A stretch of 64,000 bases of DNA, taken from the NCBI GenBank assembly GCA_030446715.1, contig JAUJMU010000001.1, forward strand, positions 473,297-537,296, given 5' to 3'. The position numbers were made by a program, and so were the translations under genes. Source of the DNA: Cytophagales bacterium (GTDB taxonomy: Bacteria > Bacteroidota > Bacteroidia > Cytophagales > 172606-1). The notes below the pieces were generated by a model. That model saw only the letters and a program-made list of their open reading frames with translations. It had not been told where the DNA came from and searched no databases. Position 1 is the stretch's first letter. Every line of letters begins with the position of its first letter. This document shows positions 1-64,000 of the stretch, in pieces.

Positions 1-183
1 CGAGGAGGTCCATTGCTGGATAGGCGTGTTCACATTCGGGGGACTGGTCATGGCTTTCCCCAGAGTTAGCGCCGAAACGCCCCAGTTCAAGTTTTTACGC
101 CTGGTTTGACCGTAGGCAACCGATACGCCCCAAACGAATAACAGCCAAATGATAACGCCTGACCGCAAGTACTTTTTACGCAT
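1..183 (-). CDS. Secreted protein, N-terminal part only
   Basis: The reverse strand reads an ATG at 183 and stays open to the window edge for 61 codons, so the C-terminus lies outside. Residues 1-26 form a clear signal peptide: MRKK, a hydrophobic stretch (VIIWLLFVWGVSV) and an A-Y-G-Q cleavage region. The mature part begins TRRKNLNWGVSALTLGKAM and shows no motif I recognise. It starts 31 bp after the stop of the sulfatase upstream on the same strand, so it is probably the next gene of the sulfatase operon. By context it could be another carbohydrate-active or sulfatase-associated exported protein, but that is inference. Confidence 0.6.
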   Translation of the reverse strand, partial: MRKKYLRSGVIIWLLFVWGVSVAYGQTRRKNLNWGVSALTLGKAMTSPPNVNTPIQQWTSS

Positions 184-214
184 CTGGTGGATTAAAAATG
201 GTTTATCCTAGCAA

Positions 215-1693
215 TTACTTTGCCTTTTTACCGTAGTACTTGTACTGGTCGAATAAGTACCCCTTGCCTTCCAGGTAGGGATCTCCCGTTTGTTTGCGCC
301 ACTGGAGAAGCTGACTTTGCAATTGTTTTTTTGCAGCAGCATATTTGGGATCATCTGCCAGATTGTGCAGTTGCAATGAATCCTTCATGAGGTCATAGAG
401 TTCCTCTGCCGGCCGCTTCTCCAGGCTCCAGTGCACCAGTTGCTTGATGGCCGGATTATCCCGCCCTTTTACCAGTTGTTCCTTGGTTGAGCCATTGTCA
501 ATATCCCCAAAGGGACCGGGGGCAATTAATATATCGGGGTCACCAGCCGGCCATCTGCCGGGCTCCAGGTTCTGAATGTAGAGGTACCGGTTGGTGCGGA
601 TGGCCCGGCCGGGATAACCCAAATTATTTTTGCGTATGTTGGCGTGACGTTCCCGCTCAGTGAATACGGCGTTGTAGCGACCTCTTGATTGATTTTTGGT
701 CAACAGCGGCAGCAGGCTCTTGCCGGTCATTTCTTTGGGAACCGCCACTTTCGCAGCTTCCAGAATCGTCGGTGCCATATCTACCAGGCTGACCAGTTCG
801 GGGTACCGCCGGCCTTTGGGTAACTGGTTCCCCCAGCGGAGTACCAGGGGCACTTTAGTACCGGCGTCGTACAGGTTGGCTTTGGCCCGGGGGAAAGGCA
901 TTCCGTTATCCCCCGTCACGATGATGAGGGTGTTTTCCAGGAGTCCTTTCTGTTCCAGCAGTTGAATGGCATTTCCTACCGTCTGATCAAACTGCCTTAC
1001 TTCCGCGTAATAGTCCAGCAGGTCGGTCCGGGTTTCTGGCGTGTCCGGTAAATAAGCGGGTACCTGCAGGGCGGCTTCATTGAGCCCGGCGGACTTCTTT
1101 AGTTCCGGTGAATAGGGCCGGTGCGGATCGGAACTGCCGATCCAGAAACAGAAAGGCGTTTCTTGGGGCAGTTCGGCTAAGAACGTTTGGAAGCTATCAA
1201 AAGCCGGTCCCGCCGGATTTTGCGCGTATCCACCCACGGTATAGTCGCCCGGTCCCCAGCCTTTGCCCTGCAAGCCTATCCTGTACCCGTTCTTTTCCAG
1301 CAAAACCGTGTAATTGGGGTAAGCGGCCGGCAGCGTGCCCCACAGGTTGCCGCCTTCCTCGAGCTGATGGGGATAGCGGCCCGTGAGCATCGCGGCCCGG
1401 GAAGGCGAACAAGACGGGGCTGCGCAGAAGGCGTTCTCAAAAAAAACGCCCTCCCGAGCCAGCTGGTCAATGGCCGGGGTGGGCACTACCTTGTCGCCGT
1501 AAACTCCCGCGTGCTGCGACCAGTCGTCGGCCACGATCACCAGCACGTTCGTCCGGGAAGGGGATTGGGACACTTGCTTGCCCGAAAAAGCCGTCATGGC
1601 AAGGACTACAAATCCGGCCAGGAGCAACCCAGGCAGGAGATGGAGAAAATGGCTGGAATTGGTAAGTTTCATGGAATGAAATCGCGTGAGCAT
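215..1693 (-). CDS. Secreted type I sulfatase (heparan N-sulfatase-like)
   Basis: A 492-residue sulfatase that would hydrolyse sulfate esters or sulfamates, acting in the periplasm or at the cell surface. An N-terminal hydrophobic segment (about residues 17-37) serves as signal peptide. NVLVIVADDWSQ gives the first metal-binding Asp pair. The maturation signature CSPSRAAMLTGR (about residue 95) is a complete C-x-P-x-R site whose Cys becomes formylglycine. A later TGDNGMPFPRAK supplies the second Asp-Asn metal pair. The general form resembles the SGSH/N-sulfoglucosamine sulfohydrolase group; the substrate cannot be fixed from sequence. It lies 28 bp behind the next sulfatase in one operon. An alternative start at 1672 (MKLTNSSHF) gives a more typical signal peptide. 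An anaerobic or aerobic sulfatase-maturating enzyme must be supplied from elsewhere in the genome. Confidence 0.9.
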   Translation of the reverse strand: MLTRFHSMKLTNSSHFLHLLPGLLLAGFVVLAMTAFSGKQVSQSPSRTNVLVIVADDWSQHAGVYGDKVVPTPAIDQLAREGVFFENAFCAAPSCSPSRAAMLTGRYPHQLEEGGNLWGTLPAAYPNYTVLLEKNGYRIGLQGKGWGPGDYTVGGYAQNPAGPAFDSFQTFLAELPQETPFCFWIGSSDPHRPYSPELKKSAGLNEAALQVPAYLPDTPETRTDLLDYYAEVRQFDQTVGNAIQLLEQKGLLENTLIIVTGDNGMPFPRAKANLYDAGTKVPLVLRWGNQLPKGRRYPELVSLVDMAPTILEAAKVAVPKEMTGKSLLPLLTKNQSRGRYNAVFTERERHANIRKNNLGYPGRAIRTNRYLYIQNLEPGRWPAGDPDILIAPGPFGDIDNGSTKEQLVKGRDNPAIKQLVHWSLEKRPAEELYDLMKDSLQLHNLADDPKYAAAKKQLQSQLLQWRKQTGDPYLEGKGYLFDQYKYYGKKAK

Positions 1694-1721
1694 GGGTAAA
1701 AATAGCCTGAAGACAAAAAGA

Positions 1722-3062
1722 TTACCTTAAGTGCTTGGTGGGCGGCACCTGGCCCAGGGATTGCCGGAACGCTTCCACTTGTGCCTGCATCTGAGCCACC
1801 TTTTCGGGGTGGGGATCGGCCAGATTGTTTTGTTCATTGGCGTCATTGCTCAGGTCGAATAACAGAATCGGATGAGGCGCCACCGCCTTCATGCCCGGAG
1901 TACCGGCATTACCCCCGTAGGGCAATTTTAACTTCCAATTCCCCTTACGGTAGGCTTGCAATTTGCCGTCCATGAAGTAGAACAATTCCTGTCCGTCCCG
2001 TTGCCCCTTACCCAGCAGCACTTTGCTTAAGTCTTTCCCGTCAATGGGCCGGTCAGTGGGTAATTGACCGCCGGTAAGTAGGGTAAAGGTGGGTAGCCAA
2101 TCCATCATCGTAGCCAGTTGCTGGTGTACCGAACCCGGCTTGATTTTTCCCGGCCAATAGGCAATGGCCGGTACGCGCATACCACCCTCAAACGTGGTCA
2201 TCTTGCCCTCCCGCAGCCCACCAGTTGATCCGGCATCCTGGCCTTTCACCAGCCAGGGTCCGTTGTCGCTGCTGAACACGACCAGGGTATTTTCCTCCAG
2301 TTTCAACTCCTTCAGCTTTTTGAGCACCTGCCCTACGCTCCAGTCGAGTTCCTCCACCACATCACCGTACAGGCCGCCTTTGGACTTGCCTCTGAAAGCT
2401 GGAGATGCGTAGAGAGGTACGTGGGGCATGGTGTGGGGCAAATACAGGAAAAAAGGTTGATTCCGGTTCTTTTTCAGGAAGGATAGGGCTTCCTGGGTAT
2501 AGCGGTAGGTAGTCGAATCCTGGTTGGCCTTTGCCGCTGCTTGCCCTTCGTTGCGCAGGTAAGGCGTAGGGGTCATGTCGTTGCTGTAGGGAATGCCGAA
2601 GTAGGACTCAAAGCCATGGCGGGTAGGCAAAAAATCGGCTGCACTTCCCAGGTGCCATTTTCCAATGCAGGCGGTTGCGTATCCCTGGTCTTTCAAGATT
2701 TCCGCCATTGTCACCTCCGCCGTATCCAAGCCTTCTTTGCTGGTAGGAAAGAAAACGCCATTTACCCCCGTCCGAACTGGGTAACGGCCGGTGAGCAAGG
2801 CGGCCCGGGATGGACTGCACACCGGGGAAGCGGAGTAGAAGTTGGTAAAGCGCATGCCTCGGGCCGCCATTTGGTCTAAATGAGGCGTACGGATTTGCTT
2901 GTTTCCGTAGCAACCCAAGTCGCCATAACCCAGATCGTCGGCATAAATAAACACAATGTTGGGTTTGGCCGGCGTCTGACCGCAGCTCATTCCGCTAGTA
3001 AGGGTCAGGAGCAGTAAAAGGGTAAGCATAAAGTACGGGAAGAAGATTGAAGTTTTTGTCAT
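1722..3062 (-). CDS. Secreted type I sulfatase (arylsulfatase A-like)
   Basis: A sulfatase of about 446 residues. I chose the ATG at 3062 (MTKTSIFFPYF) because the extra four codons upstream begin with TTG. A signal peptide covers about 25 residues and ends near SGMSCGQ, which could be a weak lipobox. NIVFIYADDLGYGDLGCYG holds the first catalytic Asp pair. CSPSRAALLTGRYP is a complete formylglycine signature. GKWHLG and VFSSDNGPW are the other conserved blocks. It sits between two other sulfatases in a tight leftward run (gaps 28 and about 57 bp), so the cluster probably removes several sulfate groups from one polysaccharide taken up by the nearby SusCD pair. The exact substrate is unknown. 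Confidence 0.92.
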   Translation of the reverse strand: MTKTSIFFPYFMLTLLLLLTLTSGMSCGQTPAKPNIVFIYADDLGYGDLGCYGNKQIRTPHLDQMAARGMRFTNFYSASPVCSPSRAALLTGRYPVRTGVNGVFFPTSKEGLDTAEVTMAEILKDQGYATACIGKWHLGSAADFLPTRHGFESYFGIPYSNDMTPTPYLRNEGQAAAKANQDSTTYRYTQEALSFLKKNRNQPFFLYLPHTMPHVPLYASPAFRGKSKGGLYGDVVEELDWSVGQVLKKLKELKLEENTLVVFSSDNGPWLVKGQDAGSTGGLREGKMTTFEGGMRVPAIAYWPGKIKPGSVHQQLATMMDWLPTFTLLTGGQLPTDRPIDGKDLSKVLLGKGQRDGQELFYFMDGKLQAYRKGNWKLKLPYGGNAGTPGMKAVAPHPILLFDLSNDANEQNNLADPHPEKVAQMQAQVEAFRQSLGQVPPTKHLR

Positions 3063-3118
3063 GCCAGGTATCAATTATCTTACTTATTGTCAGATTGCGA
3101 TTAGGGTAAACCTCTTCG

Positions 3119-4491
3119 CTAGGCAAGCAACCGGGCGGCCATTTTTTTGGTAAAGTCCGGCGGCTGCCCTGCCAGGTTCAGTTGTTCTCGCATGTCGTTC
3201 TTCAGGTTGTAGAGTTGCAACCCAGTACTATCGGCGTACATCAACAGCTTCCATCCCCCTTACGCATGGCCAAGTTCGGACTCACGAATTTAGGGTTGCC
3301 GGGTTTGGGAGTTACCTGGTTGCGGCGGTAGTCCCGGAAGAAGGGCGGTTTCCGGATTTGACTTTTGCCCGGCAACGCTCGGCTCATGTCCAAACCATTC
3401 AAAAATTCACCCAAATAAACTTTAGCTCCGGTAATGGCACAAAGTGAAGGGTAGAGGACCATTGCCGCCAGTACCGTCTGGTCGTTGGTCTGTCCGGCGG
3501 GAATGGTGTCTTTCCAGCGGATGATAAACGGTACACGGATGCCCCCTTCGCAGAGGCTCCACTTGCGGCCGAAGAACGGACTGGCACTGCCAGGCGGCTG
3601 GTAGCCCTCCTTGTAATAATGTGACCAGTCGGTAGGGCCATTGTCACGGGCGAAAACGACGATGGTATTTTCATCAAGCCCTAGCTCCTTTGTTGTTTGC
3701 AGCAGCCGCCCGATCTGGTTGTCCCGGTTTTCCAGCACGGCGCAGTAAGCCTGCTGCTGGTAGGGATTACCGGCGAACCGGGCGTATTTCTCTTTTAATT
3801 CCGACTTGGTCATGAAAGGGGCGTACATATGGTTGGGACAGAGATTGACGAAAAACGGATCGTCTTTGTGCTGCCAGATAAAGTCAAGCGCTTTGTCCAC
3901 GTATACATAACTGCTGCGGGACTTGGGCATGTCCTCATGGTACTGCCCCGGCCCCATGCCCTCAATCGAATTAACAAAGCTCTCCTCGTAGCAGTAGGCC
4001 GTAGGGGGAGGGGCGTCCTGTACATCCCGGCCTTCGCTCATGTGCCACTTGCCGAAGAGCGCCGTCCGATAACCAGCCTTATTTAGGGCTTTAGTCAGGG
4101 TGAGAGCATTAGGGTCCAAAAAGTCTACCATGTCCCGCTGCCGGGTTTTTTCACGGCCGTCAAAGTGAGAATGTACGCGGTAATGCTGCGGGTAGCGGCC
4201 CGTGAGCAAGTCCACCCCCGCGGGGGAGCAGATGGGGGTATTGGCAAAGGCATGAGTAAACCGCATGTTTTCCTTCGTCAACGCATCCAGGTGGGGAGTA
4301 AGCTCTACCTCAGCGCCGTAGCAGCCGGCCTCTTCATACCCATGGTCGTCCAAGATGAACAGGACAATGTTGGGTCTGGCCGGGGGAGCCGGAAGGGCTT
4401 TTAATGTGTGGACAGGGTTGTCCACTGGCGAACCAACCGTCGTCAGGAAAAGTGTCCGGACAATGAAAGCGGATAGGCTGGCGGTATTCAT
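3119..4491 (-). pseudogene. Third sulfatase, frameshifted and lacking the signature Arg
   Basis: The open frame runs from 4491 to a stop at 3241 (416 residues). Near the end it reads MRKGDG followed by a stop, while the neighbouring frame continues WKLLMYADSTGLQLYNLKND to a stop at 3119. MRKGDWKL is the usual C-terminal sulfatase block, so one T is missing at 3252/3253. The rest is a good type I sulfatase: NIVLFILDDHGYE, GKWHMS, VVFARDNGP. Its maturation site, however, reads CSPAGVDLLTGR, with Gly where the C-x-P-x-R signature needs Arg, the residue recognised by the formylglycine-generating enzyme. With both lesions real, the protein would be inactive. It is the first gene of the sulfatase operon; the SusD terminator lies upstream. 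Confidence 0.8.
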
Positions 4492-4582
4492 TTGAATAGA
4501 AGGGTTGTGTGAACTTGAAAGAACGCATTTAGCATGCTGATTGCCCGTTGATTACGGGGGTAGCGTAAGTCGTTAAAAAGGA

Positions 4583-4620
4583 GAAAGTATCCGCTGGCGT
4601 CCCAGCGGATACTTTCTTTT
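4583..4620. terminator. Rho-independent terminator, probably bidirectional
   Basis: A perfect 15-bp stem (GAAAGTATCCGCTGG at 4583-4597 and its complement at 4602-4616) with loop CGTC. It is flanked by T-rich sequence in both directions (CTTTTT on the plus side, TCCTTTTT on the minus side). It ends the leftward fecR-susC-susD transcript and separates it from the sulfatase operon, which therefore needs its own promoter or read-through. Confidence 0.88.
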
Positions 4621-4668
4621 TCCTTGAAGTTACTGCCAATGAAGAGCGCGGCTCCCGCGCAACGCCTT

Positions 4669-6183
4669 TTACCAGCCTGGGTTTTGTTTTACATTAGGAT
4701 TATTGATGACCTCTCCGTTCACAATGGGGAAAAAATATCCTTTTGGATAAGCCGCGTACGGTCCGGTTTCTTCCTCCAATAACATTCTTCGCTTCAGGTC
4801 GTACCAGCGGTCTCCCTCGAAAGCCAGTTCCAGCCAGCGTTGCAACATTATTTCATCTACTGAAACGGGTCTGATGCCAATATCAGCCCGTTGAGTAACT
4901 AAATTCAGTGCTGTTTGTGCATCGTCCGTTCTCCCCAGCTCAAACAAAGCTTCCGCTTTTAACAAAATCACATCGGCCAGTCGCAGAAAGATAATGTTGC
5001 TGTCGGAGTAACGGATATTGGCTATAATAGTGCCGGGATACTTTTTGACGTAGTGGTTGTTATACTTCTGCCGGGTACCCCCCGGTGCGGACCGGTCCCT
5101 TAAATACGGCACTGTTTTGCCGACATCCCGGGTATCCCAACCATCGGCTGCGCGTACTTCAGCCATCGCCGCGTTGAACCGTACGGTGTCATTCATGGAT
5201 TTGAACGCATCAATGAGTTTATCACTTGGCATAAGTCCATATCCACCGCCGGTAGGGGGAGTATTTTTGCGTGGAAGAAACAGGTCTAGATCATTTTCAG
5301 CATTTGGGCCTGTAATTGTTGCATCGTACACCAGCTCAAAAATGGACTCGGTAGTACCGTTCTGCGTAAAGATGGTTTCGTAGCTTGGACCGGGTACAAG
5401 GGAATACAATGATCTGTTACTGATCACAGAGTCTGCATAGCTGGCGGCTTTAGCCCACTGGGTTGGGCCCACATTCAGGCGTTGCTGCGCATACGGAGAG
5501 CTGATGTACACGTAGTATTTGGCAAGGAGTGCATGAGCAGCACCACGCGTAGCGCGGCCCCGGTTGCTCTGTGGATAGTCAACAGGCAACAATTGAGCCG
5601 CCTGCAACAAATCGGCTTCGATTTGCGCCAGTACCTCAGCGGGAGCTACCTGGGCCCCTAAGAAATCGCCGTCGGCATCCAAAATGGGTTCCGTCCGCAA
5701 AACCACATTTTCCCAAACCCGCACCAAATTAAAATAGGCAAATGCACGCAGGAAGTATGCCTCTCCAAAAAGCCTGTTTTTCTCTTTAGGAGATGAGAAT
5801 TTGTCATCCGTAATTTTGCTGCCGTAGAACAACAGGTTATTAACAGAATGTATTGCAGCATAATAGGTTTGCCAGTTTGCCCAAGGCCAGACATTGTTAA
5901 AATTCCCTTGCTGAGCCTGAGGATACGCTGAAGTTATAGACATGTAGCTGTCTGCGCGGTACTCACCATTGTAAAGGTACCGCCGCGGCATCTCTGCCGC
6001 TGCTCCCGGAGATTCTAAAGCCAGTCGGTTGTAGACGCCCATAAGGGCTGCCCGCACGTCACCTTCTTTTTGAAATGCCCTATCTAATGTAATATTGCTG
6101 ACAGGGTCTTGTTCCAATACATTGCAGGACGTTACCAGGCTTAAGTATAGGAGGTATAAAAAGAGATATCGAATAGATTTCAT
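4669..6183 (-). CDS. SusD/RagB-family outer-membrane glycan-binding lipoprotein
   Basis: A 504-residue surface lipoprotein that would bind oligosaccharide and cover the mouth of its SusC partner. The lipobox LVTSC ends a short signal peptide, followed by NVLEQDPVSNITLDRAF, the usual SusD start. The middle carries the helical tetratricopeptide-like segments of this family (AYFLRAFAYFNLVRVW). The C-terminus has the common pattern LELAFEGDRWYDLKRR and a proline/asparagine-rich tail (NNPNVKQNPGW). It follows susC by 46 bp and precedes a strong terminator. The adjacent sulfatases suggest a sulfated glycan as ligand, which is inference only. Confidence 0.95.
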   Translation of the reverse strand: MKSIRYLFLYLLYLSLVTSCNVLEQDPVSNITLDRAFQKEGDVRAALMGVYNRLALESPGAAAEMPRRYLYNGEYRADSYMSITSAYPQAQQGNFNNVWPWANWQTYYAAIHSVNNLLFYGSKITDDKFSSPKEKNRLFGEAYFLRAFAYFNLVRVWENVVLRTEPILDADGDFLGAQVAPAEVLAQIEADLLQAAQLLPVDYPQSNRGRATRGAAHALLAKYYVYISSPYAQQRLNVGPTQWAKAASYADSVISNRSLYSLVPGPSYETIFTQNGTTESIFELVYDATITGPNAENDLDLFLPRKNTPPTGGGYGLMPSDKLIDAFKSMNDTVRFNAAMAEVRAADGWDTRDVGKTVPYLRDRSAPGGTRQKYNNHYVKKYPGTIIANIRYSDSNIIFLRLADVILLKAEALFELGRTDDAQTALNLVTQRADIGIRPVSVDEIMLQRWLELAFEGDRWYDLKRRMLLEEETGPYAAYPKGYFFPIVNGEVINNPNVKQNPGW

Positions 6184-6229
6184 TGGTCAAAAAGTTTAGC
6201 AATCACTGTTTAGTTGGTAATTATTGTTT

Positions 6230-9200
6230 TTACAAGCCTAAGGTTAGTCCAAGCGTGAATGTACGCGCACGGGGATACGCACCAAAGTCAATGCCGTATT
6301 GGCCTTCATTGGTAAATGAGCGTACATCCGGATCTACACCACTGTATTTGGTAAATAGCGCCAGGTTGTTGGCCGTGATAAATGCCCGGACGTTCTGGAA
6401 TTTAATACGCTCTACCAAAGCCTGGGGCAATTCATATCCCAGGGTTACGTTGCTCACCCGTAAGTACGATCCATCTTCGAGAAAACGTGTGGACGTATAA
6501 GTACTATTCGGGGCAGCTGCAGGACCTATAGCAGCTTTGGGCGTATCCGTTATATCGCCCTGTTGTTGCCACCGGTTGCGAACGCTGGTCAGGTAGTTGC
6601 GGCCCGGAGAATTCATACCGGTCAGTGCCTGGCGGGTAGCGTTGTATACCTGGTTGCCGTACGACCAGTTCATGAAAATGTCCAGCGACAAACCTTTATA
6701 AGCAAAGGTATTCGTAATTCCACCTGTATGAAGGGGTTGCGGACGGCCAAAAGGTACCCGGTCCTCGGGATCAATAATGCCATTGCCATTCTGGTCTACG
6801 TAACGTACATCGCCCCCCCCAAACAAATAACCGGTTGCCGACTGGTCTCTTAATCCGGCTGTATTGTCTTCGTCACGGGCATAAATTCCCTGCGACTCAA
6901 ACCCATAAATAAGTCCCACCGGCCTGCCGGGCTTTAACAAACTCTCCAACGCGTTCACATTATAGATACGGCTTTGGGCAAACACTTGTACCAGATCATC
7001 ATCACTACCGTAAAGCGTTAAAATTTTGTTTCGGTTAAAGGCCACGTTCAGATTGGTAGTCCATTTGAGAGCACCTGCTAAATTGCGGGTGGTGAGGTTA
7101 AACTCCAATCCTTTGTTCTGCATTTTCCCCAGATTAACTGTTACACCACCTGTACCCGCTGATGCGGGTACGGTCAGATCAATCAACAGGTCTTGTGTTT
7201 TTTTCAAATACGCTTCCGCCGTGAAGACAATCCGCTCATCTAAAATACCCAAGTCAACACCGACATTGTACTGGGTAGTAGATTCCCATTGCAAATTGTA
7301 ATTAGGTAATTGCCCTGGCTGAATGCCTGGTAAACCCGCATAATCCTGGCCTGTATTATAGAGGCCACGCGCTGTATAATTACCCAACCCGCCTTGATTA
7401 CCTACTTGTCCGGCACTTCCCCGTAGTTTCAAAAAGTTAATAACCGGAATGTTTTGCATGAACGATTCGTCTCCTATATTCCAGGCTACCGAAACCGACG
7501 GGAACACGCCATACCGGTTATTACGCCCAAACCTGGATGAACCATCCCGGCGGACATTACCCGTTAGAATATATTTTTCTTTGAAGTTGTACGAAACCCT
7601 TCCGATGAACGATTCTAATCCGTAAGCCGCCTGGTCTGAACTGGCGTTCTCAATCCTGGCTGCTGCATTCAGGGTAGTGACCTGGTCATTGGGAAACTGG
7701 GTAGCCCTGGCCGAAGAATTATTATCGGTAAATTCCTGTTGCTCATACACTACTAAAGCTGTAATATCATGTACATCAGCAAATTTTTTATGATAGGTCA
7801 AGGTATTGGTATTGATCCATTGGCGCTCATCTGAATTGTTGTACGTACCGGTAGTCTGGCCGTTCTGATTGGATGTAGAGCGGTTGAATGTATTGTTGCG
7901 GGTAGAACGGTAGTCTAAACCCCAACTTGTGCGGAAAGTTAAATCAGGAAAAAACTTGTATTCGGCAAAGACATTCCCAAAAATCCGGTTGTTCTGGTTG
8001 TTTCTATCAACTTCATACAAGGCCGCTAAAGGGTTAGGTGATGAACCAGAATAGTCTTCTACGAAATTATAACCGCCCGAAGCGCTGTATATAGGAGTAA
8101 ATGGATTTTTAACCAGTGCATTTAAATACACCCCGGGACTGTTATTGGTATTATCTGGAATGCTCTGCGGCTTTGTATGGGCAATGGATAAATTATTGCC
8201 AATCTTTAATTTTTTCGATACTTCCACATCCAGATTTAGCCGGCCCGTTACCCGGTTGAAGCCGGATTGTTCAATGATCCCTTCCTGGCCAAAGTAATTG
8301 ATGGAAGTCAGGTAGCCGACTTTCCCCTCCTTTCCGCTAACGGATAAATCAACCGTGCGGATGGGCGCATTATTCCGTAAAATCTGATCTGTCCAGTTTA
8401 CATTGACCGTGGTATCCAATCTGGTAAAGAAAGGGTCAAGAGGCAGTCCGCTATTTGTATACATTTCCCTCATCATCGGTAACAATTCCGGGGCTTCCAG
8501 CACCTCTAGTTTTTTAGCAATGTTCTGGATGCCATACGTAGTATTTAAGGTAACTTTAGTGCGCCCCTTTCCGCGCTTCGTAGTGATTAATACGACGCCA
8601 TTTGCGGCCCGGGCTCCGTAGATAGCTATAGCTGATGCATCTTTCAGAATGTCAATGCTTTCAATATCATTGGGGTTAATGTCCGACAGATTTCCCAGGA
8701 TAGGCACCTCATCTACTACGTACAGCGGATCGTTGCCGGCCCTCAGCGATGAAATTCCGCGTATTCGGATGGAAGGACCTGCCCCCGGCGCCCCGTTATT
8801 CTGAATAACCTGCACCCCGGCGGCCCGGCCCTGTAATAAGCTCCCCAGGTTAGCATTCGGGATATTCTGGATTTCGGCCGCTTTAACGCTGGCAATCGAA
8901 CTGGAAAGGGTTTTGCGCTGCTCGGTGCCGTACCCGATCACGACCACTTCACTGAGAGCTTTAATGTCGGGTACCAGCGCTACATTCAGCTGGGTACGCC
9001 CGTTTACCGGTACTTCCTCGAGCACGTAGCCGATGGAACTGAAAGTAAGCACGGCATTCTCACCGGGGACGGTCAGGGAGTAATTGCCAGTAGCATCCGT
9101 GGCGGTACCCGTAGTCGTGCCTTTTACCACCACGCTCACCCCGGGGATGCCATCGCCCTTCTCGTCGGTCACCCGGCCCGTTACGGTAACCGGGTCAACA

Positions 9201-9691
9201 AGCCGTCCGTCAGTGATTTGGGTTAATTCGTCGTTCATTGCGGTGTCCGGTAAGGGGGCAGGGAAGGGAGCCCCCGCCTGGCCCAGCTTCTTTTCAGTGA
9301 CAGGCACGGTTCCGGACGGGCCGGCATTGGATTTGATTACGTAGGTGGTCTTGCTCACTTTTTTGTAGCTCAGCCCCAGCGGCGTGAGCAGGTTTTTCAA
9401 GGACTTTTCCAGGCTTTTTTCTGAAAGCCAATCGGCGCTCCAGGTATACTGGCCGTCGGTCAGCGTACTGTGGTACCCGAACTGCACCTTGTACCGGTCG
9501 GTTAGAATGCGGAGGGCATCATTTAGGGAAACCCGCCCGTTGTCCTGCCGTACGGAGGGGGCCGGTTCGGTCTTCTGGGCCAGCAGTTGCGCTTCCGCCT
9601 GCACGGCCCAGGCGGTAAAGAGCAGGCAAACCAGGGGCGTTCTCCAAATCCGGTTGTTCGGCTTTGGCAGATTCATAAAAACTTTCTGCAT
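6230..9691 (-). CDS. SusC/RagA-family TonB-dependent receptor with STN domain
   Basis: At 1,153 residues this is the usual size for a SusC porin with an N-terminal signalling extension. After the signal peptide comes a secretin/TonB short N-terminal (STN) domain at about residues 55-115 (LNDALRILTDRYKVQFGYH). Next is a carboxypeptidase-regulatory-like domain at about 170-240 (VTGRVTDEKGDGIPGVSVVVKG). The plug contains EVVVIGYGTEQRK, DPLYVVDEVPI and IDILKDASAIAIYGARAANG. The remainder is a 22-strand-type barrel ending ARTFTLGLTLGL with a terminal aromatic/aliphatic alternation. The STN domain implies contact with the FecR protein encoded 12 bp upstream, so substrate passage is probably relayed to the divergent ECF sigma factor. 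It imports oligosaccharide using TonB energy. Confidence 0.96.
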   Translation of the reverse strand: MQKVFMNLPKPNNRIWRTPLVCLLFTAWAVQAEAQLLAQKTEPAPSVRQDNGRVSLNDALRILTDRYKVQFGYHSTLTDGQYTWSADWLSEKSLEKSLKNLLTPLGLSYKKVSKTTYVIKSNAGPSGTVPVTEKKLGQAGAPFPAPLPDTAMNDELTQITDGRLVDPVTVTGRVTDEKGDGIPGVSVVVKGTTTGTATDATGNYSLTVPGENAVLTFSSIGYVLEEVPVNGRTQLNVALVPDIKALSEVVVIGYGTEQRKTLSSSIASVKAAEIQNIPNANLGSLLQGRAAGVQVIQNNGAPGAGPSIRIRGISSLRAGNDPLYVVDEVPILGNLSDINPNDIESIDILKDASAIAIYGARAANGVVLITTKRGKGRTKVTLNTTYGIQNIAKKLEVLEAPELLPMMREMYTNSGLPLDPFFTRLDTTVNVNWTDQILRNNAPIRTVDLSVSGKEGKVGYLTSINYFGQEGIIEQSGFNRVTGRLNLDVEVSKKLKIGNNLSIAHTKPQSIPDNTNNSPGVYLNALVKNPFTPIYSASGGYNFVEDYSGSSPNPLAALYEVDRNNQNNRIFGNVFAEYKFFPDLTFRTSWGLDYRSTRNNTFNRSTSNQNGQTTGTYNNSDERQWINTNTLTYHKKFADVHDITALVVYEQQEFTDNNSSARATQFPNDQVTTLNAAARIENASSDQAAYGLESFIGRVSYNFKEKYILTGNVRRDGSSRFGRNNRYGVFPSVSVAWNIGDESFMQNIPVINFLKLRGSAGQVGNQGGLGNYTARGLYNTGQDYAGLPGIQPGQLPNYNLQWESTTQYNVGVDLGILDERIVFTAEAYLKKTQDLLIDLTVPASAGTGGVTVNLGKMQNKGLEFNLTTRNLAGALKWTTNLNVAFNRNKILTLYGSDDDLVQVFAQSRIYNVNALESLLKPGRPVGLIYGFESQGIYARDEDNTAGLRDQSATGYLFGGGDVRYVDQNGNGIIDPEDRVPFGRPQPLHTGGITNTFAYKGLSLDIFMNWSYGNQVYNATRQALTGMNSPGRNYLTSVRNRWQQQGDITDTPKAAIGPAAAPNSTYTSTRFLEDGSYLRVSNVTLGYELPQALVERIKFQNVRAFITANNLALFTKYSGVDPDVRSFTNEGQYGIDFGAYPRARTFTLGLTLGL

Positions 9692-9703
9692 AAGAAAAGC
9701 TAG

Positions 9704-10714
9704 TTAGGGGGTTAAGGCATTCTTTTGAATGAGGATGGTTTTATTCTCTTTACTGATGGTCAGGTCCAGGGATTCGGCCAGGGTTTCCAAAAGCAGGTCT
9801 ACGTCATTGCCTTCAAGGGTATAGGTGAAAGGCAAATCCAGTAAGGCCGGGTCCTGAACCTGCACGGTGTAGCCGTAGTTGTTTTCGATCAGCCCGATAA
9901 GGTCCCCCAGGGGAGTATGGTCAAATACCAGGCGGCCTTCCTTCCAGGCAGTATAGCGTTCCGTATCCACGTTTTTTCGTACGGCCGTCAGGGCTTTGTC
10001 TTTTACCACGGCCATCTCTCCGGGTTTCATGACCAGGTCTTGTGGCACCTGGCCTCCGCTTAGTTTTACTTTGCCTTCATCGAGCACTACCCGGGTTTGC
10101 TTTTGGCGGGACCAAACGTTAAAGGAAGTACCCAGTACTTCCACCTTCACCTCACCCGAGTGCACCGTAAAGGTAGCGTGCGTGGGGGTGCGGGTCACTT
10201 TAAAATACGCTTCCCCCTCCAGCCAGACTTCCCGCTGGTTTGTCTCCTCCCAATCCCGGCTCCAGCGGACCTTAGAATTTGCATTCAGCACCACCGCTGA
10301 TCCGTCCGGCAATTGCAGGTTTTGGGTTTCCCCGTAGGCGGTTTGGTACACGAGAGGACGATTGAACCACCACACCGAAAACGCGATCAGCACTACGATT
10401 GAGGCGGCAATGCTCATCCACGCACGGGGCCTGCGGTACATAGGAACCGTGCGGGTACGGCCCCCTTCCCAGGCGTCAATGGCGGTAAACAATTGCCGCT
10501 TTGCCAGCGTGGCTTCTGCCCGTGAAACCGGCTCCGGCTGTTCCTTCAGCAGCTGCAGCAGACCAATGGCCTGGTCTACATCGGCCTGCTGCTCGGGGTG
10601 CCGGGTTAGCCAAGCTTCCCAGAAGTTCTGCGAGGCTTCATTGCGCCCGTAGTACCAGTCTAAAAACGACTCGTCGCTTAAAAAGTCCTCCGCTTTGTAG
10701 TGTGTGTAGTCCAT
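9704..10714 (-). CDS. FecR-family anti-sigma factor
   Basis: A 336-residue inner-membrane regulator. The cytoplasmic N-terminal part (about 1-85) would bind the ECF sigma factor. A single membrane segment follows (AASIVVLIAFSVWWF, about 100-115). Then comes the periplasmic FecR domain (YGETQNLQLPDGSAVVLNANSKVRWSRDW, repeated pattern to about 240). The C-terminal DUF4974-type domain (RLVFDHTPLGDLIGLIENNYGYTV) has an STN-like fold. It is the first gene of the leftward fecR-susC-susD operon and is divergent from its probable partner sigma gene across 108 bp. Confidence 0.93.
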   Translation of the reverse strand: MDYTHYKAEDFLSDESFLDWYYGRNEASQNFWEAWLTRHPEQQADVDQAIGLLQLLKEQPEPVSRAEATLAKRQLFTAIDAWEGGRTRTVPMYRRPRAWMSIAASIVVLIAFSVWWFNRPLVYQTAYGETQNLQLPDGSAVVLNANSKVRWSRDWEETNQREVWLEGEAYFKVTRTPTHATFTVHSGEVKVEVLGTSFNVWSRQKQTRVVLDEGKVKLSGGQVPQDLVMKPGEMAVVKDKALTAVRKNVDTERYTAWKEGRLVFDHTPLGDLIGLIENNYGYTVQVQDPALLDLPFTYTLEGNDVDLLLETLAESLDLTISKENKTILIQKNALTP

Positions 10715-10752
10715 GCGCTTGGTAAGCCTATTTATAGTAGAGATAGCCGAAG

Positions 10753-10807
10753 TTTTGATTTGTAATCAAAATTATTTATCTTTTTTTTACTTTTTTTTGT
10801 AATCAAG
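10753..10807. promoter_or_regulatory. Divergent fecR/sigma control region with palindrome and repeat
   Basis: A perfect palindrome, TTTTGATT-TGT-AATCAAAA, lies at 10753-10771. Its core TTGTAATCAA (10760-10769) recurs as a direct copy at 10798-10807, 38 bp downstream. On the minus strand 10767-10774 reads TAATTTTG, matching the Bacteroidota -7 box TAnnTTTG, which would start the fecR transcript about 45 nt before its ATG. Long T runs separate the repeats. I infer a shared operator or promoter zone for the two divergent genes; the binding protein is unknown. Confidence 0.5.
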
Positions 10808-10822
10808 TAAGGAAAGACCTTT

Positions 10823-11386
10823 ATGGAAGACGATGCAGCACTTTGGCGGGCTTTTAAGAAAGGGGACCGGAAGGCGTATGAGCAGATATTTGACGAGTAC
10901 TTTCCGGCTATGCGCCAGTATGGTAGAAGTTTGCAACCGGATAAAGAAGTGCTCAATGACTGTATTCAAGACGTTTTTTTGAAGATTTGGCAAAGCAAAG
11001 AGAACTTGTCGGACGTGATTTCCATCAAAGCCTATCTGTTCCGCGCCCTAAAAATGAGGCTCATCACCGTACAAGAGAAGGAGTTGCAGAAAACGGCTGT
11101 ATTCGAAAAAGAACCCGTCGAACTCAGTTACGAGAGTTTTCTCGTTGCCTGGCAGGACGACGAGGAGGCAAAGCAGAAATTAGCCCGCGTGGTGCAAAAG
11201 CTCACCAAACGCCAACAAGAAGCCATTCACCTGCGCTTCTACGAGCAGATGGAATACGAGCAGATCGGACAGGTGATGCAGGTGAGTTACCAGGGGGTGA
11301 GAAACTTGATCTACCATGCCCTCAAATTCTTGCGGGAAAACCTGGCCGCCATGCTGCTGTGGCTGATGTGCTTGCAGCAATACTGA
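10823..11386 (+). CDS. ECF-type RNA polymerase sigma-70 factor
   Basis: A 187-residue sigma factor with region 2 at about 10-80 (FKKGDRKAYEQIFDEYFP, then NDCIQDVFLKIWQSKENL) and region 4 at about 120-175 (LTKRQQEAIHLRFYEQMEYEQIGQVMQVSYQGVRNLIYHAL). It would direct polymerase to the susCD promoter when released by the adjacent FecR protein. The gene is divergent from fecR. Its C-terminus is more hydrophobic than usual (ENLAAMLLWLMCLQQY). An IS4-type element begins about 17 bp after the stop, so any native downstream terminator may have been displaced. Confidence 0.94.
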   Translation: MEDDAALWRAFKKGDRKAYEQIFDEYFPAMRQYGRSLQPDKEVLNDCIQDVFLKIWQSKENLSDVISIKAYLFRALKMRLITVQEKELQKTAVFEKEPVELSYESFLVAWQDDEEAKQKLARVVQKLTKRQQEAIHLRFYEQMEYEQIGQVMQVSYQGVRNLIYHALKFLRENLAAMLLWLMCLQQY

Positions 11387-11402
11387 CGGTGAGTACGGAT
11401 AC

Positions 11403-12608
11403 TTTAGTACAGGACAAAAGAAGGGAGCAAAGTCCCCAAAGGGGGTAATTTTAAGGTGACCAAACTGGAATTACCAAACCTCTACTCCCAGATGAAAGAT
11501 ATTCAAGGGGCGTTATATGCCCGAATCAAAGGCCATTTTCCTCTGATAAACGCAGAACAGAACTGATCTGCAAGCTGATCGTTGGCCTGGTCAAACTCAC
11601 CCGAAACGGACTCAGCAAGTGGAGCAAAGCCTTGCCGGGCGGGCAGGACCTGAAAGGATACAAGCAGATGCAGCGGTTTGCCCGCTGTTTCCGGTTTTCG
11701 CCCCGTCTGTATTGTAAAGTCATCTGGCAGTTGTACGGCCAGGGCAAACAAGTGTACCTGACGCTGGACGGGAGTGAATGGAAGATGCGCGGCAAGTGGG
11801 TACAGGTGACCATGACCGGCATTGCTGGACCCGAGGATAAACCTCGTTTAGGTCCTGTCAGGGCATGAGTATTCCCCTGCTCTGGCAGGTATACAACCGA
11901 CAGGGCAATACGGCTTATTCCATCCCCAAAGCCTTGCTGAGTTGTTTTGATAAGTGGATTGAACGCAAGCCACACCAGCAGGTCTGGTGGGTAGCCGACC
12001 GGGAGTATACCGGTAAAGACTGCTTCAGGGAACTGCTGGAGCGAAAGATGCAGTTCTGTATCCGCTTGCGCAAAAACGTAACGCTCACTCATCACAACAA
12101 GAAGATCAGCCTGCACGGGTTGTTCGGATGCCCGACGTTGAGAACCCTTTCCAAACCGCGTAAGCTCTATGGCACCAATCTCTGCCTGGCCGGCCAGAAA
12201 CTACCCGATGGCGACTACTTCATCGTCGGCAGTCCCACCAGGACAAGGCGCCTGGCCCGGATTTATCAGCACCGATGGCTGGCGGACCACCAGCTTCAGC
12301 TGGGATCCGCATCGAAACCCTGTTTGCTGCTTTCAAGTCAAGAGGCTTCAACCTGGAAAGCTGCCGGGTAAACCTGGCCAAAAGGATCAAAACGCTCATT
12401 TTCGTCTTGTCTGTTGCTGCCCCGTATGGGCCTTAACAACCGGGCAGTGGCTGCTTGAACAAGGCAAAAACATTCCCCTCAAGACCTACAGGGATAAACC
12501 GGCCCGGAAATGGAAAAGCCTTTTCCGGCGGGGACTCGACCACCTGCAAAATATTACCCTTAACAACCTTGATTTTCAATCCATTATCAAATTGTGTCCT
12601 GTATAAAA
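11403..12608 (+). mobile_element. IS4-family insertion sequence, decayed copy
   Basis: The ends form an imperfect inverted repeat: 11403-11419 and 12592-12608 match at 14 of 17 positions, with the shared core TACAGGACA / TGTCCTGTA. I could not find a convincing target duplication. The element carries one transposase gene in several frames. It lies just after the ECF sigma stop codon. Confidence 0.75.
11456..12606 (+). pseudogene. IS4-family DDE transposase, multiply frameshifted
   Basis: The coding signal starts at a GTG at 11456 (VTKLELPNLYSQ) and moves through at least four frames. Fragments in order are MKDIQGALYARIKGHFPL; then RTELICKLIVGLVKLTRNGL with TLDGSEW, the first Asp block, to 11868; then SIPLLWQVYNRQGNTAYS with WWVADREYTGKDCF, the second Asp block, to about 12240. 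YQHRW continues in another frame as IETLFAAFKSRGFNLE, giving the IS4 signature Y-x2-R-x3-E-x6-K. The last piece is WALTTGQWLLEQGKNIPL to the stop at 12606. All catalytic blocks remain readable, so the number of real lesions is small. No full-length protein can be made from the sequence as given. Confidence 0.85.
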
Positions 12609-12675
12609 GGTAGTTTGCTCTGGCCAACTTAGTAATATCCCTTCCAGCGTGACTGCCTGAACGTAACTGCCTGAA

Positions 12676-12708
12676 AAAACAGTAGCCCTGACTGACTGGC
12701 AGGGCTAC
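12676..12708 (-). terminator. Leftward hairpin with T run
   Basis: GTAGCCCTG (12682-12690) and CAGGGCTAC (12700-12708) form a perfect 9-bp stem. On the minus strand it is followed by TGTTTTTT, the form of an intrinsic terminator. No gene I can recognise ends here on the minus strand, so it may close the tRNA-Arg transcript or be a remnant of a lost gene. Confidence 0.55.
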
Positions 12709-13014
12709 ACAAGATGAACTTGCGTGCAACAACTCGCCCGAAGTTCTCTTTATGGCAGGACAAATTTATTGAAATATTTATACTTTAAAACTTGCTTTTT
12801 AAGACAGTATCTGGGGTCCAGCTACTTTCGCCTTGAAACCGGGCGAGTACTGCTTTCTTTTGGCTTTCATCTGACCACTATTTTAATCGCTGTTTTCGAG
12901 CTTAGCTAGTGGTCCTAATTTTGGGGAGTAGCACAATAAACCGGACCACCCCAGTCTGTGCAAGGATAGGAGCCCTTTAAGCGCCTTTGTATGCAAATTG
13001 TATGCAAAGACAAT
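12709..13014. other. Gene-free stretch between the IS4 remnant and tRNA-Arg
   Basis: No supported gene lies here. The region has an 8-bp inverted repeat (GACCACTA at 12873-12880, TAGTGGTC at 12907-12914) and a short direct repeat near 12988-13008 (TGTATGCAAA twice). These may be remnants of earlier insertions next to the tRNA gene, but nothing proves it. Confidence 0.4.
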
Positions 13015-13047
13015 AGCCACTTATGAAAGAATGTTTCGTAAGTGGCT
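13015..13047 (-). terminator. Strong hairpin 12 bp after tRNA-Arg
   Basis: AGCCACTTATGAAA (13015-13028) pairs with TTTCGTAAGTGGCT (13034-13047) over 14 positions, with one T-G wobble and a 5-nt loop. On the minus strand it starts 13 nt beyond the tRNA 3' end, the usual place for a tRNA terminator or processing hairpin. The following sequence (ATTGTCTTTGC) has only a weak T run, so termination may be partial. Confidence 0.55.
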
Positions 13048-13059
13048 GATTATCAGTAG

Positions 13060-13133
13060 TGAACTCGAAGGGAGTCGAACCCCTAACCTTCTGATCCGTA
13101 GTCAGATGCTCTATCCAATTGAGCTACGAGTCC
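13060..13133 (-). tRNA. tRNA-Arg (anticodon ACG)
   Basis: The reverse strand gives a full cloverleaf of 74 nt. The acceptor stem GGACTCG pairs with CGAGTTC (one G-T pair) and the discriminator is A. The D arm contains AGCTCAATTGGATAGAGC. The anticodon stem TCTGA/TCAGA encloses CTACGGA, anticodon ACG. The T arm contains GGTTCGACTCC. The ACG anticodon is normally edited to ICG and reads CGU, CGC and CGA. CCA is not encoded. A TAnnTTTG box just upstream fits a dedicated promoter. Confidence 0.97.
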
Positions 13134-13142
13134 TTGCGGGTG

Positions 13143-13164
13143 CAAATATAAAGGATTATTTTTG
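13143..13164. promoter_or_regulatory. Divergent -7 boxes for tRNA-Arg and the aldehyde dehydrogenase
   Basis: On the minus strand 13143-13150 reads TATATTTG, a full TAnnTTTG match placed about 9 nt before the tRNA 5' end. On the plus strand 13157-13164 reads TATTTTTG, with TTG 20 nt upstream (13134-13136), giving a leader of about 57 nt for the dehydrogenase. The two boxes face apart within 22 bp. The consensus is that of the Bacteroidota housekeeping sigma factor; the assignment is inference. Confidence 0.5.
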
Positions 13165-13227
13165 TAATCTGACAAGTACAATACCAAACTTTTCCTTCCA
13201 TTTTTAAGGTTTTCACCCCCTCCCTTC

Positions 13228-14787
13228 ATGATCCATTCTCCCAAAACCACTGCTCCGGCTATTGATTTAAATGCACTTCACATTGTTGACGTCAATCCTG
13301 CTGCCAGCACCGGCCGCGTCTGGAGTCCGCTCAACGGCACTGATCCACATACTGTTTACTCTCCTGCCGACGGCCAGCCGATTGCAAAAGTGGAGTGGGC
13401 AACAGCCAGTCAGTATGAAGAGGTCGTGACCACAGCCCAGGAAGCTTTTTTGCACTGGCGTACGGTTCCATCGCCGCATCGGGGTGAAATTGTAAGGCAG
13501 ATCGGTGATGCCCTGCGCCGTCACAAAAACGAACTGGGCCGGCTGGTCAGCCTCGAAATGGGCAAAATCTATCAGGAGGGTTTGGGTGAAGTTCAGGAAA
13601 TGATCGACATCTGTGATTTTGCGACGGGTCTTTCGCGGCAGCTGCACGGCTTTACCATGCACTCCGAGCGGCCACAGCACCGCATGTACGAGCAGTACCA
13701 TCCCCTGGGTGTGGTGGGCATCATCTCGGCTTTCAACTTTCCCGTGGCCGTGTGGTCGTGGAATGCCATGCTGGCGGCGGTGTGCGGAAATGTCTGCATC
13801 TGGAAACCTTCCGAGAAAACACCCCTCACGGCGGTAGCCTGCCAACGCATTATTGGAAAAGTGCTGGCGGACAACGATCTGCCGGAAGGGATTTTCAGTT
13901 TGGTGATCGGCGATGCCACAATAGGCAGGCAGATGTCCGAAGACCGCCGCATTCCACTGGTGTCGGCTACCGGTTCCACCCGGATGGGTAAGCTGGTGGC
14001 CCAGACGGTAGCCGCCCGGATGGGCAAGTCGCTGCTGGAACTGGGCGGAAACAATGCCATCATCATCACGCCCAATGCAAACCTGGAGCTGGCCATCCGG
14101 GCGGTGGTATTCGGTGCTGTAGGTACTGCCGGCCAGCGTTGCACCACGACACGCCGACTGATAGTGCACGATAGGGTTTACAATGCCGTACGGGAAAGAT
14201 TAATTTCCGCATACCAGAAACTACCCATCGGTAATCCGCTCCGGGAAGGGACATTGGTAGGTCCGTTGATTGACCATCAGGCGGTAGAGGCTTTTCAAAG
14301 AGCCCTAAGTCAGGCAGAGCAGGAGGGAGGCAGCGTAGTAACGGGAGGAGAGGTATTGTCAGGGGATGAATTTGCCTCGGGCTTATATGTTACTCCCGCT
14401 ATTGTGGAAGCTCAGAACTCCTTTTCCATCGTGCAGGAGGAGACATTTGCACCCATATTATACTTGATACGATATAGCGGAGATGTGGAAACCGCCATTC
14501 AGATTCAGAACGACGTACGTCAGGGACTTTCTTCTTCCATATTCTCTGACAATTTGGGTGAAGTAGAGACATTCCTTTCATCAGTAGGTTCGGATTGTGG
14601 CATTGCCAACGTTAACATCGGAACCTCAGGCGCTGAAATCGGCGGCGCTTTCGGCGGTGAGAAGGAAACCGGTGGCGGCCGCGAATCAGGCTCCGATGCA
14701 TGGAGGTTCTACATGCGGCGCCAGACCAATACCATCAACTACAGCAAGAAACTGCCACTGGCTCAGGGGATTAGGTTTGACTTGTAA
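13228..14787 (+). CDS. ALDH7-type aldehyde dehydrogenase (aminoadipate-semialdehyde dehydrogenase-like)
   Basis: A 519-residue NAD(P)-dependent aldehyde dehydrogenase in the cytoplasm. The catalytic Cys is in GTAGQRCTTTRR (about residue 304) and the general-base Glu in LLELGGNNA (about 270). SAFNFPVAVWSWN and WKPSEKTPL are the cofactor-binding blocks. RCTTTRRL and the GGAFGGEKETGGGRESGSDAW end are typical of the ALDH7 (antiquitin/AmaB) group, which oxidises alpha-aminoadipate semialdehyde in lysine breakdown. Other substrates such as betaine aldehyde are possible. It stands alone between the divergent tRNA promoter and a probable terminator. No other lysine-catabolism gene is in the window. 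Confidence 0.88.
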   Translation: MIHSPKTTAPAIDLNALHIVDVNPAASTGRVWSPLNGTDPHTVYSPADGQPIAKVEWATASQYEEVVTTAQEAFLHWRTVPSPHRGEIVRQIGDALRRHKNELGRLVSLEMGKIYQEGLGEVQEMIDICDFATGLSRQLHGFTMHSERPQHRMYEQYHPLGVVGIISAFNFPVAVWSWNAMLAAVCGNVCIWKPSEKTPLTAVACQRIIGKVLADNDLPEGIFSLVIGDATIGRQMSEDRRIPLVSATGSTRMGKLVAQTVAARMGKSLLELGGNNAIIITPNANLELAIRAVVFGAVGTAGQRCTTTRRLIVHDRVYNAVRERLISAYQKLPIGNPLREGTLVGPLIDHQAVEAFQRALSQAEQEGGSVVTGGEVLSGDEFASGLYVTPAIVEAQNSFSIVQEETFAPILYLIRYSGDVETAIQIQNDVRQGLSSSIFSDNLGEVETFLSSVGSDCGIANVNIGTSGAEIGGAFGGEKETGGGRESGSDAWRFYMRRQTNTINYSKKLPLAQGIRFDL

Positions 14788-14798
14788 TACTTCTCTAT

Positions 14799-14844
14799 CT
14801 CCGGCATGCTTGTTACCATCCATTTGCCGCGCCGGAGCTTTTTT
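14799..14844 (+). terminator. Probable terminator after the aldehyde dehydrogenase
   Basis: CTCCGGC (14799-14805) pairs with GCCGGAG (14831-14837), followed by CTTTTTTGCG. The 25-nt loop is long, so this is weaker than the others in the window. Confidence 0.5.
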
Positions 14845-15025
14845 GCGCTTTTTTTTCAAAATTTGCTCCTGAAGATTTGCCATTGCGCTTTTTCCCATAT
14901 TTTAGCCAGTAATTCTGTAGCTTGACTGTGTTAAACTCCAAATACTTACATCAATTAGATTTTTTATTTTCTATACAATCATTTACCTTTAAAAACTCCG
15001 ATCTTCGCGACTAAAACAAATAGTT

Positions 15026-15442
15026 ATGGCTGAAAACACACCCCGTTTCAACACAATCATGCTGATTGATGATAATGAGATTGACAATCTTATCAATCAG
15101 AAAATAATTGAGTCTTCTAACATCTGCAAGCATATTTTTACTCATACCGGCGGGAAGAGTGCGATAGAGTTTTTGAAGAACATGGAGAAGATCGCTGCCA
15201 CCAATCAGTTTGCGCTTCCGGAGATCATTTTTCTTGACATCGATATGCCCCTTATGGATGGCTTTCAGTTCCTTGATGAATTTGAGAAGCTCTCTAAAGA
15301 AACGAAAGACTACTGCAATATCATTATGCTGACTTCTTCTATTAACCCTCAGGACATGAGCAAGTCGAAGAAGTACGACTACGTGAAGAAGTACGTAAAT
15401 AAGCCTCTGACGCAGGAGAGCCTGAAAAAACTGGGCATATAA
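15026..15442 (+). CDS. Single-domain response regulator (CheY-like)
   Basis: The 138-residue protein is one receiver domain and nothing else. MLIDDNEIDN gives the acidic pocket near residue 14-15, IIFLDIDMPLMDGF holds the phospho-accepting Asp (about residue 71), LTSS is the conserved Thr/Ser position, and KPLTQESL supplies the Lys-Pro. With no output domain it must act by binding a partner. No histidine kinase is adjacent. Proteins of this shape are common in Cytophagales and often serve phosphorelays. A terminator follows at once, so it is monocistronic. Confidence 0.92.
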   Translation: MAENTPRFNTIMLIDDNEIDNLINQKIIESSNICKHIFTHTGGKSAIEFLKNMEKIAATNQFALPEIIFLDIDMPLMDGFQFLDEFEKLSKETKDYCNIIMLTSSINPQDMSKSKKYDYVKKYVNKPLTQESLKKLGI

Positions 15443-15464
15443 CAGCACCGTCACTTTGTACCGG

Positions 15465-15490
15465 AAGGGAGGCTTACAGCTTCCCTTTTT
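15465..15490 (+). terminator. Terminator after the response regulator
   Basis: A 9-bp stem (AAGGGAGGC / GCTTCCCTT, one G-T pair) with loop TTACA, running into TTTTT. It lies 22 bp after the stop codon. Confidence 0.75.
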
Positions 15491-15526
15491 GTTTTCTGAT
15501 TCCCTCCGCACCCGGATTGGAAGCCA

Positions 15527-15558
15527 CAAAAAAGCCCCGCAGTTTAGCTGCGGGGCTT
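15527..15558 (-). terminator. Terminator of the leftward unknown gene
   Basis: AAGCCCCGCAG (15532-15542) and CTGCGGGGCTT (15548-15558) form a perfect 11-bp stem. On the minus strand it ends in TTTTTTG. It sits 20 bp after the stop of the 483-residue gene. Confidence 0.9.
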
Positions 15559-15578
15559 CCATTGAAGGGTTGCGGATG

Positions 15579-17030
15579 TTATCCGTTCTGAGAACTTAAC
15601 CGGTTCACAAAGTTGTCGTCCATTTTAACCAGTGACAGCAGTGAGAAGTCTCTGTAATCAGCTTTGTGCATTTTGTCTACCAGTGAGCGGACTTTAGCAG
15701 CTTTGCCATTCTTGCTGTCATACAGGGATGTCTTCAGAATCTTGGTGAAGAGCAGCATGCTGTCGCAGCTGTCTTTGCCCAGAATCCGGATTTGCCTCTG
15801 GATGCTGTTCAGCAACTGGCTGAACAATTCATAGTCACTCATCAGACAGTACTGAAGGGCCAGCAGCAGCTTCACTTCCAGTTGCGCAAAAGGATACTTT
15901 TTCAGGCTCATCTCGTTAAGCAGGTTATTGATCCAGCGCGCAGCCTCATCATAACGCTTGGCGTAGTAGCAGGAAAGAGCCCGGTACACAATGTAAGACA
16001 TATACTTTGGCAGGTCTTGGGCATCGGCTTCGTAGTCCTGGAACAGCCCGTCGTTTTCCTCATACATCTGTCCTTCGGAATCCATCCGGATGTGGCGGAA
16101 TATTTTGGTAGACAGAAACTGCGACGGATAGGTATACAGGCTGTAGTTGGTGAGCAGGGTACTGGCGGCGTCGTTTACTTCGTCGAAATACTTCTCTGCT
16201 TTTTTAAACACCTTATAGTGCGTGTAGTACTCCAGCTTCAGGAATTCAAATACCAGCTTGAGGTGGAAATAGATGGAATCCTGATAGTACTGCGTAAAGA
16301 TTTTTTCTACGTTGGCCAGTACATCTTCAATAGGCTCCTGACCGTCATTCATCGACTCGGTATTCTCTACAAAGAGGCGGTGGAAGATGCTCATGCAGTT
16401 CTGGTACACATACAACCGGTGCGACTGGTACAGGCGGCATACGTTGTCCATCTCGCGGTTCAGCAGGGTAAGTTCCAGCTTTTCTGTTTCACCACCTGAC
16501 AGCGTATAATTGCCATACTTCCGGAAGTAATCAGCCAGCAAGTCTTCGGCCTTGTCAATGGCAAGCATGTAGGCTACGTGCTTGTTGTAAGACTGTGAAT
16601 AGGCGAAAAAATCAGGTGTGTTGATGTGCAGCTTCTTGAGCGTCTTGTAGATGATCGTCAGTTCGTTGGACAGATCATAATCGAGTAGTTCTTTCTCAAG
16701 CTTTTTCAGGGTGGCTATGGCAATAGCTCTTTTTTTAGTGAAGATAATTTCATTGATGTTGGCTACCTTTTTCAGCAGGTCTGTCCGCGGACTTTCCATC
16801 TGCTGCAGCAGGTATTCCTCAATTTTCTGATTAAGGCGGGAACGAAGCGTATAATAAGCATTGGTATTCACGTCAAGCTCTTCCATGATCTTGGCATCGG
16901 AGAGTTGCTTTTCGCGCATGAACTTCAGCAGGTAAGCTGACTTCTCAGCATTGCTGGACATCAGAGAATTGTAGATAGCCTGGTAATCATCAATGGAGAG
17001 CTGCTTAATGATGTTTTTTAGCTTTGCCAT
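15579..17030 (-). CDS. Conserved-looking helical protein of unknown function
   Basis: I do not recognise this 483-residue protein. It lacks a signal peptide and membrane segments and is almost entirely alpha-helical, rich in Lys, Glu, Leu and Tyr. The N-terminus (about 1-75) reads LKNIIKQLSIDDYQAIYNSL, then LSDAKIMEELDVNTNAYYTLRSRLNQKI, which could be a helix-turn-helix. The rest looks like stacked helical pairs of the TPR type (YRALSCYYAKRYDEAARWINNLL). It has its own strong terminator and a 606-bp upstream gap, so it is a single transcription unit divergent from mfd. A DNA-binding N-terminus on a TPR scaffold would suggest a regulator, but this is speculation. Confidence 0.8.
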   Translation of the reverse strand: MAKLKNIIKQLSIDDYQAIYNSLMSSNAEKSAYLLKFMREKQLSDAKIMEELDVNTNAYYTLRSRLNQKIEEYLLQQMESPRTDLLKKVANINEIIFTKKRAIAIATLKKLEKELLDYDLSNELTIIYKTLKKLHINTPDFFAYSQSYNKHVAYMLAIDKAEDLLADYFRKYGNYTLSGGETEKLELTLLNREMDNVCRLYQSHRLYVYQNCMSIFHRLFVENTESMNDGQEPIEDVLANVEKIFTQYYQDSIYFHLKLVFEFLKLEYYTHYKVFKKAEKYFDEVNDAASTLLTNYSLYTYPSQFLSTKIFRHIRMDSEGQMYEENDGLFQDYEADAQDLPKYMSYIVYRALSCYYAKRYDEAARWINNLLNEMSLKKYPFAQLEVKLLLALQYCLMSDYELFSQLLNSIQRQIRILGKDSCDSMLLFTKILKTSLYDSKNGKAAKVRSLVDKMHKADYRDFSLLSLVKMDDNFVNRLSSQNG

Positions 17031-17611
17031 ATTGGGGTTAAATTAAAGAATACACCTGTTGTTTGAATGGGGAAAAAGGGAATTTGTGAATTTTTCTTAA
17101 ATAAGAGTCAATGTAATAAAATGTTTGAGTTTTGAGGTTTTCCCGGCGGTTTGAAAATCTTATTCGTTGGCCGGGTTGCTGAAAGTATCACTGTAATTAA
17201 GGTATGAAGTTACCAAAGAATTTACTTGTGGGTTTTAACAGGTTTTTGTTATCCCTTTTGCTGCCCCGGTTTGGCTGATTTCCTCATCTCCCCGTTTCTT
17301 GATTAAATATAGGATGTTTATGCTCCACGGCACAATAGGGGCACAGCGCTGCTTAATGCCGCTCCGGCGGGTATTAAAATCATTTTGGAAAAACTTCCCG
17401 CAACCAGGTAAGAAGTGGCCGTTTTACTACATCTCCCACTCCCCAAATAAACTGACCTTCAGTAACAGAGCGGTTACTTTATTCCGGCAGCAGAATTTTG
17501 GCAAAGGTCTGCATGACGGGTCCCGGATCGGCAGGTGGGAGTGATGAACTGAACATTTTCGGCTACAGACCGGTATATGTGAGAAAACCAGCCCCTTGGG
17601 CGGCATTTTCG
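17031..17611. other. Long intergenic region upstream of mfd
   Basis: About 580 bp between divergent genes with no supported coding sequence. I see no strong hairpin, repeat or RNA gene. The few short open frames lack any recognisable motif. It presumably holds the promoter of the leftward unknown gene and the upstream part of the mfd promoter. Confidence 0.5.
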
Positions 17612-17619
17612 TAATTTTG
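17612..17619 (+). promoter_or_regulatory. Candidate -7 box of mfd
   Basis: TAATTTTG matches TAnnTTTG exactly and is followed by CAAAAACG. A start of transcription about 7 nt further on would leave only about 10 nt before the TTG start of mfd, so the leader would be very short. Confidence 0.4.
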
Positions 17620-17636
17620 CAAAAACGTTCTTCGTC

Positions 17637-20600
17637 TTGAGAGTCCAGGATTTTCTGAAACTGTACCGTGCGGATAGCTTTATCCAAAACTTTTTCAAAA
17701 CCATTTCTGTAAACCCATCCGGGTCTGCCCGCTTTCAGCTGAAAGGCACCGTCAGCAGTCTGGATGCTGTAATCGGTGCGGTTACCTACCAGCAGCAACC
17801 ACGGACCTGCCTGTTTGTTCTGCACGACAAGGAAGAGGCGGCTTATTTTTATAATGACCTTCAGAACCTGACGGAACAGGAAGTGCATTTCTTCCCGATG
17901 TCTTATAAAAAGCCTTATCAGTTTGAGGATACCGATAACGCCAATGTGCTGCGCCGGGCGGAGGTGATTTCCCGGCTGCACGGCCATGCCGACGGCGAAC
18001 TGGTAGTGACCTACCCCGAAGCGCTGACTGAAAAAGTGATCAGCAAGAAATCTCTGGTGCAGCACTCTTTTCCGGTCCGGGTGAAAGACCGCCTGGACGG
18101 CAATTTCCTGAGTGAGTTTCTCATCAGCTACGACTTCGACAAAACGGACTTTGTGTACGAGGCCGGGCAGTTCTCCATCCGGGGCGGTATCATTGATGTG
18201 TTCTCCTACGCCAACGAGCTGCCCTACCGCATCGAACTCTTCGGCGACGAGGTAGAGAGCATCCGGACATTCAATCCGGATACGCAGCTTTCCGTGGATC
18301 CGGTTGAAGCCATCAAGATCGTTCCCAACCTGGACAGGGTGCTGCAGCAAAACTGGATTTCGTTTCTTGATTATTTTCCGGCCGGTACCCTGGTCTGGAT
18401 CAAGGATGTGGAGCTCACTGTCTCTATAATTGATAAATACTTTGACAAAGCCGAGCAGCACTTCCGGAATGTTTTACAGGGAACCCTCAACACGCGGGTC
18501 ATCTCTGATCCGGCGGAAGTGTTTGAAACCGGCAGACGGTTCACGGATGTACTGAAGAAATTTACGGTTATCGAATTTGGCAGCCGCTTTTACTACCCTG
18601 ACGCCCAGCGTACCGAATACCCGTCTTCGCCGCAGCCTTCCTTTAATAAGGACTTCCAGTTACTGACGGAAAGTCTTCAGGACAATCTCACGCACGGTAT
18701 CACCAATATTATTGTAGCGGATTCCCTCAAGCAACTGGAAAGACTGCGCACCATCTTCGACGAAACGGATCCTTATCTTAAATATCAGACCCTCAACATT
18801 GCCCTTCGCGGCGGCTTCACCGACCATCAGCTGAAAATCGCTTGCTACACGGATCATCAGATATTTGACCGTTTTCACCGGTACAAGACCAGGGAGCGGT
18901 TTTCGAAAAACAAAGCCCTTACGCTGAAAGAACTGAAAACGCTGCAGCCGGGAGATTACGTGGTGCACGAAGACTACGGCGTAGGCCGCTTCGCCGGGCT
19001 TGAAAAAGTGGAGGTGAACGGCCACGAACAGGAAACCATCCGGCTGGTATACCGCGACGATGATCTGCTGTACATCAGCATTTATGCACTGCACAAGATC
19101 AGCAAGTATTCCAGTAAAGAAAGTGTTCCTCCCACCATGAGCAAACTGGGTTCGCCGGAGTGGGAGAACAAAAAGTCGCGGGTAAAGAAGCAGGTAAAAG
19201 ACATTGCCCGCGAACTCATTAACCTGTACGCCAAGCGGCGCGTGGCTCCCGGCTATGCCTATACCAGAGACAGTTTTCTGCAGGTAGAGCTGGAGTCATC
19301 CTTTCTGTATGAAGATACGCCCGATCAGGCCAAAGCTACCGCGGCCGTGAAGGAAGACATGGAGCAGCAGCACCCCATGGACCGCCTGATCTGCGGCGAC
19401 GTAGGCTTTGGCAAAACGGAAATTGCCATCCGGGCGGCCTTTAAAGCAGTAGCCGACAACAAACAGGTGGCGGTGCTGGTGCCTACGACAGTGCTGGCCA
19501 TCCAGCATTACAAAACCTTCCGCGACCGGCTGGAGAAGCTTCCGGCCAAAATTGAATACATCAACCGCTTTAAATCCACTCAGCAGATCAAAGAAACCCT
19601 GCAACGGATTAAGAGCGGCGAAACCAATATATTGATAGGTACCCACCGGATTGTGAACAATGACGTCCAGTTCAAGGACCTCGGCCTGCTGATCATTGAC
19701 GAAGAACAAAAGTTTGGCGTCAAAACCAAGGACAAGCTGAAGGAGATGCGGGTAAACGTGGATGTGCTGACGCTTACGGCTACCCCGATCCCGCGTACGC
19801 TGCAGTTTTCACTGCTGGGGGCCAGAGACCTGTCTATTATTGCCACGCCGCCGCCCAACCGGCAGGCAGTCACCACCGAACTGCACGTATACAATGAAGT
19901 GGTCATACGCAATGCGGTCAGTTACGAGTTGCGGCGGGGCGGCCAGGTATTTTTTGTGCACAACCGCGTGGGCGACATTGAGGCCATGGGCAGTATGATT
20001 CTCCGGCTGGTGCCTGATGCCCGGATCGCAGTCGCCCACGGACAGATGGAAGGGGAGAAGCTGGAGAAGACCATGCTCAAATTCATTGATGGCGAATATG
20101 ACGTGCTGGTTTCCACCAATATCATAGAGTCTGGTCTCGACATTCCCAATGCCAATACCATGCTCATCAACCATGCGCACCAGTTTGGCTTGTCCGATCT
20201 CCACCAGATGCGGGGTAGGGTAGGGCGGTCCAATCGTAAGGCGTATTGCTACCTGCTGGTCCCTGCGGTTTCGGCCCTTACGCCAGAGGCCCGCAAGCGG
20301 CTGACCGCATTGGAGGAGTTTTCGGATCTGGGAGAAGGCTTTAAGATTGCCATGCGTGATCTGGACATACGCGGGGCGGGTAACCTGCTCGGAGCAGAAC
20401 AAAGCGGCTTTATCTCTGATCTTGGTTTTGAGATGTACCACCAGGTGCTCGACAATGCCATCAAGGAACTGAAGGAAGAAGAATTCAAGGACTTGTTCAT
20501 CAAGGAGCTGCCGCTGGAGAAAGAACTCAGAATTGATTGCATGATCGAAACGGATCTGCAAATAATCATTCCCGAAGGATACGTTTCCAATATCTCAGAG

Positions 20601-20975
20601 CGTTTAAATTTATACGCCCAGCTGGATAATATTAAAAATGAAGAGGTGCTGACCCGGTTCAGTCAGTCTTTGGTAGATCGGTTTGGCCCTATGCCCCCGG
20701 AAGTGCAGGACCTGATTCAGATTGTGCGGATGCGGTGGCTGGCAGGGAAGTTGGGTATGGAGAAACTGACTATTAAAAATGACACGATGAAAGGCTACTT
20801 TGTATCCACTCAAAATGAAAGTTTTTATAAGTCAGCAACCTTTGACAGTATATTGAAGTATCTTCAAAAAAATCCCAGAAAGGCGCGTCTGAAAGAGAAT
20901 AAAAACCGCCCTATGATCGTTTTTGATGAGATCAAATCGATAAGTCAGGCCATAGAGACGCTTTCCTCCGTATAG
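17637..20975 (+). CDS. mfd: Transcription-repair coupling factor
   Basis: A 1,112-residue ATP-dependent translocase that removes RNA polymerase stalled at lesions and recruits UvrA. The N-terminal UvrB-like part has FFPMSYKKPYQFEDTDNANVL. The polymerase-interacting CarD-like domain is at about 430-500 (LQPGDYVVHEDYGVGRFAGLEK). Walker A is GDVGFGKTEIAIRAAF (about 585), the helicase DEEQ is IDEEQKFGVK (about 687) and motif III is LTATPIPRTLQ. QMRGRVGRSNRKAYCYLL is motif VI. The TRCF C-terminal domain ends the protein. There is no early in-frame ATG, so I accept the TTG at 17637, giving MRVQDFLKLYRAD, a normal start for the family. Confidence 0.97.
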   Translation: MRVQDFLKLYRADSFIQNFFKTISVNPSGSARFQLKGTVSSLDAVIGAVTYQQQPRTCLFVLHDKEEAAYFYNDLQNLTEQEVHFFPMSYKKPYQFEDTDNANVLRRAEVISRLHGHADGELVVTYPEALTEKVISKKSLVQHSFPVRVKDRLDGNFLSEFLISYDFDKTDFVYEAGQFSIRGGIIDVFSYANELPYRIELFGDEVESIRTFNPDTQLSVDPVEAIKIVPNLDRVLQQNWISFLDYFPAGTLVWIKDVELTVSIIDKYFDKAEQHFRNVLQGTLNTRVISDPAEVFETGRRFTDVLKKFTVIEFGSRFYYPDAQRTEYPSSPQPSFNKDFQLLTESLQDNLTHGITNIIVADSLKQLERLRTIFDETDPYLKYQTLNIALRGGFTDHQLKIACYTDHQIFDRFHRYKTRERFSKNKALTLKELKTLQPGDYVVHEDYGVGRFAGLEKVEVNGHEQETIRLVYRDDDLLYISIYALHKISKYSSKESVPPTMSKLGSPEWENKKSRVKKQVKDIARELINLYAKRRVAPGYAYTRDSFLQVELESSFLYEDTPDQAKATAAVKEDMEQQHPMDRLICGDVGFGKTEIAIRAAFKAVADNKQVAVLVPTTVLAIQHYKTFRDRLEKLPAKIEYINRFKSTQQIKETLQRIKSGETNILIGTHRIVNNDVQFKDLGLLIIDEEQKFGVKTKDKLKEMRVNVDVLTLTATPIPRTLQFSLLGARDLSIIATPPPNRQAVTTELHVYNEVVIRNAVSYELRRGGQVFFVHNRVGDIEAMGSMILRLVPDARIAVAHGQMEGEKLEKTMLKFIDGEYDVLVSTNIIESGLDIPNANTMLINHAHQFGLSDLHQMRGRVGRSNRKAYCYLLVPAVSALTPEARKRLTALEEFSDLGEGFKIAMRDLDIRGAGNLLGAEQSGFISDLGFEMYHQVLDNAIKELKEEEFKDLFIKELPLEKELRIDCMIETDLQIIIPEGYVSNISERLNLYAQLDNIKNEEVLTRFSQSLVDRFGPMPPEVQDLIQIVRMRWLAGKLGMEKLTIKNDTMKGYFVSTQNESFYKSATFDSILKYLQKNPRKARLKENKNRPMIVFDEIKSISQAIETLSSV

Positions 20976-21147
20976 TCCCTGTCACTGATGAGTTTTTTTA
21001 TAGATTGATATATTACACATACATACTTTGCTGGGTAAATCCGTTTATTTTTTGGCCCAAATAGGCCAACTTCGTGCTTCAATCCCGATTAAAAACGATT
21101 TGTTCTCTCTTAACAGGTAACTAATACAAATTCTCTTAAAACAGGTT

Positions 21148-22416
21148 ATGAATCAAATGTTGAAATTCTCCAAGCACCTTTCGCTGATAGCCTGCGTGGT
21201 GACGCTCTCTACAGCATGTAAGAGAGATAAACATCCCACTGCGGCTAACCCGGGAAAGGAAAGCACCACTACCGGGATGGTCTATAATGATGATGACGGC
21301 TTTCAGGTAAATGACTTTCAGGGACAGCCAGCCGGGCCTAACCTGGTATTCATTGAGGGAGGTCGCTTTGTGATGGGTTCTGCGGAGGAAGATCTGCTGA
21401 ACTCTCATGACAACATAGAAAGAGCTGTCAGTATCCAGTCTTTCTTCATGGATGAGACGGAAGTAGCCAACATTCACTGGCTGGAGTATTTATATTACGT
21501 ACAAAAAGACTCTTCCGAAGAATTCTTTCAATCCGCTCTGCCCGATTCTACCGTATGGGCCAGCGAACTTGCCTTCAATGACTCTTACGTAGATCATTAC
21601 CTGCGTTATCCGGGCTTCCGGTACTTCCCGGTAGTTGGTGTATCCTGGATACAGGCCGTGGATTACTGCACCTGGCGGACCAATGTAGTAAACCGTAAGT
21701 TAGCGGAGGATGCTGGTGTGGAACCTCCTACTGATGGCGGCCGTATCCCGCTGGAATCTGGCGTGGTGTTGCCTAACTACCGTCTGCCTTCTGAAGCTGA
21801 ATGGGAATACGCTGCCTACGCCCTGATCGGTACCCAATATCTTGACGAGAACCAGACCAACAAGCGTTTGTATCCCTGGGACGGCCATGCTCTGCGTAAT
21901 CCTTATGGTAAGAAAATGGGTACTTTCCTAGCCAACTTTAAGCGTGGCCGCGGTGACTATGCCGGTATTGCCGGTAAGCTGAATGATGGTGCCATGATCA
22001 CTGACCAGGTTTATGCTTATCCTCCCAACGATTTCGGTCTCTATAACATGGCCGGCAACGTAAACGAATGGGTATATGACGTGTACCGTCCGCTTTCCTT
22101 CCAGGATTTTGATGACCTGAACCCTCTGAGAAGAAACGGCTACCTCGACAAGGCCGACAACTACGACAAGAAAGGCGGCAACTCCCTGATTGACGATGAG
22201 GTTCGCGTATATAAGGGTGGTTCATGGAAAGACGTAGCCTACTGGCTGTCTCCCGGCACCCGTCGTTACATTGAGCAAGACTCTGCAACTGCTACCATTG
22301 GTTTTCGTTGCGCGATGATAAACGCCGCTCAAACCGCTGATTTTAACACAGAGTCGAAACAAAACAGAACCTCCTGTCGGAGGTTCTGTTTTTGTTTCAG
22401 TACCAGACTCTGGTGA
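21148..22416 (+). CDS. gldJ: Gliding motility / type IX secretion lipoprotein GldJ
   Basis: A 422-residue lipoprotein (lipobox LSTAC, about residue 24) with a formylglycine-generating-enzyme-like (SUMF1) fold. LVFIEGGRFVMGSAEEDLL, MDETEVANIHWLEYLYYV, RLPSEAEWEYAA, NMAGNVNEWVYDVYRP and VYKGGSWKD are the family blocks. GldJ belongs to the outer-membrane GldKNO/type IX secretion and gliding apparatus and stabilises GldK. The last 30 or so codons are odd: the frame reads through a perfect terminator hairpin at 22361-22392. A single missing T in the TTTT at 22341-22344 would place a stop immediately after ...QTADF, so the true protein is probably about 394 residues. Confidence 0.9.
   Translation: MNQMLKFSKHLSLIACVVTLSTACKRDKHPTAANPGKESTTTGMVYNDDDGFQVNDFQGQPAGPNLVFIEGGRFVMGSAEEDLLNSHDNIERAVSIQSFFMDETEVANIHWLEYLYYVQKDSSEEFFQSALPDSTVWASELAFNDSYVDHYLRYPGFRYFPVVGVSWIQAVDYCTWRTNVVNRKLAEDAGVEPPTDGGRIPLESGVVLPNYRLPSEAEWEYAAYALIGTQYLDENQTNKRLYPWDGHALRNPYGKKMGTFLANFKRGRGDYAGIAGKLNDGAMITDQVYAYPPNDFGLYNMAGNVNEWVYDVYRPLSFQDFDDLNPLRRNGYLDKADNYDKKGGNSLIDDEVRVYKGGSWKDVAYWLSPGTRRYIEQDSATATIGFRCAMINAAQTADFNTESKQNRTSCRRFCFCFSTRLW
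22361..22395 (+). terminator. Terminator overlapping the 3' end of the gldJ frame
   Basis: AAAACAGAACCTCC (22361-22374), loop TGTC, and GGAGGTTCTGTTTT (22379-22392) form a perfect 14-bp hairpin running into TTTTTG. It lies inside the annotated open frame, which indicates that the natural stop codon lies upstream. Confidence 0.9.
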
Positions 22417-22575
22417 ACAGATAAGCATTAGTAATTCAACTGCATAAACTCTCCGGCTTGCATATAACATCTAGTGCTGTGTTATCAAATATACATTGCC
22501 TATTGCACTGCTTTCTACTTGTCCCTATTTCAACACTTGTCCGGTGCGAACTATGGCATTCAGGAACGCATTTTA

Positions 22576-23497
22576 GAGTGTGTTTAAAATCTGAGAGGGG
22601 GCAAATTGCGAAACTGACAAGGGGTTGAGCACAAGGGGTTGAAAAGGGAATTGGTCTAACTTGTGGTTATCAAATCTCAGGTTAGTTATGGTAGTAGTTA
22701 AGCTCAGGTTCAAACGTGAACGGTTTACCCCATTGACCAATTCCCAATGGGAAGTTATTGAAAAAACAATTGACAACGGCAGAAAGCGTAAGCACAGTTT
22801 AAGAGCAGTGGTCAATGGGATTTTGAAGATCACCAGAACGGGCACTCAGTGGCGTAATCTGAAGAAAGTCCTTGTGTATATCCAGGTTGGCCGAGTTTGT
22901 ATTACTACTTCCGCAAGTGGCAACAGAACGGAGTATGGTCGGCAGTGTTAAGCTTACTGGTTGAACAAGAGCGGCAAAGACAAGGCAGACCCGCCAAAGC
23001 ATCGGCCGTGGCCGTTGATTCGCAAAGCGTCAGGAAGGGCAGTCTGATCAGTTTAGACACGGGCATTGATGGGGGTAAGAAGGTCAACGGCAGAAAAAGG
23101 CACCTGGCCGTTGATTCGCTGGCCTGCCTTTAGCCCTGCACGTATCAGCGGCCAACAAGCAGGACGGACAAGAAGGTATTGAACTGCTTTGGCAACTTGA
23201 TAAGGCTACTGACCGGCTGGCTCTGATCCGGGCCGACAAGGCGTACAAAGGCGATTTTACCACTTGTGCGACTACTACCACTGGAAAGTAGAAGTAAGCC
23301 AGAAGCCTGAGTCGGCTCAAGGTTTTGTCCCTCAAACCGGAAGATGGCAAGTAGAACGATCCTTCGGTTGGTTCAATTTCTTCCGCAGGCTCAGCCGGGA
23401 CTTTGAGAAAACAGTAGAATCTTCCTGGCTTTCATGCAATTAGCCTTTATTGACATCATTTTGGCAAGAACACCCAATTAAATTCTTAAACACACTC
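22576..23497 (+). mobile_element. IS5-family insertion sequence
   Basis: The ends are inverted repeats (GAGTGTGTTTAA at 22576, TTAAACACACTC ending at 23497). The trinucleotide TTA directly precedes and follows the element, matching the TNA target duplication of IS1031-type IS5 members. The single gene is an IS5 transposase. Total length is 922 bp. Confidence 0.85.
22688..23481 (+). pseudogene. IS5-family DDE transposase, frameshifted
   Basis: It starts MVVVKLRFKRERFTPLTNSQWEVIEK and can be followed through four breaks to a stop at 23481. Conserved pieces are TRTGTQWRNL, YYYFRKWQQNGVW, AVAVDSQSVRKG (first Asp), IRADKAYKGDF (second Asp), RWQVERSFGWFNFFRRLSRDFE (catalytic Glu) and the tail AFIDIILARTPN. 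The breaks are near 22878 (one T), 23121 (GGG read as GG), 23264 (TTT read as TT) and 23424 (CCC read as CC). Each is explained by one absent base, so the gene may be intact in reality. Confidence 0.85.
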
Positions 23498-23634
23498 TTA
23501 GGCCCGACGATTTTTTATTCCGGCTGATGTCTGATAATTTTGACTGACAGGATCTATAGGTCATTTATTCCAAAAATTTCCTTGGTCATTTTTCCCTCTT
23601 ACTCCTATACAGGTAGGATTATTATAATGTTTGC

Positions 23635-24555
23635 ATGAGTGAATCTGATTTCGAACCTCTTAGCCATAAAGCCCATGAGACTTGGTACGATAAACGATAT
23701 CCTGACGAAACCAGCAAAGCAAAGGTACTGGCAGACTGGAAAGGAGAAAGCAAGCGTACCATAAATACTTGGCTCCACGAGAGAATGTGGAACCTGACAG
23801 ATGCTTTAGCCGTGCCCGGTAGCAGTTGGCTTACCGTTGGTGATGGGTATGGCCGGGATGCTTATTACTTGTTGAAGAGGCAATGCACAGCAACTGCTTC
23901 TGATATATCGGCTACTTTTTTACCCTTGGCTAAAGCCGAAGGGCTTATAACCGATTACGCCGTTGAAAATGTGGAGCATCTCACCTACGTGGATAACTCG
24001 TTTGACTATGTGCTCTGCAAAGAATCCTATCACCACTTTCCCCGGCCCTACCTAGGCGTATACGAGATGCTGCGGGTATGCAGGAAAGGGGTTGTGCTGA
24101 TCGAACCGCACGATCCTATTTCCAGAATGCCCTTACTCCTTGCCCTGCGCAATACTTTGGACCGGATTAATCCTTCTTTGCTGCAACGTATATGGAAAAA
24201 CCGCTATTCATTCGAAGAAGTAGGCAATTATGTATTCAAGCTATCGGAGAGGGAAATTGAAAAATTATCTATGGGTATTAATCTGCCCGCGGTGGCTTTT
24301 AAAGGAATCAACAACAATTACTATCACCCCAGTACGGCCCCTACTCCGGCTGAGACTACGTCTGGAGCTTTCCGGAGAATTCGTTCCAAACTTCTTCGAG
24401 ACAACCTCCTGTCCAGGGCGGGGCTTGTCCCTTACCAGTTGCTGTGTGCTATAATATTCAAAACACCCCCGTCCAAAGAAAGTATCTGCAGACTGAAAGA
24501 CAACGGTTTCACATATCACGCTTTACCTAAAAATCCTTACCTAAAAACAGAATGA
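23635..24555 (+). CDS. Class I SAM-dependent methyltransferase
   Basis: A 306-residue soluble methyltransferase. SAM motif I is WLTVGDGYGRDAYYL (about residue 65-80), the acidic strand is TASDISATFL, and the later block VEHLTYVDNSFDYVLCKESYHHFPRP with MLRVCRKGVVLIEPHD matches Methyltransf_11 proteins. The C-terminal 130 residues are helical and basic and show no second domain I know. Similar proteins often sit in surface-polysaccharide loci, and the substrate is unknown. The gene is isolated, 134 bp after an IS5 copy, and reads rightward. Confidence 0.8.
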   Translation: MSESDFEPLSHKAHETWYDKRYPDETSKAKVLADWKGESKRTINTWLHERMWNLTDALAVPGSSWLTVGDGYGRDAYYLLKRQCTATASDISATFLPLAKAEGLITDYAVENVEHLTYVDNSFDYVLCKESYHHFPRPYLGVYEMLRVCRKGVVLIEPHDPISRMPLLLALRNTLDRINPSLLQRIWKNRYSFEEVGNYVFKLSEREIEKLSMGINLPAVAFKGINNNYYHPSTAPTPAETTSGAFRRIRSKLLRDNLLSRAGLVPYQLLCAIIFKTPPSKESICRLKDNGFTYHALPKNPYLKTE

Positions 24556-24716
24556 TTATCTGCTCCGGTGTCAAATAAAACAAAGGTATTTTAGTTATAA
24601 GGCAGACATTCCCAGCGGCAGCCGGGTCTGTAACGGGTCTGCTGATATTTCGTAGTCTCTCTTTTACCATTCCGGCTTTACCAGAAGGAATAACAAAGGG
24701 AGTACCATGTCTGCTG

Positions 24717-25397
24717 CTACTGCGCGGCTGCGATGGCGGCTATACTGACTTCCCTACAACCTGCGTCCTGCAAGACTTCTACGCACGCCTCTAAGGTAGC
24801 GCCGGTGGTGATCACATCATCCACCAGCAGTATCCGCTTGTCTTTGATCTGCGCCGGATCACTTACGCCGAAGATGCTCTCTACGTTTTTCCACCTCTCA
24901 AAACGTTTCTTCCTCGTTTGGGTAGAACTGGCCGTTGTGCGGATCAATAAATTCGGAGACCATTCGGTTGCCAGAGCCTCCGACAGACCGGAGGCAAACG
25001 TATCACTCTGGTTGTAGCCCCTCTTCTTCAGTTTTGATGGATGCAGCGGTACCGGCAGAATCAGGTCAAAATGCTCCCCGTGGCCTGATTTTCTCAGTTC
25101 TTCGCCGTACCAGATGCCCATCAGCTGGCCTACTTCCTGTTTGCCCTTGTATTTGAGGGCGTGCAAAGCTTTCTGTACCCGGCCCCGTTTGGTAAACTTC
25201 AGGTAAGCCCAGGCATACCTGACATGTACCTTGCCCATAAACCGCTTTTCCAGCGGGTTGGCTTCTAACAGGTGATAATTGGCAAGTGGCAGGTGATACC
25301 GGCAGTAAATACAGATAATTTTTTCTCCTTTTGCCAGCCCTGCTTCGCACATCTGACAATAACTCGGAAAAAGCATGTCTAAAAAATCATTCCACAT
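24717..25397 (-). CDS. comF: ComF-family phosphoribosyltransferase-like protein
   Basis: About 226 residues, starting at the ATG at 25397 (MWNDFLDMLFPSYCQMC). An N-terminal zinc-binding part has CQMC and CIYC. The PRPP loop is KRILLVDDVITTGATLEACVEVL near the C-terminus, and PVPLHPSKLKKRGYNQSDTFA is the ComF hallmark. ComF proteins take part in DNA uptake during natural transformation, pulling single-stranded DNA into the cytoplasm; in many non-competent species the role is unclear. Divergent from the AhpD-like gene. Confidence 0.93.
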   Translation of the reverse strand: MWNDFLDMLFPSYCQMCEAGLAKGEKIICIYCRYHLPLANYHLLEANPLEKRFMGKVHVRYAWAYLKFTKRGRVQKALHALKYKGKQEVGQLMGIWYGEELRKSGHGEHFDLILPVPLHPSKLKKRGYNQSDTFASGLSEALATEWSPNLLIRTTASSTQTRKKRFERWKNVESIFGVSDPAQIKDKRILLVDDVITTGATLEACVEVLQDAGCREVSIAAIAAAQ

Positions 25398-25489
25398 AGT
25401 GCTGGATCGTATTAGCCATACGAAAGAAAACACTCATACCGGTTTTTATAATTTCGTAGCTTCGCATGATCTTACCCGGTTGGAAATAC

Positions 25490-25837
25490 ATGGATTTAGT
25501 AGACAACTTCAATGAGTACCGCAGCCGCATGAATGATAAGATCATGGAGGCGGATAATATCATACTGAAAAGACTTTTTAATCTGGATACCAACTGCTAC
25601 ACCGGCGGCAGCGTGGATGTGATTACCAAAGAGATGATCGGTCTGTCGTGTTCCATGGTTCTGCGGTGCGACGACTGTGTAAGGTATCACCTGGGCAAGT
25701 GTCACGAATTAGGCGTTACTACCCAGCAGGTATTTGAAGTGTTTGCCATTGCCAACCTGATCGGGGGCACCATCGTAATCCCGCATCTCCGGCGAGCCGT
25801 GGAGTACTGGGAAGCGCTGGAAGCGAAGCAGAAATAA
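25490..25837 (+). CDS. Carboxymuconolactone decarboxylase / AhpD-like protein
   Basis: A 115-residue (or 123 if started at 25466) member of the CMD/AhpD fold. The redox motif is SMVLRCDDCVRYHLGKC, containing C-x2-C-x3-H as in AhpD. This suggests thiol-based peroxidase-reductant chemistry rather than decarboxylase activity. GVTTQQVFEVFAIANLIGGTIVIPHLRRAV is the usual C-terminal helix pair. It forms a likely operon with the next gene (3 bp gap). Confidence 0.88.
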   Translation: MDLVDNFNEYRSRMNDKIMEADNIILKRLFNLDTNCYTGGSVDVITKEMIGLSCSMVLRCDDCVRYHLGKCHELGVTTQQVFEVFAIANLIGGTIVIPHLRRAVEYWEALEAKQK

Positions 25838-25840
25838 GCT

Positions 25841-26194
25841 ATGAATCCTGAAATACCCCAAGACGAAATTGAATCCCGGTGGGAAGAAATGCTGGCTAAG
25901 TTAACGACGCTGCTAGGCAAACGCCCTGCCGATCTTAACTCAGTATTGTTTCTGATCGGTGTCCAAGAACTGGGCCAGGGTGCCAAAAATTTTTCCAAGG
26001 AACAAAAGCAGGATCTTATTCACATCGGCATCTGCCGGATTCTGAGTCCGTCAGGCCATTACGAGTTTGAGAAGCTGGATGCCGATGGCTGGCCCCACTA
26101 CAAGCTGGTGAAGAAACTCCCTCATGGCGATATACTGTCCCAGGAGTTGTTTCTTAAATCTCACATTCTCCGGTATTTCTCCGCTCAACTGTAG
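25841..26194 (+). CDS. Hypothetical protein of 117 residues
   Basis: Not recognised to a function. The acidic N-terminus (MNPEIPQDEIESRWEEMLAK) leads to LTTLLGKRPADLNSVLFLIGVQELGQG and FSKEQKQDLIHIGICRIL. YEFEKLDADGWPHYKLVKKLPHGDILSQELFLKSHI follows. No signal peptide or membrane segment. Its place 3 bp after the AhpD-like gene and 28 bp before exonuclease III implies co-transcription with both. Confidence 0.8.
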   Translation: MNPEIPQDEIESRWEEMLAKLTTLLGKRPADLNSVLFLIGVQELGQGAKNFSKEQKQDLIHIGICRILSPSGHYEFEKLDADGWPHYKLVKKLPHGDILSQELFLKSHILRYFSAQL

Positions 26195-26222
26195 TATCTT
26201 CCTTCCGAAGATCGCTATCCGC

Positions 26223-26986
26223 ATGAGAATTATTTCTTTCAATGTCAATGGCCTCCGGGCGGCAATTCAGAAAGGTTTTTTGGAATGGCTGACGGCTACT
26301 GATGCCGATTTTGTGTGCCTTCAGGAAATTAAATTTGATAATTTTGCTCCCCTTCAGGTTCTCTTTGAAAGCGCCGGCTATCACTCTTACTGGATGCCAG
26401 CCGTTAAAAAAGGATACAGGGGCGTGGCTATTCTGGCCAGAAAGGCAGTCAGTCAGGTACAGATGGGCTGCGGCTGCGAACTGTACGACAATAAAGGCCG
26501 GGTCATTGGGGTCCATACCGGCGATATTCTTCTGCTGAACGTTTACATGCCGTCCGGCACTACTGGTCCTGAGCGGCAGGCTTTCAAGATGCAGTGGCTC
26601 GGGTTTTTCTACGAGTACGTCCGGAATCTCCGGAATGAACACCAGAGGTTCGTGATCTGCGGCGATTATAACATTGCCCATCAGAGATAGACATTCATAA
26701 TCCCAGATCCAACGCCAGGTCTTCCGGCTTTCTGCCTGAGGAACGGGAGTGGGTGACCCGCTTTATCAGCCTTGGCCTGTGCGATGCGTTCCGCTGCCTC
26801 AACGCCAATCCCCATCATTACACCTGGTGGACTTACCGTGCCGGTGCCCGTGACCGTAATCTCGGCTGGCGGATTGACTACCACATGGTAAGTGACCCAC
26901 TCCGCGAAAAACTTAAAACTGCATCAATTCTGAGCGAAGTCAGGTTTTCAGATCATTGTCCGGTTCTGATCGGACCGGATGACTAA
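26223..26986 (+). CDS. xth: Exodeoxyribonuclease III, one apparent frameshift
   Basis: An AP endonuclease / 3'-5' exonuclease of base-excision repair. MRIISFNVNGLRAAIQKGF and FVCLQEIKF (metal-binding Glu) open the protein; LNVYMPSGTTGPERQ and ICGDYNIAHQ follow. The frame then hits TAG at 26688. Adding one G at 26684 (CAGAG to CAGGAG) restores EIDIHNPRSNARSSGFLPEE and the whole C-terminal half, including YTWWTYRAGARDRNLGWRIDYH and RFSDHCPVLI. The restored protein is about 254 residues, the normal size. It is a core repair gene, so a base-calling loss is more likely than decay. Confidence 0.88.
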
Positions 26987-27009
26987 ATTTGACTATCAAG
27001 TGACTTTTC

Positions 27010-28770
27010 ATGAACAAGCTCTACAAACTTGGGGTAATTCTGTTGCCCTTTCTCTTTTTTGCCTGCGGTAAAACGCCAAAGAATGATTCTGAAAGTACCC
27101 ATTCGCGTCTCGCCCGGGGAGGTAAGGCGTACGGAGGGGTTTTCCGGATCAGTGAATCTGAATACATCAAGTCGCTGTACCCGCCCAATATCACCGATGC
27201 CTATTCGTACCGGGTGGCATCGCAGGTATACGAGGGGCTTTTTAAGTTTGATCCTGCCTCCCTGCAAGTTATTTCCGGACTGGCCGAGTCGTATGAGGTG
27301 GACAGTAGCCGCACGGTGTACACTTTCAAACTGAGAAAAGGTGTTTACTTTCACGATGATGAATGTTTCGCCGGCGGCCGCGGACGGGAACTGATTGCTG
27401 AAGATGTAAAGTACTGTTTCACGCAACTTTGCACCCAGAGCCCCCACAACCAGAACTCCGGACTTCTGACCATCCTGAAGGGTGCTGAAGAATACTACCA
27501 ATCAACGGCCGGTGGCAATAATGTTTCCAACAACCTGGAAAGTATCCAGGTGCTCGACAAGCATACCCTACAGCTTACTCTGCAAAAGCCTTCTTCTATC
27601 CTGCTGTATAACCTGGCCCGGCCGGGAAGCTTTATCTATCCCAGAGAAGCTTTCCAGAAGTACGGCCTTGAAATGCGCATCAAGGCAGTAGGCACCGGCC
27701 CGTTCCGCCTGACGGATGTCGACGAGAACATCTCGATGATATTCAGGCGCCACAACCGCTACTACGGCACCGATAGCCTTGGCAACCAGTTGCCGTTTCT
27801 GGAAGCGGTAAGCATTCAGTTTATCAAGGATAAGAAGACTGAATTGTTTGAATTCAAAAAGGGGAATCTCGATATGCTGTACCGCCTGCCTACTGAGTAC
27901 ATCATCGAAATCCTGGAACAAATGGGCAAAGGCACTGAAGGAGGTGAATACAGCCAGTACCAGTTGCAGCGGGAGCCAGAGATGAATTCACAGTACCTTG
28001 CTTTCCATATGCAGAATGGTATTTTCAAAGACATCAATATCCGGAAGGCTTTCTCCTACGCCATTGACCGCGAAAATATTCTGGAATTTACCCTCAACGG
28101 GGAAGGCTTTGCCCCGGGCGTACACGGCGTCACGCCGCCTGCTTTTAATGATTACAACATCAGCGGGATCACCGGATACAAACTGAATGTAGACTCGGCC
28201 CGCTATTATCTGGCAAAGGCTGGTTACCCCAATGGCAAAGGCTTTCCGGAGCTTACGCTACAGCTCAATGCCGAAGGGTCACGCAACACCAATGTAGCAG
28301 TGGCCGTGCAGAAGCAACTGAAAGATAACCTGAATGTGAACATCGGACTCAACGTGGTGCCCATTGCGCAAAGCGTTGAAAACGCCATCACCGGAAACTT
28401 CAGCTTTCTGCGGATAGCATGGCAGGCGGACTATCCGAATGCTGAAAACTTCCTCTGGCTTTTCTACGGCAAGTCGGTTCCGGCCCAGGCCAGCGCCAAA
28501 TCATTTCCCAATATTTTCCGATACAAAAACGCGGAGTTTGATCGTTTATATGAAAGCGCCCTTCAGGCGGCAACCATTGAAGAAGCGAACCGGTACTTCA
28601 AAGAAGCCGAGCAGGTGCTGATGAACGACGCTCCGGTGATTGTGCTCTGGTATGACGAAGGTTACCGGCTGATACAGTCTTACGTGAAGAGTTTCCCAAA
28701 CAATCCTATGCAGTACCGGGACCTGAGTCAGGTATGGTTTGACACTGCAAAGATCAGGCAAGAACAATAG
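27010..28770 (+). CDS. Peptide ABC-transporter substrate-binding lipoprotein (SBP_bac_5)
   Basis: A 586-residue extracytoplasmic solute-binding protein. Lipobox LFFAC ends the signal peptide. The family blocks are VYEGLFKFDPASLQVISGLAESYEV, YTFKLRKGVYFHDDE, LTLQKPSSILLYNLA, GTGPFRL and IRKAFSYAIDRENIL. Such proteins deliver oligopeptides or nickel-type cargo to an ABC permease, but no permease gene is adjacent, as is common in Bacteroidota. It lies 23 bp after exonuclease III and ends at a very strong terminator. Confidence 0.92.
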   Translation: MNKLYKLGVILLPFLFFACGKTPKNDSESTHSRLARGGKAYGGVFRISESEYIKSLYPPNITDAYSYRVASQVYEGLFKFDPASLQVISGLAESYEVDSSRTVYTFKLRKGVYFHDDECFAGGRGRELIAEDVKYCFTQLCTQSPHNQNSGLLTILKGAEEYYQSTAGGNNVSNNLESIQVLDKHTLQLTLQKPSSILLYNLARPGSFIYPREAFQKYGLEMRIKAVGTGPFRLTDVDENISMIFRRHNRYYGTDSLGNQLPFLEAVSIQFIKDKKTELFEFKKGNLDMLYRLPTEYIIEILEQMGKGTEGGEYSQYQLQREPEMNSQYLAFHMQNGIFKDINIRKAFSYAIDRENILEFTLNGEGFAPGVHGVTPPAFNDYNISGITGYKLNVDSARYYLAKAGYPNGKGFPELTLQLNAEGSRNTNVAVAVQKQLKDNLNVNIGLNVVPIAQSVENAITGNFSFLRIAWQADYPNAENFLWLFYGKSVPAQASAKSFPNIFRYKNAEFDRLYESALQAATIEEANRYFKEAEQVLMNDAPVIVLWYDEGYRLIQSYVKSFPNNPMQYRDLSQVWFDTAKIRQEQ

Positions 28771-28805
28771 GAAGGGAAAACGTAACTGCTCTCAGTGGCA
28801 TACGT

Positions 28806-28852
28806 AAAATCTTCACACAAACTCCCGGGGAGCTTTGTGTGAAGATTTTGCT
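28806..28852 (+). terminator. Very stable terminator
   Basis: A perfect 16-bp stem (AAAATCTTCACACAAA at 28806-28821, complement at 28834-28849) capped by a GC-rich loop that can itself pair (CTCC/GGAG). It is symmetric enough to work in both directions. Confidence 0.88.
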
Positions 28853-29099
28853 TTAAAGAGGTTTATATTAGCCTCAGTTGCATGGGATTTAAGGCAGATA
28901 TGGGTATATTTTATATCTGGTTTCATCGCTCTTGTTTAAGAACCTTTGATCGCGTAGGATATGCGGCATTTTCAGCCGGACTTACCTTTGTTCAGCTTAC
29001 CCCGGTGAGCCATTCCTGAATAGAATTTGTTACAAATACTTTAATATACCCAGACCTTAACCGGCTAGCTTTCTCCGCTACCACTACCACACCGTTATC
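28853..29099. other. Intergenic region before the DUF4175 gene
   Basis: No gene or clear signal beyond the terminator to its left. It must contain the promoter for the long gene that follows; no full TTTG/TAnnTTTG pair is visible. Confidence 0.4.
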
Positions 29100-32000
29100 A
29101 TGGCAAATGCTCCTTATCCACTGCTGCTTCAGAAGTTATCGGATTACAAAAGAAGTACTACCGTAATCTGCTCATCCGTGGTGCCATCATCACTACTGCT
29201 CTTCTGCTGAGTGCATTTCTGGCCGTGAACACCCTCGAATACTTCGGCCAGTTCGACACACTGATCCGGGGCGTGCTGTTCTTCCTGTTTCTGGGTCTGG
29301 CGTTGTACGCAAGTTATCACTGGGTGCTGGATCCGATCCTTAAACTCTTTAACCTGAACCGCCAGATCTCGAACGAAGAAGCTGCCCGGCAGATTGGTTT
29401 TTACTTCAAGGACATCAATGATAAACTGGTAAATGCCATTCAATTATATGACCTCAACAGTTCGCAGAGTGAACTGATCAGAGCCAGTATTGATCAGAAA
29501 ACCAAGCAGCTCAGCCTGATTCCTTTCACGGAAGCAGTCGATACCAGTGCCAACCGCCGCTACCTAAGGTATATTATTCCGCCAGCCCTGCTGATTCTGA
29601 TTATTCTGTTTGCGGCGCCCCAGTTTTTTACCGAAAGTTCCGCCCGGATTATTAACTTCCGCCGTACCTATGTTCCGGCGGCTCCGTTCTCTTTTCAGTT
29701 AAAAAACAAGACGCTGCAGGTTTTCAAGAATGAAGACTACACAGTCCGGCTGGCGCTGCAAGGCAATGCTCTTCCTGAGTCAGTGTACCTGATCTCCAAT
29801 GGTCGTCGTTACAAAATGACTGCCGGTGATAACCGCAATTATGAGTACACGTTCTCTAAAATTCAGAAGCCATTTGATTTTAATTTTGAAGCTGCCGGCT
29901 TTTATTCCGAGAATTACGAGGTAAAGTTGATTACCAGGCCTAATCTTAAATTGTTCAATGCCCGGCTGAATTACCCCGGTTATCTGAAGCGCCCGGCTGA
30001 GAAGCTTAACAATGTAGGCAATCTGCTCGTACCGGAAGGCACCGAGATTCAGTGGGAGTTTTTCTCGGCCGATACCGATAGCGTACTGGTGTTCTTCGAA
30101 TCCGAAGGGAACGTTTTGCCGGCGCTGAAGCAGAACGATGACCTTTTTGAGTTCAGCAAGAAGGCAGCCAAGTCACAATCCTATCAGGTAAAGTTGAAGA
30201 ATGAACACGGCTTCAACCGGGAAGCCATTAACTATTACCTTGAGGTGATACCCGATCAGCATCCTAAGATCAGCGTCGAAACTTTCAGGGACACAACTCT
30301 CTTCAATTACCTGGTATTTGGCGGCAATATTGCTGATGACTACGGCTTCACCCGTCTTGCTATCCGGTACGAAGTCATACCCGGCGGGGAAGAGGCTGCC
30401 AACCGGCGCCGTGGTTCAATTCCGCTTGCTGTAAACCGTAACCAGACCCTGCAGAATTTTTATCATCAATGGCCCATTGATCAGCTTAAGCTGCAGCCGG
30501 GTGACCGGATCGAGTACTTTGTGCAGGTGTGGGATAATGACGGTGTTAATGGTCCCAAGTCTACCCGTTCGTCGGCCTTCACGTTTGATATCCCTTCCAT
30601 GGAAAAGCTGGAGGCAGAAGTCAGCCAGTCCAACAAGCAGGCTGAAAACAAAATTAGTTCTGCCTTATCCAAGGCCAGTAGCCTGAAGAAGGACATTGCT
30701 GCGGTAGACAACCGGCTCAAATCCAAAAAGACTCTGGACTATCAGGATAAAAAAGCCCTTGAAGACCTGCTGAAGAAACGCAACGACCTTGTGGATGAAC
30801 TGAAGCAACTTCAGAAGCAGATGGAAGATCTCAATAAGCAGCAGCAGCGTTTCGATCAGTTCAGTCCGCAGATGATGGACAAAATGGAACAGCTGCAAAA
30901 GCTGATGGATAATCTTCTCGATGATGAAACAAAGAAGCTTTACGACGAGCTTAAGAAGTTGCTCGAAAACAACCGCAACCCGCAGGATGCCCAAAAAGAT
31001 CTGCTGGAAAAATTGAATAAAAAAGAAGGCACACTGGAGAAAGAAGTAGAACGTGCCTTAGAAATGTTTAAGCAACTCCAGTTTGAGCAAAAGCTGGAAA
31101 ATCAGATTCAGGATTTAAAAGAAATGGCCAAAGAACAGGAGCAACTGAGCCAGCAATCCCTTGAAAAAAATAACGAACAACAGCAACTGAAAAACGACCA
31201 GCAGAAGCTGAAAGAGAAATTTGAACAGAACAAAGAAGAACTGAATCAGCTTGAAGAATTGAACAAATCCCTTGAAGATCCAAATCAGATGGAGGATACT
31301 TCCCCGGCTGAGCAGGAAATTTCTGAGGAGCAGCAGGAGAGCATGGAACAGCTGAACAAAGACCAGAATAAGAAAGCCTCCGAATCACAAAAGAAGGCGG
31401 CCCAGAAAATGCAGGAGATGGCCCAGCAGCTTTCCGAAATGCAGACCGGTATGTCCATGGAGCAGGATCAGGAAAACCTGGACAATTTGCGTGATATTCT
31501 TGAGAACCTGATTAAGCTGTCTTTTGACCAGGAAAAGGTGATGAAAGATTTCCGCAGTGTAAATCTATCTGATCCCCGGTTCCAAAAGCTCTCTCAGGAA
31601 CAACTGAAACTGAAGGATGACGGAAAGATTATCGAAGACAGTCTGTATTCTCTTGCAAAGCGGGTCTTTCAGATTGAGTCTTTTGTAACCCGGGAAGTAA
31701 CCGCCATGAAAGAACATATGGACGGCAGTGTAAAAGGTATCCGGGAGCGGAAAATGGGTTATGTGTCCAGCGAACAGCAACTTGCCATGACGTCTATGAA
31801 TAACCTTGCCCTGCTGCTGAACGATGTACTCAAACAGATGCAGGAGCAGATGGCACAAGCCAAGTCCGGTAAGAGTGGCAAGAAGGGCAAATCCAAGCCC
31901 AATTCTCCCGGTATGAGCGAAATTCAGCGTCAGCTAAACGAGCGGATCGAAAGCCTTAAACAAAGCGGTAAGGGTGGCCGTGAACTTTCTGAAGAACTTG

Positions 32001-32407
32001 CCAAACTGGCGGCCGAGCAGGAAATGTTACGCAAAGCACTCCAGGAATTTGAGAAAGCTTACAAGCAGGACAAAAACGGCACGGGTGGCAATATGGAAGA
32101 GTTGATCAAAAAGATGGAAGAAACTGAAAAAGAACTTGTAAATAAAAACGTCAACCAGAAAACCCTTGACCGGCAGAAAGTTATACTAACCCGACTGCTG
32201 GAATCGGAAAAAGCCATGAAGGAGCAGGAAGAAGAGGAGCGTCGGGAAGCGCAGCAGGCCAAAGATAAGCCTAAACCTGTGCCCCCCCAACTGGAAAGAT
32301 ACATGAAGAATAAGGAGAACCAGATTGATCTTCTGAAAACCATTCCTCCTTCCCTTGCGCCTTACTATAAAAGAGAGGTTGATGAATACTTTAAAAAAAT
32401 AGAATAG
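29100..32407 (+). CDS. Very long DUF4175-type membrane protein, N-terminal frameshift
   Basis: Read from the ATG at 29100 the protein is about 1,100 residues. The first frame stops after 36 codons; adding one A to AAAA at 29148-29151 joins MANAPYPLLLQKLSDYKKKYY to NLLIRGAIITTALLLSAFLAVNTLEYFG. Three hydrophobic segments lie in the first 160 residues (ITTALLLSAFL, VLFFLFLGLALYASYHWV, IIPPALLILIILFAAPQFF). A beta-rich exported part follows to about 450. Then comes a long Gln/Lys/Glu coiled coil (about 460-800) and a basic GKSGKKGKSK patch. Proteins of this shape are widespread in Bacteroidota and have no assigned role; envelope stress or cell-shape scaffolding would be a guess. Confidence 0.85.
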
Positions 32408-32410
32408 TCT

Positions 32411-32430
32411 CCTGAAATAGTTTTTTCAGG
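32411..32430 (+). terminator. Weak hairpin after the DUF4175 gene
   Basis: CCTGAAA (32411-32417) pairs with TTTCAGG (32424-32430). There is no T run after it, so termination is uncertain. Confidence 0.35.
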
Positions 32431-32440
32431 TGTTTACATC

Positions 32441-32467
32441 TTTGTTCTGGTTCTACGTATATTTTTG
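32441..32467 (+). promoter_or_regulatory. Candidate promoter of the rsbW-ybeY-mnmG run
   Basis: TTTG at 32441-32444 and TATTTTTG at 32460-32467 match the Bacteroidota -33 and -7 boxes, with a spacer of 15 nt that is shorter than the usual 19-21. The leader to the ATG at 32512 would be about 38 nt. Confidence 0.4.
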
Positions 32468-32511
32468 CATTGTTTCCCGTATATATGCTTTACTTATAAT
32501 ATTGACTTAAC

Positions 32512-32931
32512 ATGAACACCAACTCGGTTATGGACTCTATCCGCATTCAAATACCTTCCATCGTGGAAAACATCCGAATTGTGGAGAGTTTTATTGATAA
32601 CACCAAAGACGTTTATGATATCAATGACGACATATATGGCAACATCATGATTTCCGTAACGGAGGCAGTGAATAACGCCATCAAGCACGGCAACAAAGAG
32701 AACCCGGATAAAAAGGTTGCCTTAGCTCTTTCCTTTCAGGAAAATGCCGTTAGCTTTTCCATTGAAGACGAAGGTCCGGGATTTGACTCCACTAAGTTGG
32801 AAGATCCCACTGCTCCTGAAAATATTGACAAGCCCGGTGGCCGTGGCATTTTCCTGATGCGGCATTTGGCTGATGAGGTGCACTTCAAAAATAATGGCCG
32901 GACAGTTGATCTCGTTTTTTATTTTCCCTGA
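32512..32931 (+). CDS. RsbW-like anti-sigma / serine kinase (HATPase)
   Basis: The 139-residue protein is a stand-alone GHKL ATPase domain. The N box is SVTEAVNNAIKHGN, the G1 box is EDEGPGFD and the G2 region is GGRGIFLMRHLAD. Such proteins bind ATP and act as anti-sigma factors or kinases of anti-anti-sigma proteins. No STAS-domain partner is near. Its TGA overlaps the ATG of ybeY (TGATG), showing translational coupling. Confidence 0.9.
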   Translation: MNTNSVMDSIRIQIPSIVENIRIVESFIDNTKDVYDINDDIYGNIMISVTEAVNNAIKHGNKENPDKKVALALSFQENAVSFSIEDEGPGFDSTKLEDPTAPENIDKPGGRGIFLMRHLADEVHFKNNGRTVDLVFYFP

Positions 32932-33356
32932 TGAGTTCAATTTCCTACTTTTCGGAAGGCGTAATCTTCAAGCTTCCTCAAAAAAAAGTTATAAACTGCT
33001 GGATTAAAGATATTATTTCTGGGGAAGGTTTTCATCTTGAGCATCTCAACTTCATTTTTTGTTCTGATGACTATCTTCTTCAGATGAATCAACAATATCT
33101 TTTTCACGATTTTTACACTGATATCATTACTTTCAATACTTCGGATTTGCCCCAAGTTATTGAGGGCGAAATTTTCATCAGTATTGACAGGGTTCAAGAA
33201 AATGCGTCCTCCCATAATGTTATTACAATATCTGAACTTTATCGCGTAATGGCCCATGGTGTATTGCACCTTCTTGGCTATGATGACCACGGAGAGGACA
33301 AGGTTCTGATCATGCGCCGAAAAGAAGATTCTTGCTTATCTTTGCTTCAACTTTAA
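32931..33356 (+). CDS. ybeY: rRNA maturation endoribonuclease YbeY
   Basis: A 141-residue zinc endoribonuclease for 16S rRNA 3' maturation and ribosome quality control. The metal site is MAHGVLHLLGYDDHGEDKVLIMRRKE, giving H-G-x-L-H-L-x-G-Y-D-x-H. DIITFNTSDLPQVIEGEIFISIDRV is the other conserved block. It overlaps the preceding gene by a base. The first parS-like palindrome begins within its stop codon. Confidence 0.95.
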   Translation: MSSISYFSEGVIFKLPQKKVINCWIKDIISGEGFHLEHLNFIFCSDDYLLQMNQQYLFHDFYTDIITFNTSDLPQVIEGEIFISIDRVQENASSHNVITISELYRVMAHGVLHLLGYDDHGEDKVLIMRRKEDSCLSLLQL

Positions 33357-33378
33357 AATGTTCCACGTGGAACATTTT
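33355..33378. promoter_or_regulatory. parS-like ParB-binding site 1
   Basis: The 16-bp core TGTTCCACGTGGAACA (33359-33374) is a perfect palindrome extended by A and T runs to 24 bp. It fits the known parS family, whose consensus is TGTTTCACGTGAAACA and whose CC/GG variant occurs in other bacteria. It sits between ybeY and mnmG, close to the presumed origin. Confidence 0.85.
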
Positions 33379-33402
33379 TTGTTTGTATATAAATTTCTTC
33401 AA

Positions 33403-33420
33403 ATGTTCCACGTGGAACAT
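33403..33420. promoter_or_regulatory. parS-like ParB-binding site 2
   Basis: A second identical 16-bp core (33404-33419), perfect over 18 bp with its flanks. Its centre is 45 bp from that of site 1 and it ends 16 bp before the mnmG start codon, so bound ParB could also affect mnmG expression. Confidence 0.85.
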
Positions 33421-33435
33421 CAAACGTAAAAAGGT

Positions 33436-35298
33436 ATGTTGCCAGATTATGATGTGATAGTAGTAGGGGCAGGACACGCTGGCTGTGAGGCAGCAGCGGC
33501 AGCGGCCAACATGGGATCCACAGTGCTGCTGATCACCATGAATATGCAAACCATTGCGCAGATGTCTTGCAATCCAGCAATGGGCGGGGTGGCAAAAGGG
33601 CAAATAGTACGGGAAGTGGATGCACTGGGGGGACTGTCGGGTATAATCACGGACAAAACCATGATCCAGTTTCGCATGCTCAACCAATCAAAGGGTGCGG
33701 CCATGTGGAGTCCAAGGGCCCAAAGCGACCGGATGAAATTTGCCGAAGAGTGGCGGCTGTCATTGGAAGCAATACCCAATGTCGATTTCTGGCAGGAGAT
33801 GGTGAGCGGCTTACTCGTAAAGGAGGGGCAGGTAGCAGGCGTACGTACCTCAATGGGCATTGAAATCAAGGCAAAAGCAGTAGTGCTGACCAATGGCACT
33901 TTCCTCAACGGGATCATTCACATAGGAGAAAAAAACTTTGGCGGTGGCCGGACCAGCGAGAAAGCAGCAACCGGCATAACGGAGCAATTGGTAGAATTGG
34001 GATTTGAATCCGGACGCATGAAAACGGGTACGCCGCCACGGGTAGACGGTCGGTCACTGAATTACAATCTGATGCAGGAACAACCCGGAGATAAGAACCC
34101 CGGCAAATTTTCCTACACCGATACCCAACCGCTGACAAAGCAAAGAAGTTGTTATATCACCTATACCAATGAAGAAGTCCATGAGGCGCTAAAAACTGGC
34201 TTTGAAAAATCACCTATGTTCACTGGCCGGATACAAGGCTTGGGCCCTCGGTATTGCCCTTCCGTGGAGGATAAAATAAACCGCTTTGCGGATAAGGACA
34301 GACACCAGATATTCGTAGAACCGGAAGGTTGGAACACGGTGGAAATTTACGTAAATGGCTTTTCAACCTCCCTCCCGGAAGATGTACAGTATAAAGCACT
34401 GAAAAAAATACCCGGATTTGAAACTGTGAAAATGTTCCGGCCGGGATACGCCATAGAATATGATTATTTCCCCCCAACTCAGTTACATCTAACCCTGGAA
34501 ACCAGACTGGTGCAGAACCTTTATTTTGCCGGCCAGATCAACGGCACTACCGGCTATGAAGAAGCAGCGTGTCAGGGCCTGATGGCGGGTATTAATGCAC
34601 ACAATAAAGTTCACAAAAAGGAGCCCTTTGTACTCCAGCGGTCCGAAGCCTACATTGGAGTTTTGATCGATGACCTGATTAACAAAGGCACTGAAGAACC
34701 GTACCGCATGTTTACTTCCCGGGCTGAGTACCGCATACTGCTGAGGCAGGACAATGCCGATATTCGTTTGACCGAAAAAGGGTATCGTCTTGGTCTGGCA
34801 TCCGAAGACCGGTATCGGAAAATGATTGAAAAAAAGGAGCAGACAGCAAGGCTGATCAATGACCTGAAACAGAAAAAACTGGCTCCTGAAAGTATTAATC
34901 ATAATCTGGTGGAAATGGATACTGCACCGGTAAAGGAGAAAGTTTCGGCCCTGACGTTACTAAGAAGGCCAGAAATTACTATTAACAATTTGTTGGCAAT
35001 AGATCCAGAATTAGCAAGTTATCTGGAGAACTACAGGGAGGAAGTACGGCAACAGGCTGAAATCGCCGTCAAGTACGAGAGTTATATTGACAAGGAAGAA
35101 AAGACAGCGGAAAGAATGCGGGAACTGGAAAATTTTCAGATTTCGCAAAATTTCGATTACGACCGGCTGGTAGCTATGTCCAGAGAAGGCAGAGACAAGC
35201 TGAAAAAGATCAAGCCGGCCACCATCGGGCAGGCGTCCCGGATCAGTGGGGTATCACCTTCGGATATTTCAATATTGATGGTTTATCTGGGAAGATAA
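33436..35298 (+). CDS. mnmG: tRNA uridine-34 carboxymethylaminomethyl modification enzyme MnmG
   Basis: A 620-residue FAD enzyme that with MnmE adds cmnm5 to U34 of several tRNAs. The FAD-binding site is YDVIVVGAGHAGCEAAAAAANMG. SCNPAMGGVAKGQIVREVDALGG and GTPPRVDGRSLNYN are family signatures. The C-terminal helical part contains LLRRPEITINNLLAI, and the end AMSREGRDKLKKIKPATIGQASRISGVSPSD is classical. mnmG (gidA) is commonly near oriC, which agrees with the DnaA-box cluster 2.6 kb downstream. Confidence 0.98.
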   Translation: MLPDYDVIVVGAGHAGCEAAAAAANMGSTVLLITMNMQTIAQMSCNPAMGGVAKGQIVREVDALGGLSGIITDKTMIQFRMLNQSKGAAMWSPRAQSDRMKFAEEWRLSLEAIPNVDFWQEMVSGLLVKEGQVAGVRTSMGIEIKAKAVVLTNGTFLNGIIHIGEKNFGGGRTSEKAATGITEQLVELGFESGRMKTGTPPRVDGRSLNYNLMQEQPGDKNPGKFSYTDTQPLTKQRSCYITYTNEEVHEALKTGFEKSPMFTGRIQGLGPRYCPSVEDKINRFADKDRHQIFVEPEGWNTVEIYVNGFSTSLPEDVQYKALKKIPGFETVKMFRPGYAIEYDYFPPTQLHLTLETRLVQNLYFAGQINGTTGYEEAACQGLMAGINAHNKVHKKEPFVLQRSEAYIGVLIDDLINKGTEEPYRMFTSRAEYRILLRQDNADIRLTEKGYRLGLASEDRYRKMIEKKEQTARLINDLKQKKLAPESINHNLVEMDTAPVKEKVSALTLLRRPEITINNLLAIDPELASYLENYREEVRQQAEIAVKYESYIDKEEKTAERMRELENFQISQNFDYDRLVAMSREGRDKLKKIKPATIGQASRISGVSPSDISILMVYLGR

Positions 35299-35300
35299 AT

Positions 35301-36182
35301 ATGATTGAAACAGTAGAGGTTTGCCCGGTTTGCGATTGTAAAGAACAAAAATTGTACTTAACCTGCCGTGACCATACAGTTTCGGGAGAAGAGTTCAAAG
35401 TAAAGCAGTGCACCGACTGCGGATTTCGATTCACCAGCCCGCGGCCGGCACAAGCTGCCATTGGGAAATATTATCAATCCGAAAATTATGTTTCGCACAG
35501 TGGGACCAGTAAGGGCCTGATCAATAAATTGTACCATACAGTCCGGAGAAAAACCTTGAAGGACAAGCTGAGCCTTATCAATCAGCTGCACCCCCGGGGA
35601 ACGCTACTCGATGTAGGCTGCGGTACGGGTGATTTTCTGAAAGCCTGCCGGGACCGGGGTTGGGCGGCAAAAGGGATTGAGGCCGATCCGGTAGCCCGGC
35701 AGAAGGCACAGGAAAATAGCGGAGTGGAAGTAAACGAAGATTTATTGACGGCATTCAAAGCAAGAAAGTTTGATGTGATTACGCTGTGGCACGTGCTTGA
35801 GCATCTGCACCAGCTCGAAGAGTCCATTATCCGGCTTAAACAATTGCTGGACAAAGAAGGTGTTTTAGTGGTAGCCGTTCCCAACAGTAACTCACTCGAT
35901 GCCCGTATTTACCACGAATATTGGGCGGCATACGATGTACCGCGGCACCTATATCATTTTGATCAGCGGTCAATGGCGCTGCTGCTGGAAAAACACGGTC
36001 TCAAAATTGCAGGTATAAAACCAATGAAATTTGATGCCTTTTATATCAGCCTGCTGAGTACCAAATACAAGTACGGCCAAACCCGATACGTAGAGTCAGT
36101 AAAAAACGGTCTTTATTCCAATATATGGGCGGCCCGAAACGGTAAAAATTATTCAAGTATCACGTACATTGTTTCGCAGTAA
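35301..36182 (+). CDS. Methyltransferase with N-terminal zinc-ribbon-like part
   Basis: 293 residues. The start has paired cysteines (CPVCDCKEQKLYLTCRDH, then VKQCTDCGFRFTSPRP), a likely zinc knuckle as in several sugar or lipid methyltransferases. The SAM site is GTLLDVGCGTGDFLKACRDRGW (about 93-113). ITLWHVLEHLHQLEESIIRLKQLL and VVAVPNSNSLDARIYHEYWAAYDVPRHLYHF are typical of Methyltransf_23. It starts 2 bp after mnmG, so the two are co-transcribed. Substrate unknown. Confidence 0.88.
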   Translation: MIETVEVCPVCDCKEQKLYLTCRDHTVSGEEFKVKQCTDCGFRFTSPRPAQAAIGKYYQSENYVSHSGTSKGLINKLYHTVRRKTLKDKLSLINQLHPRGTLLDVGCGTGDFLKACRDRGWAAKGIEADPVARQKAQENSGVEVNEDLLTAFKARKFDVITLWHVLEHLHQLEESIIRLKQLLDKEGVLVVAVPNSNSLDARIYHEYWAAYDVPRHLYHFDQRSMALLLEKHGLKIAGIKPMKFDAFYISLLSTKYKYGQTRYVESVKNGLYSNIWAARNGKNYSSITYIVSQ

Positions 36183-36240
36183 ACCTTCCTGCCATACCTC
36201 GGCCCTCCCTGCCGGAGAGGGCCTTTTTCTATTATTCGTT

Positions 36241-37878
36241 ATGCAAAAATTAATAATTGTTCTCCTGTTGGGATGTGCATGGTTACTCCATAGTTGTGCC
36301 AATGTTTCGGCTCCGACGGGAGGCAAAAAAGACGAAATTCCGCCCCAGATCATCAGAACGACTCCCCAGGACCAGAGCCTGAACTTCAGAGGCCAGACCG
36401 TAGAAATGGTTTTCGACGAATTCATTCAGATTGATAACCTGAAGCAGGAACTCCTCATTACGCCGGACATAGATGGCACTTATGAATCAAAGCCGATCAA
36501 AAATGGACTACGGCTGGTCTTCGACAAACCTTTCCGGCCAAATACTACCTATACCCTCAACTTCCGGAATTCAATCAAAGATGTAACGGAAAAAAATGTA
36601 GCCGATCAGGTAAAGCTGGTTTTCAGCACCGGCGATAAAATTGATACGCTGGCCATACGGGGAGTTGTGACAGACCTGCTCTCGGGCAAACCTGCTGAAA
36701 ATGCAATTGTCTCCCTGTACCGTACCAATGATACGCTGGACATTCTCAAACATAAGCCTTTCTATTTTACAAAAACGGACAAGAAAGGCATCTTTCTTCT
36801 GGAAAACCTGAAGCAGGACTCTTACCAGATGTATGCGCTCGAAGACCGTAACAATAATCTGAAGTACGACGCCAACAATCTGCAGAACGAAAAAATTGCT
36901 TTCCTCCCGGAGCCCGTTGTGCTTGACACCAGTTACACTCTGGTAGAAATGACCCTCAGCAAAATGGACACTGTACCACCGCGCATTACCAGCCGAAGTG
37001 GCAATAATGATCTGGCAAGCATAGAATTTGATGAAGGGCTTCAGCTGGGTACAGTGAGTTACACCAATAAGACCGATAATCCGGTTTTCAATCTTATCGA
37101 GGAGGGAAAAAGACTGGTGATTTATAATACCCTGAACCAGACTGACAGCCTACTGGTTCAGGTGACTGCCATTGACTCAGCCGGGAACCGGCTTGTCCAG
37201 GAAATAAACATAAAATTTGATAATCCGGCTGCCACCCGGTCCCGGACTACTCCTCGTCCGAAGGAGAAAATGGCCACCAAAACGTCCCCTTCAGATGGCG
37301 AAAAAATACTGCGTGATCTGCAGTATACGTTTCAGTTCAGCAAACCAATTGTACGGGCAAATCTTTCAGATATTGTTTTACTGGCCGATACAATTACCAA
37401 AATTCCCGTTGACCCGTCTGCTGATCTGAAATGGGACGCTTACAAAACCAATCTGACGGTAACAAAAAGGTTGGACGTGAAGCAGCGGGTCAGGGTTTTG
37501 GCGCCGAAAGGAACCTTCTTTTCCGTGGATGGAGACACGGCAAGTGTCATAAAGACGACGCATGATTTGAAGGAAGCGGAGAATTACGGAAGCATTGCTG
37601 GTCGGTTGCAGACCAAAGCCCCGAATTTTATTGTCCAGTTACTGGAGGCTAGCAACCTGAAAGTACTGGCTGAAGTACGGAACCAAACCAACTACAAGTT
37701 CAATTACCTGAATGCGGGTGATTACCTGATCCGGGTAATAATTGACGAGAATAATAATGGAATCTGGGACCAGGGCGACCTGCTGAAGAGGCACCAGCCG
37801 GAGCCGGTGCTGTTTGGACCGAATACGATAAAGCTGAAAGAAAACTGGGAGTTAACGGACCAGGATGTCTCTATCTGA
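36241..37878 (+). CDS. Ig-like-domain lipoprotein (SbsA/Big_5 type)
   Basis: The 545-residue protein starts at the ATG at 36241. Lipobox LLHSC is followed by ANVSAPTGGKKDEIPPQIIRTTPQDQSLNF, the common start of this Bacteroidota lipoprotein family. An SbsA-type Ig-like domain (VEMVFDEFIQIDNLKQELLITPDIDG to about residue 130) leads to a carboxypeptidase-regulatory-like part (IRGVVTDLLSGKPAENAIVSLYR) and further beta domains. The end has a DENNNGIWDQGDLLKRHQPEPVL motif. It is probably exported to the outer membrane; role unknown. It borders the oriC region on the left. Confidence 0.88.
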   Translation: MQKLIIVLLLGCAWLLHSCANVSAPTGGKKDEIPPQIIRTTPQDQSLNFRGQTVEMVFDEFIQIDNLKQELLITPDIDGTYESKPIKNGLRLVFDKPFRPNTTYTLNFRNSIKDVTEKNVADQVKLVFSTGDKIDTLAIRGVVTDLLSGKPAENAIVSLYRTNDTLDILKHKPFYFTKTDKKGIFLLENLKQDSYQMYALEDRNNNLKYDANNLQNEKIAFLPEPVVLDTSYTLVEMTLSKMDTVPPRITSRSGNNDLASIEFDEGLQLGTVSYTNKTDNPVFNLIEEGKRLVIYNTLNQTDSLLVQVTAIDSAGNRLVQEINIKFDNPAATRSRTTPRPKEKMATKTSPSDGEKILRDLQYTFQFSKPIVRANLSDIVLLADTITKIPVDPSADLKWDAYKTNLTVTKRLDVKQRVRVLAPKGTFFSVDGDTASVIKTTHDLKEAENYGSIAGRLQTKAPNFIVQLLEASNLKVLAEVRNQTNYKFNYLNAGDYLIRVIIDENNNGIWDQGDLLKRHQPEPVLFGPNTIKLKENWELTDQDVSI

Positions 37879-37916
37879 TAAAAGGTCATCTTTATCAGTC
37901 CAAAATCCAGGTATTT

Positions 37917-38325
37917 TGTGGATAAGTCAGTGGAAAAGTGTATAAACCCCAGTGGAGAAGTCCTGATCTGAAACGGAAAATCCAACACCCGGCCGGGGGT
38001 AAAGGACAAAATTGGATTTCCGAAAGAAGCAACGTTGACAGTTATCCACTTATCCACAGAAAGTGGTCTTGTTTATCCACACGCTCAAAAAAATCCGAAG
38101 CAAAAGTTAACCACATCCGGGTTATCCACCGTATGTTGAAAAGAAGTAAGAAATAAAGAATAAAAGCATTTTGACTGTGGATAAGTATGTGGATTAGACT
38201 ATAGTTATCCACAGTTTTTTTGCGTTATAAAAAAGAGGTCGTTTGTCCACATACCCACAGCCCTAATAATAAAATTGAATTTTTTAAAAGAGATAGTTTA
38301 TCATATTTAAGAAAAAGAAGGAAAG
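37917..38325. other. oriC: Chromosome replication origin (oriC) candidate
   Basis: A gene-free 447-bp gap holds five perfect DnaA boxes TTATCCACA (37917-37925 minus, 38050-38058 plus, 38073-38081 plus, 38176-38184 minus, 38205-38213 plus). Five more differ at one position (38042, 38107, 38122, 38188 minus, 38243). The right end (about 38257-38325) is strongly AT-rich, with TTTTTTAAAAG and TTATCATATTTAAG, a fitting unwinding element. A-T runs after the 38205 box are a second candidate. dnaA itself is not in the window. mnmG and two parS sites are 2.6-4.5 kb away, the arrangement expected near an origin. Confidence 0.9.
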
Positions 38326-40152
38326 ATGATTATTCCAAAATACATATGCCGCGTGTTTCTGGTTGGAATATTTCTGGTGCCGGTGCAGCTGGTGAAGGGC
38401 CAACAACAGGAAGTTAGGCTGGCCGACGAATATTTCCAGAATGCCGAGTACGAAAAGGCCCGGGTGATGTACCAGAAGCTGTCTAAAAACCATGAAACGG
38501 CGCGGCAAATTCATAAAAACTACCTCGAAGCACTCAAAAACTTACAACAGTGGGACGAGGCAGAGAAATTTCTGAAACGGGAAATCAAAGCAAACCCGGA
38601 TGCGGTGGTGTACAAACTGGAACAGGCAGTACTTCTCGAAAAGCAAGGCAAAGCCAGTGAAGGAGTCCGTGTCGCCGGCAAGGCAATAGAAGAAGTGCGC
38701 GACAATCCGGCAAAAGTAATGGAAGCCGCGCAGTTTGGCATTGAAAACGGTAAGCCGGAGTGGGCAGAGAAAGTTTTTACGGAAGGGCGACGCAAAAGCG
38801 GCAACAAAACTGCATATGCTTTTCAACTGGCCCAGTTGTACCGGCTCACAAACAACATGGAAAAGATGATGGACGAGTATCTGACCGTAGCCATGGAAAA
38901 CCGGGACAATCTGTTAGCGGTGCAGAACGCCCTGCAGGATGATATTTCTCAACCGGAAGATTTTGAGAAGCTGGAAAAAGTACTGATCATGCGGATTCAG
39001 AATGATCCGGGGGAGCGGGTATATTCCGACCTGCTCCTGTGGTACTACCTTCAGCAGAAAGAATTCCGGAAAGCTTTTTTTCAGGCCAGAGCCGTAGACC
39101 GTCGTCAGAAGCTGGAAGGACAAAAAGTAATTGAAATCGGTCAGATTGCCATCCAGAACAAAGATTATAAAAGTGCCGCCGAAATTTTTGAGTACCTGGT
39201 CAGGGAGTATCCGCAGAGTATAAATTATCCGCTCAACCGTCGCTTCCTGATCCAGTCGCAGGAAGAGCTGGTAAAAAATACTTTTCCGGTAAACCAGTTT
39301 GAAATCAGATCGTTAATAGCGGACTATCAGCGCCTGATTGCCGAAGTGGGCAAAAATGCCAAAACGGCCGACGCAATGCGCAACATGGGTCTGCTGTTCG
39401 GGTTTTACCTGGATCAAAAAGACACTGCCATCGTGTTGCTGGAAGAATCCATGAAACTTAACCGCACCGATCAGCGGTTTATCGCCCGCACCAAACTTGA
39501 CCTGGGAGATATTTTCTTACTCAAAGGCGAGCCCTGGGAGGCAACCTTGTTGTATTCGCAGACAGAAAAAGCACTCAAAGATGATCCCCTGGGTTACGAC
39601 GCCAAACTGCGGAACGCCAAATTGTCTTACTACAAGGGTGAATTTAAACTGGCTCAGGAACACCTGGATATTCTGAAACTGGCTACTTCGCGCGAAATTG
39701 CCAACGACGCCATGGAACTGAGCATTCTGATTCAGGACAATACCGGCCTTGACAGTACCGAAGAGGCCATGCGGGAATACGCCGCAATAGATTTGCTATT
39801 GTTTCAGCACCGCGATGATGAAGCGCTTCGTCAGCTGGACCAAATTCTGGTAAAGTTTCCCGGACACAGTCTCACCGATGAAGCATGGTGGCAAAAGGCA
39901 AAAATTTTTATGCGCCGCAACGAAAACCAGCAGGCGGTAGGGGAACTGGAAAAAATTCTGACTCAATACCGCAACGATATTCTCAGTGATGATGCCCATT
40001 TTCTGATGGCAAAATTGCTGGAGGAAAAACTCGGTCAGCGGGAAAGAGCAATGGAAATGTACCGCGATCATCTTACCAAATACCCGGGCAGTATTTACGT
40101 GGCAGAAGCCCGGAAGCGATTCCGGCAGTTGAGAGGCGATATGCCAAACTGA
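38326..40152 (+). CDS. Exported tetratricopeptide-repeat protein
   Basis: The 608-residue protein has a signal peptide (IICRVFLVGIFLVPVQLVKGQ region, cleavage after KGQ) and about a dozen TPR units: LADEYFQNAEYEKARVMYQKL, KTAYAFQLAQLYRLTNNMEKM, KSAAEIFEYLVREYPQ, AWWQKAKIFMRRNENQQAVGELEKIL and AMEMYRDHLTKYPGSIYVAEARKRFRQL. It resembles outer-membrane-assembly TPR proteins in its C-terminal third. It directly abuts the presumed origin, so its promoter must lie in or next to the AT-rich element. Confidence 0.9.
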   Translation: MIIPKYICRVFLVGIFLVPVQLVKGQQQEVRLADEYFQNAEYEKARVMYQKLSKNHETARQIHKNYLEALKNLQQWDEAEKFLKREIKANPDAVVYKLEQAVLLEKQGKASEGVRVAGKAIEEVRDNPAKVMEAAQFGIENGKPEWAEKVFTEGRRKSGNKTAYAFQLAQLYRLTNNMEKMMDEYLTVAMENRDNLLAVQNALQDDISQPEDFEKLEKVLIMRIQNDPGERVYSDLLLWYYLQQKEFRKAFFQARAVDRRQKLEGQKVIEIGQIAIQNKDYKSAAEIFEYLVREYPQSINYPLNRRFLIQSQEELVKNTFPVNQFEIRSLIADYQRLIAEVGKNAKTADAMRNMGLLFGFYLDQKDTAIVLLEESMKLNRTDQRFIARTKLDLGDIFLLKGEPWEATLLYSQTEKALKDDPLGYDAKLRNAKLSYYKGEFKLAQEHLDILKLATSREIANDAMELSILIQDNTGLDSTEEAMREYAAIDLLLFQHRDDEALRQLDQILVKFPGHSLTDEAWWQKAKIFMRRNENQQAVGELEKILTQYRNDILSDDAHFLMAKLLEEKLGQRERAMEMYRDHLTKYPGSIYVAEARKRFRQLRGDMPN

Positions 40153-40172
40153 CCAAAAAGCGAGCTTTAGAG

Positions 40173-40201
40173 AGTCCGGATCTTGTCTCCGGGCTTTTTT
40201 T
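40173..40201 (+). terminator. Terminator after the TPR gene
   Basis: AGTCCGGA (40173-40180) pairs with TCCGGGCT (40188-40195) through one G-T pair, followed by TTTTTT. Confidence 0.8.
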
Positions 40202-40266
40202 ATTGCGTAAAAGAAGGATGAAACTTGAATAAGTAATATAATTTGCCGAAAAAATTACTAAAGTAG

Positions 40267-40297
40267 TATGCTTGCATAACAAATTTGGCTATATTTG
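40267..40297 (+). promoter_or_regulatory. marR promoter with overlapping palindrome
   Basis: TATATTTG at 40290-40297 is a full -7 match. TTG at 40272-40274 lies 15 nt upstream. The palindrome TATGC-TT-GCATA (40267-40278) covers that upstream box, so the regulator or another repressor could block it. The leader would be only about 9 nt. Confidence 0.45.
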
Positions 40298-40312
40298 ACG
40301 CCATCAGAAAAA

Positions 40313-40786
40313 ATGAAACCGCAGGAAACGATAGACTATAACATCAAGGCTTGTTGGCATGCCATCGCCAGGATGTACAATACCGAAGCCGCACACCACG
40401 ATATGACCATGGCCATCGGATATGTGCTGCTCAACATTGACGTGGAGAATGGAACGCCGGCGACCAAAATTGCTCCGCAGGTGGGACTGGAAACCCGGAG
40501 CCTGACGCGGATGCTGAAATCGCTGGAGGAAGGCGGATTGATCTGCCGGGTGGCTGATGAAAAAGACCGCCGGGGCGTCAACATCTTTTTGACAGAAAAG
40601 GGAAAGCAAAAACGGGAAGTGGCCCGGCAGACAGTCCGCAAATTCAACTTTATGGTGAGGGAAAAAATTTCGCCCGAGAAGCTTCAGGTCTTTTTTGAAG
40701 TGATCGAAGAAATCAATGGCATGATCGAACCAAAGGGTAGAAGAAGCACTCAGGCGGCTTATGAAGCAATAAACGATCTAGAATAG
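40313..40786 (+). CDS. MarR-family transcriptional regulator
   Basis: 157 residues, start at the ATG at 40313 because the earlier TTG lies inside the -7 box. The winged helix spans about 30-100: TPATKIAPQVGLETRSLTRMLKSLEEGGLICRVADEKDRRGVNIFLTEKGK. The surrounding helices would form the dimer. It precedes the beta-oxidation operon by 86 bp and is probably its regulator, responding to an acyl-CoA or fatty acid. No ligand is provable from sequence. Confidence 0.9.
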   Translation: MKPQETIDYNIKACWHAIARMYNTEAAHHDMTMAIGYVLLNIDVENGTPATKIAPQVGLETRSLTRMLKSLEEGGLICRVADEKDRRGVNIFLTEKGKQKREVARQTVRKFNFMVREKISPEKLQVFFEVIEEINGMIEPKGRRSTQAAYEAINDLE

Positions 40787-40804
40787 AAAAATAGTTGCCC
40801 GGTA

Positions 40805-40836
40805 TTATCGTATACAATTATGATTATATACGATAA
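40805..40836. promoter_or_regulatory. 10-bp inverted repeat, candidate fad operator
   Basis: TTATCGTATA (40805-40814) and TATACGATAA (40827-40836) are perfect inverted copies with a 12-bp spacer. They lie between marR and the fadN-like gene, 36 bp before its ATG, the expected place for the regulator's binding site. The repeat is AT-rich with no T run, so it is not a terminator. Confidence 0.6.
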
Positions 40837-40872
40837 ATAAAGTTTAGCTGTAGACTCTAAAACACAGAAAAA

Positions 40873-43329
40873 ATGGAAACAACCGTTGCGGAAAAAACCA
40901 GTGCGCAGACCCGGAAAAGCGCAGGAAACAAACGGGGCATTCGTAAGGTGGCAGTATTGGGCTCGGGTATAATGGGTTCACGCATTGCCTGTCACTTCGC
41001 CAATATTGGCCTTGAGGTGTTGCTGCTCGATATTGTACCCCGTGAGTTGTCGGAGGTCGAGAAGGCAAAAGGAATGACGATGGAAAGCAAGGCGGTCCGC
41101 AACCGGATCGTAACGGAGTCATTCCAGAACGCGGTTAAGGCAAGCCCCGCTGCGCTGTATCACCCCAGGTTTGCGAGCCGCGTTACACTGGGCAATTTTG
41201 ATGATAACCTCAAAGACATTGCCGGCTACGACTGGGTAATCGAAGTGGTGGTGGAGCGGCTTGACATCAAGAAAAGCCTTTTTGAAAAAGTGGATGCGTT
41301 ACGTAAGAAGGGTTCTCTGATTACCTCCAACACCTCCGGTATTCCCATTCACCTGATGGCTGAGGGCTGCAGCGAAGATTTCCGGAGGCACTTCTGCGGA
41401 ACGCACTTCTTCAACCCCCCGCGTTATCTGAAGCTGCTCGAAATTATTCCTACACCGGAAACTGATCCGGAAGTAGTGGATTTTCTGATGCACTACGGCG
41501 ACCGGTACCTCGGCAAAACCACTGTACTCTGCAAAGACACCCCCGCCTTTATCGCCAACCGCGTCGGCGTCTATTCCCTGATGCGTACCCTGCAGATTGT
41601 GGAGGAGATGGGCCTTACCGTAGAGGAAGTAGACAAACTCACCGGTCCGGTGGCAGGCCGTCCCAAGTCGGGCACTTTCCGCCTGTCGGACGTGGTCGGT
41701 CTGGATACCACCATCCACGTATCCAACAACCTCTACCAGAACCTGACAACCGACGAGCAGAAGGAAGGATTCAACCTGCCGGTGATGGTACGTAAGATGC
41801 AGGAGAACAAGTGGCTCGGCGACAAGACCGGTCAGGGCTTCTACAAAAAGACCACCGGCGTCAATGGTCAGAAAGAAATTCTGGCCCTCGACCTGAAAAC
41901 ATTCGAATACCGGCCGCAGCAGAAGTCAAAGTTTGATACGCTCGAAGCCACCAAAAGCATTGACAACGTCCGGGACCGGTTCAAAGTCCTGCTGGCGGGT
42001 CGTGACCGGGCCGGTGAATTTTACCGGAAAACGTTTTACGACATCTTCCAGTACGTAAGCCACCGCATCCCCGAAATCTCCGACGAACTCTACCGCATCG
42101 ATGAAGCCGTGAAAGCCGGCTTTGCCTGGGAAGTGGGTCCGTTTGAGACCTGGAACATTCTGGGCGTCGCCGACACGGTGAAGAAAATGGAAGCCGCCGG
42201 TCTGAAGCCGGCACCGTGGGTGTACCAGATGCTGGCCAACGGCTCTGACCATTTTTACAAAGTGGAAAATAGCCGCCGGATGTATTACGACATTCAATCC
42301 CAGGCTTACCAGCCCATTCCGGGCACTGAGGAGTTTGTCATCCTGAGCAACCTGCGCGGCACCAGAGTGGTGTGGGAAAACAAGGGGGCTACGCTGTTCG
42401 ACATCGGTGACGGCGTGTTGAACCTCGAGTTCCACACCAAGATGAATACCCTGGGCGCGGAAGTGATCGAAGGCATTAACAAGGGCATCAACCTGGCCGA
42501 AAAAGCCTTTGCCGGCCTTGTTATTGCCAATGAAGGCGAAAATTTCTCGGCTGGTGCCAACCTAGCGATGCTGTTCATGTTTGCCGTAGAGCAGGAATAC
42601 GACGAGATTGACATGATGATCCGCCAGTTTCAGAACACGATGATGCGGGTGAGATACTCGGCGGTTCCGGTGGTAGTGGCTCCGCACGGGTTGACCCTTG
42701 GCGGCGGTTGCGAAATGACCCTCCACGCCGACCGGGTGCAGGCCAACGCTGAAAGTTACATTGGTCTGGTGGAAGTAGGCGTAGGCGTGATTCCGGGCGG
42801 TGGTGGCTGTAAGGAAATGGCCCTGCGGCTCTCTGATGCCTTTGAAGCCGGCGATGTGGAGCTGAACCGTCTGCAGAACATTTTCATGAACATTGCCACG
42901 GCCAAAGTATCCACCTCGGCTCACGAAGCCTTTGATCTGAAATACCTGCGCCGCGGCGACCGGATCACCCTGAGCCGTACCCGCCTGATTGCCGATGCCA
43001 AAGAATCAGTACTGGAACTGGCCAATGCCGGCTACACCCAGCCCAAGCAGCGCAATGACATCAAAGTGCAGGGAAAAACCGGTATTGCCTTGTTCCGCTC
43101 CGGCATATATGGCATGCAACTGGGCAAGTACATTTCTGAGCACGACGCCAAAATTGCCGACAAACTGGCTCACGTAATCAGCGGCGGTGATTTGTCATAT
43201 CCGCAAACGGTTTCGGAACAGTACCTGCTGGACCTGGAAAGAGAAGCTTTCCTGTCCCTTACCGGTGAACGCAAAACTTTGGAACGCATCCAGAGTCTGC
43301 TCACCGGCGGCAAACCGCTGCGGAATTAG
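40873..43329 (+). CDS. fadN: 3-hydroxyacyl-CoA dehydrogenase / enoyl-CoA hydratase (FadN-like)
   Basis: An 818-residue two-function beta-oxidation enzyme. The NAD site is VAVLGSGIMGSRIACHFANIGLEVLLLD (about 30-57). TSNTSGIPIHLMAEG and RHFCGTHFFNPPRYLKLLEIIP hold the dehydrogenase active-site residues. The dehydrogenase C-terminal domain follows to about 500. The crotonase fold is at the C-terminus (about 530-740: NEGENFSAGANLAMLF, APHGLTLGGGCEMTLHAD, GVIPGGGGCKEMALR). Dehydrogenase first and hydratase last is the FadN order, opposite to FadB/FadJ. It heads the operon fadN-fadA-fadE. Confidence 0.95.
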   Translation: METTVAEKTSAQTRKSAGNKRGIRKVAVLGSGIMGSRIACHFANIGLEVLLLDIVPRELSEVEKAKGMTMESKAVRNRIVTESFQNAVKASPAALYHPRFASRVTLGNFDDNLKDIAGYDWVIEVVVERLDIKKSLFEKVDALRKKGSLITSNTSGIPIHLMAEGCSEDFRRHFCGTHFFNPPRYLKLLEIIPTPETDPEVVDFLMHYGDRYLGKTTVLCKDTPAFIANRVGVYSLMRTLQIVEEMGLTVEEVDKLTGPVAGRPKSGTFRLSDVVGLDTTIHVSNNLYQNLTTDEQKEGFNLPVMVRKMQENKWLGDKTGQGFYKKTTGVNGQKEILALDLKTFEYRPQQKSKFDTLEATKSIDNVRDRFKVLLAGRDRAGEFYRKTFYDIFQYVSHRIPEISDELYRIDEAVKAGFAWEVGPFETWNILGVADTVKKMEAAGLKPAPWVYQMLANGSDHFYKVENSRRMYYDIQSQAYQPIPGTEEFVILSNLRGTRVVWENKGATLFDIGDGVLNLEFHTKMNTLGAEVIEGINKGINLAEKAFAGLVIANEGENFSAGANLAMLFMFAVEQEYDEIDMMIRQFQNTMMRVRYSAVPVVVAPHGLTLGGGCEMTLHADRVQANAESYIGLVEVGVGVIPGGGGCKEMALRLSDAFEAGDVELNRLQNIFMNIATAKVSTSAHEAFDLKYLRRGDRITLSRTRLIADAKESVLELANAGYTQPKQRNDIKVQGKTGIALFRSGIYGMQLGKYISEHDAKIADKLAHVISGGDLSYPQTVSEQYLLDLEREAFLSLTGERKTLERIQSLLTGGKPLRN

Positions 43330-43419
43330 ACGGGAGATTTAAGACAGGAGACAAAAACGCGGGCGAATGTACAACTTCAAGGAACTGAAAATAAAATCAA
43401 AAATCTAACATCTCAGCAT

Positions 43420-44601
43420 ATGGATGCATACATAGTGGCCGGTTACCGGTCGGCAGTTGGAAAGGCAAACCGGGGCGGATTCCGGTTCACCCGTCCGGAC
43501 GATCTGGCGGCCGAGGTAATCAAGTACCTTGTGAAGCAATTAGAGGCCTCTGGCTTCGACGCAACCCGGGTAGAAGACGTGATCGTAGGCAACGCTGTTC
43601 CGGAAGCAGAGCAGGGCATGCAAATGGGCCGGATCATATCACTGCTCTCGCTACCGGTGAATGTGCCGGGTATGATCGTAAACCGCTACTGCGGATCGGG
43701 CCTTGAAGCCATTGCCATTGCCTCGGCAAAAATCCATTCGGGGATGGCTGACTGCATCATCGCCGGCGGTACCGAATCCATGTCCATGGTGCCGATGCTT
43801 GGCTGGCGTACCGCCCTCAACTTCCGGATATCCAGCGAAACACCTGACTATTACACCAGCATGGGCCATACGGCCGAAGCAGTAGGGGAGAAGTACAACG
43901 TTTCCCGGCAGGATCAGGATGAATTTTCGTTCCGTTCGCACCAGAAAGCCCTTGCAGCCCAGCAAAACGGCCTGTTCAGGGACGAGATTGTGCCCGTGAC
44001 CGTAAAGGAAATGTACGTGGACGAAGCCGGCAAAAAGAAAACCCGCGAATTTGTGGTAGAGAACGATGAGGGTCCGCGGGCCGACACTACACCCGAGGTA
44101 CTGGCCAGCCTGAAAGCTGCCTTTACCAACCGCGGCAACGTAACGGCCGGCAATGCCTCCCAGACTTCCGACGGAGCTGCCTTTGTGGTGGTGATGTCGG
44201 AGCGGATGGTGAAGCAGCTCAACCTGAAACCCATTGCCCGCCTGATGAGTTACGCTGCTTTTGGAGTGGCTCCCAAGTACATGGGCATTGGTCCGGTGGA
44301 GGCAGTGCCGGTGGCGCTGAAGAAGGCCGGTGTAAACATGGGCCAGATCGGATTGGTGGAGCTGAATGAAGCCTTTGCCGCCCAGGCGCTGGCCGTAATC
44401 CGGCAGCTGGATATGGACATGGACAAGGTAAACGTCAACGGCGGTGCCATTGCACTTGGTCACCCGCTGGGGTGCACCGGTGCTAAACTTTCCGTCCAGC
44501 TGTTCAACGAAATGCGCCGCCGCAACGAAAAGTACGGCATTGTAACTGCCTGCGTGGGTGGCGGCCAGGGCGTAGCGGGTGTTTACGAATTCCTGAATTA
44601 A
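43420..44601 (+). CDS. fadA: Acetyl-CoA acyltransferase (3-ketoacyl-CoA thiolase)
   Basis: A 393-residue thiolase that cleaves 3-ketoacyl-CoA to acetyl-CoA and a shortened acyl-CoA. The nucleophilic Cys is in VNRYCGSGLEAIAIA (about residue 91). The catalytic His is in NVNGGAIALGHPLGCTGAK and the second Cys in TACVGGGQGVAGVYEF. It lies 90 bp after fadN on the same strand. Confidence 0.96.
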   Translation: MDAYIVAGYRSAVGKANRGGFRFTRPDDLAAEVIKYLVKQLEASGFDATRVEDVIVGNAVPEAEQGMQMGRIISLLSLPVNVPGMIVNRYCGSGLEAIAIASAKIHSGMADCIIAGGTESMSMVPMLGWRTALNFRISSETPDYYTSMGHTAEAVGEKYNVSRQDQDEFSFRSHQKALAAQQNGLFRDEIVPVTVKEMYVDEAGKKKTREFVVENDEGPRADTTPEVLASLKAAFTNRGNVTAGNASQTSDGAAFVVVMSERMVKQLNLKPIARLMSYAAFGVAPKYMGIGPVEAVPVALKKAGVNMGQIGLVELNEAFAAQALAVIRQLDMDMDKVNVNGGAIALGHPLGCTGAKLSVQLFNEMRRRNEKYGIVTACVGGGQGVAGVYEFLN

Positions 44602-44646
44602 AATTAATTTTCAACCCAAAATAAACCCTCTAAAAGGTTAAATCCT

Positions 44647-46443
44647 ATGGAAGCAGTAGCCAAAAAAGCCGTGAAAGGCGGCGAATTCCTGATCAAGGAA
44701 ACCGAAGCCCAGCACATATTCATCCCGGAAGAATTCACCGAAGAGCAACGCATGGTTGCCCAGACCTGCGAAGATTTTCTGGCGAAGGAAGTCTTTCCGC
44801 GTTTGGATGAAATAGATTCCATGAAGAACCCGGACCTGATGCCATCTCTGATGGACAAGGCCGGTGAACTGGGCCTGCTGGGCACCTCCATTCCGGAGAG
44901 CTACGGCGGCTTCGGCATGAACTTCAACACCTCCATGCTGGTAACCGAGAAGATCGGCGCGGGGCATTCTTTTGCCGTTGCCCTTTCAGCCCATACCGGC
45001 ATTGCCACCCTGCCGATTCTGTACTACGGCAGCGAAGAGCAGAAGGCAAAATACCTGCCGGGGCTGGCTTCCGGCGAACTGAAAGGTGCCTATTGCCTCA
45101 CCGAGCCTGACTCCGGTTCGGATGCCAACTCCGGCAAGAGCAAAGCAGTACTCAATGCCGACGGCAGGCATTACATCATCAACGGCCAGAAAATGTGGAT
45201 CACCAACGGCGGCTTTGCCGACATCTACATCGTATTCGCCAAGATTGCCGACGACAAAAACCTTTCGGCTTTCATCGTGGAACGCGGCTTCGGCGGCATC
45301 ACCATGAACGAAGAAGAGAAGAAGATGGGCATCAAGGGGTCTTCTACCCGGCAGGTATTCTTCAATGACTGCCACGTACCCGTAGAGAATCTGCTCTCCG
45401 ACCGTGGCAACGGCTTCAAGATTGCGGTAAATATCCTTAACATCGGCCGGATTAAACTCGGAGCTTCTGCCGTTGGCGCTTCTAAGAAAGTAATTGATCA
45501 GGCAGTTAACTATGCCAGCGAAAGGAAGCAGTTTGGCACCAGCATTTCCGGATTCGGCGCCATCAAATACAAGATCGGCGAGATGGCTACCAAAGTATAT
45601 GCTTCAGAGTCAGCTAGTTACCGTGTAGGTCAAGACATTGAGGATACCATTGAAGCCCTGATGGAAGGTGGCATGCCCGAGGGCGAAGCCAAGCTGAAGG
45701 GCACGGAGCAGTTTGCCATTGAATGTGCCATTATGAAAGTGCACGGCTCCGAAACCCTTGACTATGTAGTAGATGAAGGCGTGCAGATTTATGGCGGTAT
45801 GGGCTACTCCGCCGATGCCCCGATGGACCGCGCCTACCGCGATGCCCGGATCAACCGGATTTTTGAGGGAACCAACGAGATTAACCGCCTGCTGTCAGTA
45901 GACATGGTGCTGAAGCGGGCCATGAAAGGCGAACTGGACCTGATGGGCCCGGCCATGGGGGTGCAGAAAGAAATCATGTCTATCCCTGATTTTGGCGCCG
46001 ATGAAGACGATGCCCTGTTTGCGGCCGAAAAGAAAGTGCTGCGCAATCTGAAGAAGGCCGTCCTGATGGTAGCCGGTGCCGCTGTGCAGAAGTTTGCCAT
46101 GAAGCTGTCCGAGGAGCAGGAAATCATCATGGACATTGCTGATATGATGATGGAAGTGTACGTAGCCGAATCTACGCTGCTGCGTACCGAGAAGCTGACC
46201 GGCATGCGTGGTGAAGAGGCTTGTGCCCGGCAGATTGATATGGCAAAGCTTTACCTCAACGACGCCGTGGAGCGGATCGGCATGCACGGCCGGAACGCCA
46301 TCAACTCCTTTGCCGAAGGCGATGAGCAGCGGGTTATGCTGATGGGCCTGAAGCGGTTCACCAAAATAGCGCCGATCAACGCCAAAGAAACCCGCCGGCG
46401 CATCGCCAGACACGTTATCGGTGAAAATGCATATGCCTTCTGA
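44647..46443 (+). CDS. fadE: Acyl-CoA dehydrogenase
   Basis: A 598-residue FAD enzyme for the first oxidation step. GAYCLTEPDSGSDANSGKSKAV and KMWITNGGFADIYIVFAKI form the flavin site; GFGGITMNEEEKKMGIKGSSTRQVFFNDCHVP binds substrate. The probable catalytic Glu is in NRIFEGTNEINRLL (about residue 408). The extra C-terminal 150-residue helical part matches the longer very-long-chain type acyl-CoA dehydrogenases. It follows fadA by 45 bp and ends at a terminator, completing the FadN-A-E order known from Bacillus. Confidence 0.95.
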   Translation: MEAVAKKAVKGGEFLIKETEAQHIFIPEEFTEEQRMVAQTCEDFLAKEVFPRLDEIDSMKNPDLMPSLMDKAGELGLLGTSIPESYGGFGMNFNTSMLVTEKIGAGHSFAVALSAHTGIATLPILYYGSEEQKAKYLPGLASGELKGAYCLTEPDSGSDANSGKSKAVLNADGRHYIINGQKMWITNGGFADIYIVFAKIADDKNLSAFIVERGFGGITMNEEEKKMGIKGSSTRQVFFNDCHVPVENLLSDRGNGFKIAVNILNIGRIKLGASAVGASKKVIDQAVNYASERKQFGTSISGFGAIKYKIGEMATKVYASESASYRVGQDIEDTIEALMEGGMPEGEAKLKGTEQFAIECAIMKVHGSETLDYVVDEGVQIYGGMGYSADAPMDRAYRDARINRIFEGTNEINRLLSVDMVLKRAMKGELDLMGPAMGVQKEIMSIPDFGADEDDALFAAEKKVLRNLKKAVLMVAGAAVQKFAMKLSEEQEIIMDIADMMMEVYVAESTLLRTEKLTGMRGEEACARQIDMAKLYLNDAVERIGMHGRNAINSFAEGDEQRVMLMGLKRFTKIAPINAKETRRRIARHVIGENAYAF

Positions 46444-46461
46444 TAAGAAAAGGCAGAAAGG

Positions 46462-46489
46462 AAAAGGCTCCGGAGACGGGGCCTTTTTT
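46462..46489 (+). terminator. Terminator of the beta-oxidation operon
   Basis: AAAAGGCTCCG (46462-46472), loop GAGA, CGGGGCCTTTT (46477-46487) with one wobble pair, then TT. Confidence 0.85.
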
Positions 46490-46577
46490 ATTTTCAAAAA
46501 GTTACCCTTTTTACCCGCTCCGGATCAATAACCGGCTTTATTATTGCTGCTAAAAAAATTGAACAAAAAACCCTTTT

Positions 46578-47225
46578 ATGAAAATTTTTTTAACCCTCAG
46601 CTTTACCGTATTTTTATTTTGTTTAACAGCCTCTGCACAAAACGGCAAAGGCAAATGGTTGGTGGGCGGCAACATCGAATCCAGCAGCCGCAACAGTACG
46701 TTATCTAACCCGGCGGTTGACTACAAAAGCAACCAAATGATACTGGGTCCTAAGGTCGGTTACTTCCTCTCCGACCGGTGGGCGTTGGGCCTGGCCCCTT
46801 CTTTCTCCAGTACCCACAACCGGGGTAGCTCTGATGTCACCAAAGCAAAAGGCTACAGCACTGCTCCCTTCGTGCGGTACTACCAGCCGGTAGGAGAGAA
46901 GCTGGCCATTTTCGGGGAGTTGAGCGGCATCTCCTACCAGTCGGGATGGCACAAAAGAACGGCACCAGACGGCAATCTGATCCAGAACTATGACTACCGC
47001 ACCTATAATTTAGGCGTGTTTGTACGGCCGGGAATTGTATGGTTTGTGACCCCAAAAATTGGTCTGGAAACTTCCATAGGATCATTGGGATACGGCTACT
47101 ATAACGGAAAGAACACCGTTGAAATGCCGGAAGGAACGAGGAAAACCACGGAAGAAGGTTTTTCCGGCGGCCTTAGCCTGAGCTACAATTTCAACCTGGG
47201 CATACTGTTTTATCTTGGCAAATAA
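46578..47225 (+). CDS. Outer-membrane beta-barrel protein, 215 residues
   Basis: A signal peptide (MKIFLTLSFTVFLFCLTASAQ) precedes a protein made of alternating polar and hydrophobic strands with many Gly and aromatic residues: KWLVGGNIESSSRNSTLS, MILGPKVGYFLSDRWALGLAPSFSS, PFVRYYQPVGEKLAIFGELSG and FSGGLSLSYNFNLGILFYL. This is the small OmpA/OmpW-like eight-strand barrel type. Specific role unknown. It has its own terminator. Confidence 0.85.
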   Translation: MKIFLTLSFTVFLFCLTASAQNGKGKWLVGGNIESSSRNSTLSNPAVDYKSNQMILGPKVGYFLSDRWALGLAPSFSSTHNRGSSDVTKAKGYSTAPFVRYYQPVGEKLAIFGELSGISYQSGWHKRTAPDGNLIQNYDYRTYNLGVFVRPGIVWFVTPKIGLETSIGSLGYGYYNGKNTVEMPEGTRKTTEEGFSGGLSLSYNFNLGILFYLGK

Positions 47226-47245
47226 GTATTCATACCCATGCTTTC

Positions 47246-47271
47246 AAAGGCTCCGCTTCCGGAGCCTTTTT
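47246..47271 (+). terminator. Terminator after the barrel gene
   Basis: AAAGGCTCCG (47246-47255), loop CTTC, CGGAGCCTTT (47260-47269) with a perfect 10-bp stem followed by TT. Confidence 0.88.
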
Positions 47272-47409
47272 GCGTATCACCCGATAATTGGGTAAGATTA
47301 AGAAATGGGACGGGAGACGCAAGAGGGGAGATTTTAGACCGGCTCCCGATCCCAGGAAGTACGAAGCACCGGAATGCCGAACAACAGATAAAGAACCACG
47401 GACAACGAA

Positions 47410-47934
47410 ATGAAAAGAATTGCCATTGACATGGACGAAGTGATTGCCGACGCCAACCTGCGCATCATTGACTGGTATGAAAGAGACTTCCGCCGGCGCA
47501 TCACCTTTGAAGAGTTGCAGGGGAAGAGCTTCATGGACGTGGTGCTGCCCGAGCACCGGGCCAAAATCCGTGAATACCTCCACACGGACGGCTTCTTCAA
47601 AGACATGGCCGTGATCGAAGGCAGTCAGGAAGTAGTTTTTGAACTGTCTAAGAAGTACGAAATCTTCATCACTACCGCGGCTATGGAGTTTCCGACGTCG
47701 TTTATGCACAAATACGAATGGATGAAGGAACACTTTCCGTTCATTCCGTGGTCGCACATTGTCTTCTGCGGTGACAAAAGCATTATCAACGCCGATTACC
47801 TGATCGATGACCGGTCGCGGCACTTCAGACACTTCCGGGGGCAGGGCATCCTTTTTACATCTCCCCACAATGTGCTGGAAGACTGGAACCCGAGAGTAAA
47901 TAGCTGGAAGGAAGTCGCAGATTTGCTGCTGTGA
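47410..47934 (+). CDS. 5'-nucleotidase, deoxy-type (HAD superfamily)
   Basis: A 174-residue HAD phosphatase of the 5'(3')-deoxyribonucleotidase C type. The nucleophile motif is IAIDMDEVIADANLRI (DxDxV at residues 7-11). IFITTAAMEF is motif II and the acidic motif IV is NADYLIDDRSRHF. It would dephosphorylate deoxynucleoside monophosphates. It stands alone; its stop is 3 bp before the frame of the RAYT element. Confidence 0.9.
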   Translation: MKRIAIDMDEVIADANLRIIDWYERDFRRRITFEELQGKSFMDVVLPEHRAKIREYLHTDGFFKDMAVIEGSQEVVFELSKKYEIFITTAAMEFPTSFMHKYEWMKEHFPFIPWSHIVFCGDKSIINADYLIDDRSRHFRHFRGQGILFTSPHNVLEDWNPRVNSWKEVADLLL

Positions 47935-47956
47935 GGGGTGGAGCCTGCAAAACATG

Positions 47957-48018
47957 GGGCAGACACAGGGGTCTGCCCGTACATGAAGCGGCGTAGGGGC
48001 GGACCCCCGTGTTCGCCC
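47957..48018 (+). repeat. REP element pair 1, left end of the RAYT unit
   Basis: Two hairpins. The first pairs GGGCAGAC with GTCTGCCC around loop ACAGGG (47957-47978). The spacer GTACATGAAGCGGCGTAG follows. The second pairs GGGCGGAC with GTTCGCCC (47997-48018, one G-T pair). The first hairpin plus spacer recurs in inverted orientation at the other end of the unit (48663-48711). Confidence 0.85.
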
Positions 48019-48063
48019 TTTGCTGCATCAAGAGAAAACAAAAAATCACAACCATCTCTGCCC

Positions 48064-48612
48064 TTGAAATACGATCCTGCCATTCACCACCGGCGTTCGA
48101 TCCGGCTGAAGGGATACGATTACGCCCAGACCGGTGCCTACTTTATTACTATCTGCACCCGCCACCGCGAACACTTCTTCGGGCAAATAGCGGAAAACGA
48201 AATGATATTCAATGACGCAGGCGGTATGATCAACGAATGGCGGGAGAAGATACCCGGAAAATTTCCCGATATCCAGCTAGGGCCGTACATCACCATGCCC
48301 AACCACTTCCACGCCATTGTGATCAGTACCGGCTCTCCCGTACGGGCAGACACAGGGGTCTGCCCTGACCCCGAATTGGAGGGCGAACACGGGGGTTCGC
48401 CCCTACGTGCGGTGGTGCAATGGTTCAAAACCATGACCACCACCGCCTACATCCGGGGTGTTAAAGAACACAACTGGCCCCGGTTTGACGGAAAATTGTG
48501 GCACCGCAATTATTACGAACACATCATCCGGAACGAAACGGCTTACCAACGCATTGCCGATTATATTCTTCAAAACCCCTCAAACGGGCAGAAAGACACC
48601 TTCAACCAATAA
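48064..48612 (+). CDS. REP-associated tyrosine transposase (RAYT)
   Basis: A Y1/HUH single-strand transposase of the IS200-like RAYT class. HRRSIRLKGYDYAQTGAYFITICTRHREHFFG is the family start. The metal-binding H-x-H is in ITMPNHFHAIVI. The catalytic Tyr region is LWHRNYYEHIIRNETAYQRIADYI near the C-terminus. The open frame reaches back to a GTG at 47938, but its first 42 residues translate a REP hairpin, so a TTG at 48064 (giving LKYDPAIHHRRS) is the more likely start. A further REP pair lies inside the gene, adding about 20 residues (RADTGVCPDPELEGEHGGSP) between the H-x-H and Tyr blocks. RAYTs mobilise or maintain REP sequences. Confidence 0.85.
   Translation: MKYDPAIHHRRSIRLKGYDYAQTGAYFITICTRHREHFFGQIAENEMIFNDAGGMINEWREKIPGKFPDIQLGPYITMPNHFHAIVISTGSPVRADTGVCPDPELEGEHGGSPLRAVVQWFKTMTTTAYIRGVKEHNWPRFDGKLWHRNYYEHIIRNETAYQRIADYILQNPSNGQKDTFNQ
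48344..48402 (+). repeat. REP element pair 2, inside the RAYT reading frame
   Basis: The same two hairpins occur within the gene: GGGCAGAC/GTCTGCCC at 48344-48365 and a perfect GGGCGAAC/GTTCGCCC at 48381-48402. The combined length keeps the reading frame open and adds an in-frame insert to the protein. Confidence 0.9.
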
Positions 48613-48633
48613 TCTCTCCCGCTATACAGCAAG

Positions 48634-48711
48634 CAGACACATGTGTCTGTATGATCAGGGCAGGTCTGCCCCTGCGCCGCTTCATGTACGGGCAGACCCC
48701 TGTGTCTGCCC
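48634..48711 (-). repeat. REP element 3, inverted right end of the RAYT unit
   Basis: Three palindromes: CAGACACATGTGTCTG (48634-48649), GGGCAG-GT-CTGCCC (48658-48671) and GGGCAGAC/GTCTGCCC around loop CCCTGT (48690-48711). The last, with the spacer before it, is the reverse complement of REP 1 over about 44 bp with a single early mismatch. The RAYT unit is therefore bounded by inverted REP copies. Confidence 0.85.
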
Positions 48712-48991
48712 CCCTGTGAAGGATAGCCTGTCCAGGGTACCGGTGCCGTGGACTTTCGGTAATATTCCAGACGCGCAGCAGGTATTCGAGAGTAAAAAAA
48801 GCAATAGAAAACCGGTCGGAGTACAGGAAGAAGGTGGCAAACGGCCGGTGAATACTCTCCACGGAGTCGAAAATCAGCACGGGTGCATTCAGCAGAATGA
48901 TCACGATCAGCAGCATATCGAACCGGTGGCTGACGGTACCTCTTTTATCGGAAATTTTGAGGATGTCGTATGTTTTTCGCCTGAGGGTCAT
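48712..48991 (-). pseudogene. Voltage-gated ion-channel gene, truncated by the REP unit
   Basis: The minus strand reads MTLRRKTYDILKISDKRGTVSHRFDMLLIVIILLNAPVLIFDS and FFLYSDRFSIAFFTLEYLLRVWNITESPRHRYPG. This is the S1-S2 part of a bacterial voltage-gated cation channel. It then runs straight into REP sequence, and the frame continues only through repeat DNA. Segments S3-S6, the pore and the selectivity filter are absent. Nothing on the far side of the RAYT unit resembles them, so the 3' part is lost. Confidence 0.75.
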
Positions 48992-49160
48992 ACGGAGAGA
49001 AGATTGTACCGGCTCTGGTAACCGGAAGCAGCATTCACACGAAAATAAGCATTTGCGGTTGACTACATATTTTTCACCCCGGCAGCTTTTTGCGGGACTT
49101 AAAAGTTTTGCTCCCGGATGGGTGATACTTTGCTTATATTCCGATTAACCAGAAAAACCT

Positions 49161-49721
49161 ATGATGACCGCAGTAGAACCCCCAAGCGCAACCCACTGGC
49201 GGCAGGCGCTGCTTACGGACCGCGACAAAACCCTGGAATACCTCTACACCCGTACCTGGCCAGCGGTGCGGCAGTACATAAAGCAGCAGCAGGGCACTGA
49301 GGAAGATGCTAAAGACGTACTACAGGACGCCATGATCATCTTTTTTGAAAAAGTAGTACACGACCGGCTCGTGCTGACAGCGGCACCCGCCACTTATCTT
49401 ACCGCCATCGGGAAAAACCTGTGGCGGCAGGAACGGGAGAAGCGCAGCCGGCAGATTCCACTTTCACCAGCAGACTTCTGTCCCGAACCGGCACCCGCCG
49501 AACCGGCAGGGGCACCGGCTGACTTGCTGGAGTTTGTACAGCAACTCGGCGAAAAGTGCCGCGACATACTGGTGCAGTTTTACTACTTCGGGCAGCGGCT
49601 GGACAAAATTGCCCTCCGCCACGGCTACCGCAGCATCCGTTCGGCTACCGTCCAGAAGTTCAAGTGTCTGGAGCAGCTGCGCAAAAAAGTAAGTCATTTA
49701 TCCATCGGCAACTTTTTATAA
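49161..49721 (+). CDS. ECF-type sigma factor
   Basis: 186 residues. Region 2 is at about 25-80 (LEYLYTRTWPAVRQYIKQQQGTEEDAKDVLQDAMIIFFEKV) and region 4 at about 120-170 (LVQFYYFGQRLDKIALRHGYRSIRSATVQKFKCLEQLRKKV). The linker is rich in Pro and Ala (PAPAEPAGAPAD), unusual for the family. It differs from the SusCD-linked sigma factor and has no FecR beside it. A 72-residue acidic/helical gene follows 6 bp later, the position of an anti-sigma factor. Confidence 0.88.
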   Translation: MMTAVEPPSATHWRQALLTDRDKTLEYLYTRTWPAVRQYIKQQQGTEEDAKDVLQDAMIIFFEKVVHDRLVLTAAPATYLTAIGKNLWRQEREKRSRQIPLSPADFCPEPAPAEPAGAPADLLEFVQQLGEKCRDILVQFYYFGQRLDKIALRHGYRSIRSATVQKFKCLEQLRKKVSHLSIGNFL

Positions 49722-49727
49722 CAGTCT

Positions 49728-49946
49728 ATGCGTCCCGAACTTGAAGAGATAAAGCTACTGGAAGGCTATCTGCACGGAAGCCTGACCGAATCGCAGCGGG
49801 TGGACGCGGAGGTCCGGCTGCTGTGGGACCGCGGCTGGCAGGCAAATCTGGCCGCTCAGCAAAATGCCTACGCCGCCATCCGGGAGGCTGGCCGGCAGCG
49901 GCTCGGTCAGGAGCTGAGAGCTATCCATGTCCGGCTGTTTGGCTGA
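49728..49946 (+). CDS. Small protein next to the sigma factor, possible anti-sigma
   Basis: The 72-residue protein has two predicted helices (ELEEIKLLEGYLHGSLTESQRVDAEVRLLWDRGWQANLAAQQ and AIREAGRQRLGQELRAIHVRLFG). No membrane segment or zinc-binding His/Cys cluster is visible. The N-terminal LEGYLHGSLTESQR pattern resembles the cytoplasmic start of membrane-bound anti-sigma factors. Tight linkage (6 bp) suggests it controls the sigma factor; this is inference. Confidence 0.7.
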   Translation: MRPELEEIKLLEGYLHGSLTESQRVDAEVRLLWDRGWQANLAAQQNAYAAIREAGRQRLGQELRAIHVRLFG

Positions 49947-50059
49947 GCCGGCTGTAAGCAAGCCCGCAAAATTCCCTGATTGTTTTGAAAAGACACTGGC
50001 AGCGAAACCCGCACCCGGATATTCGCTGCCCCGGCATCGCTTTGCCAAAAAATTATTAT

Positions 50060-50086
50060 TTCTCACTTCTCACTTCTCACTTCTCA
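50060..50086 (+). repeat. Heptanucleotide tandem repeat before the clpP-like gene
   Basis: TTCTCAC is repeated three times plus TTCTCA, ending 4 bp before the ATG at 50091. It lies in the ribosome-binding zone, so changes in copy number would alter spacing to the start codon. Confidence 0.7.
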
Positions 50087-50090
50087 AATC

Positions 50091-50767
50091 ATGCTTTACC
50101 CAGAACTCAGCCGGAAAGAATTCCGCAAATACGCCGTGTACAGCCAGCACCTGAATGGCCTGACTGTAGACCGCTACCTTGACCACGTCGAAAACATGAC
50201 CCGGTCCGTGATTGAAGAGCGACCCATCAACTTCCGCGAAGTAGACGTTTTCTCGCGGCTGATGGCCGACCGCATCGTATTTCTCGGTACGCCGGTAGAT
50301 GACAATATTGCCAACGTGATCATTGCCCAGTTTCTGTTTCTTGTAGCTTCGGATTCTAAACAGGACAGTCTGCTTTACATTAACAGCCGCGGCGGCTCGG
50401 TGTAGGCGGGGCTGGGCATTTACGACACCGTGCAGTACGTAAATCCCGACGTGGCCACCATCTGTACCAGCATGGCAGCTTCCTTCGGGGCCGTGCTGTT
50501 ATGCGCTGGAGCGGCCGGCAAGCGGTCGGCCCTCCCCATGCCCGGGTCATGATTCACCAGCCATCCGGAGGTGCGCAGGGCCAGTCGGCAGACATTGAAA
50601 TTACGGCCCGGCAAATTGTAATTCTGCGGCAGGAACTGTACGAAGTCCTATCCCGGCACAGTGGCCGGCCGGTGGAAGAGATTGAACGGAATGCTGATCG
50701 GGATTACTGGCTGAAGGCCGCCGAAGCCAAAGCGTATGGGCTGATCGATGAAGTGCTGCTCCGTTAA
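50091..50767 (+). pseudogene. ClpP-like serine protease with stop codon and frameshift
   Basis: Homology to ClpP runs through the whole 677 bp. The frame starts MLYPELSRKEFRKYAVYSQ, longer than the usual ClpP N-terminus, and continues LLYINSRGGSV before TAG at 50403-50405, where ClpP normally has Tyr. It resumes [32 protein letters not shown] (catalytic Ser in AAS), then loses one C in the CCCC at 50534-50537. The next frame gives [15 protein letters not shown] (catalytic His) and RDYWLKAAEAKAYGLIDEVLLR (catalytic Asp). All three active-site blocks remain. As written no protease is made. Confidence 0.85.
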
Positions 50768-50890
50768 AACCCTCAAGAAAATTTGTAAAGTCCGTGTAAC
50801 CTGCCCGAAACCGAATCGTTTCCGGCGGGTTATCCGGGCTTTTATGTATCAAAAATTTATATAAAAAATTATCATATCAGTAATTTTTTT

Positions 50891-51689
50891 GGTAGTGGTT
50901 AAGTAGAGGCTGATTTTAGAAATTGGTAACTTAGGAAGAAAGGTTTAAAAAGCATATGATTCAGATTACCAAGGCATGTCCTCATTGCGGTAGTATTGAC
51001 TTAGTGAGCAACGGCCATAATAAGAAAAACGGTAAGCAAAAGTATTACTGTAATGGCTGTGACAGATACGGCACTTTGGATGCAGCTCCCCGCTATAGTG
51101 AAGAGCGCAAAGAAGAGATTCTGAAAGCCTATTTTGAAAGACCCAGTATGTGGGTATTGAACGCGTTTTGGCGTAGCCCGGCAAACGGTCTCTGCCTGGC
51201 TCAGGCAGCAAGGCGAAAAGCATCCGGATCTGGAGGCTACCTTGGGTGATGTGCCTACTGAGCAGGATGTGCTCGAGTATGACGAATTGCAGCACTTTGT
51301 CAAAAAAGCCAAAAGCGCTGGCTCTGGACGGTAATCAGCCGGAAAACACGTAAAATCATTGCTTTCTTTATTGGGGACCATAGTATGGAGAGTTGTAAGA
51401 TACTTTGGCAAAGAATTCCCGAAAGATTACGCTGCCAGACCAGCTTTTCCGATTTCTGGGAAGCATACAATTTTATCTATCAGCAGACCGGGCAGCATCA
51501 GAAAGTAGGCAAAGAATCCGGTCAAACTAACCACATGGAACGCTGGAACAATACCATCCGTCAGTGGATGGGTAGACTTACCCGAAAGACGCTTTCTTTT
51601 TCTAAATCTGACTTTTACAATGAACTCGTCATCCGCCTTTTCATTGTCCGCTACAACCTCAGTAAATCAGCCTCTACTTAACCACTACC
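50891..51689 (+). mobile_element. IS1-family insertion sequence with perfect ends
   Basis: Perfect 26-bp inverted repeats bound the 799-bp element (50891-50916 and 51664-51689, beginning GGTAGTGGTTAAGTAG). The 8-bp ATTTTTTT is duplicated on each side (50883-50890, 51690-51697), the normal IS1 target duplication. Intact ends and duplication indicate a recent insertion. It lies between the clpP-like gene and the glycosyltransferase. Confidence 0.95.
50956..51681 (+). pseudogene. IS1 transposase InsA/InsB, two apparent base losses
   Basis: InsA begins MIQITKACPHCGSIDLVSNG with zinc ribbon CPHC/CNGC. The frame breaks at GGG (51152-51154) and TTTT (51166-51169); one added base at each restores GIERVFGVARQTVSAWLRQQG. 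It continues to AAAAAA G at 51302-51308, the slippery type used by IS1 for a programmed -1 shift, which gives KKSQKRWLWTVISRKTRKIIAFFIGDHS and the InsB part. The rest, WKLLW-type CKILWQRIPERL, NHMERWNNTIRQWMGRLTRKTLSFSKS, supplies the later catalytic residues. The stop lies inside the right terminal repeat. Confidence 0.85.
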
Positions 51690-51697
51690 ATTTTTTT

Positions 51698-51975
51698 ATC
51701 TTGGCTGTGGCATTTGATTTTTTACGCCGGGGAGAAGTTTTTTTCACCTCCCTTCCTGAAAAGGATTATTGTAACAGTCTAGCTGCAATCATTGCAGAAG
51801 CTGCGTCTGTCTGATTTTGCCCTGTCCGTTTGCCTCCAGCTATTTTCCAAAAATTTTGGGTGTTACCTGACTCTGAAAAGTAGTATTTACAGTCAGTTAT
51901 TACACCGTACAGTTATTTTTTCATCCTGTCCACATAGACAGTGTGCAGGGCAACTATTTCACAGCTACCTGATAT
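51698..51975. other. Short intergenic region after IS1
   Basis: Nothing recognisable. It is AT-rich and contains only short frames with no motif; it must hold the promoter of the glycosyltransferase gene, interrupted upstream by IS1. Confidence 0.4.
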
Positions 51976-53022
51976 ATGTTTGGTTCCTTACTCGCTGGCC
52001 TGACTGCCACTCAGCAACTCCCATTTGTTGTTAAAAATTTAGATCGTCAATCAACCGCCAAAATTCAAAAAGGCCGGGTGAGTATTGTAATCCCTGCCTA
52101 CGACCGGCTCATTTATCTCCAAAAGGCTGTGACCGCTGCCTTGAATCAGACATATCCCGATATTGAAATTATTATCAGTCAGAATCCGCGGCCGGAAGGG
52201 TTACACGCTACCATCAGAAACTGGGCAGAAGAGCAGGCAAGGCTGAACCCAAGGATCAAATACTATTATAACGACAAAAACCTCGGCATTTCGGGTAATT
52301 ACAAAGCTTGCCTGGAGCGGGTCACCGGTGAGTACACTACTATCATCGGTGACGACGACATACAGCTGCCCGACTGCGTGGAGAAGTATATGGCTGGCGC
52401 TGCCCACGGAGCAGACGTAATTTTCTGCAACCGCTACCTGATCAACGAGTACGGTCAGCGCATCCGCGAAGAACACGTCAGGCTCGAAAATGGCAGTTTT
52501 CTCACTGCCGGACCAGTACAGGATTGCGAAAAAGTAGCCTGGCTGAACCTGATCATGCTTACCGGGGCCGCCGTAAGGACTGAAAAACTGCTGCAGATTG
52601 GTTTTGACCCCGATAACAACCTGGAGGATTATGCGCTGTTTGTGAAGCTGGCTGCAACAGGAGCTTCCTTTTATTTTATTGACCAGTTGCTGGTAGAGTT
52701 CCGGGTGCACAGTCATTCGCTGACCGGGTCAGGCAAAGGGACTTTCCACCACTTGCTCAGACACATTATTCCCATTCAGGTAAGAGCAGAAAATGAAGCC
52801 CTGAAAGGTAAGTTTATTTCGCCGCTGATGATACCGGCCGTAAACTTATGCCTCAGAGAAGGTAATCAGGGGCTGGCGAAATATTTGCTTTCCTCCGGGT
52901 ACTACCCCCGGGAGGGATGGATGGCAATAGTATGGCTATTGCAGAGGGCCATGCTTGCCTACCCCCACGTAATTGCGCCGATGGTGTTTTCCCTGTATTA
53001 CCACAAGCGAAGCAAAATTTGA
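51976..53022 (+). CDS. Family 2 glycosyltransferase
   Basis: A 348-residue GT-A fold enzyme. RVSIVIPAYDRLIYLQKAVTAALNQTYPDIEIIISQN is the nucleotide-sugar site, and the metal motif is EYTTIIGDDDIQLPDCVEKY (about residues 115-135). No membrane segment, so it works in the cytoplasm on a lipid-linked or protein acceptor. The first 30 residues (MFGSLLAGLTATQQ...) do not belong to the domain, and a later start is possible. It is isolated from other glycan genes. Confidence 0.88.
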   Translation: MFGSLLAGLTATQQLPFVVKNLDRQSTAKIQKGRVSIVIPAYDRLIYLQKAVTAALNQTYPDIEIIISQNPRPEGLHATIRNWAEEQARLNPRIKYYYNDKNLGISGNYKACLERVTGEYTTIIGDDDIQLPDCVEKYMAGAAHGADVIFCNRYLINEYGQRIREEHVRLENGSFLTAGPVQDCEKVAWLNLIMLTGAAVRTEKLLQIGFDPDNNLEDYALFVKLAATGASFYFIDQLLVEFRVHSHSLTGSGKGTFHHLLRHIIPIQVRAENEALKGKFISPLMIPAVNLCLREGNQGLAKYLLSSGYYPREGWMAIVWLLQRAMLAYPHVIAPMVFSLYYHKRSKI

Positions 53023-53275
53023 AATTTTTGCACTTCTCACGCAGCTGCCTGAATTACTCCCGGAGCGCCGCAAACCGGTCCGGCAGTTCTTCCACCGTTT
53101 CATTAAAAGAGGAACAAGATTCTTTGGTGAATTATCATAAATCTTCCGTGGATAGGTAATAATGGAAAAGCAGAATACCCGTATATTTGATATTCTTAGC
53201 CCGAAGCGTTATCTGTTCATAACCAAAGGCAAGCATTTTTACGGATAATCATTGCCAACTTATCCTGACAGAGCA

Positions 53276-54669
53276 ATGCACAAGAATTACATCTGCCTTA
53301 TTTTCGCCGTCCTTATTCTGTTCCTGGGAAGTTGCGCCAAAAAGGCTTCTCCCGAAGAGTACAATGCCAAAGCCGCCGCACCCGGGTTGCTGCACAGTGT
53401 ATCTGAGCAGCTCACGAATGTGATTGTATATGATATATTCAAGCCACCGGTTGCGAGCCGCATTTATGCTTACGCCTACCTTGCCGCTTATGAAACGTTA
53501 CGCAACGGACAGCCTCAGCAGTACAATACATTAGCCGGCAAACTCAATGAATTCAAGGAAGTACCCAGGCCGGAAGCCGGTCAGGAATACTGCTTTCCGC
53601 TGGCAGCGATCAAAGCATTTACTACCGTAGGCCGTACGCTTACCTTCTCAGCCAACATGTGGGATGATTACGAAAAAGACTTTTACAAAAAGTATGAGGA
53701 GATGGGCATCCCGGAAGACGTATACACCCGTTCCGCTGCTTACGGTGAGCAGGTAGCCGCCCACATCCTCGAATATGCCAGTGGTGATAACTATAAAAAA
53801 ACCCGCGGATACCGCCACACCCTTACGCACGGTGCCGGCTCATGGGAGCCAACCCCGCCTACGTACGCGGAGGCTTGCGAGCCCCGCTGGAATACCATCC
53901 GTCCTTTCACCCTGGATTCTACTTCTCAGTTTCCACCGGCACCACCCGCAGCTTTTTGACCTCAGTGAGAAAAGTAAATTTTATAAACTGACCAAAGAGT
54001 ATATGACGTCAGCAAGAATATGACCGGGGAGCAAGAAAAAATTGCCTACTTCTGGGATGACAACGCTTTGGTAACCAATATTGTCGGCCACGCCGCCTTT
54101 CCGAGAAGAAGATGACGCCTCCCGGTCACTGGATTGCCATTGTACGGACGGTGGCAAAAGATAAGAATCTGAACACGATGCAGGCTACTGAGGTCGCTAT
54201 GCTTTGTCAGCAATTGGATTGTTTGATGCCTTTGTTGCCTGCTGGGATTGCAAATACAAAACAGACCGGATTCGTCCGGTTACGGTCATCAACAAGATAC
54301 TGGATTCTGACTGGATGCCTTTTCGCAAAACGCCGCCCTTCCCCGAATACGTGAGCGGGCGCAGCGCCATTTCAGCCTCGGCGGGCCGTATCCTGACACA
54401 TCTGCTGGGTGACAACGTAGCCTTTACCGACTCCACCGAATACCGGTACGGCCACGACTGGGTACGGTCCTTCAAATCTTTTGAAGATGCCTACTGGGAA
54501 ACTTCCATGAGCCGGGTGTACGGCGGCATCCATTTCCGCGACGGCGTGGAGGAAGGAACCTGGCAGGGTGAAAAAGTTGGCAACTGGGTTTTCGCCAAAC
54601 TGAAAGGTTTACCGGCCGGAAAGCGAAACTGACATCGTGCGCAGCGTAGCCAAACTCCAGGGCGAGTAA
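53276..54669 (+). pseudogene. PAP2-type vanadium haloperoxidase-like lipoprotein, several frameshifts
   Basis: Starts MHKNYICLIFAVLILFLGSCAKKAS (lipobox FLGSC). It reads well to about 53945, then needs added bases at 53945 (CCC), 53999 (G), 54100 (G) and 54195 (C) to give LFDLSEKSKFYKLTKEVYDVSKNMTGEQEKIAYFWDDN, TPPGHWIAIV, ALSAIGLFDAFVACWDCKYKTDRIRPV and the C-terminus; another break near 54625 leads to ETDIVRSVAKLQGE. The active-site blocks are K-x6-R-x-R-P (KYKTDRIRP) and GGIHFRDG. The middle block reads PEYVSGRSA, with Arg where the family has the key His (SGH). Either a mutation or a variant site. Confidence 0.75.
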
Positions 54670-54750
54670 AAAACAGTAGAGGGTAGGTACCAAACACCGG
54701 AAAGGATGTTCTAACCGGAAGGAAGGGATGTTCCGATAAATTTAAAAGAC

Positions 54751-54780
54751 AAGGGAAGTACCATACAGGTACTTCCCCTT
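54751..54780. terminator. Bidirectional terminator between convergent genes
   Basis: GGGAAGTACC (54753-54762), loop ATACA, GGTACTTCCC (54768-54777), a perfect 10-bp stem. It separates the rightward haloperoxidase-like gene from the leftward protease gene. Confidence 0.75.
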
Positions 54781-54817
54781 ATCAGGGCCTTGGCTCTAAC
54801 CTTCGTCTTATCTCTTC

Positions 54818-55789
54818 TCAGGCCGCCTGAGCAGCAGGATAAATATCAGTTATCAGCTTCTGCGTATTCCGGATTACTGTCACGTGCGATAACTGGTTGA
54901 TGCGGTCGCGAGGAAAGCTGTGAAAAAGATCATGCGTAGTGTGAAGGGTAACTTCTTCGAATTGAATCATGATGTCACCTTTGAACCGGCTGGCGGGTGA
55001 ATCTTTTTCAAGATCATGCGTAGGTTAGTTTCCTGCAGCACCAGACCCAGGTACGCCTTCACTACTTCGTTGAATCATGATGTCACTTTCCGATGACCAG
55101 ACCGGTTGGCGGGGTGAATCTTTTCAATGGAAACCACAAACAGCCCTTTCTTGTTTTCCTTGATCAGGTGCAGCACCAGACCCAGGGCCTTCAATGTCTG
55201 ATCAGGTAGCCGTATTGATGCCAACGGTAAAAACTCGCCAGCCCCTGAGCACCACGGATAACAGCCGTGTTAACGCCAATCACTTCTCCTTCCGCATTCA
55301 CCATGGGTCCGCCGGAGTTACCAGGGTTGAGCGGTGCATCGCTTTGAATTACATTGTCTACCAACCGGCCAGAGGTGGTACGTAAAGTACGGCCTAAGGC
55401 ACTGACTACGCCGGTGGTTACGGTATGTTGGTAGCCGTAGGGATTTCCGATGGCTACAACCAGCTGGGCCGATGTTCAGGTAGTCAGAATCACCAAACCG
55501 GGCTACCGAAATCCGTTGGCGTATGTTTTGATCCAGCAAGATCAGTATCCGGATCATCGCCAATGAGGAAAACTTCCTCTTCGGAGCCGTCCAGCAGCGT
55601 CACCCTGATTTTTTCGGCACCCTTCACCACGGCTATTGGTAAAGATGAGTCCATCCGAAGAGAAAATAAAGCCCTGATCCGAGCCAGCTGGGGTTAGCTT
55701 GCCGCGCTGAGTTTTGTAGATATCTATTTTGACAACAGAATTTTTAACTTACTCACGGCCTCCGTTGTCATTTTAGAATAAGCATCCAT
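54818..55789 (-). pseudogene. HtrA/DegP-like serine protease, badly frameshifted
   Basis: The minus strand starts MDAYSKMTTEAVSKLK. One lost A then separates NSVVKIDIYKTQRGKLTPAGSDQGFIFSSDGLIFTNS. Later pieces are [65 protein letters not shown] and [28 protein letters not shown], the last with the catalytic Ser. The catalytic His region (normally TNxHV) is damaged: THE frame around SRGEG lacks it. A PDZ-like part follows, with an imperfect duplication. At least five breaks prevent translation. No signal peptide is visible, so a cytoplasmic or pre-decay form is possible. Confidence 0.75.
54951..55190. repeat. Imperfect tandem duplication in the protease tail
   Basis: Two neighbouring segments (about 54951-55060 and 55061-55190) share GAATCATGATGTCAC, a GGGTGAATCTTTT-type block and GCAGCACCAGACCCAGG in the same order. 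They differ by small insertions. The copied part corresponds to the PDZ-like coding segment of the broken HtrA gene. Confidence 0.6.
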
Positions 55790-56008
55790 TTTACAAGTAG
55801 TTAAGAATGAGCATTGATCAGCTAATCAGCCTTCTCAATTGTAAGACCATGTACAAGAGAACTTTGCTTTTCTCTGAGAAATGGCTGACGCTTTGTCAGC
55901 GGTGAGGCTGGCAGAGCAGATGGTGTGCGTTACTGATGAACCAATCAAAAACTTACGTTCTTTCCTTTTCCAATCTGGTTACACCATCCTGGTTCTTTCT
56001 ATCTTGCA
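55790..56008. other. Intergenic region between the protease remnant and ruvC
   Basis: No gene or strong repeat. Both divergent genes would take their promoters from here; no full TAnnTTTG box is seen on the ruvC side, only TATCTTG near 56000. Confidence 0.4.
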
Positions 56009-56011
56009 TTG

Positions 56012-56572
56012 ATGACTGGCATTACATCGGCGGACCGGATTATTCTTGGGGTTGACCCGGGCACCCGGATCATGGGTTTCGGGCTGATTGCAGTGAAGGG
56101 AAAGCAGCTTCACCTGATCGAATTCGGGGTGATCAACCTCAGCAAGTTTACCAATCAGGAAATTAAGCTCAAGAAGATTTTTGAGCAGGTAACTAAACTG
56201 ATTGAAGATTTTCTACCAGATGAAATGGCCTTGGAGGCTCCTTTTTACGGCAAAAACATCCAGTCTATGCTGAAACTGGGCCGGGCGCAGGGTGTGGCCA
56301 TGGCCGCGGCGCTGGTACGGGAGATCCCTATTGTGGAGTACGCTCCCCGCAAGGTAAAGCAGTCAGTTACCGGTAATGGCAACGCTTCCAAGGAGCAGGT
56401 AGCTGCCATGCTGAAGACCATGTTCAAATTTGAAGAAACGCCGGCCCTGCTGGATGCCACTGACGCCCTGGCCGTAGCGGTTTGCCACCATTTTCAGAAT
56501 GGTGTTTCGCAGGTGCGGGGCTCCAAAAGCTGGGGCGCTTTTCTGGCGGAAAATCCGCACCGGGCCAAGTAA
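56012..56572 (+). CDS. ruvC: Holliday junction resolvase RuvC
   Basis: About 186 residues from the ATG at 56012 (the TTG just before it is not needed). ILGVDPGTRIMGFGLI holds the first catalytic Asp, MALEAPFYGKNIQSMLKLGRAQGVAMAAAL the Glu and the DNA-binding wedge. VKQSVTGNGNASKEQVAAML and DATDALAVAVCHHF contain the remaining acidic residues. It cuts four-way junctions as a dimer with RuvAB. It stands alone here, with ruvAB elsewhere, as usual in Bacteroidota. Confidence 0.97.
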   Translation: MTGITSADRIILGVDPGTRIMGFGLIAVKGKQLHLIEFGVINLSKFTNQEIKLKKIFEQVTKLIEDFLPDEMALEAPFYGKNIQSMLKLGRAQGVAMAAALVREIPIVEYAPRKVKQSVTGNGNASKEQVAAMLKTMFKFEETPALLDATDALAVAVCHHFQNGVSQVRGSKSWGAFLAENPHRAK

Positions 56573-56592
56573 CTGATTGAGAATTTTGAATT

Positions 56593-56689
56593 ATAAATTT
56601 TGAATGCTGGATTACAAATCGTCGCCCTTCATTAAACCAATGGCTGGCGGTTGTCATTCATCATTTAAAATCCAGAATTTAAAATTATT
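56593..56689. repeat. AT-rich imperfect inverted repeat after ruvC
   Basis: The arm at 56593-56613 (ATAAATTTTGAATGCTGGATT) and the one at 56669-56689 are imperfect inverted copies. They enclose about 55 bp. It could be a terminator-like structure or a small dispersed repeat. Confidence 0.4.
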
Positions 56690-56754
56690 TTTCTACCCCC
56701 CACGCGACCTGTATAACAATTGAAGTTCACCAAAACTCCCTTCCTCGCGGTGGT

Positions 56755-57462
56755 ATGAATACACATCTACATCTTTCCCTTCCAAAATCATTATTTGCTC
56801 TTTTCGTTCTTTTCTTTCCCTTCGCCAACCAGGCTGCTGCCCAATCAGGGACCGATAAAGCGGTTACGCGGCTGCTCGAAGTGGGTATCAGCGCCAATGG
56901 CTACCGCGGCGACCTGTCTCCAAGGTACCAGAGCTGGAGTCCGGCCCTGCAGCTTGGATTAAAATTGAACACCAAAAAGCGGCTTAACGGCCATTTTAAT
57001 CTGGGTATCGGCACGTTCACTGCTCAGAATCCGGATTACGGGTTTTCCGGCTCCACCGAGCAGCCAACTACGCCTAACGTGTTTGCGAAAACCCCGTTCC
57101 TGTCGCTGAACTACGATCTTCAGGTTAACCTGATCAAAACGCGTCATTGGATTGTCTACCTGAGTCAAGGCGCGGGTCTGATCCGGTTCCAACCAAAGGA
57201 CGAGCAGAAAAAGCCGCTGCAGAGCCAGTTCAGTACCCGTCCTGGGGAGGAGAACTACAACAACGTAACCATTTTGCTGCCTACTCAGGCAGGTGCCATT
57301 TATCTTTTCGGCAACGGATTCGGCATTGGCGTACAGTCGGGCTGGCTCAATCCGCAGACCGATTACCTGGACAATATCTCGCAGTGGGGAAACCGGCCCG
57401 GAAAGGACAATGTGCTCTCCTTCCGCTTCAGCTTTCTGGCTCCGCTGACGTATAAAAATTAA
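56755..57462 (+). CDS. Outer-membrane barrel protein, 235 residues
   Basis: A signal peptide (LFALFVLFFPFANQAAAQ) precedes alternating beta-strand sequence: LEVGISANGYRGDLSPRY, PALQLGLKLNTKKRLNGHFNLGIGTF, TPFLSLNYDLQVNLI, WIVYLSQGAGLIRF, GAIYLFGNGFGIGVQSGW and LSFRFSFLAPLTYKN at the end, a typical barrel terminus. The function is unknown. The opening GISANGYRGDL resembles the start of DUF6089-like Bacteroidota barrels, without certainty. Confidence 0.8.
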   Translation: MNTHLHLSLPKSLFALFVLFFPFANQAAAQSGTDKAVTRLLEVGISANGYRGDLSPRYQSWSPALQLGLKLNTKKRLNGHFNLGIGTFTAQNPDYGFSGSTEQPTTPNVFAKTPFLSLNYDLQVNLIKTRHWIVYLSQGAGLIRFQPKDEQKKPLQSQFSTRPGEENYNNVTILLPTQAGAIYLFGNGFGIGVQSGWLNPQTDYLDNISQWGNRPGKDNVLSFRFSFLAPLTYKN

Positions 57463-57527
57463 AAGAACAGTTCTGGAAAATGGGCTTCAGGTGCTTCTTG
57501 AGGTTCCTTTAAAATACAGTTCCCTCC

Positions 57528-57646
57528 TGTCATTCCCGGAAGGAACCGCAGCCCGGCGAAGCCACCACGAAGGAGCAGCGAAGCTGATCTTTGCAGTTGG
57601 AGTGAACGATTGGTGTACCTGACAAGGATCCCCTCCGGGAATGACA
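57528..57646. repeat. 119-bp element with perfect 13-bp inverted ends
   Basis: TGTCATTCCCGGA (57528-57540) and TCCGGGAATGACA (57634-57646) bound a GC-rich interior with further short complementarity (CCCGGCGAAG). There is no coding potential. It has the form of a dispersed palindromic repeat or a miniature transposable element. Confidence 0.6.
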
Positions 57647-57737
57647 TTCTGAGGAGGCCTGTCCGGAATACCAGAAAACTTAGCTTACCCTGTATCAGGT
57701 AATTATTGGATGTTCGTTTTGCAGGTCCGGGTATTTC

Positions 57738-59801
57738 CTACTCCTTCACTACTTTCAAGGTACCCTGCATCACATAAGCGTGGCCGGGCATGGTGCATAC
57801 ATACGTGTATTCACCGGGTTTGGAAGGTGCTTCAAAGTAAATGGCTTCGGAACTTTCCGGTTGCAGCACGGCAGAGTGATACAATACCTTGGGCGTGTTG
57901 GGAATGTAATTCTGCTGCGGACCATTGAGGCCCATCTTGATGGCCATGTCGCCCACTTCCACTGCCGTGCCGGGTAATACCACCACGAAGTTGTGCAGCA
58001 TATCGTCGTTATTGTTGAATACCACCTTGATCTTGCTGCCGGCTTTTACGGTCAGGCTGGTGCGGTCAAATTTCAGCCCGGGCAGTGTGCCAACGTTGAT
58101 TGTCTGGTCTACCTTTCCGCCCCAGCCTTCGGGCATGGCCGTGATGCGCTTGGCCGCGGGAGCCGCCGCGTTGGTTTTGGCTGTATTGTTTACCAATTTG
58201 GTTGTGCCAGAGCTGCCATTGCCACCGTTGCCTCCGGTCATTTTGCCGGAATGTCCCGCGTGCGCCGAAGCCGCCGGTGCTGCAATGGCTAACCTTTCGC
58301 CGGCAGGGATGGCATTGAGCGTGTAGTAGCTGGCCGTATGCAGCAGCGGCAGATTCTGAGCCGATTTCACGCCCGGTGCCAGCACTTCGTGAATGTATCC
58401 TTCCTTCAGTCCGTCCACGGCGAGTCGTGCCTTCAGTCCGTCGGGTGATACTATAACGCCGCGGATGGTGCAGGGCTTGCTGTCCTGAATGGGACTGCCG
58501 TAAAAATGGTGGTACCTGTAAGTGAAATTAGTAACCGAGTAGGCACCAGCATCCGAAGCAGTCTTAGTATCTACGGGTTGGGTAAATTCCAGTTCAAAAC
58601 CATCCGGCATGGCCCGCACAGCTTTGATTTCAAAGGGCATTTTGCCCGTCCAGACGACCCGCTGCAGGGCAAAGGCAGATTTGCCCGTAGCCGACCATCC
58701 GCGGCTCGTCTGCCCTACGAACATCGAGCCGTCCAAACCCCAGGCCATACGCAGTACGCCCGAAGCCATTCCTTCGCGGAACGCGAAACAGGCGCCCTGG
58801 TATTTGCCGTTCACTTTTTCCAGAAATACCCGCATCACCTTGCTGTGGCCCTGGTCGCCCACAAAAAGCTGTCCCTGAAACGGACCAAATCCGCCTCCGG
58901 TGGTGTCTTCCACAATATCGGAAGTGGAAATGCCCATCAGCGAATGAGGAAACCAGACTGCCGGTGGCTTCAGGCCGGGCACCTTTTTGGCGACATTGAA
59001 CATCGGCTCGCCGGTGTCGGGAATGTCACTGACCTTAAGCTTTACCGGAGAGCCCGGCTCACCTGACCACCGCAGGCCCGAAGGATTGCCGGCAAAGTCG
59101 CCTTTCTCCAGGTGCGTGATCCGGCCGGAGCCGACCCAGTCGCCTTGGTTTTCGGCGTAGAAGATATCGCCGCTGCGCGTAACCGCGTAACCTGCTGGTG
59201 ACCGGAGACCGGTGGCATAAGGTGTCACCTCCCCTTTTTCGTTGTACTTGAGCATCCAGCCGCGCCACTTGCTCAGGCTGGCCCCGCGGCCGATCCAAGC
59301 GAGGTTCAGCGTTATCAGCATGTCGCCGTTGGGCAGCCACTCGGGGCCGTAGGAATATTCGTGGTAATTGCCGTCCAGCGGCCAGCGGGTGAGGGCTTCG
59401 TATTCATCGGCGCGGCCGTCACCGTCCGTATCCCGGAGGCGGGTCAGTTCGCCGCGCTGCGAGAGGTAAAAATTACCGTTTTTGTAAGCCAGTCCCAGTG
59501 GTTCGTGCAAGCCGGTGGCAAACCGGGTAAAATGGGCCTGCCCGTTGCCGTAAGGGTTCTGGATCACGTACACATCGCCGCGGCGCGTGGATACCCCAAC
59601 ACGACCATCGGGCATTACCGCAAGGCCACCTACTTCCAGCGGAACGCCGTCCGGAACGGGCACCGTGACCAGTTTGTAAAAATCATCTTCCGTGAGCGGC
59701 CGGGAATCCTGGCCGTAGGCAAAGCCCGAAAAGAGAGAAAAAGCAATGGAGCAAAGTGTAATTCCGCGGAAAGCCGCTGCAAGTAATCCGGGCGTTTTCA
59801 T
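57738..59801 (-). CDS. Secreted beta-propeller protein with C-terminal cupredoxin domain
   Basis: 687 residues. A signal peptide (LCSIAFSLFSGFAYG) leads to a propeller of the DUF7133/glucose-sorbosone-dehydrogenase-like kind: VPLEVGGLAVMPDGRVGVSTRRGDVYVI, FARFATGLHEPLGLAYKNGNFYL, RLRDTDGDGRADEYE, YGPEWLPNGDMLITLN and ATGLRSPAGYAVTRSGDIFYAENQGDWVG. After a Gly/Ser/Ala-rich linker (about 530-560) comes a cupredoxin fold (about 590-687) with copper ligands in MLHNFVVVLPG and YVCTMPGHAYVMQGTLKVV (His, Cys, His, Met). A propeller plus azurin-like domain suggests periplasmic oxidation with electron transfer. It is 127 bp downstream of a DUF1080 gene on the same strand. Confidence 0.85.
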   Translation of the reverse strand: MKTPGLLAAAFRGITLCSIAFSLFSGFAYGQDSRPLTEDDFYKLVTVPVPDGVPLEVGGLAVMPDGRVGVSTRRGDVYVIQNPYGNGQAHFTRFATGLHEPLGLAYKNGNFYLSQRGELTRLRDTDGDGRADEYEALTRWPLDGNYHEYSYGPEWLPNGDMLITLNLAWIGRGASLSKWRGWMLKYNEKGEVTPYATGLRSPAGYAVTRSGDIFYAENQGDWVGSGRITHLEKGDFAGNPSGLRWSGEPGSPVKLKVSDIPDTGEPMFNVAKKVPGLKPPAVWFPHSLMGISTSDIVEDTTGGGFGPFQGQLFVGDQGHSKVMRVFLEKVNGKYQGACFAFREGMASGVLRMAWGLDGSMFVGQTSRGWSATGKSAFALQRVVWTGKMPFEIKAVRAMPDGFELEFTQPVDTKTASDAGAYSVTNFTYRYHHFYGSPIQDSKPCTIRGVIVSPDGLKARLAVDGLKEGYIHEVLAPGVKSAQNLPLLHTASYYTLNAIPAGERLAIAAPAASAHAGHSGKMTGGNGGNGSSGTTKLVNNTAKTNAAAPAAKRITAMPEGWGGKVDQTINVGTLPGLKFDRTSLTVKAGSKIKVVFNNNDDMLHNFVVVLPGTAVEVGDMAIKMGLNGPQQNYIPNTPKVLYHSAVLQPESSEAIYFEAPSKPGEYTYVCTMPGHAYVMQGTLKVVKE

Positions 59802-59928
59802 CCGTGTATATTTTAAATAATTACCGAAGCAGAATGAGGTATAGGTTTTAACTCCTGATGTACGGGAGTTATAAATCTGAAGGTCAAATAGTTATTCGTT
59901 TTTCATTTAAAATTGCGTAGCTACTCAA

Positions 59929-61758
59929 TTACCAGATAATTGAATAGGCGACGGTCTGATTGCCGCCTTTGATGGGCAGAATCAGCTCTTTTTGTCCGCC
60001 CACTTCGCGGATGGCAGGCTTGCCGGTCTTTTTCTCGTCCAGCCGCACCAGGTAGGTATTGTCATTTACCGCGTAGAGGCCGTTGCCCACTGAAGAGAGG
60101 ATTTTGCCGGCGGCGAGGCGGAAGTAAAGATTTTTCCCGTCCGATCCTTCCAGTTGCATTGTGCGGGAGAGCTGGCGGCCATTGTCCTCCGGCGTGATCT
60201 GATCGGTTACTTTTACACCCTGGTAATCGTACCGGAAAAGGGGGCGGCCCTGCGGATCAAGTTTATAGCCCTTATACACCAGTTCTTTTTCCCAGTTCAC
60301 CGAATCGGGCCAGCCGGCGCGGTCATTGTCCAGACGGGCCAGCGGAAACTGCCCCGAAAGCGGAATCAGGCTGCCCGTTGGAAAGGCCAGTTGCGGCTCG
60401 CCGCGTTCGTGCCACATTTGGGTGGTGTTCAGAAAGCCGCCTTTCCAGGCCTGCAGCAGGGCACCCTGGTTAAGGTCAACGGAGTAGTGAGTGCCGGAAG
60501 GGTCGCCCACCGAAAGACAGTGGGTACGTTTCTTGTCGCCGTATTGTAGGAATGACCGCAGGATGGTCGGCTCCTGAGCCGATTCCACCAGAATCGAACC
60601 TACCGGTTGCGCATCGGGGAAGGAGCGGGCACTGTGGAGGGCGATAGGCTTCATGCCCTGACCGCCCATAAACACGCCCAGCACCGGACCGCGCCAGTGG
60701 TTTTTGGCGTACGTGAGGGTAAAGCTGTGGTTGCCGGCAGTAAGGTCGGTGGTGCCGGTGGCAGTTTTGTGGCGGCCGTTTTCGCCGTTCAGGGTGATTA
60801 CGTCCTTATTATCAATCAGCAGCTGGGCGGCTCCGTTGCACTGGATGGCAAAGGAGTATTTACCCGTTTTCGGCACCGACAGATTGCCCGTATAGGTAAG
60901 GGCGTAGTCGCCGGAGCCGGGTCCGGTTTCCCAGGTAAGGCCATCCGCTGAACCCTTTTTAGTGGCCGATTTGCCCTTCATTTCAGGAATATCCTTGTAT
61001 TTGCCTTCAAAAAGCTGGTACTGAAGATTGGTAAGCGTTACGGGCTGCGTTTCGTAGATCTCGTACCCGATGTTGCGGAAGGCTACGGGCTTGCCTTTGC
61101 CGTCCAGTACCAGCGGGCCGGTGGCCTTCTCGTCCCGGAAAGGAGCTCCGGCGGTGGGGCCGGCCAGCTCGATGTTTTCGTGGATGGCTACGCCGTTGAG
61201 CAGTACCTTCAGCAAGCGGGCATTCTGGATTTTACGGCCCTGGCCGTCGAAGCGGGGTCCGCGGAAATCAACGGTGAGGGTTTGCCACAGGCCCGGTGCC
61301 CGGCATACATTCTGCCGCGGTGCAAGTCCGGTAGCGCCAGCGCGGCCTTCCAGTGCTCCGCAGTCGTTGGCAGTGGCCCTGGGCTGACCCCAGCTGTCGT
61401 TGAACAGCAGCCCGTACCGGCCCTGCAGGTACACGGCCGATTGCCCGCCTTTCGGCAGCATAAACTCTATCTCCACCAGCATATCCGTGCCCTCGAAGAC
61501 AGTCCGGAGGGGTTCTTTGCCGGTGCTGGCAGTGACCAGTATCCCTTCGCCCCGGCTGGTTTTTGCCTGTAAAGGTTTTTGCAAATCCATATTTACCCCG
61601 CCGGCCAGACTCCAGCCGGCCGGAGCTTGCCGGAAAGCACTCATATCACGCAGGGGCAGGGGTGTAAGGGGTAGCTGGGGCGTTTGGGCGAAGCCGGAAA
61701 AAATGCCGAGCCAGCAGCCCGTCAACACTAACTTCGTTCGTCGGGAAAAGTTCCGCAT
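59929..61758 (-). CDS. Secreted DUF1080 (3-keto-disaccharide hydrolase) and PA14-domain protein
   Basis: A 609-residue protein with a signal peptide (LVLTGCWLGIFSGFAQ). Residues about 35-240 form a DUF1080/3-keto-glucoside hydrolase-like concanavalin sandwich (FEGTDMLVEIEFMLPKGGQSAVYLQGRYGLLFND, WQTLTVDFRGPRF). Residues about 250-390 are a PA14-like domain (KYKDIPEMKGK, YALTYTGNLSVPKTGKYSFAIQCNGAAQLLIDNKDVI). The rest is a further beta domain. Known DUF1080 enzymes cleave oxidised (3-keto) sugars. Together with the propeller-cupredoxin protein next to it this suggests an oxidise-then-hydrolyse sugar pathway. Confidence 0.82.
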   Translation of the reverse strand: MRNFSRRTKLVLTGCWLGIFSGFAQTPQLPLTPLPLRDMSAFRQAPAGWSLAGGVNMDLQKPLQAKTSRGEGILVTASTGKEPLRTVFEGTDMLVEIEFMLPKGGQSAVYLQGRYGLLFNDSWGQPRATANDCGALEGRAGATGLAPRQNVCRAPGLWQTLTVDFRGPRFDGQGRKIQNARLLKVLLNGVAIHENIELAGPTAGAPFRDEKATGPLVLDGKGKPVAFRNIGYEIYETQPVTLTNLQYQLFEGKYKDIPEMKGKSATKKGSADGLTWETGPGSGDYALTYTGNLSVPKTGKYSFAIQCNGAAQLLIDNKDVITLNGENGRHKTATGTTDLTAGNHSFTLTYAKNHWRGPVLGVFMGGQGMKPIALHSARSFPDAQPVGSILVESAQEPTILRSFLQYGDKKRTHCLSVGDPSGTHYSVDLNQGALLQAWKGGFLNTTQMWHERGEPQLAFPTGSLIPLSGQFPLARLDNDRAGWPDSVNWEKELVYKGYKLDPQGRPLFRYDYQGVKVTDQITPEDNGRQLSRTMQLEGSDGKNLYFRLAAGKILSSVGNGLYAVNDNTYLVRLDEKKTGKPAIREVGGQKELILPIKGGNQTVAYSIIW

Positions 61759-61811
61759 AAACAGGTAAGTACGGGTGGTTCAAAAGAGGGGGACAAAGAA
61801 GCATTATAGCC

Positions 61812-61819
61812 CAAAAATA
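61812..61819 (-). promoter_or_regulatory. Candidate -7 box of the DUF1080 gene
   Basis: The minus strand reads TATTTTTG, a full TAnnTTTG match, about 53 nt before the ATG at 61758. No -33 box at the usual spacing is visible. Confidence 0.35.
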
Positions 61820-61861
61820 CAATTTATACAAGCCAGAGTATAAATTGAGGCTGACATTCAC

Positions 61862-61892
61862 AAAAAAGACCCTGTTTTCGGCAGGGTCTTTT
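61862..61892 (-). terminator. Terminator of the DUF2807 gene
   Basis: AAAAGACCCTG (61864-61874) and CAGGGTCTTTT (61882-61892) form a perfect 11-bp stem. The minus strand continues TTTTTTG. Confidence 0.88.
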
Positions 61893-61915
61893 CACGGTTT
61901 CGGGAAGGTTCAGCG

Positions 61916-62632
61916 TTATACTTTCTTGAGCGAACTCAGCCGCGTGATTTCCTGCGACTTGATCTGCGGATCGCCCTTGTACCGGACGGTGCTGGCACCG
62001 CTGGCTTTGGCCCGGATGGTCTGGGAAACATTGACGCGGGCCACGGAGGTGCCGTTGACTTCAAGATCAGCATCTTCTACTTCGAAGGTCAGCGCATTCA
62101 GTCCGGATGCGCCTTCAATGGTTGCTTTCAGCTTCTGAGAGGAGCCGATCAGTTCTATTGAACCTGAACCGGTAATGTCCACGAATACCTCTCTCGATTT
62201 CATGTGAATCTCAGATTTGGCCGTACCCGTGACGTAAGCCACGAAATTATCGGTTTGGAACCCTTCGTGTACCACCGACGCAGAAGTGCCGCCGAAATGA
62301 ACGGCACGCAGGGAGGGCATTACAATTTCCACCCGTACTGCATTGCTGCCCAGCCGGATGCGGCTGTTATTCTCCTTAAAGGCAACCACCAGTTCGCTGT
62401 TCCGCACCTGGGCAGTTACATCTTCAACCTTTTCGCGTTCTCCGGTGACCTTTATCCTGAAATCATCGCCTTTGGTTACGCTGATGGTGAAGGCACTGCC
62501 GATCTGAAGCCGGTCAAAGCCGCTCAGTTTGAATTCTTTCGTGATGGTTTCACGCGGGCCAGCCACAGCGGGAGAGGAGGCTACACAAAATAAAACGGCA
62601 AAAAACAGCATGAATGCGGGGGTTGTTTTCAT
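61916..62632 (-). CDS. DUF2807 (GIN/adhesin-like) secreted protein
   Basis: A 238-residue protein with a signal peptide (MKTTPAFMLFFAVLFCVASSPAVA). The right-handed beta-helix repeats are FDRLQIGSAFTISVTKG, LVVAFKENNSRIRLG, SLRAVHFGGTSASVVHEG and DITGSGSIELIGSSQKLKATIEGASGLNALTFEVEDADLEVNG. This matches DUF2807, the 'head GIN' family, often called putative autotransporter adhesins. Actual function unknown. A candidate TAATTTTG promoter lies 18 bp upstream. Confidence 0.9.
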   Translation of the reverse strand: MKTTPAFMLFFAVLFCVASSPAVAGPRETITKEFKLSGFDRLQIGSAFTISVTKGDDFRIKVTGEREKVEDVTAQVRNSELVVAFKENNSRIRLGSNAVRVEIVMPSLRAVHFGGTSASVVHEGFQTDNFVAYVTGTAKSEIHMKSREVFVDITGSGSIELIGSSQKLKATIEGASGLNALTFEVEDADLEVNGTSVARVNVSQTIRAKASGASTVRYKGDPQIKSQEITRLSSLKKV

Positions 62633-62649
62633 AGTGGGGTCTGGTTTAT

Positions 62650-62657
62650 CAAAATTA
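62650..62657 (-). promoter_or_regulatory. Candidate -7 box of the DUF2807 gene
   Basis: The minus strand reads TAATTTTG, matching TAnnTTTG. The predicted leader is about 12 nt. Confidence 0.4.
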
Positions 62658-62769
62658 TGTGGGCGAAATTATAGCTTTGTGCGTAAAATACACCGGAAAG
62701 AAGCCGGCAAAATCTGAACCAGAAACAGTCATAAGTCCGGAGTGGTAAGTCGTGAGAATTTCGGGAGTA

Positions 62770-62777
62770 TAATTTTG
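62770..62777 (+). promoter_or_regulatory. Candidate -7 box of the DUF2027-Smr gene
   Basis: TAATTTTG matches TAnnTTTG and would give a leader of about 40 nt before the ATG at 62825. Confidence 0.4.
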
Positions 62778-62824
62778 CGGGAATCAGGCAGCGAATAACC
62801 CATAACCAATAACAAGAGCTGACA

Positions 62825-63784
62825 ATGAACATAGGAGATAAAGTACGGTTGCTGCGCGGCCGTGAAGAGGGCATCATAGTAGGCTTTGGAGCCAACAATA
62901 TTGTGCAGGTAGAAATTGAGGATGGTTTTCAGATACCTGCACTGCGCAGTGAAATTGTAGTGGTGGCTGCCGAAGAGGCCGAGCGGTTCCGGCGGGAGGA
63001 GCCCGCTGCCCGCAAAGGCGTGGAGCCCCGGGCAGCCAAAGAAGTCGTTTCGGCCAAAGGAATTTTCTTTGCTTTTGTTCTGCTCAACGACGTAAATCTG
63101 GCGTTTTACTTCATCAACAACACGGATTTTGATCTGCCGTATACTCTGGGCGAAGTGCGGGGCGAGGCGTACCGCGGCCTGCAGGGCGGCGTACTGAAGC
63201 GGAAAACTTCCGTGAAAGTGACGGAAGTATCCACCCAGAATTTTGAAAGCTGGCCGGCTTACCTGTTGCAGATGCTGTTCTTCCGGGAGGGCAACGAAAC
63301 GCCCCGCGAGCCGCTGACGCGGAAAATCCGGTTCCGGGCCAATACCTTTTTCAAGAACAAAGCCAAAGCCCCGCTGCTCGGCAAGGATGCTTACCTCTTG
63401 CAGCTCGATAAGGAAGAAACTGCCGTTGAAATCAAGCCGGAGCAGATTGTGGAAGGATTGTTTGACAAAGCCGGAAGGACTGCCGCTCCCGACGTACCCA
63501 AACCGCCGGCCGAAGTAGACCTGCACATTGAAAAGTTGGCCGATAACTACACCCAGATGAGTAGTCCGGATATCATTGGTTTGCAGCTGCGCACTTTTGA
63601 AAAGGCCCTCGAAAACGCCATTGCAACGGGTATGGCTGAGATTACCTTTATTCACGGCGTCGGCAATGGTGTGCTGCGCACTGAACTGCACCGGCGGCTG
63701 AGCAAACACCCTAACGTGAAGTTCTATCAGGACGCCCGGAAGGAGAAATTCGGCTACGGCGCTACGGTGGTGAGCATTAAGTAA
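62825..63784 (+). CDS. DUF2027 / Smr-domain protein
   Basis: 319 residues. The N-terminus (MNIGDKVRLLRGREEGIIVGFGANNIVQVEIEDGFQIPA) is an SH3-like fold. The middle (about 75-210) is the DUF2027 region. The C-terminal Smr domain has VDLHIEKL, then ITFIHGVGNGVLRTELHRRL, then FYQDARKEKFGYGATVVSIK, the usual endonuclease blocks (DLH, HGxGxG). Smr domains cut nucleic acid in MutS2-type proteins and in ribosome rescue. The exact substrate here is unknown. Confidence 0.92.
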   Translation: MNIGDKVRLLRGREEGIIVGFGANNIVQVEIEDGFQIPALRSEIVVVAAEEAERFRREEPAARKGVEPRAAKEVVSAKGIFFAFVLLNDVNLAFYFINNTDFDLPYTLGEVRGEAYRGLQGGVLKRKTSVKVTEVSTQNFESWPAYLLQMLFFREGNETPREPLTRKIRFRANTFFKNKAKAPLLGKDAYLLQLDKEETAVEIKPEQIVEGLFDKAGRTAAPDVPKPPAEVDLHIEKLADNYTQMSSPDIIGLQLRTFEKALENAIATGMAEITFIHGVGNGVLRTELHRRLSKHPNVKFYQDARKEKFGYGATVVSIK

Positions 63785-63881
63785 CTTGATTCCTTACACT
63801 TTAAACGGCTCCTTTTGAGGGAGGTGCATTCTCATTTTACGGGGTAGCGGTATAAAGGATATTCTATCCAACTTTTTCAAT

Positions 63882-64000
63882 ATGCTGAACCGTCAGACGT
63901 ATTTCATCAAAGAAAGAGTAAAATTATTGCGCATTTCGGATACCTACGACATCCTTGACCCCGAAACGCAGGAGCATATCGGTATTGCCGTCGAAAGGCC
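63882..64000 (+). CDS. Scramblase-like protein, start only
   Basis: The ATG at 63882 opens a frame that leaves the window after 39 complete codons: MLNRQTYFIKERVKLLR, then ISDTYDILDPETQEHIGIAVER. The pattern 'TYDILDPETQ' resembles the start of phospholipid-scramblase-related proteins of Bacteroidota. The rest is not seen, so the name is tentative. Confidence 0.55.
   Translation, partial: MLNRQTYFIKERVKLLRISDTYDILDPETQEHIGIAVER

Follow-up and report, generated by a model that had tools for sequence, protein, structure and literature searches.

The origin of Escherichia coli, oriC, lies beside gidA (mnmG) and not beside dnaA; gidA directly borders it, and its neighbour on the other side is mioC. 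In bacteria generally gidA/mnmG is a usual neighbour of the origin (PMC2768785), and in Bacteroidetes oriC is commonly located far from dnaA (PMC4755523). For Bacillus subtilis and other bacteria a basal unwinding system (BUS) has been described (PMC6669920, PMC8287927), which is recognized by a tandem DnaA box (at most two mismatches) within 16 bp of triplets and by at least three in-register 3'-NAN-5' triplets (PMC8287927). The distance from box to triplets peaks at 10-13 nt (PMC8287927), and the register of the triplets has been tested functionally (PMC6669920). Our literature search, which was incomplete in coverage and had DoriC outside its scope, found no study of a Cytophagales origin, and among the DnaA-trio papers listed none named the phylum.

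The DNA analysed here (the window) is a stretch of 64,000 nucleotides from a Cytophagales bacterium (G000:C18:473297-537296; assembly size, 6.43 Mb). On the strength of its sequence and of comparison with relatives, the gap at 37879-38325 is almost certainly a chromosomal replication origin (oriC) that depends on DnaA and is ordinary in kind. The new part is the conserved position and the opening module of this otherwise ordinary origin.

The DnaA-box cluster

The initial annotation had placed oriC in this gap on account of ten DnaA boxes, and the box scan recovered all of them, five exact copies of TTATCCACA and five one-mismatch boxes, inside 335 bp of a gene-free gap of 447 bases that is bounded by the stop of a lipoprotein gene at 37878 and the start of a TPR gene at 38326 (Table 1). 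An eleventh box with two mismatches overlaps the last of these by one base. The whole assembly contains 58 exact boxes, the chance expectation per 335 bp is 0.003 (P ~2e-15 for the gap), and 1000 dinucleotide shuffles of the gap gave a maximum of one exact box, in line with the earlier statement that chance would give far fewer. The gap is also the richest box cluster of the assembly, with at most three exact boxes (C18:64214-64310) or two found together elsewhere. The AT-rich stretch said to lie beside the boxes was located at 38279-38318 (85% A+T), the neighbouring genes do encode an Ig-like protein (Big_5) on one side and a TPR protein on the other, and the end of mnmG was measured at 2.58 kb to the left of the gap, where 2.6 kb had been given. 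A search for RNA families in the gap found none.

An alignment of four family members brings into register the boxes at 37917, 38073, 38176/38188, 38205 and 38243, together with the 14-mer AAAAGTTAACCACA. The overlapping pair to which attention had been drawn, 38042/38050, is present but poorly conserved, being common only to the nearest relative (L031); judged by conservation, the overlapping pair that deserves attention is that at 38243/38251.

Table 1. Features of the candidate origin and of its surroundings (positions in the window)
Feature	Position	Strand	Remarks
Candidate oriC, gene-free gap with box cluster	37879..38325	.	Box scan, shuffles; position kept in relatives
DnaA box, exact	37917..37925	-	Left edge of cluster; TGTGGATA invariant in 4 family members
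DnaA box, 1 mismatch (TTATCCACT)	38042..38050	+	One-base overlap with next box; shared by L031 only
DnaA box, exact	38050..38058	+	
DnaA box, exact	38073..38081	+	Core TATCCACA invariant in 4 family members
14-mer AAAAGTTAACCACA	38102..38115	+	Family-invariant; contains off-consensus (1-mismatch) box TTAACCACA (38107-38115)
DnaA box, 1 mismatch (TTATCCACC)	38122..38130	+	
DnaA box, exact	38176..38184	-	Pairs with 38188
DnaA box, 1 mismatch (TAATCCACA)	38188..38196	-	
DnaA box, exact	38205..38213	+	
DnaA box, 1 mismatch (TTGTCCACA)	38243..38251	+	First half of conserved overlapping pair
DnaA box, 2 mismatches (ATACCCACA)	38251..38259	+	Second half of conserved pair; most relatives ATATCCACA or AAATCCACA
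GC-rich spacer GCC	38260..38262	.	2-3 nt in 60/61 relatives
Trio-like triplets	38263..38271	-	Top CTA-ATA-ATA, bottom 3'-GAT-TAT-TAT-5'; 61 loci keep NTAATA
A+T-rich stretch, presumed DNA unwinding element	38272..38320	.	Position inferred
mnmG (gidA)	33436..35298	+	Conserved left neighbour
Class I SAM methyltransferase	35301..36182	+	Member of conserved block
Ig-like (Big_5) lipoprotein	36169..37878	+	Immediate left neighbour
TPR protein	38326..40152	+	Immediate right neighbour

Gene neighbourhood and strand composition

Neighbouring proteins were searched for in 80 loci bearing mnmG, taken from named genomes. The order mnmG, methyltransferase, Ig-like lipoprotein, boxes, often followed by the TPR gene, recurs across Cytophagales. 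Among the 75 loci in which the lipoprotein gene and enough sequence were present, 64 carry at least three boxes within 600 bases after that gene, and the density of exact and one-mismatch boxes there is, respectively, 69 and 27 times that of the upstream DNA. Thus the comparison of the same gap in relatives, which had been recommended as a check, supports the gap as oriC by both synteny and boxes. A box-rich gap in the same neighbourhood was also found in further genomes of several families. Two Emticicia loci are exceptions, with the boxes about 1.1 kb further on yet still ahead of the TPR gene, and in Pontibacter-type loci the right-end module described below lies about 1 kb further to the right. 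G004, a complete genome from this family, has three exact boxes together at only one place in its 9 Mb, the orthologous gap, and this uniqueness likewise supports the origin.

A genome of another family, G031, was observed to carry a cluster of 15 boxes, nine of them exact, together with the module (L253:5024-5510; C1, ~2.059 Mb); this cluster adjoins a glutamate dehydrogenase gene, far from mnmG. The site is origin-like, that is, an origin whose neighbours would have changed while the module was retained.

Strand composition was sampled from 20-kb stretches, and GC skew was also calculated at the third positions of four-fold codons, which were used because most coding effects are thereby removed. 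Raw GC skew is almost flat along contig C18 of the source genome, and therefore the position of the skew minimum, proposed earlier as a check, is nearly uninformative there. When C18 was split at the gap, four-fold-site skew was 0.015 for genes on the presumed leading strand and -0.021 for those on the lagging strand (p=0.004), a weak signal in the expected direction, with a change point that is not sharp; the best change point is at 350 kb and not at the gap (511 kb), which is also positive. In a complete relative, G066, four-fold-site skew was 0.135 for leading and 0.018 for lagging genes. In a scan of all its positions the best origin is at 4,060,000 (t=8.2), the orthologous gap being at ~4,058,100, and local stretches place the switch in strand composition between -18 kb and +22 kb of the gap. 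This peak at the orthologous gap supports the reading of the gap as oriC. In G004, raw skew has no sharp minimum and four-fold sites help in part: a split at the gap reaches significance (p=0.0006), while the optimum is broad and flat (3.35-3.75 Mb, with the gap at 3.67 Mb) and has its best position at 3.35-3.4 Mb, 0.3 Mb away from the gap.

The right-end module and the predicted site of opening

At the right end of the cluster, 61 loci share TTNTCCACNNATCCACA-like box pairs at an 8-bp pitch, followed by two or three mostly G/C bases and then NTAATA, which continues as a partly repeated triplet and ends in a T/A run. The T, A and A of NTAATA are invariant by construction of the search, and the next T and A are each conserved at 90%. 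In 44 of the 80 loci the module pattern has a single match on the expected strand; there was one occurrence on the opposite strand in 1.6 Mb, and there were no matches in 2.3 Mb of non-origin DNA. A sequence-only model of the module (R1) has its top match in the source genome in the gap (E 3.5e-10), with the next match also inside the gap (E 0.12) and all matches elsewhere at E>0.5. This unique placement supports the origin, although the score is partly circular because the window was included in the training set; in four genomes that were not used for training (G015, G029, G042 and G055), R1 matches 2.8-2.9 kb past mnmG.

R1 also picked out places rich in boxes in genomes from other orders of the class (L289, L290, L291 and L292). 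These loci carry the same module, the number of boxes reaching 16 in some, and their triplet repeat is cleaner, as in TTA-ATA-GTA-ATA-GTA of L291.

Taken by itself, the window gives no decisive result in a DnaA-trio scan: its best score is reached by 9 of 200 shuffles. Strict DnaA-trio runs are absent from some relatives, and the third triplet is often broken after NTA-ATA. We tentatively propose, as a possibility somewhat short of an even chance, that one ancestral opening module, unlike the classical DnaA-trio layout, is common to Cytophagales and probably to other Bacteroidia. It would comprise two DnaA boxes that share one base (8-bp pitch), a GC-rich spacer of 2-3 nt, (C/T)TA-ATA-NNN with a partial NTA-ATA repeat, and a T/A run, and it would stay intact even when the origin leaves mnmG.

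The gap could also be an origin that unwinds at its other side, with the minus-strand boxes 38188/38176 and a triplet-like tract at 38145-38170. This tract outscores the right-hand triplets in the window (score 14, reached by 9 of 200 shuffles). The family alignment, however, does not preserve it, and conservation across the order is found instead at the right-hand module. For this lack of conservation the tract was rejected as the unwinding site, and opening on that side, left of box 38176, is considered unlikely.

With opening at the right-hand module, we infer DnaA binding, the direction of unwinding, helicase loading and initiation in the source organism as follows. Most likely, DnaA would occupy the boxes across 37917-38259, and the DNA would be bent or gathered. 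DnaA on the overlapping pair (38243-38259) would then extend as a filament over the GCC spacer and reach the bottom strand of the triplet stretch at 38263; the A+T-rich segment would melt up to ~38320, beside the TPR gene, and DnaB helicases would be loaded at the melted segment, from which two forks would depart.

Other DnaA-box sites and comparison with known origins

Dense boxes alone are no proof of initiation, and other small clusters occur in the source genome, so the gap might serve, like datA or DARS, to titrate or regenerate DnaA, and the true origin might lie at another place. This is very improbable, as the gap is the richest cluster of the genome with no rival locus having as many boxes, its cluster adjoins an A+T-rich stretch, and the orthologous gap lies at the strand-composition switch of G066. 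A DnaA-regulated promoter region of the TPR gene, with the conserved TAATA element as promoter, would agree with the promoter-like matches in the gap (5, against 1.5 in shuffles) and with the position of TAATA 55-60 bp ahead of the TPR start, but it can hardly be the true reading, since several families (e.g., Algoriphagus L035 and L041) have the module with no adjacent TPR gene found and G031 keeps cluster and module among other genes, at a great distance from mnmG; the element may, however, act as a promoter in addition to its place in the origin.

Several other sites in the source genome were recorded. The region 150-275 bp ahead of the likely start of nrdB (ribonucleotide reductase) contains two exact and three one-mismatch boxes (G000:C8:311234-311362; L113:5234-5362). 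Clusters of this type were present in relatives of three families, and over 28 genomes the boxes at this site are about nine times denser than in flanking coding DNA. In E. coli, nrdAB is under DnaA control, and the nrdB boxes suggest that DnaA may control nucleotide supply here as well. Two exact and two one-mismatch boxes also precede dnaB (G000:C21:33030-33118; L114:5030-5118); clusters before dnaB proved not to be conserved in the relatives checked, and thus no general link between DnaA and dnaB is claimed. The DnaB protein itself (L114:5231-7828) is 865 aa long, with similar lengths in G003, G017 and G025, and its 435-position family profile is spread over residues 34-816; it therefore probably carries an intein. 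In the sole dnaA gene of the genome the reading frame changes at the Walker A motif (C18 near 58270; L111 ~4270), so that the gene is split over two frames; this is probably a base error of the assembly because the gene is essential. The three exact boxes at C18:64214-64310 (L111:10214-10310) lie 5 kb from dnaA, within 105 bp of DNA that has a sugar nucleotidyltransferase gene on one side and a thioredoxin-like gene on the other.

The gap gives a precise and testable Cytophagales origin, and its place and module are easy to test because they are conserved across much of the order. The mnmG block and the 60-base module together provide a sequence rule by which oriC can be placed in draft genomes whose GC skew is weak or absent, as in this case, and the module names the exact bases to mutate for asking how DnaA opens DNA in Bacteroidota.

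The gap resembles predicted Bacteroidetes origins of the DoriC/Ori-Finder type, such as that of Prevotella intermedia (PMC4755523), in its intergenic cluster of DnaA boxes, its distance from dnaA and, for the orthologous gap of G066, its place at a skew switch. The initial annotation was right that the origin lies away from dnaA (C18:57742-59129, ~452 kb from the gap), but this is no surprise, as such a distance is the rule in Bacteroidetes (PMC4755523). In contrast to those predictions, order-wide neighbours (the mnmG block, Ig-like lipoprotein and TPR genes) and a shared module were found here, a comparison made without DoriC's Cytophagales entries.

Like the gammaproteobacterial oriC of E. 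coli, the gap has mnmG near it and dnaA not; here, however, two genes separate mnmG from the gap, and the right neighbour is the TPR gene instead of mioC.

By analogy, the right-end module resembles the BUS of Bacillus: both have tandem boxes, a short GC-rich spacer and middle-A triplets on one strand (the first being 3'-GAT-5'), followed by A+T-rich DNA. TTGTCCACA stands 11 nt from the triplets, a distance that includes ATACCCACA; this agrees with what is required of a BUS box and falls inside the 10-13 nt peak. The differences are that the boxes here overlap by one base (8-bp pitch) and that the window has exactly three in-register triplets (GAT-TAT-TAT), a run that arises easily by chance. 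Since many relatives break the third triplet after NTA-ATA, full BUS membership is held back, and the module is best described as resembling the Bacillus system.
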